The notes under the pieces are model-generated. The model saw only the letters and a list, made by a program, of their open reading frames with translations. It was not told the DNA's origin and made no database searches. The translations under genes and the position numbers were made by a program. 23,994 nucleotides of DNA, taken from IMG/VR virus record IMGVR_UViG_3300046467_001703, positions 1 to 23,994 of that record. One strand, 5' to 3'. Shown one piece after another: positions 1 to 23,994 of this stretch (position 1 is its first letter; every line of letters starts with the position of its first letter). The DNA comes from a virus.

Positions 1-62
1 ACCCGGAAGATGCGTACAAATTGCGTACAGATGAGAAGGATGAATCGGAAGGCCAGCAATAG
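1..62 (+). CDS. 3' end of an upstream gene (partial)
   Basis: The third frame is open from the window edge to a TAG at 60-62 and encodes a hydrophilic, acidic tail ending PEDAYKLRTDEKDESEGQQ. The other two forward frames give less protein-like translations. It lies just upstream of the large terminase gene, where a small terminase or another packaging gene could sit, but too little is visible to assign a function. The call rests on reading frame and composition only. Confidence 0.4.
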   Translation, partial: PEDAYKLRTDEKDESEGQQ

Positions 63-206
63 CAAGGGGTTGCGAGGCCGACCACTGGGTTGTCAACCCA
101 TAGTCCTCACTTTTGCTTCATTTTTTGGCCCCCCCTTCGCTATATGGCCGGGGCGGGAACGAGAGCAGGGTCACCATACTCTCTGAATTATTTTTCAAAA
201 AAAATT
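63..206 (+). other. Short non-coding spacer with hairpin
   Basis: No convincing start codon with a ribosome binding site is present. The stretch contains a perfect inverted repeat at 86-100 (TGGGTT, 3-nt loop GTC, AACCCA), and GCCCC at 128-132 could pair with GGGGC at 150-154. The first hairpin resembles an anticodon stem-loop (loop TTGTCAA), but no D arm, T arm or acceptor stem surrounds it. It may be a weak terminator or RNA-processing structure for the upstream gene; no clear U-tract follows. Confidence 0.35.
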
Positions 207-350
207 ATGTCAATTGATATCACTTTAGTCTGGTACTTTGTCTTCTCCTATATCTTTGGAGTTGCCACCGGAATGGTTTGTCTATTCTGGATAATGTTTT
301 TCCTGGTGCGAGATGGCAGCAAAATAATTATTGAGAAGAAAGATCTATGA
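207..350 (+). CDS. Small single-pass membrane protein (47 aa)
   Basis: This ORF encodes 47 residues starting MSIDITLVWYFVF, with a long hydrophobic segment at about residues 6-36 and a basic/acidic tail ending IIIEKKDL. Its stop overlaps the terminase start as ATGA (347-350), suggesting translational coupling. The frame stays open upstream to a TTG at 90, but residues encoded by 90-206 look like translated non-coding sequence, so the internal ATG at 207 is preferred. No strong Shine-Dalgarno precedes it. The function is unknown; a membrane-inserted small phage protein is all the sequence supports. Confidence 0.45.
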   Translation: MSIDITLVWYFVFSYIFGVATGMVCLFWIMFFLVRDGSKIIIEKKDL

Positions 351-1771
351 AAAAAAACGAATTAGCTTCCACCCTGGCAAAGTTCCAGAAGAGATATGTC
401 AACAACCCGAATCTGTTTGTAAGAGAGATCCTGGGGGCAATTCCGGATGACTGGCAAGCGGATGTATTGGATATGATTGCTGGCGTTGGCAAGTATGATT
501 CGCAGCGCCGTAGGATTTCGTGCGTCTCGGGTCATGGGGTGGGCAAAAGTTGTTGTGCAGCCTTTGTGGCCATATGGCATCAAATCTTCCGGTTTCCACA
601 AAAAACAATTATAACAGCACCCTCCCACTCACAATTGCATGACGCATTAGGCTCAGAGATCCGTGCCTGGATAACGATGCTTCCCAGTGTGATCCAGGAT
701 CAAATGGAGGTCCTTACCGAGCAGATCCGGCTGAAGGCTGCACCCAACGAAAGTTTCATTTCGTTCAGGGTTTCCAGGCCCGAATCGAGCGAGACATTGG
801 CTGGAGTGCATTCAGAGAACGTAATTTTAATTTGTGATGAAAGTTCTGCTATCCCGGCTCAGATATTCGAGAGTGCAGCATCTTCCATGTCCGGGGAGCA
901 CGCCACGACTTTATTGTTAGGTAATGGCACTCGAGCAACAGGATTCTTTTATGACACACACAATAAATTAGCCAGGGACTGGGAGACCCGGCGCATTTCA
1001 TGTTTAGATTCCAAGAGAGTATCCAAGGAGTTTGTTGAAGAAATCAAATCTCGATATTCAGAAAATTCCAATCAATGGCGCGTACGCTGCTTAGGCCTCT
1101 TCCCGGAAGCAGATGAGGACAGTATCATTCCCAGGCATTTAGTTGAGAAGTCTATTGACCGCCAGGTAGATCCGATTGGTGGCCCAGTAACGATTGGAGT
1201 TGATGTAGCTCGGTTTGGTCAAGATAGCTCCGCTATCGCCCTTCGCCAGGGGAATACGCTATTGGGTCTAGTCAAGTGCAAACGAGGTTTGGACACAATG
1301 CAAGTTGCAGGGTGGGTCAGGTCAGAGATTGACGAGCTCAAGAAGAAGAAGTACGAGATTGGGGATGTATGTGTGGATTCCATAGGGCTCGGAGCCGGGG
1401 TGGTGGATAAGTTGCTAGAGGATGGTATTGATTGCCGAGGCATCAATGTTTCTGAGTCACCCTCTATTAAGGGGCAACATCTAAACCTCCGCTCCGAGTT
1501 ATGGGAGAAAGCAAAGTTATGGTTCGAGGCCCGTGATGTTAACATTCCAAATGACGAGCGTCTAATCGCAGAGCTTTGTTCAGTACGCTTCAATTACTCT
1601 TCCACTGGCAAGATCAAGGTTGAGTCCAAGGACGAGATCCGCCGCCGTCTTGGCCGCAATGCATCTCCCGATGCAGCGGACGCATTAATTCTCACATTCA
1701 GTTCATATGCTTCCAGGAAAGGAACCCCCTGGAACAAGCCCCTCATTAGAGATATCCCTGGAATAGTATAA
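347..1771 (+). CDS. terL: Terminase large subunit
   Basis: This is the ATPase-nuclease motor that cuts concatemeric DNA and pumps it through the portal into the prohead. The 474-residue length fits the family. The N-terminal ATPase shows Walker A SGHGVGKS (61-68), Walker B VILICDE (159-165, with D164 and E165) and a coupling-motif-like LLLGNGT (189-195). The C-terminal RNase H-like nuclease shows GVDVARFGQD (284-293, D286 first metal ligand), CVDSIGLGAGVVD (342-354, D344) and SPDAADAL (440-447, D442/D445). The start at 347 overlaps the upstream small gene as ATGA and is preceded by an AGAAGAAAG purine tract. The portal follows after a 184-bp spacer, unusually long for this compact region. The gene looks intact. 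Confidence 0.95.
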   Translation: MKKNELASTLAKFQKRYVNNPNLFVREILGAIPDDWQADVLDMIAGVGKYDSQRRRISCVSGHGVGKSCCAAFVAIWHQIFRFPQKTIITAPSHSQLHDALGSEIRAWITMLPSVIQDQMEVLTEQIRLKAAPNESFISFRVSRPESSETLAGVHSENVILICDESSAIPAQIFESAASSMSGEHATTLLLGNGTRATGFFYDTHNKLARDWETRRISCLDSKRVSKEFVEEIKSRYSENSNQWRVRCLGLFPEADEDSIIPRHLVEKSIDRQVDPIGGPVTIGVDVARFGQDSSAIALRQGNTLLGLVKCKRGLDTMQVAGWVRSEIDELKKKKYEIGDVCVDSIGLGAGVVDKLLEDGIDCRGINVSESPSIKGQHLNLRSELWEKAKLWFEARDVNIPNDERLIAELCSVRFNYSSTGKIKVESKDEIRRRLGRNASPDAADALILTFSSYASRKGTPWNKPLIRDIPGIV

Positions 1772-1774
1772 ATC

Positions 1775-1841
1775 GTTACTATTCGTTACCGGGTAACGGT
1801 AATTTGTTACTATTCGTTACCGCGTTACCGGGTAACAGTAA
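1775..1841 (+). repeat. GTTAC repeat/palindrome array
   Basis: Two direct copies of GTTACTATTCGTTACCG lie at 1775-1791 and 1806-1822. Each unit is associated with a copy of the palindrome GTTACCGGGTAAC (1785-1797 and 1824-1836). In total, seven GTTAC/GTAAC pentamers occur within about 62 bp. The array lies between the terminase stop and a putative promoter for the portal operon. It could be a protein-binding operator, a pair of tight hairpins ending terminase transcription, or a recombination or packaging signal. No U-tract follows, so a simple intrinsic terminator is the least likely option. The function is inferred from position only. Confidence 0.75.
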
Positions 1842-1864
1842 TTCTCCATGTACCTCCAATAAGC

Positions 1865-1893
1865 TTGACTTTAAGTTGTCTACGAGCTAATGT
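1865..1893 (+). promoter_or_regulatory. Possible sigma-70 promoter for the virion operon
   Basis: TTGACT (1865-1870) and TAATGT (1888-1893) are separated by exactly 17 nt. The -35 hexamer is close to TTGACA, while the -10 is only a partial match to TATAAT. It sits in the longest true spacer of the window, 60-90 bp upstream of the portal start and directly downstream of the GTTAC repeat array. This layout is compatible with a regulated late promoter driving portal, scaffold and capsid genes. Confidence 0.4.
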
Positions 1894-1904
1894 GTTTCCA
1901 TATG

Positions 1905-1933
1905 TAAATTGGTCATACCACTTTACCAATTAC
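1905..1933 (+). promoter_or_regulatory. Stem-loop in the portal 5' leader
   Basis: AATTGGT (1907-1913) pairs with ACCAATT (1925-1931). The pairing can be extended outward to GTA/TAC with one bulged A. It lies about 25 nt upstream of the portal ATG, which lacks an obvious Shine-Dalgarno sequence. It could affect mRNA stability or translation of the portal message; no function is proven. Confidence 0.35.
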
Positions 1934-1955
1934 CAATAACATAAACGCACAATAT

Positions 1956-4247
1956 ATGGCCCTTACCGACGCCGAGATTAGGACACAAACAGCAGAGCTC
2001 GAAGCAGAGCAGATCCGTTTAGCTGGGGATGAGCCAATGGATGAGGACGAGCTCGAGTCTTTAGTGGGAGGGCTCATCGAGGATGCCCAGGACTATATTG
2101 ATCAGACTGAGGCTCTGGACCGCAATACAGCAAACGACTATTACCAGGGGCGGCCATTCGGTAATGAAGAAGACGGGCGCAGCCAGGTTGTTTCTCGAGA
2201 TGTTCGCGACACTGTGGCGTTGATGATGCCCCAGATTATGAGGACGTTTTTCGGATCAGAGAAGGTAGTTGAGTTTGTACCTCGAGGTCCAGAGGATGTT
2301 CAAATGGCAGAGCAAGCCACGGACTTTGTAAACCAGGTTTGCATTGGCCAGGACAATGAGGGCTTTTCTGTATTTTACAATATATTCCGTGACGCCCTGG
2401 TAAAGAGGGTAGGCATTGCAAAAGTAGATTGGGAAAGACGAGAGGAGGTTGAGCACGAAGAGTATACCGGGCTAGATGACCAGGGTCTGCAAGCATTAAT
2501 GTCGGATCCAGACATAGAGGGATCATCTTTAGAATCGTATCCGGATCCAAATTTTGTTCCACCACCACCACAACCGCCACAACAACCGATCTCTCCCGGC
2601 GGACCGCAGCCCGCGCCACCGCAGAACATGGAAGCTCCGCAGTTGCACGATGTTGTGATCCGCCGTCTTACCACAGAAGGTCGAATAACAATTGAAGCCC
2701 TTCCTCCGGAAGAATTCATAATAGATCGCCGCGCCAAGGGACTTGGACCCGATGAGTTTACTATTTGTGGCCATAGACGTTATTTGACTGTCAGTGAACT
2801 AACCTCAATGGGGTATGACTATGAGGATATGCTTTCCTTGGCCGGAGATGAGGATTCTTTTGGCACAAACACGGAGTTGCTATCACGCAACCCATTGGGT
2901 AATTATGCAGATAGTTTGGACGCAGGAGAAGCGAATAAAAGGGTCCTCTATGTGGAAGCATTCGCAAAAGTGGATTTCGGAGGTTCAGGAATCGCTTCAC
3001 TCCGCCGCTTTTGTTGCGCTGGGTCTCATTTTAAATTGCTACATCATTCTCCAGTTAATGATGTACCGTTTCAAATCTATTCTGGATTTAAAGAGCCGCA
3101 CCTTTGGAAGGGCCATTCCGTGGCGGATCTCACAATGGACATTCAGAAAATCAAGTCCTCCGTGATGCGGAATATGTTAGACAGTCTCGCCAAAAGTATT
3201 CACCCGGATACCTGGCTGGTGGAGGGCCAAGTTTCTTTGGACGATGCTTCCTCGAACCGCGTTGGAAAATTAATCCGCACCAGGGCTCCAGGGATGATAG
3301 GAGAGCTCAATAAGTCTTTCAACGGGAAGGAAGGATTCCCGATGCTCGACTATTTAGATGAGGTAAAGGGTGACAGGACCGGAATGTCCAAAGCGTCCAT
3401 GGGCCTTGATCCGAGCGCATTACAATCATCGACGAAAGCAGCAGTATCTGCGACTGTGGCAGCCTCGGCTGCACAACTGGAATTACTTTGTAGGGTGTTT
3501 GCAGAAACTGGGATGAAACCTTTATTTAAAAAGATTCTCAAGCTTTTGCACACCCACCAGGACAAAGCCAGGATGGTTCGTTTACGGAACGAATGGATCC
3601 AGGTGGATCCACAGACCTGGAACCAGATGGATGTTGCCGTGAATGTGGCCCTTGGCCTGGGAACAAACGAAGAGCGGATGGGAATGCTAGGGGGCCTGGC
3701 TGCAAAGCAGGAGGCAATCCTGAAAGAGCAGGGGCCACAGAATCCATTGGTCAACTTCCAGCAGTATCACACTACCCTGGCAAAGATGACCGAGCTAAGC
3801 GGATACAAAGACGTTCAGTCTTTCTGGACTGATCCATCGACTTATCAAGCGCCTCCTCCGCCACCTCCGCCCGAAGATACTCCAGACGAGATTTTCGCCA
3901 AAGCAAACGCCGCCAAGGCCACCGCAGATATTACCAAGGACCAGGAGCGCTTAAAATTAGATCGCGAGAAAATGATCCGCGAGGATGACTTGAACAGGGA
4001 CAAATTAGATGCAGAGCTCTCAATGAAGAAGGATGAGCTCGAGAGTAAATACCAGACAACAATCGATCAGACGGAGATCCGGGGCCAGATAGAGAAGGAC
4101 CGTGAGCAGATAAAGCTTGAGCAGATGCAACAACAACAAGCTCAGCAAGCTCCGCCTCCAGGGATGCCCCCGCAAGACATGAACCCTGAGCAAATGGGTC
4201 CATCGATCCCGGACTTTCCGCCTGACCAGATGCCAATGCCATCGTGA
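1956..4247 (+). CDS. Portal protein, SU10-like
   Basis: The portal forms the dodecameric ring at one capsid vertex through which DNA is packaged and ejected. The protein has 763 residues. The N-terminal region carries the conserved-looking stretch DGRSQVVSRDVRDTVALMMP (73-92), followed by FFGSEKVVEFVP, typical of portal proteins of SU10-like podoviruses. A central region around YVEAFAKVDF and the helix-rich ASMGLDPSALQSSTKAAVSA segment fit the stem and wing. Two low-complexity elements are notable: a proline-rich insert at about 202-222 and a C-terminal tail with seven prolines (633-639), a charged coiled coil (about 645-730) and a Q/P/M-rich end. The next gene starts inside its stop codon (GTGA). 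The family assignment is from recalled motifs; genomic order (terminase, portal, scaffold, capsid) supports it. Confidence 0.9.
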   Translation: MALTDAEIRTQTAELEAEQIRLAGDEPMDEDELESLVGGLIEDAQDYIDQTEALDRNTANDYYQGRPFGNEEDGRSQVVSRDVRDTVALMMPQIMRTFFGSEKVVEFVPRGPEDVQMAEQATDFVNQVCIGQDNEGFSVFYNIFRDALVKRVGIAKVDWERREEVEHEEYTGLDDQGLQALMSDPDIEGSSLESYPDPNFVPPPPQPPQQPISPGGPQPAPPQNMEAPQLHDVVIRRLTTEGRITIEALPPEEFIIDRRAKGLGPDEFTICGHRRYLTVSELTSMGYDYEDMLSLAGDEDSFGTNTELLSRNPLGNYADSLDAGEANKRVLYVEAFAKVDFGGSGIASLRRFCCAGSHFKLLHHSPVNDVPFQIYSGFKEPHLWKGHSVADLTMDIQKIKSSVMRNMLDSLAKSIHPDTWLVEGQVSLDDASSNRVGKLIRTRAPGMIGELNKSFNGKEGFPMLDYLDEVKGDRTGMSKASMGLDPSALQSSTKAAVSATVAASAAQLELLCRVFAETGMKPLFKKILKLLHTHQDKARMVRLRNEWIQVDPQTWNQMDVAVNVALGLGTNEERMGMLGGLAAKQEAILKEQGPQNPLVNFQQYHTTLAKMTELSGYKDVQSFWTDPSTYQAPPPPPPPEDTPDEIFAKANAAKATADITKDQERLKLDREKMIREDDLNRDKLDAELSMKKDELESKYQTTIDQTEIRGQIEKDREQIKLEQMQQQQAQQAPPPGMPPQDMNPEQMGPSIPDFPPDQMPMPS

Positions 4248-4516
4248 CAAAAAGGAAAAAGGGTCTCTCCACTCGTAAGACAACCGAGGAGCAGATTCAA
4301 CAAGGAAATGCGGCTGAGGCCGTTTTAACTTCTCCAGTATTCATAGAAGCATTTGAGATCCTGGAGGAGAAATACATCAATTCCTGGCTTTCCAGTGGAC
4401 TGTCAGACAGAGACCACCGTGAGACTCAGTTTTTGAGTTTACGAGTCCTCTCTGAGATGAAACTGGAATTAGAGTCAATGGTTAATGGTGGGAAGATCGC
4501 CAAAAATAATATATAG
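4244..4516 (+). CDS. Small conserved phage protein between portal and scaffold
   Basis: This 90-residue protein is hydrophilic and probably all-helical (TEEQIQQGNAAEAVLTSPVF, then FEILEEKYINSWL). It starts with GTG overlapping the portal stop (GTGA), which implies coupled translation. Small proteins of this layout commonly lie between portal and scaffold genes in related marine podoviruses, but no biochemical role is known to me. The location suggests a part in head assembly, as an inference only. Alternative ATG starts would remove the conserved-looking N-terminal half. Confidence 0.75.
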   Translation: MTKRKKGLSTRKTTEEQIQQGNAAEAVLTSPVFIEAFEILEEKYINSWLSSGLSDRDHRETQFLSLRVLSEMKLELESMVNGGKIAKNNI

Positions 4517-4518
4517 GA

Positions 4519-4532
4519 TTCGCTTTTGCGAA
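4519..4532 (+). other. Small hairpin upstream of scaffold gene
   Basis: TTCGC and GCGAA form a perfect 5-bp stem with a TTTT loop in the 34-nt gap between the small protein and the scaffold gene. No T-run follows, so it is not a convincing terminator. It may be an RNA stability or processing element that sets scaffold expression apart from upstream genes. Confidence 0.35.
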
Positions 4533-4550
4533 CAACCTTAGAAAGTAAAT

Positions 4551-5516
4551 ATGGCAGAAGAAGTACAGGGGGAGGTTCTCCATGTGGGAACTGAACTAGA
4601 AGAGGCCGCAAAGGCCTGGGGAAAGGACTTGGCCCTCGAATCTGGTGAAGAACCAGAGGACGAAGATAACCAAACTGACCCGGAGGTTCCAGAAGATGAA
4701 CCAGAAGAGGAAGAGCAGCAGGAGGAATTAGAGGAAGAGGAAGAAGACGAGGAGGCAGAATCAAACGCCCAAAAGTTTCAGGTGCGTTCTGATGGCGAAG
4801 ACCTAGAGGTCAGCCTGGATGAACTTATCTCCGGCTACAGTCGTCAATCTTCTTTTACTAAGAAATCCCAAAGCCTGGCAGAAGAGAAAAAGGGCTTTGA
4901 AAACGAACTTGCAGAATCAAGGGAAATGAGAGCGCAAGCTATCCAGATCCTGGAGAATGCAAAATCGGCTCAGACTCAAACGCCAGAAAGAGATGCAAAC
5001 TATTGGCAAGATCTCAAAGACACGGATCCCATGCAGTTCATGCTGGAGCGCGATGCTGTTCGAGAGGAGCAGTTCCAAGGACAAATGAGGGAGCAGCAGA
5101 TACAGACGCTGCGGTCTCAGGAGGACGCGGAACAAAGATCTAATCTCGAAAAATATGTTGACTCACAAAAGGGAGTTCTAAAAGAACTAGTCCCGGAGTG
5201 GAATGATCAAAAGGTGGCAGATGCAGAGAAGAAGATTATTCTTGCATACGGTTTAAAAACCGGATTTTCGCAAAGCGAATTAGACCAGGCATTCGACGCC
5301 AGGGCCGTTTCGACTATGCGGAAAGCAGCACTTTATGACCAACTATCAGCAAAGCGAAAAGGTTTAAAACCCGTTCAGCGAACAGGCATGAAAGCAGGAT
5401 CCCAGGCTGGAGATCCCAAACAAATACGCTCCGGGAAGGCGTCGGCAAGGTTAAAGAAATCGGGTAGCGTCGATGATGCAGCTTCGGTTTTTTACAATAT
5501 GATTCGTCAAAAATAA
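4551..5516 (+). CDS. Capsid scaffold protein
   Basis: This 321-residue protein directly precedes the major capsid gene, as expected for a scaffold that guides prohead assembly and then leaves. Residues 31-71 are extremely acidic with long Glu runs. The segment FQVRSDGEDLEVSLDELISG (76-95), followed by YSRQSSFTKKSQSLAEEKK, is a recognisable signature of scaffolds in this phage group. The middle (about 105-200) is predicted coiled coil rich in E/Q/R. The C-terminus is basic (RTGMKAGSQAGDPKQIRSGK, then ARLKKSG), fitting a capsid-binding tail that contacts the acidic inner shell. No serine-protease motif was seen, so it does not appear to be a protease fusion. The start ATG follows a weak AGAAAG tract. 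Confidence 0.85.
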   Translation: MAEEVQGEVLHVGTELEEAAKAWGKDLALESGEEPEDEDNQTDPEVPEDEPEEEEQQEELEEEEEDEEAESNAQKFQVRSDGEDLEVSLDELISGYSRQSSFTKKSQSLAEEKKGFENELAESREMRAQAIQILENAKSAQTQTPERDANYWQDLKDTDPMQFMLERDAVREEQFQGQMREQQIQTLRSQEDAEQRSNLEKYVDSQKGVLKELVPEWNDQKVADAEKKIILAYGLKTGFSQSELDQAFDARAVSTMRKAALYDQLSAKRKGLKPVQRTGMKAGSQAGDPKQIRSGKASARLKKSGSVDDAASVFYNMIRQK

Positions 5517-5532
5517 ATAAAGGAAAAATACT

Positions 5533-6973
5533 ATGGGTTTAGTAGCAAACACTTTTGAGACATACCAGGCCATAGGCAACAGAGAGGACCTCGCAAACAC
5601 GATCTGAACAAATTGGATCGAAATCGGGTGAATTGCTGGGATCCCCTAACGGTAATGCCGAGGGCAATCAGCAGCCAAGACTGTGAAAGTGCAAATAGTA
5701 GCAGTAAGGTTCAACGACTAGAGAGTGAGCAGCACAAGCGATAACCTCTCCAAGAGCGCCCGACACCTAACGGTGAAGATATAGTCTGAGCTATATGGAT
5801 GACATATAGAAGTGGCCAATTAAAAAAGCCACGGTAACAAAACTGATAATATATCGCCAAGCGACGTACCTTTCATGTCTATGATTGGTCGCTCAAAAGC
5901 CAAGAACACTCTAGTAGAGTGGCAAACAGATGCGTGAACAAACTAGCGCCCTTAGCCAGTAATGGCTATTGCAAATCCTGTGAATTGCGGGGACGCCCAG
6001 AACGGGTAATCCGCAGCCAAGCCTCCAAGGGAGGACGGTTCAACGACCATTCCGAAAGGAAGTACACTCAAGTGAGTGGAAGCGCAGGAAACCCCGGAAG
6101 GGGTTGTGAGATGGTCTCATCTAGTTAGGAATAACTAGCAGCCTTATGGCGGTCCAAAGACTAACGACTTTGGGCGAAGATAATGTAGCAGCCGCAGTGG
6201 CAACTAATGCACAGAAAGAAGGTGATGATTACGCCTTTGATGCAGTCGTACCAACGGTACGTTTAACTAATCATACTCAGATTTCTCGTAAGACAATCAT
6301 TGTGTCTGGTTCCCAGCAAGCTGGAAATCATGCAGGAGTTTCTTCGGAGCTCGCATATGGTTTAGCTAAGAGAAGCAAAGAGCTCAAGCGCGATATGGAA
6401 ACGTGCTTAACCAACAAAGTGGCAAAGGCCGCAGGAGCATCAGATACTGCCAGGAAACTGGGTGGACTTGAAACCTGGATCTCGACAAACACTTCGAGAG
6501 GTGGTGGATCTCCAGTAGGTTCTGGAGCGGGCGGAGGAGCAGCCCCTGTTGATGCAGGAACTGCACGCGCATTTACCGTTGCAATGTTGAAAACCGTTAT
6601 CCAGGCTTGTTATTCGGCTGGTTCGGATTCCAATACCATAATGGTGGGGCCACATAATAAAGGTGTCCTCAGTGGATTTGCAGGGCGTGATGGAGCTCGT
6701 CAGATGGGAGCAGAGAAGAAAATCAATGTGGCTGCTGACCTTTTTTCTTCTGACTTTGGAGATTACAAGGTAATTCCCAATAGGTTCCAGCGTGACAAAT
6801 CGGCATTCGTTATTGATCCAGAATATTGGAGCGTGGCGTACTACCGTGATTTCAAGCAGGAAGAAGTTGCAAAAACCGGGGACGCAATTAAAAGGGCGCT
6901 CCTGGTAGAATTCACGCTTGTCTCAAAAAATGAGGCTAGTTCGGGAATCATTGCAGATTTGACCACAAGCTAA
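5533..6973 (+). CDS. Major capsid protein, split by two group I introns: join(5533..5605,5846..5935,6186..6973)
   Basis: Spliced, this encodes a 316-residue DUF5309 / SU10-type (HK97-fold) major head protein that forms the icosahedral shell. Exon 1 gives MGLVANTFETYQAIGNREDL plus ANTI and one base; exon 2 gives the N-terminal family core YNISPSDVPFM through VEWQTDA; exon 3 continues LAAAVATNAQKEGDD and the remainder, including TISRKT-like QISRKTIIVSGSQ, ELKRDMET, ARKLGGLETWI, NTIMVGP, VIPNRFQRD and DPEYWSVAY. Both junctions split a codon after its first base (TAT = Y, TTA = L), and the joined sequence matches the family where neither unspliced frame does. Start: AAGGAAAAATACT-ATG at 5533 has a good Shine-Dalgarno. 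In unspliced RNA translation would stop after 24 codons. An ATG at 6146 gives an in-frame 275-aa ORF, but its first 13 residues are encoded by intron 2 and it lacks a ribosome binding site. Confidence 0.95.
5606..5845 (+). ncRNA. Group I intron 1 in the capsid gene (240 nt, no ORF)
   Basis: The intron follows exon-terminal T5605 and ends with G5845. P1 is a perfect 6-bp helix, exon CGATCT (5600-5605) with guide GGATCG (5615-5620), closing on the expected U-G pair. Core helices visible: P3 CGGGTG (5625-5630)/CGCCCG (5757-5762); P4 TGCTG (5634-5638)/CAGCA (5669-5673); P5 CCCT (5644-5647)/AGGG (5661-5664); P7 GACTA (5716-5720)/TAGTC (5782-5786); P7.1-like GAGAG (5721-5725)/CTCTC (5746-5750); P8 CACC/GGTG (5764-5775); P9 CTATATG/CATATAG (5791-5809); P9.1 GTGGC/GCCAC (5812-5832). 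Classical motifs are present: AATCAGCAGCCAAG, GTTCAACGACTAGA and AAGATATAGTCTG. The extra helix between P7 and P3' and the similarity to the T4 td 3' core suggest subgroup IA. P10 pairing is weak. There is no homing-endonuclease ORF. Confidence 0.95.
5936..6185 (+). ncRNA. Group I intron 2 in the capsid gene (250 nt, no ORF)
   Basis: The intron follows T5935 and ends with G6185. P1 pairs exon GCGT (5932-5935) with GCGC (5946-5949), ending in a U-G pair; P10 pairs exon-3 TAG (6186-6188) with CTA (5943-5945). Other helices: P2 AGCCA/TGGCT (5954-5967); P3 CCTGTG (5977-5982)/CGCAGG (6083-6088); P4 TGCGG (5986-5990)/CCGCA (6011-6015); P5 GCCC/GGGT (5995-6007); P6 CCTCC/GGAGG (6022-6034); P7 GACCA (6045-6049)/TGGTC (6112-6116); P7.1 TTCC-GAAA-GGAA (6050-6061); P7.2 CACTC/GAGTG (6065-6078); P8 AACCCC-GGAA-GGGGTT (6090-6105); P9 CTAGTTA-GGAA-TAACTAG (6121-6138); P9.1 CCAAAG/CTTTGG (6154-6173). 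P7.1 and P7.2 point to subgroup IA. Its P7 differs from intron 1 by a compensated pair (GACTA/TAGTC versus GACCA/TGGTC). No endonuclease is encoded. Confidence 0.94.
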
Positions 6974-6981
6974 TTTTAACA

Positions 6982-7272
6982 ATGAGTTCTAAAAAACTCT
7001 TAGACTGGTCCCAGAATCGGAAAGAAACCTTCCACTGGGATCAGCATGATAAAACTTTCACGATTGAAGCTAAGGAAGACTGCGAGCCATTGATTAAAAT
7101 GGCAAAGAATATGTCTGAGCTCCAACCATCAAAAGAGTGGAGGCATTCTGCGGTAATACCGCAGTTTGTCCTCGACCAAAGTATGAGGGAGAGATGGGAA
7201 CCAAAGGATTGGAAAAAGTGGGCAAACGACTCCCACAACAAGATGTTTCGGACCTGGCCTGGAGTACTCTAA
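6982..7272 (+). CDS. Small hypothetical protein downstream of the capsid gene
   Basis: This 96-residue, hydrophilic protein is rich in Trp and Lys (FHWDQHDKTFTIEAKEDCEP, then RHSAVIPQFVLDQSMRERW and FRTWPG). It starts 8 nt after the capsid stop and its C-terminal coding region overlaps the next gene. No signal peptide or membrane segment is seen. The short distance to the capsid gene suggests co-expression; a role in head maturation is possible but unsupported by any recognised motif. The start is the first ATG after the capsid stop, without a strong ribosome binding site. Confidence 0.7.
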   Translation: MSSKKLLDWSQNRKETFHWDQHDKTFTIEAKEDCEPLIKMAKNMSELQPSKEWRHSAVIPQFVLDQSMRERWEPKDWKKWANDSHNKMFRTWPGVL

Positions 7273-7871
7273 AAGTTGCAGTCGTAGTTCCATCATGTTC
7301 AGGATTATGGCCAGCAAAGTTTGGAGAGTGTTTATCAAATATGGTTGCCTATTTCCAGGGTAGTCATTTTGAAGGAGATCACGAAATAAAAGTCTTTTCC
7401 TTTTGTGGAAAAGTAATGCCCGAGATTCGGCATCATCTAATTGGTGAAGCAATAGCCTGGGAAGCAACCCATGTTTTGATGTTGCAGCCGGAGCTCACGT
7501 TTCCGGTGAATTCGCTACACCAGTTACTTGCTCGAGGGCGAGCGATTATTGGAGTTAATTATTTAACGAATATAATCAAGAATGATTATGCTGCATACCG
7601 GAAAAATGGGACGGTACATCCGGATCCAAAAGGTCCAGAAACCGAGGATGTTGATGGAGTTGTTCCAGGAATGGTTTTATTTAACATTCCCGTTTTCGAC
7701 GTCCTGGAGATTCCGTTTTTCATACATAAGCAGATTGGTGATACTCCAGGGTTTACGGAGGATCACATTGGTTTTTGGAAGCAAGTGAAAAAGCATAAGA
7801 TTCCATGCGTCATTGATCACAAATTGTCGCTGGAAATTAAATCGTTGCATCATGGAGAATTGTGGCATTAG
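7194..7871 (+). CDS. Glycosyltransferase-like (GT-A fold) protein with degenerate metal site
   Basis: The core starts at LKVAVVVPSCSG (residues 26-37 from this start), continues through AIAWEATHVLMLQPELTFP (about 86-104) and AIIGVNYLT, and ends with TEDHIGFWKQVKKHKIPCVI (188-207) plus DHKLSLEI. This is the layout of phage GT-A-type glycosyltransferases, whose central motif usually reads LFLDxDMxFP. Here the acidic metal-binding residues are replaced (QPELTFP), so catalysis is doubtful and a structural or binding role is possible. The reading frame is open from a GTG at 7137, but that overlaps the upstream gene heavily; ATG 7194, with GAGGGAGAG just upstream, is preferred. GTG 7218 is another option. 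It overlaps the adaptor gene by 10 nt. Confidence 0.6.
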   Translation: MGTKGLEKVGKRLPQQDVSDLAWSTLKVAVVVPSCSGLWPAKFGECLSNMVAYFQGSHFEGDHEIKVFSFCGKVMPEIRHHLIGEAIAWEATHVLMLQPELTFPVNSLHQLLARGRAIIGVNYLTNIIKNDYAAYRKNGTVHPDPKGPETEDVDGVVPGMVLFNIPVFDVLEIPFFIHKQIGDTPGFTEDHIGFWKQVKKHKIPCVIDHKLSLEIKSLHHGELWH

Positions 7872-8473
7872 CAAATTATACTGATCTAAAGGCAAGCGTT
7901 GCAGATTTCTTGAACCGCTCTGATTTGACAAGTGTGATTCCAGACTTCGTGACAATGGCAGAAGCAGATTTTAACAGGACTCTAAGGGTCCGGGAAATGT
8001 CTGTACGAACCCAAGCTCCTATTGATTCTCAATATGTAAAGTTGCCAGATGATTTCCTGGGGATGAGGAACATTGATCTGCTAACGGATCCAGTGACTCC
8101 CATGACCTTCAAGAATCTCCAGAACCTGGATATTCATAGAGCAGGAGACGCAACGGGCAAGCCAATTTATTATTCAATTATGCAGAATAATATCGAGTTT
8201 GCACCCGCCCCGGATGGTGATTACACAATTGAGATTGTGTACTATCAGAAAGTCCCAGCACTTGCAGACAACTCAACTTCGTGGCTTTTGGACGCTCATC
8301 CAGATGCGTATCTTTATGGAACTTTACAGCACTCAGCACCCTATTTACAATCTGATGAGAGGATAGGAGTCTGGGCCGGGAAGTATCAGCAGATCATTGA
8401 GCAGATTATAACCTCGGACGAGAAGGCCAAATTCAGTGGTTCGACTCCGAGCATTTCATTCACACCCTTCTAA
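7862..8473 (+). CDS. Head-tail adaptor protein (SU10-adaptor-like)
   Basis: The 203-residue protein has the helical N-terminus MALANYTDLKASVADFLNRS and the segment FVTMAEADFNRTLRVREMSV, then KLPDDFLGMRNIDLL, NNIEFAPAPDGDYTIEIVYY and a helical C-terminus. This pattern fits the small adaptor proteins that form a ring below the portal in SU10-like podoviruses. It begins with GTG at 7862, inside the end of the preceding gene (GTGGCATTAG overlap), which suggests translational coupling. Its position after the capsid gene agrees with a connector function. The assignment rests on recalled family patterns and context. Confidence 0.78.
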   Translation: MALANYTDLKASVADFLNRSDLTSVIPDFVTMAEADFNRTLRVREMSVRTQAPIDSQYVKLPDDFLGMRNIDLLTDPVTPMTFKNLQNLDIHRAGDATGKPIYYSIMQNNIEFAPAPDGDYTIEIVYYQKVPALADNSTSWLLDAHPDAYLYGTLQHSAPYLQSDERIGVWAGKYQQIIEQIITSDEKAKFSGSTPSISFTPF

Positions 8474-8482
8474 TAAACGATT

Positions 8483-8896
8483 ATGGCAGGACTAACGAAT
8501 TACCTTGAAGACAAAATAGTAAACCACGTTTTTGGTTCAACAACATACACAAAACCTACAAATTGGTATGTGGGTTTATTGACTGCAACTCCATCCGACT
8601 CAGCAGCAGGAACAGAGGTGACAGGTGGGAGTTATGCCCGTATGGTTTGTGCCTTTACGATATCAGGCTCGGGAATAGCTCAAGCAATTAATACGTCAGC
8701 AATCACGTTCCCAACGGCAACGGCAGATTGGGGAGTTGTAGGATGGGTAGGAATCTATGATGCTCTCTCCGGAGGAAATCTGTCTGCATATCAAAATCTG
8801 CAACAGTCAGATTTTTCGACCACTACAACAAAAACGATAAACGATGGCGACATTTTCAAGTTCAACGCATCCACAATTAAGATACAACTTGACTGA
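8483..8896 (+). CDS. Tail-fibre-like beta protein
   Basis: This 137-residue protein starts MAGLTNYLEDKIVNHVFGST and contains YVGLLTATPSD, GTEVTGGSYAR, ITFPTATADWG and GWVGIYDALSGGNL, then a terminal FKFNASTIKIQLD strand. The same order is widespread in small phage proteins annotated as tail-fibre or appendage proteins, in which the N-terminal helix precedes a beta-sandwich. It opens a run of beta-rich genes between the adaptor and lysis genes. Its exact position in the virion is unknown. No Shine-Dalgarno is evident, so expression may depend on reinitiation from the adaptor gene 9 nt upstream. Confidence 0.7.
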   Translation: MAGLTNYLEDKIVNHVFGSTTYTKPTNWYVGLLTATPSDSAAGTEVTGGSYARMVCAFTISGSGIAQAINTSAITFPTATADWGVVGWVGIYDALSGGNLSAYQNLQQSDFSTTTTKTINDGDIFKFNASTIKIQLD

Positions 8897-8898
8897 TT

Positions 8899-9252
8899 AT
8901 GCTTGGGTTTGGTTCAGCAAAATTTAACCAGGGGACCTTCGGCAAGGGAGTCATGGTCGGTCATGGTTCTCCAGTTTCAACCTCCACAGTAAATACGTTT
9001 GGAATTGCACAATGGGAGTCTGCACATTCTTTAGTATATTCTTCATCAACTGCATTAATGTTCGGAGGATTAATTCAAGGAGCAAATGGTTATATGCAAG
9101 GAACAGGAACAATGTACTCCCATCCGGTTTTTACATGGGCTGGGTTTGGCGATATAGAAACAGCACAATCGACTTTTGTAAGTTTTGGATATATTGCATG
9201 GGACGGACAATCGGTTTCCGACACAACATGGACAACACAAGAGGTAGATTAA
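8899..9252 (+). CDS. Hypothetical beta-rich tail-associated protein
   Basis: This 117-residue protein is rich in Gly, Ser, Thr and aromatic residues (MLGFGSAKFNQGTFGKGVMV, later GYIAWDGQSVSDTTWTTQEV). No family is recognised. It begins 2 nt after the preceding stop and its 3' end (GAGGTAGATTAA) provides the ribosome binding site for the tail-collar gene. Composition and context suggest a small fibre or fibre-attachment component; this is inference. Confidence 0.6.
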   Translation: MLGFGSAKFNQGTFGKGVMVGHGSPVSTSTVNTFGIAQWESAHSLVYSSSTALMFGGLIQGANGYMQGTGTMYSHPVFTWAGFGDIETAQSTFVSFGYIAWDGQSVSDTTWTTQEVD

Positions 9253-10152
9253 ATGGCAAACACAACTAATTTCAGTATTGAAAAAGCCAGCGTAGGTGGC
9301 GCACGGAATTCCTGGGGAGGAATTTCAAATTTGGGCATCGACAAAATTGATGAATTATTGGCACTCGCAATGCCACTTGGGACGATTCAGATGTACCCAT
9401 TGTCAACGGCCCCAACTCAGACCACCAACGGAGGAACATGGCTGATTTGTGATGGAGGTTCTCTAGCACAAGTAGGTGACTATGCGGCACTTTATGCTAT
9501 TATCGGCACGACTTACGGAACAGGTAGTTCTGTTTCAGGCACATTTTCCCTTCCAGACCTGAGAGCCAGAGTACCAGTTGGCTATAATGTCGCAGCTATC
9601 AGTGCTGGGACTGTTGGTGTAAGGTCTATACGAGTAATGGCATCAACTACAGACGGTACAGAAGCCCACATTTTAGCAGGTACTCAAATCCCAAAACATT
9701 TACATCCAATAACTGATCCGGGCCACATTCATCCAATCGATCCTGCAACTACTCATTCTCATGTTGGAGATCAAACTGATGGGAAAACTGGTTCTGCTTC
9801 AGCAGTTATAAATGACCCTTCACATACACACGATTTAGGTAAAGGTGGCACATACTCATCAAGTGGAACTGACGGTGAAGCACAATCCTACAGTTACAAT
9901 TCTACAGAGTTTATGTATCACTATGCTGGAGCAGAACGAGCTACCGGAGGAAAAGTATCTGGAGTAACAGACACAGGTCATGCTCACTCTTTAACTACTG
10001 ATGCAAAAGTAACCGGAATTACAACCACCGAGACTAATCCAATTCGTATTACGACAACTGGTCTTCAAACAGACGGAGATGCATCTCACAACAATATGCA
10101 ACCCTATATCACGGTCCAGTATATAATCCTGGCCAAACATCCTACATTCTAG
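9253..10152 (+). CDS. Tail collar domain fibre protein with HxH motifs
   Basis: The 299-residue protein contains a phage tail collar domain at about 41-112: PLGTIQMYPL, GGTWLICDGGSL, DYAALYAIIGTTYG, then FSLPDLRARVPVGYN. Downstream are five HxH motifs: HLH 149-151, HIH 158-160, HSH 168-170, HTH 191-193 and HAH 243-245. It ends with NNMQPYITVQYIILA, a common terminus of this family. In T4 gp37, HxH motifs coordinate iron ions along a trimeric fibre tip, so a similar metal-stabilised trimer is plausible here. It is probably a receptor-binding or fibre component. The start follows GAGGT in the overlapping end of the previous gene. Confidence 0.88.
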   Translation: MANTTNFSIEKASVGGARNSWGGISNLGIDKIDELLALAMPLGTIQMYPLSTAPTQTTNGGTWLICDGGSLAQVGDYAALYAIIGTTYGTGSSVSGTFSLPDLRARVPVGYNVAAISAGTVGVRSIRVMASTTDGTEAHILAGTQIPKHLHPITDPGHIHPIDPATTHSHVGDQTDGKTGSASAVINDPSHTHDLGKGGTYSSSGTDGEAQSYSYNSTEFMYHYAGAERATGGKVSGVTDTGHAHSLTTDAKVTGITTTETNPIRITTTGLQTDGDASHNNMQPYITVQYIILAKHPTF

Positions 10153-10159
10153 CTGAACC

Positions 10160-10813
10160 ATGAGTACAATAACTTACACAGTCACAGTAGCAGATGCTAA
10201 GTTTCTGATTGATGATGCAGTTGCACCAAAACTGACTTTTCGTGATGGAGACACATACGTTTTCGATCAAGCAGATTCATCGAATTCTGGTCACATACTC
10301 CAATTTTCGATCACATCGAATAACTCAGGATCGGCTGAATACACAACTGGAGTAACCAAGACAGGCACACCGGGCAGTGCTGGTGCTAAAACGACTCTCA
10401 TAACAAGTACAAGCACCGTTGATACGATTTACTATTATTCTAGTGGTGGAGGAACATACGGAGAGGAATTTAGCAACTCCGGTTTCAACACTAATTCTAA
10501 TAACATTCTGAAACCCATAGTTGGTGCAGAAGCAACTGCCGAGAAATGGGGGCCGATGATTAATCACTCCATCGATCAGTTATCGGAACTGCCATTTTCG
10601 CAAACAGCAAGTAGGGATTTGTCAGGCACAATAACAGATAGTTATTTTCTCTCATTAGCCTATGTCCTCACAGGAGATGTAACCCTGTCAGGAACTAATG
10701 TGTTAGGGAAGATAGCAGATGGTACGACTAATGTCAGTATTACCAATGATGGAACAACCAGAACTTTATCTGGTTCAGGGACGCTATTACTTAATAGCGT
10801 AATGTTTAACTAA
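10160..10813 (+). CDS. Fibre protein with cupredoxin-like domain
   Basis: The 217-residue protein begins with a domain (about 3-105) matching a cupredoxin-like module common in marine phage structural proteins: YTVTVADAKFLIDD, LTFRDGDTYVFDQADSSNSG, then HILQFS, GVTKTGTPGSAGA and TIYYYSS. In typical members the last strand reads YYYCxxHxxMGG and supplies copper ligands; here it reads YYYSSGGGTYG, so Cys, His and Met are missing. The domain probably acts as a structural fibre module. The C-terminal part (about 115-217) is beta-rich (LSGTITDSYFLS, LTGDVTLSG). A perfect inverted repeat lies in the last codons. Confidence 0.72.
   Translation: MSTITYTVTVADAKFLIDDAVAPKLTFRDGDTYVFDQADSSNSGHILQFSITSNNSGSAEYTTGVTKTGTPGSAGAKTTLITSTSTVDTIYYYSSGGGTYGEEFSNSGFNTNSNNILKPIVGAEATAEKWGPMINHSIDQLSELPFSQTASRDLSGTITDSYFLSLAYVLTGDVTLSGTNVLGKIADGTTNVSITNDGTTRTLSGSGTLLLNSVMFN
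10781..10800 (+). repeat. Perfect 9-bp inverted repeat at a fibre-gene end
   Basis: ACGCTATTA (10781-10789) and TAATAGCGT (10792-10800) are perfect complements separated by CT. The repeat lies inside the last codons of the cupredoxin-like fibre gene, 10 nt before its stop. The following AATGTTTAAC has only a short T-run. It may be a weak terminator, an RNA 3'-end stabiliser or a scar of domain exchange between fibre genes. Confidence 0.5.
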
Positions 10814-10832
10814 TTCAATATAAGGATATAAT

Positions 10833-11375
10833 ATGGCAGATTTAATAATTAAACCTTCAGCAGTTGCAGATTCATTTAAGATGAATGATGCAAACTCGTC
10901 TGCGAATACTATCCTGACGGTTGAAGGACAGACAGATAGTAGTGTTACTACTGCTGGTAGAATCATCTACGGCAAAGGTGTCAACGAGACTCTAGGAACC
11001 GCTTCACAAGCAAGTGCGGTAGTAACTATAGACTTAGCAACAGGTACATTCTTTGAGTTGACTTTAACTGGCAATGTAACAACATGGAAAATACTTCACC
11101 TTCCTGCGGCTAATACTATTGCGGCTTGGATTGTAAAGATAATTCAGAATGGTTCATCTACTGTTGCATATACAGGCGATACAGGCCCAGAGACATCTAC
11201 CTATGATAACTCAGGAACATGGACAATTTGTACACCAGTATTCCATTGGGCAGGAAGTAGTGAACCTACAATGACTACAGGTGCAAGTAAAGTTGATATA
11301 ATGAGTTTCTGGACTAAAGGTGGAGATGATCCAACTATATACACTACAACAGTTGGACAAGACTTCTTAACTTAA
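10833..11375 (+). CDS. Tail-fibre-like beta protein
   Basis: This 180-residue protein has segments typical of marine phage fibre modules: VVTIDLATGTFFELTLTGNV, then WKILHLPAANTIAAWIVKII, FHWAGSSEPTMTTGASKVDI and MSFWTKGG. The pattern TIDLATGxFFExxLTGNxT is frequent in distal fibre segments. It has a good ribosome binding site (AAGGATATAAT-ATG). No enzymatic motif is present. It probably forms part of the tail fibre with its neighbours. Confidence 0.7.
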   Translation: MADLIIKPSAVADSFKMNDANSSANTILTVEGQTDSSVTTAGRIIYGKGVNETLGTASQASAVVTIDLATGTFFELTLTGNVTTWKILHLPAANTIAAWIVKIIQNGSSTVAYTGDTGPETSTYDNSGTWTICTPVFHWAGSSEPTMTTGASKVDIMSFWTKGGDDPTIYTTTVGQDFLT

Positions 11376-11388
11376 TAAGGTATAAATC

Positions 11389-12276
11389 ATGTTAGCAACA
11401 CAATCATTTTTAAAAGATAATTTTATACCGGCATTCAATATGGAATATTTAGTTATTGCTGGAGGAGCAGGAGTAGGTTCTGGTTATGCTGGTGGAGGTG
11501 CAGGAGGTTATCGTACTAATTTTGGTACTGAAATGTCTGGAGGAGGAAATTCAGGAGGTGAAGCAGATTTTGAAGTTATTTCAGGTGTTGCCTTATCAAT
11601 AATAGTTGGTGCTGGTTCTGCTGGTGCTGATGGAACTAAAACTGATGGAAGTCCTTCTACTTTCTCAACAATATCCTGTGTAGGTGGTGGTGCTAGTGGG
11701 CATACCATAGGTAATTCTGTGACTGCTAAAGGTAATGATGGTGGTAGTGGTGGTGGAACGTATGGTACTCCTACTGGTGTTACAACTGGTGGTGCTGGTA
11801 CAGCTAATCAAGGCTTTGCTGGAGGTTTTGGTGCTGATGGCTGGGTTACATTCACCGCTGGAGGAGGAGGTGGAGGTGCTGCGGCAATTGGTACTACAGG
11901 AACAGGAACAAATCCCGGAGATGGTGGAGCAGGATTAGATTCATTAATTACAGGATCATCAGTTGGAAGAGGTGGAGGTGGTTGTGCTTTTGTGTCAAAT
12001 TACTTGAATATTTCTGGGACAGGTTCACATGGTGCTGCTGCTACAAACGGAGGAAATGGTGCTGCTAATACTGGTGCTGGTGGTGGCCCACAAGCGACCA
12101 CTGCGGTATATGGGAATGGTGGTTCTGGAGTAGTTATCCTGAGAATACCTGACACAAGAACAGCTACATTTACAGGTGGTGTTACTGGTACTACAGCAGA
12201 CACTTCTGTATCTGGCTACAAGATTTACACAATAACTGCAACTTCAGATACATCACAAACTGTAACATTTAGTTAA
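11389..12276 (+). CDS. Glycine-rich tail-fibre tip / adhesin-like protein
   Basis: The 295-residue protein starts with a short helix, then MEYLVIAGGAGVGSGYAGGG and repeated Gly-rich segments to about residue 245. The EYLVIAGG opening followed by GGGAGGY is common in phage distal fibre proteins. Gly-rich tips of this type can fold as polyglycine II sandwiches that bind receptors, as in adhesin gp38 of S16-like phages; applying this here is inference. The final 50 residues form a non-repetitive beta domain (GVVILRIPDT, TATFTGGVTG, YKIYTITATSD). Gly is encoded mostly by GGT and GGA, creating a low-complexity DNA tract that could recombine. AAGG lies upstream of the start. Confidence 0.75.
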   Translation: MLATQSFLKDNFIPAFNMEYLVIAGGAGVGSGYAGGGAGGYRTNFGTEMSGGGNSGGEADFEVISGVALSIIVGAGSAGADGTKTDGSPSTFSTISCVGGGASGHTIGNSVTAKGNDGGSGGGTYGTPTGVTTGGAGTANQGFAGGFGADGWVTFTAGGGGGGAAAIGTTGTGTNPGDGGAGLDSLITGSSVGRGGGGCAFVSNYLNISGTGSHGAAATNGGNGAANTGAGGGPQATTAVYGNGGSGVVILRIPDTRTATFTGGVTGTTADTSVSGYKIYTITATSDTSQTVTFS

Positions 12277-12286
12277 AGAAATATTC

Positions 12287-12676
12287 ATGGCACATTTTGC
12301 AAAAATTGATGACTCAGGAACAGTAGTGTTCGTTACTGCTGGACGAGATGAGGATGATGGTAAGGAATTGGAAATTTCTGAGCGAACAGGTGATACCTAT
12401 CGTCAGACTAGCTACAACACAAAAGGTGGTATCCATTATAAATCAGATTGTATAACTCATTCTAAGGATCAGAGTAAGGCTTTACGCAAGAATTATGCAG
12501 GAATAGGATATACTTATGATGAAAGTAGAAATGCTTTTATTCCTCCTAAACCTTATCCATCATGGGCACTAAATGAAGATACTTGTTTATGGGATGCACC
12601 TACTGCAAGACCAGATGATGGTAAAATATATACATGGAATGAAGACACAACATCTTGGGATGAGGTAACAGAATAA
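12287..12676 (+). CDS. Conserved phage protein of fibre cassette ('GIGYTYDE' family)
   Basis: The 129-residue protein opens MAHFAKIDDSGTVVFV and contains RQTSYNTKGG, LRKNYAGIGYTYDESRNAFI, PPKPYPSWALNEDTCLWDAP and IYTWNEDTTSWDEV. These segments are familiar from proteins found next to fibre genes in many cyanophages and other marine phages. Their role is not established to my knowledge; a fibre assembly factor or small virion protein is plausible. It closes the fibre cassette before the lysis genes. Confidence 0.7.
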   Translation: MAHFAKIDDSGTVVFVTAGRDEDDGKELEISERTGDTYRQTSYNTKGGIHYKSDCITHSKDQSKALRKNYAGIGYTYDESRNAFIPPKPYPSWALNEDTCLWDAPTARPDDGKIYTWNEDTTSWDEVTE

Positions 12677-12713
12677 CGGACATAAGTGTCCGATTGAAGT
12701 CGAATATTTCGAC
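12677..12713 (+). terminator. Tandem hairpins between fibre and lysis cassettes
   Basis: Two perfect stem-loops follow the stop of the fibre cassette: CGGACA-TAAG-TGTCCG (12677-12692) and GTCGAA-TAT-TTCGAC (12699-12713). They occupy the 89-bp gap before the lysis genes, one of the few true spacers here. No T-run follows either stem, so Rho-independent termination is uncertain. A processing or stability element separating the two modules is an alternative. Confidence 0.45.
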
Positions 12714-12765
12714 CACAAACTACCATGAAAATTAGAACCTCAACTCCGAATTTACAAGGATCAAA

Positions 12766-13047
12766 ATGGCATCAGTAAATGGAACCATGTCTGCCGTGGC
12801 AGAGCACTCATTAGTGAAGGTTGCTACCCCCTTCGTCGTCGCAGCAATTTTGGGATTCTGCTCTTTCCTTTTTACGAGTGTGATGAGCCTGGAGCAGCAG
12901 GTTAAATTATTGAATGAAGGAACAGTTCACAACCTGGAGGAAAAGGTGGACGGACTAAGCGATAGAATAGATGCCATGAATGAGATACTAACGGATCTTC
13001 GAGTCAGCCTTGGAGGTCGTGATCGTAGGGATCGGCAAGACCGTTAA
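12766..13047 (+). CDS. Membrane-anchored coiled-coil protein, candidate i-spanin or holin-like
   Basis: This 93-residue protein has one hydrophobic segment at about 18-40 (VKVATPFVVAAILGFCSFLF), followed by a heptad-like region at about 41-83 (SLEQQVKLLNEG, NLEEKVDGLSDRIDAMNEIL) and a charged tail RDRRDRQDR. An N-terminal transmembrane anchor with a periplasmic coiled coil is the layout of inner-membrane spanins. The next gene encodes a small lipoprotein overlapping its 3' end, as in Rz/Rz1 pairs. A single-span holin is the alternative. The start has a ribosome binding site (AAGGATCAAA-ATG). Confidence 0.65.
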   Translation: MASVNGTMSAVAEHSLVKVATPFVVAAILGFCSFLFTSVMSLEQQVKLLNEGTVHNLEEKVDGLSDRIDAMNEILTDLRVSLGGRDRRDRQDR

Positions 13048-13192
13048 GTTAATTATGCTTGGACTTTTACTTACAGGATGTACAACATCGATTACAGAAC
13101 TAGGATACCGGGTTTGCTGTAGACCCAGCACTTTCCCACCAATCTGGGAATGTGTAGAATCAATTGCACCATTTCAATCAAAGGAGTGTTGA
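13019..13192 (+). CDS. Small lipoprotein, candidate o-spanin
   Basis: The N-terminus from GTG 13019 gives MIVGIGKTVKLIMLGLLLTG followed by Cys21, a compact lipoprotein signal with lipobox LTGC. The mature peptide would be about 37 residues (CTTSITELGYRVCCRPSTFP and onward) with additional cysteines. It overlaps the upstream membrane coiled-coil gene in another frame, the classic arrangement of o-spanin and i-spanin genes whose products link inner and outer membranes during lysis. A TTG at 13010 adds three residues and is also possible; GGAGGT lies just upstream of the GTG, although spacing is tight. The function is inferred from topology and overlap. Confidence 0.65.
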   Translation: MIVGIGKTVKLIMLGLLLTGCTTSITELGYRVCCRPSTFPPIWECVESIAPFQSKEC

Positions 13193-13396
13193 ATGCCATT
13201 TATCGGATTATTAGCGCCAGTGATATCGTCAACAGTATCGACATTATGCGTGAGTATGATCAGCAAAAAATTGATGCTCCACGTTGTCAAGATCCTTTTG
13301 AAAAAGCTCGTTGACTCTACGGATACAGAAATAGACAACTCGATTTATGACCAGTATGTTTTACTGCTCGATAAGTCGATTGAGAAGTCTGTTTAA
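13193..13396 (+). CDS. Small hydrophobic protein in the lysis cassette
   Basis: This 67-residue protein starts immediately after the lipoprotein stop (TGA-ATG). Residues 1-25 (MPFIGLLAPVISSTVSTLCV onward) are hydrophobic. The middle is basic and amphipathic (KKLMLHVVKILLKKLVDSTD) and the C-terminus acidic. A holin or holin-associated role is possible from context, but the hydrophobic segment is only moderately strong and no family is recognised. Confidence 0.55.
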   Translation: MPFIGLLAPVISSTVSTLCVSMISKKLMLHVVKILLKKLVDSTDTEIDNSIYDQYVLLLDKSIEKSV

Positions 13397-13463
13397 ATAG
13401 CACCAAACTGGTCCTATTTTAGTTCGTCGCACATTTTTAAAAATTTTAGCCGGATGGATAACT

Positions 13464-13838
13464 ATGTTGGCCTGTAAAAATTTTACAGAAAAAGAACTCG
13501 CCTGTAAGGGTACAAATTGCTGCGGCGGAGAAAATAAATGCCAGGATGAGCTCGTTGAAAAGCTCCAACAATTAAGGGACGAAGTTGGTTTCCCAATTTC
13601 AATCTCCAGCGGGTATCGATGCGAATTGCATAATCGCGTGTCAGGGGGCCACCCAACCTCGAGCCATATGGAGGGCCTTGCAATTGACGCACTTTGTTCT
13701 GGCCAGAGGGCCTTAGATTTAGTGGCTGCGGCCATTCCGATATTCGAGGGTGTCGGCATTTCACAGAAGAGTAAATCGCACAATAAGCGTTTTGTACATT
13801 TGGATATTAAACCCGGGAAAAGAATGTGGTCATATTAA
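13464..13838 (+). CDS. Peptidase M15 endolysin
   Basis: The 124-residue protein is a zinc-dependent D-Ala-D-Ala-type peptidase that cleaves peptidoglycan cross-links at lysis. Visible motifs: FTEKELACKG near the N-terminus, ISSGYRCELHN (47-57), SSHMEGLAID (66-75), with H68 and D75 as expected zinc ligands, and RFVHLDI (109-115), with H112 as the third ligand. The length suits a single-domain Peptidase_M15_3-like enzyme. No signal peptide is present, so export to the periplasm should depend on a holin. Four cysteines occur in residues 14-26. It sits with the spanin-like genes. The lipoprotein gene downstream overlaps it by 13 nt. Confidence 0.9.
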   Translation: MLACKNFTEKELACKGTNCCGGENKCQDELVEKLQQLRDEVGFPISISSGYRCELHNRVSGGHPTSSHMEGLAIDALCSGQRALDLVAAAIPIFEGVGISQKSKSHNKRFVHLDIKPGKRMWSY

Positions 13839-14176
13839 AATGGAAATCGAACTTACTCTTGAGTCTGGCCTTGTTTGTGATTTTACTCCCGATTTCCGGG
13901 TGCAAAAAAACACAAGTGATCAAACCCAGGTTTCATGGCGATTATCCAACCGAAAATCTCCGGCAAATGTGGTCGTTCTGCCACCAGAATTTTCGGATGA
14001 AATCACCATTAACCCCGCTCCCCCTGGTGAGTCAGATGTGTGACTGTTATTTGGACCAGATGAGACAGGCCCATTCACAAAAAAATATGAATAATTTGTC
14101 AGATAATGATACTAGAGCAATGGGTCAGAATCTGATTAGAGTCTGTAATGTAAAACCAGAAAGTCAGCAGATTTGA
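13826..14176 (+). CDS. Second small lipoprotein, overlapping the endolysin gene
   Basis: Starting with GTG at 13826, this 116-residue product has a basic then hydrophobic leader (MVILKWKSNLLLSLALFVIL) and a lipobox-like ISGC ending at Cys26. The mature part includes CDCYLDQMRQAHSQ and RAMGQNLIRVCN, similar in style to small cysteine-containing lipoproteins near lysis genes in marine phages. It may be an alternative outer-membrane spanin or a superinfection-exclusion lipoprotein. A competing frame (ATG 13840 to 14043) lacks any recognisable pattern and is not called. The overlap with the endolysin implies translational coupling. Confidence 0.65.
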   Translation: MVILKWKSNLLLSLALFVILLPISGCKKTQVIKPRFHGDYPTENLRQMWSFCHQNFRMKSPLTPLPLVSQMCDCYLDQMRQAHSQKNMNNLSDNDTRAMGQNLIRVCNVKPESQQI

Positions 14177-14205
14177 TAAAGGGTTATATAAAATGGAGGC
14201 AGGAT

Positions 14206-14331
14206 ATGGAGGTAGTTACTCTGTATTCTTATAGAACCCCGGACGGATACAGAGGTTCAATTGTGCAAGTGAAAAAAAAGGATGAAAATAAAACTGGGGA
14301 AAAAGTTTCCTTGCGAAGTCGAAGTTTTTAA
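14206..14331 (+). CDS. Small ORF (41 aa), possibly first part of a frameshifted gene
   Basis: ATG 14206 follows a strong GGAGGCAGG ribosome binding site. The product MEVVTLYSYRTPDGYRGSIV plus QVKKKDENKTGEKVSLRSRSF ends at TTT-TAA (14326-14331). A one-base forward shift at this T-rich site continues into NGDKLIDKYISLENDL in the frame of the next ORF, giving an 85-residue protein with a coherent basic, beta-like sequence. Either this is a short gene followed by an independent overlapping ORF, a programmed +1 shift, or a base error/mutation in the T5 run. Confidence 0.5.
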   Translation: MEVVTLYSYRTPDGYRGSIVQVKKKDENKTGEKVSLRSRSF

Positions 14332-14464
14332 TGGAGACAAACTGATCGATAAATATATTTCCCTGGAAAATGATCTTGTCACAAAAAACCCCCTTGGTCA
14401 CAGACCGATTGAGAATATTGAATTTGAAGACAAAAAAGTGGAGACAATAAAATACAAGACATGA
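14282..14464 (+). CDS. Small ORF (60 aa), possibly second part of a frameshifted gene
   Basis: The frame encodes NGDKLIDKYISLENDL, then VTKNPLGHRPIENIEFEDKK and VETIKYKT. It can start at ATG 14282 (MKIKLGKKFPCEVEVF), but the only purine tract (AAAAGG) abuts the ATG, giving poor spacing. The later two-thirds look like the natural continuation of the 41-residue ORF after a +1 shift at 14326-14330. Its stop overlaps the next start as ATGA (14461-14464). The function is unknown. Confidence 0.5.
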   Translation: MKIKLGKKFPCEVEVFNGDKLIDKYISLENDLVTKNPLGHRPIENIEFEDKKVETIKYKT

Positions 14465-14643
14465 GAGAAGAGAGACTGAGCCAGAAACAACAGGAACAGT
14501 ATCGGTCGTATGTCTCACAAAAACTGAATGAAACATTGATTGAGCAAGCAAATGAGCAAGGTGAAATATTTACTGATTCTTACTTGCATCCACAATGCGA
14601 ATACATTAAAAATATAAAAAAAGATGGCACTGTTACCAATTAA
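14461..14643 (+). CDS. Small hypothetical protein (60 aa)
   Basis: This hydrophilic, probably helical protein (MREERLSQKQQEQYRSYVSQ, then KLNETLIEQANEQGEIF) starts in an ATGA overlap with the preceding ORF and overlaps the next gene by 20 nt. No known family is recognised. Its tight coupling to the nozzle-like gene suggests a coexpressed tail or assembly factor. Confidence 0.6.
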   Translation: MREERLSQKQQEQYRSYVSQKLNETLIEQANEQGEIFTDSYLHPQCEYIKNIKKDGTVTN

Positions 14644-16897
14644 AATACCGCCCGGTTTTTACAAGAATGCTACCCAGTACCAGGCGAAGAATCGCTGGTA
14701 TGATGGGAACCTGGTTAGGTTCTCTGAGGGGCGGCTGAGACCAATTGGAGGGTGGCAACGTCTGGCAGAAACTCAGATTACCAAGAAGGGTGGAATAGAA
14801 AGTCTTACAATCACAACAGCAGGAACCGGGTACTCAGGTAGTGGGACGCTAGGCTTCTCAGGTGGGGGAGGAGCATCTTTCACGGGGACTTATACAGAGT
14901 CCGGAGGAGCGATTGCAACAGTAGCGATTGCCACTAATGGTACTGGGTTTACGTCTGCACCCACCATTACAATCTCAGGGTCAACATCTGGAACAGCAGC
15001 GGTTATTACGCCAACCTTCTTTGCCGGAGTTGATCCGATCCGTGGCTTGCACTCATGGCGGTTGTCAACCGGAGCAAGATACCTCGCGGTTGGTTCTGTT
15101 CAATCTCTGAGGCTTTGGGATGGATCGCAGAGCGCGGGTGTTAACGCGCCCATTTACGATATTACACCCAGTTCTTCACCGGGGTCTGCCATACCATTCT
15201 CCTCCCAGGATGATTTCCAAATAGCTGGTTTGGGATATGGAGCTCTTGAATATGGAGGTGATTTAGCAGTTACAAATTTTGGTAGTTCTACCGCCACGTT
15301 TACGGCAACTGACTCATCGGGTTTGCTTATTACTTCAACTGCACATGGCCTGGTAGATACAACAAGAGTACAGATATCAACTACGGGGACATTACCATCG
15401 GGATTGAGTGCATCAACTGATTACTATGTCAGGGATAAAACAACTAATAATTTTAAATTGGCAACATCTTCGGGTGGGACTGCTATAGCTTGGACAGATG
15501 CTGGAAGTGGCACACACTCATGGATAACAGAGATAGGTATAGCAGCGGGGGGCGATCTCTACGGAATACCGCGCTACCCTCCGGTAGATGATTCGGTAAT
15601 TGATCCGGACGCCTACCGCGACAATTTTGCCAGTTGTGTCAGTTTTGACAACTTCGGCGATGACCTCCTTGCCTGTCACAGTGGCGAGGGGACTATCTGG
15701 TACTTAGATGTTTCCGGAGTGTCATTCAATAATGCTGCACAAACTGCTACCGCCCCAGTTGCATTACAGACGTTGACCAGTTCAACCGGAGTACCAACAA
15801 ATTCAAATGTCGCAGTCCTGGTAACGCCGGAGCGACATATTATGATCCTTGGTCCTGGAGGTTCTCAAAGAAAAATTCAATGGGGATCTCAGGAATCACT
15901 CATAGACTTCACCCCCACTTTAGTCAATACAGCAGGAGACCTGGAGCTACAGACCAAGGGAAGGATCATTGGAGGATTTAAAACGCGCTACGGAGTATTG
16001 ATTTTCACAACCTCGGACGTCTGGCGTACAAATTACTTAGGCCCCCCCTATGTATATGGCACTGAGCGTCTCACAGAGGGCGGAGGTCCTGTAGGTATGA
16101 AATGTATAGCAGGGTCTGCGGACTTTGTAGCCTGGATGAGCAGGGGCCGCTTCTGGAGTTATACCGGAGGTTATATCAAAGAATTAGTATGTGAGGTGGC
16201 AGATTATGTTTTTGCAGATATAAACCTGGATGTTGAGGGCTTGATTGCCGCCGGACATAATAGTGATTTCGGCGAAATCACCTGGTTCTATCCAAAAGAG
16301 GGCGACTCAGTTTGTACCAGGTATGTCACTTACAGTTATCGCGAGAAACATTGGGTAACAGGAGAGCTCGAGAGAGTTGCACTCGAGCCAAGTGATGCCC
16401 TTGGTTATCCAGTTTGGGCTGGAGCCGACGGATTTTTGTACCGCCACGAAATGGATCCGGACACTCAATCCACACCGATCCCCCGTGATACAACTGTGAC
16501 TGTTCCTGTAGATATTAGTGCTTTATCAACTAAGGCAAATAGGGTTGCTGCAAAAGGAGTTGATATATCCCTGCATCCAAATGTGGCCTCTGAGAATCAC
16601 TTGTGCTATGCAGAGAGTGGTGCAATAGAAATAAACCGGGGAAACAAGATGATGAGCGTTAAACAAATCCTGACCGATACGGACGCCGGAAGCAACGGGC
16701 TCCGCATGGAAGTCGTTACAGGGAAAACACCAGACGCTCCAGGCACAACTCATGGTCCGTTTATCTTAGAGGGAGATGGGTACAGTGATTGTCGATTCAC
16801 TGATCGTCAAGCATTCCTAAAGGTCTCTAGTCCCTTTGACCAGGAGTGGCGTTTTGGTGAGATTCGTTTTGACGCCGCCGCTTCAGGAGCAAGATGA
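14624..16897 (+). CDS. Nozzle-like tail protein with two inserted beta domains
   Basis: The 757-residue protein opens MALLPIKIPPGFYKNATQYQ and continues AKNRWYDGNLVRF, RLRPIGGWQRL, a signature of large podovirus tail proteins (often annotated as tail or nozzle proteins). Repeated beta segments follow (GLHSWRLSTGARYLAVGSVQ, SLRLWDGS; NFGDDLLACHSGEGTIWYLD; LTEGGGPVGMKCIAGSADFV; MSRGRFWSYTGGYI), consistent with propeller-like folds. Two foreign-looking modules interrupt it: residues about 55-132 (paired GTGY/GTGF and SAPTITISGS pattern) and about 221-301 (STAHGLVDTTRVQISTTGTL through TDAGSGTHSW). It follows the small genes by overlap and ends in an ATGA overlap with the next gene. The nozzle role is inferred from family pattern and position before ejection proteins. 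Confidence 0.75.
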   Translation: MALLPIKIPPGFYKNATQYQAKNRWYDGNLVRFSEGRLRPIGGWQRLAETQITKKGGIESLTITTAGTGYSGSGTLGFSGGGGASFTGTYTESGGAIATVAIATNGTGFTSAPTITISGSTSGTAAVITPTFFAGVDPIRGLHSWRLSTGARYLAVGSVQSLRLWDGSQSAGVNAPIYDITPSSSPGSAIPFSSQDDFQIAGLGYGALEYGGDLAVTNFGSSTATFTATDSSGLLITSTAHGLVDTTRVQISTTGTLPSGLSASTDYYVRDKTTNNFKLATSSGGTAIAWTDAGSGTHSWITEIGIAAGGDLYGIPRYPPVDDSVIDPDAYRDNFASCVSFDNFGDDLLACHSGEGTIWYLDVSGVSFNNAAQTATAPVALQTLTSSTGVPTNSNVAVLVTPERHIMILGPGGSQRKIQWGSQESLIDFTPTLVNTAGDLELQTKGRIIGGFKTRYGVLIFTTSDVWRTNYLGPPYVYGTERLTEGGGPVGMKCIAGSADFVAWMSRGRFWSYTGGYIKELVCEVADYVFADINLDVEGLIAAGHNSDFGEITWFYPKEGDSVCTRYVTYSYREKHWVTGELERVALEPSDALGYPVWAGADGFLYRHEMDPDTQSTPIPRDTTVTVPVDISALSTKANRVAAKGVDISLHPNVASENHLCYAESGAIEINRGNKMMSVKQILTDTDAGSNGLRMEVVTGKTPDAPGTTHGPFILEGDGYSDCRFTDRQAFLKVSSPFDQEWRFGEIRFDAAASGAR

Positions 16898-17160
16898 GAA
16901 CCCAAAAGCCATTACCGAATCCTCCGGCGCAATATGAGCCAGAGTATATGTATGACCTCTCCTCATTAATAATAAGTGAGGAGGCAATAACGGTTAAAAC
17001 TTCTAGGGACAATGTTTTCGACACTGGATCAATTGTACTTAGATCACCGGATGGCAATTATTTTAAAATAACAGTTACAAATGCAGGGGTCGTAGAGACA
17101 GATGACGTAGAAACAGTAGCTAGTAGACCAATAACATCAACGAATCCATATGTACCATGA
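16894..17160 (+). CDS. Small conserved tail-associated protein
   Basis: The 88-residue protein begins MRTQKPLPNPPAQYEPEYMY and contains the motif IVLRSPDGNYFKITVTNAGV, seen in small proteins between tail and internal virion genes of related phages. It overlaps both neighbours by ATGA, so translation is probably coupled across three genes. No enzymatic motif is present; a small tail or tail-cap component is likely. Confidence 0.7.
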   Translation: MRTQKPLPNPPAQYEPEYMYDLSSLIISEEAITVKTSRDNVFDTGSIVLRSPDGNYFKITVTNAGVVETDDVETVASRPITSTNPYVP

Positions 17161-18686
17161 GTAAACAATTAAAAAGGATGAGGGATACAGGAGAAAGGAT
17201 ATATCCAAACCCTCCGACTCCGGAAGACTTGCAAAAATTATATGAATTCCCAACTCCAAAAGTGAGACCGAAATCGGAGGATCCTACGGATAGGAAAATA
17301 TTAATTGATCCGGAGTTTCTCTGGCCACGATTAGAGGATATGTTCACAAAAAATTCTAAGGAAGATATGAACTTACAACAAGCAAGAAAACTACTCAATA
17401 AAAACGCACCTCCAGGGGAGTTCGCAGCATACATAGACCCCCAGGAAGCATCCTGGCTAAAAGGAATGGGAGCATCTGGAAAGAAAACGAAATCTGGACT
17501 GAGGAGTTTTGCGTCACCGAATGCTTACGATGCTCCGGGGACTATATCTGGTGGTGAAGTGAACACTGCTCCTGACCCCCCTGGTACTGATCCAAGATTC
17601 CGTACTAGATCACCCAATGAAGGGAGAATGCTACCAGAGGTTCCTAATATAACTCCTGGAGGTGGGGGGGGAATCTCTTCCATACCTAACCCCTTGGCAG
17701 GAGGATCCGAGACTCGAACACCAGCGGGTCCTGGTTCTGTGACTGATCCAAATGATCCATACGGAATTAATAAGAAGATTGCAGGAGGTGCATCCGATTT
17801 GATTGACAAGGAATATGTAGCACCAACATTGACGCCTGAAGAAAGAATTGCTGCAACCTCTGCTGAGACTATCCAGGCAAGGGAAGGTGTACAAGATATG
17901 CAAGGCACTGGTCAGGATGCATATGCCAGCGCTGCTGGAGTTGGTAAAAGTGTATCTGGATATACTCCTGAACAAGTCAAGGAACAATCGTTCCTGGGAG
18001 GTAAAGGAGTTGATCAATATATGAGCCCACATACACAGAATGTGATTGGTGGAATGCAGGAAAATGCAATGCGGACCATGCAGAAACAACGCGGGGCGCT
18101 ACAGGCTCAGCATCAAATGGCGGGTGCAGGAATTGGTTCGCGCGGAGCTCTCGAGAATGCAGCAATGTCCGCAGAAGTTCAGAGAGGTCTTGGCCAACAA
18201 GTTGCTGGAGCCTTGGAAGGATCCTACGCACAAGCCGCAGGAATGAAGGGACAGGATATGGACCGGGCGCAACAGGCTGCAAGATATAATCAGCAAGCTG
18301 GCCTGGCAGGACAAGATGTTAACTTGCGTGGTGCAGGAATGGAAATAGCCGGAACAAGCGCTGGAAGGGATGCCGCAGCCGCAGACATTAATATGCTATC
18401 CGGAGTCGGTGCAGATGTCGAGGGTCGCGATCAGAATGTGATCGATGAAACTATGGGTGATTTCTACGAGAAACGTGATTGGGGCGAGAACAAACTGGCA
18501 TCGGCTGCAAATATTTATGGAACTATGCCCACCGGATCCACTACAACAACCACCGGAGCTCCGGAGCATAGAAAGAAAGATAAGTTCGGAAGAATAATTT
18601 CTGGTGCAGCTTCTGGATGGTTAGCTACTGGAGGAAATCCGTATGGGGCCGCTGTTGGCGGTGGCATGGCGGCAATGGATTGGTAA
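17157..18686 (+). CDS. Internal virion / ejection protein
   Basis: This 509-residue protein carries two patterns known from podovirus internal virion proteins. An N-terminal region, about 72-118, reads NLQQARKLLNKNAPPGEFAA, then YIDPQEASWLKGMGASGKK. A helical region, about 288-331, contains YMSPHTQNVIGGMQ and RGALQAQHQMAGAGIGSRGA, resembling proteins with 'YMNPYTQNVI...GAFGGSR' motifs. Between them lies a Gly/Pro/Thr-rich linker (about 120-200). The C-terminus is glycine-rich and mildly hydrophobic (IISGAASGWLATGGNPYGAA). Such proteins are packaged in the head and ejected to form a periplasm-spanning conduit. The start is in an ATGA overlap. Confidence 0.8.
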   Translation: MSKQLKRMRDTGERIYPNPPTPEDLQKLYEFPTPKVRPKSEDPTDRKILIDPEFLWPRLEDMFTKNSKEDMNLQQARKLLNKNAPPGEFAAYIDPQEASWLKGMGASGKKTKSGLRSFASPNAYDAPGTISGGEVNTAPDPPGTDPRFRTRSPNEGRMLPEVPNITPGGGGGISSIPNPLAGGSETRTPAGPGSVTDPNDPYGINKKIAGGASDLIDKEYVAPTLTPEERIAATSAETIQAREGVQDMQGTGQDAYASAAGVGKSVSGYTPEQVKEQSFLGGKGVDQYMSPHTQNVIGGMQENAMRTMQKQRGALQAQHQMAGAGIGSRGALENAAMSAEVQRGLGQQVAGALEGSYAQAAGMKGQDMDRAQQAARYNQQAGLAGQDVNLRGAGMEIAGTSAGRDAAAADINMLSGVGADVEGRDQNVIDETMGDFYEKRDWGENKLASAANIYGTMPTGSTTTTTGAPEHRKKDKFGRIISGAASGWLATGGNPYGAAVGGGMAAMDW

Positions 18687-18696
18687 AGGAGGAATT

Positions 18697-19518
18697 ATGG
18701 CTACAAAAAGAGGATTATTGGATTTTGGTGCTCATGGCAAACAAACCTGGGAGAGTATGGGTCCAGCGGGGAAGAGACGTAAAGTAAGAGAGTATTTTAC
18801 TGCGAGGGGTAAACCGGATGATTATCAGTATTCTCCAGAAGAAGCCAGGGAGGCCACGAATTATATTAAGGCCGTTGATAAACACCGTAACTTTAAGGAT
18901 TGGAATAAGGATCTAGGTGGTGGATCATCATTCCTGCAAGGGGCATCTTCATATGATGATATGTATAAGTATAAGGATCCTATCCAAGAATTTGACTATC
19001 CAAAATTCCTTGCAGAACAGGATTCTGAAACTCTAGAGGAAGAAGAGATTGGTCGTGCTTCGGATAGGAAATTTGCAATAGATAATATAAGTTCTTCCGG
19101 ACCCGATCTTTATAAGCAAAAGTACACTAGTAACCTTGAACCTGGAGGTCTATTGGATTCGGTGGCTCAAGAGGAACTTGAAGAGAGTGAAGCTGCGGAT
19201 TTAAATTTCTTATTAGATAGTGAGGAATTAGGTGGGGACCGCCATGATATAGGTAGTCCCGGTGAGAATATTGACGAGACTTCTTGGTGGGATGATCTTA
19301 CAGAATCTTCTGGATCAAAAGATGGGAAGCTATCGCCAATGCAGAAGTATGGAGCAAAATTAATCACAGATATCTTTGGAGAAAAAGAAGAAAGGCCACA
19401 ACAGACAATTGGAGCATCTCCACTCACACCAGGTAGAGCTTTAGATATGAGTAAGTACTCAACCTCCAGACCTAAAAAAGAAAGATACAGAAACACGGGA
19501 TTATTGGGAAGGGCATAA
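18697..19518 (+). CDS. Hypothetical internal virion-associated protein
   Basis: The 273-residue protein is hydrophilic and acidic, starting MATKRGLLDFGAHGKQTWES, with SPEEAREATNYIKAVDKHRN and a C-terminal SPLTPGRALDMSKYSTSRP. The chosen ATG follows AAAGGAGGAATT, an excellent ribosome binding site; the frame is open 54 nt upstream to 18643, but those codons overlap the previous gene. No known family is recognised. Its position between ejection proteins suggests a virion or assembly role. It ends with TAA immediately followed by the next ATG. Confidence 0.7.
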   Translation: MATKRGLLDFGAHGKQTWESMGPAGKRRKVREYFTARGKPDDYQYSPEEAREATNYIKAVDKHRNFKDWNKDLGGGSSFLQGASSYDDMYKYKDPIQEFDYPKFLAEQDSETLEEEEIGRASDRKFAIDNISSSGPDLYKQKYTSNLEPGGLLDSVAQEELEESEAADLNFLLDSEELGGDRHDIGSPGENIDETSWWDDLTESSGSKDGKLSPMQKYGAKLITDIFGEKEERPQQTIGASPLTPGRALDMSKYSTSRPKKERYRNTGLLGRA

Positions 19519-21684
19519 ATGGCAAATCCTTTATTAGCACCAGCCGGATCTAGGATCAACCCAGATACTGGGGAGTTACTCGACGAGGAAGAAAGGAAAA
19601 GAGAGAGAGCTCAACAGGAAGAAGAGGAAGGTCCATCTCCATTGGCTATGGGTCTGCTTCAGCTTGGTGCATCCATGATGCGCGACGAGGGCTGGAGAGA
19701 TCGCCCCATCACCCTTGGAGAATCCCTTGGAAAAGCAATCCCCAGAGGTATTGCTGGTTACTACAACCAGGATGCATTAAACCGTCAATATGAGGGTGAG
19801 GCAAACGAGCAGAGAATGCTCGAGGAAGCTGCTGATAAACAAGCCTCCTTGGAGGAAGCAACGAGACTCCAGGGGATAGAAGCTGAAGAAGAAAAGGTAA
19901 GACGCTACAAGGCATTTGTTGCTAATGTCGAATCCATCCCAGATACCTTCTTCGGTAAATCTGTTGGAACTGCAAGTCATCGGAGACAGATCCTAATCCG
20001 AACCTATGAGGATAATCCCGAAAAGGGAATAGCAGCGCTCAATAAAATTTATGAGTTGATGGACAAGGAAAGGTTTAAGGAACCCGCCAAAAAGACTTAT
20101 ACCGAGCTTGCCTCAGAGAAGAAGTCTGAAACCCTGGAAAAAAGACGGCCTGGGATCCAGAGTAAACTTGCGGGACTGATGATGATGGATGACGTCCCCG
20201 ATGCTGAGAAGCAAAGAATGCAGGATTTGTATGGGGATCCAGACATATTGACTGAGGAAGATCTAAAAAGTTTCCGTACTGATTATGCTACAGCAATGGG
20301 TACAAAGAAAGCTCGGGACTATACTAATGAACGTCAAAGGACCTATGATTACCTAAAGACAAAAGATGTATTTGACAAGTTAAGTACCCAGGAAAAAACA
20401 CTCGTTGAGCTTGCTATAAGAAAAGAAGATCCCAAAGAGGGCCTGGATATGTTAGAAAAAATGGTGGAGGCATCCGAGTACCAGTCAGATTGGAAATTAG
20501 TGGAGGAAGATCCAAAGTATGACCTTGAGGGGAATGTAAAGACAACGACAAAAAGATATGTCAATAAAGTCACTGGAGAGGAATATAAAGAAGTCTCCAG
20601 GGGAGCTCTTGGTTCAGTAAAAATACAATCCATGACGGGAGCAGCAATCAAAGCAAAATATTCGAAATGGAGTGATGCTAATCTTGATGATGAAGATATG
20701 TACACTATTGAAACTGACATGGCAGGGAATGTCCGTTTCGCTGGAACCATTCTTGACCTGACCGAAAAGGATCCGGATAAAGCACAAGAGTATGCAGACA
20801 ATATGCTGATGAGTGCAGTGAATATGGGGCTCATTTCTCAGACCGATGCTTTCGAGATGGAAGACTGGCAACCAGACTCTGTGATCCGGAACCTCAATAC
20901 TTTGTTTATCAAGGATAAAGATAAAGGTCCAGCGGGTGATCCGAATGCCGGGCTCATAAGAAGTGGTACAGAAATAAATATAGCGTTGGATCCTGCCGGG
21001 AAGAAAAAAGTATTCAAGGAGGATAAAAATTATTATTGGGATGGCACAACCTGGAAGGATATTGACGAAGGTGATGCCCAGGCTTTATTTGCTAATGAGT
21101 CAAAACTCCGTCTTGAATATGACAAGAATACTAAGAAGTTTAAGGATTCGATCTTTGCATATAACTCCATCGTTGCAGGATACAAGAACAGTCTGAAGGA
21201 TCCAGCCTCTGCTGGTGTTAACGACATAATGATTGTACGGGCATTCCTGTTAATGATCGAACCAAACTCTGTGGTCCGGGAGTCTGAGTTTGCTACTGCC
21301 GCAAAGTCTCAGGGCATGATGCAGTATACAAAGAACTTAATCGACAAGATGAAGGAAGGTGCAATCCTTACCCAGGTTTCCAGGCGTCGCTTCTTCAATG
21401 CAGCAATGGGATACATGGCCGCAGTTAAACGTGGTTATGATATCCAGACTAATCGCTATACAAAAATTGCAGAAGCTCACGATATTAAACCAAAGAATAT
21501 CGTTGTGGATATATTTGCAGACCGTCCGGAATTACAGGAAACCGGAGAGTTTGCCTATAGACCTTATATAATGAAGAAACCAGACTGGGATAAGCTAAAA
21601 AATACTCACTTAGAATTAGTGGCTCCTAAAAAGAGAAAGGGGACTGACAGGAGAACATCAAACCTACCAAAACTAAATTTATAA
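19519..21684 (+). CDS. Large internal virion protein
   Basis: The 721-residue protein begins with an acidic, charged region and then LAMGLLQLGASMMRDEGWRD and SLGKAIPRGIAGYYNQDALN (about 42-88), a helical pattern common to internal virion proteins. Middle regions are rich in charged coiled-coil segments. Near the C-terminus, NSVVRESEFATAAKSQGMMQ (about 583-602), followed by YTKNLIDKMKEGAILT and QVSRRRFF, matches a recurring signature of phage structural proteins. It starts directly after the previous stop (TAA-ATG) and has the same junction with the next gene. A role in DNA ejection is inferred from length, composition and neighbours. Confidence 0.75.
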   Translation: MANPLLAPAGSRINPDTGELLDEEERKRERAQQEEEEGPSPLAMGLLQLGASMMRDEGWRDRPITLGESLGKAIPRGIAGYYNQDALNRQYEGEANEQRMLEEAADKQASLEEATRLQGIEAEEEKVRRYKAFVANVESIPDTFFGKSVGTASHRRQILIRTYEDNPEKGIAALNKIYELMDKERFKEPAKKTYTELASEKKSETLEKRRPGIQSKLAGLMMMDDVPDAEKQRMQDLYGDPDILTEEDLKSFRTDYATAMGTKKARDYTNERQRTYDYLKTKDVFDKLSTQEKTLVELAIRKEDPKEGLDMLEKMVEASEYQSDWKLVEEDPKYDLEGNVKTTTKRYVNKVTGEEYKEVSRGALGSVKIQSMTGAAIKAKYSKWSDANLDDEDMYTIETDMAGNVRFAGTILDLTEKDPDKAQEYADNMLMSAVNMGLISQTDAFEMEDWQPDSVIRNLNTLFIKDKDKGPAGDPNAGLIRSGTEINIALDPAGKKKVFKEDKNYYWDGTTWKDIDEGDAQALFANESKLRLEYDKNTKKFKDSIFAYNSIVAGYKNSLKDPASAGVNDIMIVRAFLLMIEPNSVVRESEFATAAKSQGMMQYTKNLIDKMKEGAILTQVSRRRFFNAAMGYMAAVKRGYDIQTNRYTKIAEAHDIKPKNIVVDIFADRPELQETGEFAYRPYIMKKPDWDKLKNTHLELVAPKKRKGTDRRTSNLPKLNL

Positions 21685-23904
21685 ATGGCCGAGAAAGAAT
21701 TCAACCTAAGAGAAGTGGCAGAGAAAATTGCTCAAGCCTCCGAGGATGGTTACACCGATTGGGAGATTGACCAGTCTCTCTTTGAGAATTATCCCAATCT
21801 AGTAGGAAAAGGAAACTATGATGAGCATGGGGAATATATCGAAGGTTCAACATACAGGGAATTCATCATGGAGATGGCAAGGGATAAAGCACCTCGCGGA
21901 ACCAAAAGATATTTTCTGAACCTGGCACATAACTTCTTGGATACTGCAACTTTTGGTCTTGGTAAAAAGGTTGCTGCTCTGACTGCATCGGTTATACATG
22001 ACAAAGATTATGACGATGTCTATAGCACCTTGACCGAAGAGGAGAATCGTTTTACTGATCTTCGTCCAGGTGATGCAATTACCTCGAGAGTAGCTGGAGG
22101 TTTTACACCAGGGCCAGCAATGGTAGCAAAAGCAGGACACAACCTTTTGTCAATAACTCCCTTCCTGGGCAAATTGCTAAAGACAAAAGCTGGGGCTACT
22201 AAGATGAACATTGCAAAAGAGACTGCAAAGTCAGTCCCGATTGGGATGGGTGAGTCTGTTCTTTATACTGCTGGTACTTCCGGATCCCCCGAGGAGTTCG
22301 GTGAAAGAGTCCTTCCGGAAATGGTTGCCACTGGAATTGGATCTGCTGCTCTTACTCCAGCAAGTATAGTTGCCGGGAAAGGAATAGGGGCTGCTGCCAG
22401 GACAGCAAAAAGAAAATTGTCTGGTGATACCCCACTCCCCACTGGCGTTGCTAGAGCCGATGATGACCGCGCCCTGGAAGTAATGGTCAATGCAAAAAAG
22501 GCGGGCTATTCTGATGAGCAGATCAAAGCAGAGATTGAGCGGATCAGAAAGATTGATCCGGAGCTCGCAGAGAAACTTACCATGATGGATGTGGCTGGAG
22601 ATTCTTTTCTCACTCCGACTATGGCCGCTGCACAACAACCTGGGAAAGCCTTTTCGGAAAGTGCAAAAAATATTAAACCATTCTTCCAGCAACAAGTTGA
22701 GAGACTACAGAAATTCTCTGCAAAGACCTTGCTTAAAAAGGATTCGGTTGCTGAGTTCCGGGCGGATGTAAAAGCTCGAAGGATAAAGGCTGGTAAGCAA
22801 TATGACCAACTCTGGTTTGTAAAGTCAAAAAAGAAACAGACCGGAACTGAAGTTGCTCCTCCTATAAGGCAAATCATTGGGAACGGGAAAAAGACAACCG
22901 TCAAATTTGATGAGGGGAAAGAGCAAGTCTCGCTTGCAGAGATTCTGGATCCAAAGAAACCCACCGTACAGATGGCGATGAAAGCTGCACAACAACTTGC
23001 AGATGAGGCCAGGGTAATTCTCCCACCTCCTGGGACTAAAGGTTTTGATGCCCAGCATTTACATTTTATCAAGATGGGTTATGACCAGGTGCTCAGTAAG
23101 TTTGGTGAGGATGGAATTTCTGGTGTAATGAGAATGGAGGCCAACAAGAATCTGAAGCGCCTCACAAGTTTAATGGATGATCAGATCCAAGGTTATAGGT
23201 CCGCACGGAATAACTATGCTATGCCCAGTGCTGAGAACCGTGCATTTAGTGAAGGTTACCAGGCACTGAAAAATTCCATAGATCCGGAGAGGATCCCGGA
23301 AATGCTGGAGGTTAAGTTCAAAGAGTTTTCCGGACATGAGAAAGAAGCATACAAAGCTGGGGCTGCCAATTTTATGGAGCAGTTTATCGAGCAGGGTATG
23401 GATTCATTATCCATGACAAACAAGGCGAGAAAACTCTCACAGATTTCCTTGCTGAAAAAGATCCGAGGAATTTGGGGTGATAGCGTTGCGGACCGTTATA
23501 AAGGGTTCATGGAGAAGCACGCGGAAATGTTATTGAAACGAGCAGAAGTCTCACCACTTACAGGATCTTTAACTGAAGCCAGGAAACAATCGCGTGAGGT
23601 CTTAAACTTCGACGAGCCTGGTGTCACAATCCCCCTCACTAGCCGCGAAGCATTGTCCGCGGGTCTTAGAGCCCAACCAAACACACAGGCCTCTCAGGAG
23701 ATGTCTCGAGGTGCTGCGGAGGCATTAACTCCAAGGCTCACTCTTCCCGGTCCTCTTAACATAATGAAGAACCAGGCCGACATGGCTGCATGGGAGAAAC
23801 TCAAAGCTATGCAAGAAAGAGCTCAAGCCGCCCGGCGGGGATCTGTTCCGGGTTTGCTAAACCCACTCGCCCAAGATGCAGCCAATCAATATGGAAACCA
23901 ATAA
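21685..23904 (+). CDS. Large internal virion / ejection protein with hydrophobic helices
   Basis: The 739-residue protein has an N-terminal soluble domain (FNLREVAEKIAQASEDGYTD), then several hydrophobic or glycine-rich helices at about 83-105, 150-165 and 212-240 (AHNFLDTATFGLGKKVAALT; EMVATGIGSAALTPASIVAG). The rest is long helical and charged (RADDDRALEVMVNAKKAGYS; QIKAEIERIRKID). This layout suits ejection proteins that insert in the host membrane during DNA delivery. No lytic transglycosylase signature was recognised. It starts directly after the previous stop (TAA-ATG) and the following gene overlaps its end. Confidence 0.75.
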   Translation: MAEKEFNLREVAEKIAQASEDGYTDWEIDQSLFENYPNLVGKGNYDEHGEYIEGSTYREFIMEMARDKAPRGTKRYFLNLAHNFLDTATFGLGKKVAALTASVIHDKDYDDVYSTLTEEENRFTDLRPGDAITSRVAGGFTPGPAMVAKAGHNLLSITPFLGKLLKTKAGATKMNIAKETAKSVPIGMGESVLYTAGTSGSPEEFGERVLPEMVATGIGSAALTPASIVAGKGIGAAARTAKRKLSGDTPLPTGVARADDDRALEVMVNAKKAGYSDEQIKAEIERIRKIDPELAEKLTMMDVAGDSFLTPTMAAAQQPGKAFSESAKNIKPFFQQQVERLQKFSAKTLLKKDSVAEFRADVKARRIKAGKQYDQLWFVKSKKKQTGTEVAPPIRQIIGNGKKTTVKFDEGKEQVSLAEILDPKKPTVQMAMKAAQQLADEARVILPPPGTKGFDAQHLHFIKMGYDQVLSKFGEDGISGVMRMEANKNLKRLTSLMDDQIQGYRSARNNYAMPSAENRAFSEGYQALKNSIDPERIPEMLEVKFKEFSGHEKEAYKAGAANFMEQFIEQGMDSLSMTNKARKLSQISLLKKIRGIWGDSVADRYKGFMEKHAEMLLKRAEVSPLTGSLTEARKQSREVLNFDEPGVTIPLTSREALSAGLRAQPNTQASQEMSRGAAEALTPRLTLPGPLNIMKNQADMAAWEKLKAMQERAQAARRGSVPGLLNPLAQDAANQYGNQ

Positions 23905-23994
23905 TCAGTCCAACCCTTGGGGAGATTACTCACAGGGAGGAGTCTATAAAGTTGGCGGTCAGGATATCGGTCCACAGTCCAAAGAGATCGCTGA
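23891..23994 (+). CDS. 5' end of next gene (partial)
   Basis: ATG at 23891 lies inside the end of the previous gene and opens a frame to the window edge: METNNQSNPWGDYSQGGVYK, then VGGQDIGPQSKEIA. Only 34 residues are visible. The N-terminus resembles those of large internal virion proteins, and the context (end of the ejection gene series) supports this, but the assignment is open. Confidence 0.5.
   Translation, partial: METNNQSNPWGDYSQGGVYKVGGQDIGPQSKEIA

Follow-up and report, generated by a model that had tools for sequence, protein, structure and literature searches.

A predicted pair of group I introns, ORF-less and of separate origin, in the major capsid gene of an SU10-like phage

Two group I introns of the IA type, neither containing an ORF and each acquired separately, very probably interrupt the gene for the major capsid protein of an SU10-like phage; both are predicted to be self-splicing. 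The gene lies in a window of 23,994 bases, i.e., an entire IMG/VR record consisting of a metagenome contig, whose source is, judging by its genes, an uncultured SU10-like phage. Gene identity, exon boundaries, intron family, the occurrence of zero, one or two introns among relatives and the separate origin of the pair are all readings of the sequence.

The capsid gene is part of an SU10-type head cluster (1956-8473, + strand) in which profile matches identified portal, scaffold, capsid and adaptor genes, and the neighbourhood expected of an SU10/DUF5309 capsid is thus present. The portal gene (1956-4247, +; SU10_portal, 5e-188) is followed by a head-scaffolding gene directly before the capsid gene (4551-5516, +; phrog_3927), with the adaptor gene located 3' of the latter (7862-8473, +; SU10_adaptor, 3e-35). 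Elsewhere in the window, a small Peptidase_M15_3 protein encoded at 13464-13838 is probably the phage's endolysin.

Splice sites were located by a blind spliced alignment in which any nearby T was admitted as an exon end and any G as an intron end, with the protein of L003, a relative having an uninterrupted and 83% identical capsid protein, as the guide. This alignment to a DUF5309 homologue recovered 5533-5605, 5846-5935 and 6186-6970, with a stop codon directly after, and so returned exactly the exons 5533-5605, 5846-5935 and 6186-6973 proposed in an earlier note on this DNA. Across site 1, the DNA of L003 agrees letter for letter with that of the spliced window, leaving a single possible position for the intron. 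Exon 1 (5533-5605, +; 73 nt), which rests on the spliced alignment and on relatives, encodes residues 1-24 and the first base of codon 25, and has a ribosome-binding-like motif, AAGGA, just 5' of it. Exon 2 (5846-5935, +; 90 nt) encodes residues 25-54 and the first base of codon 55, and occurs without interruption in L003, L008 and L091. The rest of the capsid residues are supplied by exon 3 (6186-6973, +; 788 nt including the stop). Joined, the exons give 951 nt and 316 amino acids with no internal stop, and the proposed peptide joins, LANTI-YNISPSDVPF and EWQTDA-LAAAVATNA, proved correct. The spliced protein matched Pfam SU10_MCP (PF17236) over profile positions 8-292 of 292 (1.8e-97, 326.9 bits) as well as phrog_1328 (2.3e-109). 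These matches confirm the predicted product as a full-length SU10/DUF5309 major capsid protein of 316 amino acids, in line with the continuous DUF5309-type capsid of the earlier note. Gene family, intron number and type, and exact splice sites as first read are all confirmed by independent comparisons, for which relatives having zero, one or two introns served as natural controls.

A gene caller would instead start this gene at an ATG within intron 2 (6146-6185, +) and report a truncated ORF of 275 amino acids. Were there no splicing, this ORF would be the virion protein and exons 1 and 2 would be relics. The stretch 6146-6973 is indeed open from its ATG and retains a match to SU10_MCP, although only to positions 41-292 (265.9 bits). 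However, the ATG at 6146 is replaced by AACGG in L008 and L091 and is therefore not a conserved start, nor is there a ribosome-binding motif 5' of it. Furthermore, all 30 of the 30 exon 2 residues are kept in L157, L008, L091 and L003, every change being synonymous. We consider a truncated virion protein extremely improbable and retain the spliced, three-exon gene.

Searches with the Rfam family RF00028 (gathering score 50) bore out the two group I introns, yielding 76.9 bits (E 3.4e-18) at 5482-5809 in the region of intron 1 and 70.9 bits (E 2e-16) at 5926-6138 in that of intron 2; no further match in the window attained the cut-off of any Rfam family. Intron 1 (5606-5845, +; 240 nt) is delimited by RF00028 and by the empty site in L003, and intron 2 (5936-6185, +; 250 nt) by RF00028 and a site that is filled in relatives. 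Both are ORF-less and in phase 1, begin with GAACAAA and have core motifs in common. Each is preceded by an exon-end U and closes with a G (U5605/G5845 and U5935/G6185). In intron 1, the exon strand CGAUCU (5600-5605, +) pairs with the guide sequence (IGS) GGAUCG (5615-5620, +) in a P1 of 6 bp that is also found in the minimum free energy (MFE) fold. The guide sequence of intron 2 (5943-5949, +) comprises CUA (P10) and GCGC (P1), the latter forming a P1 of 4 bp with GCGU (5932-5935). Both P1 helices have a U.G pair at the cut. As read from the sequence, a P10 is possible at intron 2 between the exon 3 start UAG (6186-6188) and CUA, an arrangement also seen in the L169 intron, whereas inspection of the intron 1 sequence identified no convincing P10. 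The guide pairing at the exon ends claimed earlier thus holds for P1 of both introns and for P10 of intron 2; the lack of a convincing P10 at intron 1 counts against the overall reading.

Within the core, the RF00028 alignment and the sequence place P7, the helix that binds guanosine, at 5716-5720 (GACUA) and 5782-5786 (UAGUC) on the + strand of intron 1, and at 6045-6049 (GACCA) and 6112-6116 (UGGUC) on that of intron 2. P7 differs compensatorily between the two introns, and P3 also pairs through different bases. The MFE folds are more stable than those of shuffled sequences (z -3.55 for intron 1 and -4.16 for intron 2) and contain hairpins at the P7.1/P7.2 position, between P7 and P3, by which both introns are predicted to be of the IA type.

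From these features we infer splicing itself. Each intron would fold into a ribozyme core in the transcript, with the upstream exon end held by P1. Guanosine would attack 3' of U5605 or U5935, the freed exon would attack 3' of G5845 or G6185, and exon ligation would produce the message for 316 residues. Because a phase-1 exon U is followed by intron GA, an in-frame UGA falls exactly at each 5' splice site, and ribosomes on unspliced RNA would halt there. Few late products are normally as abundant as the capsid protein, so that two ribozymes would become necessary steps in making virions.

Exon skipping, i.e., the joining of the 5' site of intron 1 to the 3' site of intron 2, would produce an in-frame capsid isoform of 286 amino acids, either alone or beside the full-length protein. 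Exon 2 is symmetric, since it spans 90 nt between two phase-1 introns, and the reading frame would survive its loss; in SIOphi terL, loss of an internal exon even gives the dominant product (PMC11878797). On the other hand, exon 2 encodes the most conserved stretch of the capsid protein and is retained in every relative examined, and the guide sequences give the long join no advantage. We regard the shorter isoform as unlikely and favour ligation of all three exons.

The nearest relatives were gathered by two protein searches together with pattern scans. Both sites were empty, with no RF00028 match, in ten of them (L003-L007, L009, L159, L162, L164 and L166); L009 and its longer copy L168 begin at capsid residue 14. 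Site 2 alone was filled in L008, L091 and L169, and both sites were filled in L087 and its longer copy L157, which come from another metagenome. The L091 intron is 93.6% identical to window intron 2, L008 and the window are 74.2% identical over the coding sequence of the capsid, and the site-2 intron of L169, at 66% identity, occupies the same position to the base. Although the window is one metagenome contig, which might raise the question of an assembly artefact or chimera, that account is refuted by L157, which has both introns at the same sites and DNA approximately 77-89% identical to the window along its length; its probability is effectively nil. That level of identity also makes L157 a different phage from that of the window. 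Six further contigs (L083-L086, L089 and L090) matched the scan pattern, yet had no intron at the matched site. In L008 and L091, ATA replaces ATC just 5' of site 1 (window 5584-5640), a synonymous change that would disrupt one P1 pair of intron 1; it may possibly relate to the absence of intron 1 from these relatives, or be due to chance.

The window and L157 share 95.8% and 98.8% identity in their introns, and 83.9% in the coding sequence of the capsid. In the stretch flanking intron 2 (codons 36-110), 64 of 68 codons are kept, as opposed to 137 of 211 elsewhere. This pattern would be the expected trace of exchange of an intron-bearing segment, and recombination without homing would match it equally well. 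Over a short stretch at site 1, the window and L003, in which both sites are empty, also agree in most codons (16/18 vs 128/235, p = 0.005). This likeness may reflect old conversion or intron loss, and would fit loss as well as gain.

Given their common GAACAAA start and core motifs, the two introns might be regarded as tandem duplicates of one intron. Their identity is only 44.7%, however, and a tree built from 33 intron cores placed intron 2 among introns of other capsid genes (support 95.1/98), split from intron 1 with support of 99.8/96. Intron 2 is, moreover, found without intron 1 in L008, L091 and L169. Duplication is very unlikely in our estimation, and introns 1 and 2 look like separate acquisitions. 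As to the route of spread, we infer that the introns move as DNA among related phages. No homing-endonuclease domain was detected in any intron ORF or scanned window protein, and neither intron encodes a protein; that no endonuclease gene was found there counts against this account of spread. Because the introns have no endonuclease of their own, they would probably rely on one acting in trans or on ordinary recombination.

Neither a short exon flanked by two introns (phiNIT1 and Twort) nor an intron in a capsid gene (LittleE) is new among phages. The Bacillus phage genes phiNIT1 rNDPL and SIOphi terL have two to three group I introns per gene, and a small exon flanked by two introns, as well as exon skipping, has been described in such genes (PMC11878797). 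An older multi-intron example, as cited in PMC11878797, is provided by orf142 and nrdE of the Staphylococcus phage Twort (Landthaler and Shub 1999; Landthaler et al. 2002). These genes resemble that of the window in having multiple IA-like introns, with a small exon between two of them, but differ in being RNR, terminase and polymerase genes, in that most of their introns contain endonuclease genes, and in that their splicing has been shown in vitro. The architecture that the earlier note called unusual is so for capsid genes in the searchable literature, but multi-intron phage genes with a small exon have been published (PMC11878797), and some related capsid genes described below have more introns than the window gene. 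Mycobacteriophage LittleE has an efficiently spliced intron in its major capsid gene (PMC3706429); unlike the window, it has one intron, of 819 bp and with an endonuclease gene, and its capsid protein is unrelated (PMC3706429). In the case of the BAKA/Optimus tail intron, that of BAKA is small, endonuclease-free and in a virion gene, as in the window, but there is one per gene (PMC3706429). The Jug huge phages have many short introns (mean approximately 206 nt), 37 of 76 of which were spliced in metatranscriptomes; they differ from the window in being gut Bacteroides phages, with terL, nrdD and DNA polymerase as the named genes (PMC12363816). The capsid, portal and adaptor of the window all belong to the SU10-type head families, whereas, among the protein-search matches listed, the capsid genes of the phage relatives are uninterrupted. 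In the open-access literature, outside which most subscription papers lie, we found no account of a capsid gene with more than one group I intron, and a capsid intron is not described in either PMC10286775 or PMC10580990.

A 2025 paper called it "mysterious" that phage group I introns apparently favour genes of nucleotide and DNA metabolism (PMC12350094), and the capsid cases suggest that this picture is incomplete. A search with a pattern built on the P3-P5 region of window-type introns matched 34 viral contigs. Host genes were assigned from the open frames beside each intron, or, for some contigs, through near-identity to a scanned contig. In 24 of the 34 contigs the intron lay in a major capsid gene, although this share is not an unbiased census, the pattern having been derived from capsid introns. 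Five capsid families were represented: SU10-type (L087, L088, L091, L094, L099, L100 and L105), Phage_capsid_2/phrog_3437 (L092, L093, L095, L103, L119 and L122), Phage_capsid_3/phrog_334 (L109 and L113), phrog_14242 (L098, L102 and L120) and Phage_cap_E/phrog_1005 (L096, L097, L101, L106, L107 and L121). Since several contigs are near-copies of one another, these amount to approximately 10 independent capsid cases. Other hosts were further virion genes (L114 and L117), RNR (L108 and L110), thymidylate synthase (L115) and, as read from motifs, DNA polymerase (L112 and L118); the remaining matches (L104, L111 and L116) had no host-gene assignment. In the three GenBank isolates examined, similar intron DNA was located within or next to genes for RNR or DNA polymerase, or within a gene of unassigned identity, and in no case in a capsid gene. 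The window introns form part of a wider and apparently still undescribed set of introns in capsid genes. A two-intron case in another family is seen at L119:8346-8883, where two close group I introns lie in a Phage_capsid_2-type capsid gene.

Some members of this set are predicted from their DNA to contain intron arrays. The SU10-type capsid gene of L105 (9136-11420) has five predicted group I introns of 235-285 nt and six exons, and its predicted spliced product of 319 residues shares 46% identity with the protein of the window and matches a profile of intron-free relatives with an E of 7e-113. Introns 1 and 2 of L105 sit 2 and 7 nt, as read from the sequences, from the window insertion sites. 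In Phage_cap_E genes, an array of approximately 11 tandem introns was predicted on contigs from four metagenomes (L107:529-3889, L106:1164-3237, L096:1529-5451 and L097:1427-4589, all on the - strand). A whole-record search of L107 returned eleven RF00028 matches within 3.4 kb. Its spliced alignment, guided by a composite of S-CBWM1, whose Phage_cap_E gene is uninterrupted, and the less interrupted L101, predicted introns of 259-286 nt and exons of approximately 12 (uncertain), 27, 5, 45, 64, 10, 32, 81, 8, 37, 38 and at least 490 nt. The first seven joins are also present in L106 and L096, and the first three in L097, while L101 is uninterrupted at five of the L107 intron positions. Most L107 introns are closest to each other (nine of them plus L101 at 0.997 in one tree, with much weaker support in the 33-core tree), which suggests that they may have spread within the gene.

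Somewhat tentatively, though we favour the idea over its negation, major capsid genes may be the principal, though so far overlooked, niche of small group I introns that lack ORFs. At least five families would have been entered, with multiplication within the gene in some phages to approximately 11 introns (predicted exons down to 5-10 nt; L107 and its kin), such that virion production would hang on many ribozyme reactions per transcript, and the window would represent a two-intron stage. The natural alleles with zero, one or two introns provide material for studying cost, spread and loss. With regard to annotation, intron-bearing capsid genes would be reported truncated, here as 275 instead of 316 amino acids, and arrays would be largely missed.

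Group I matches were also observed beyond these capsid genes. The 279-kb phage of L096 has more of them outside its capsid array (G004:C1:20378-21454 and 72235-73397). The 20,445-base record of L114 (G009) gave twelve RF00028 matches, some below the cut-off, which cluster near virion-protein genes, one of them adjoining phrog_2729.
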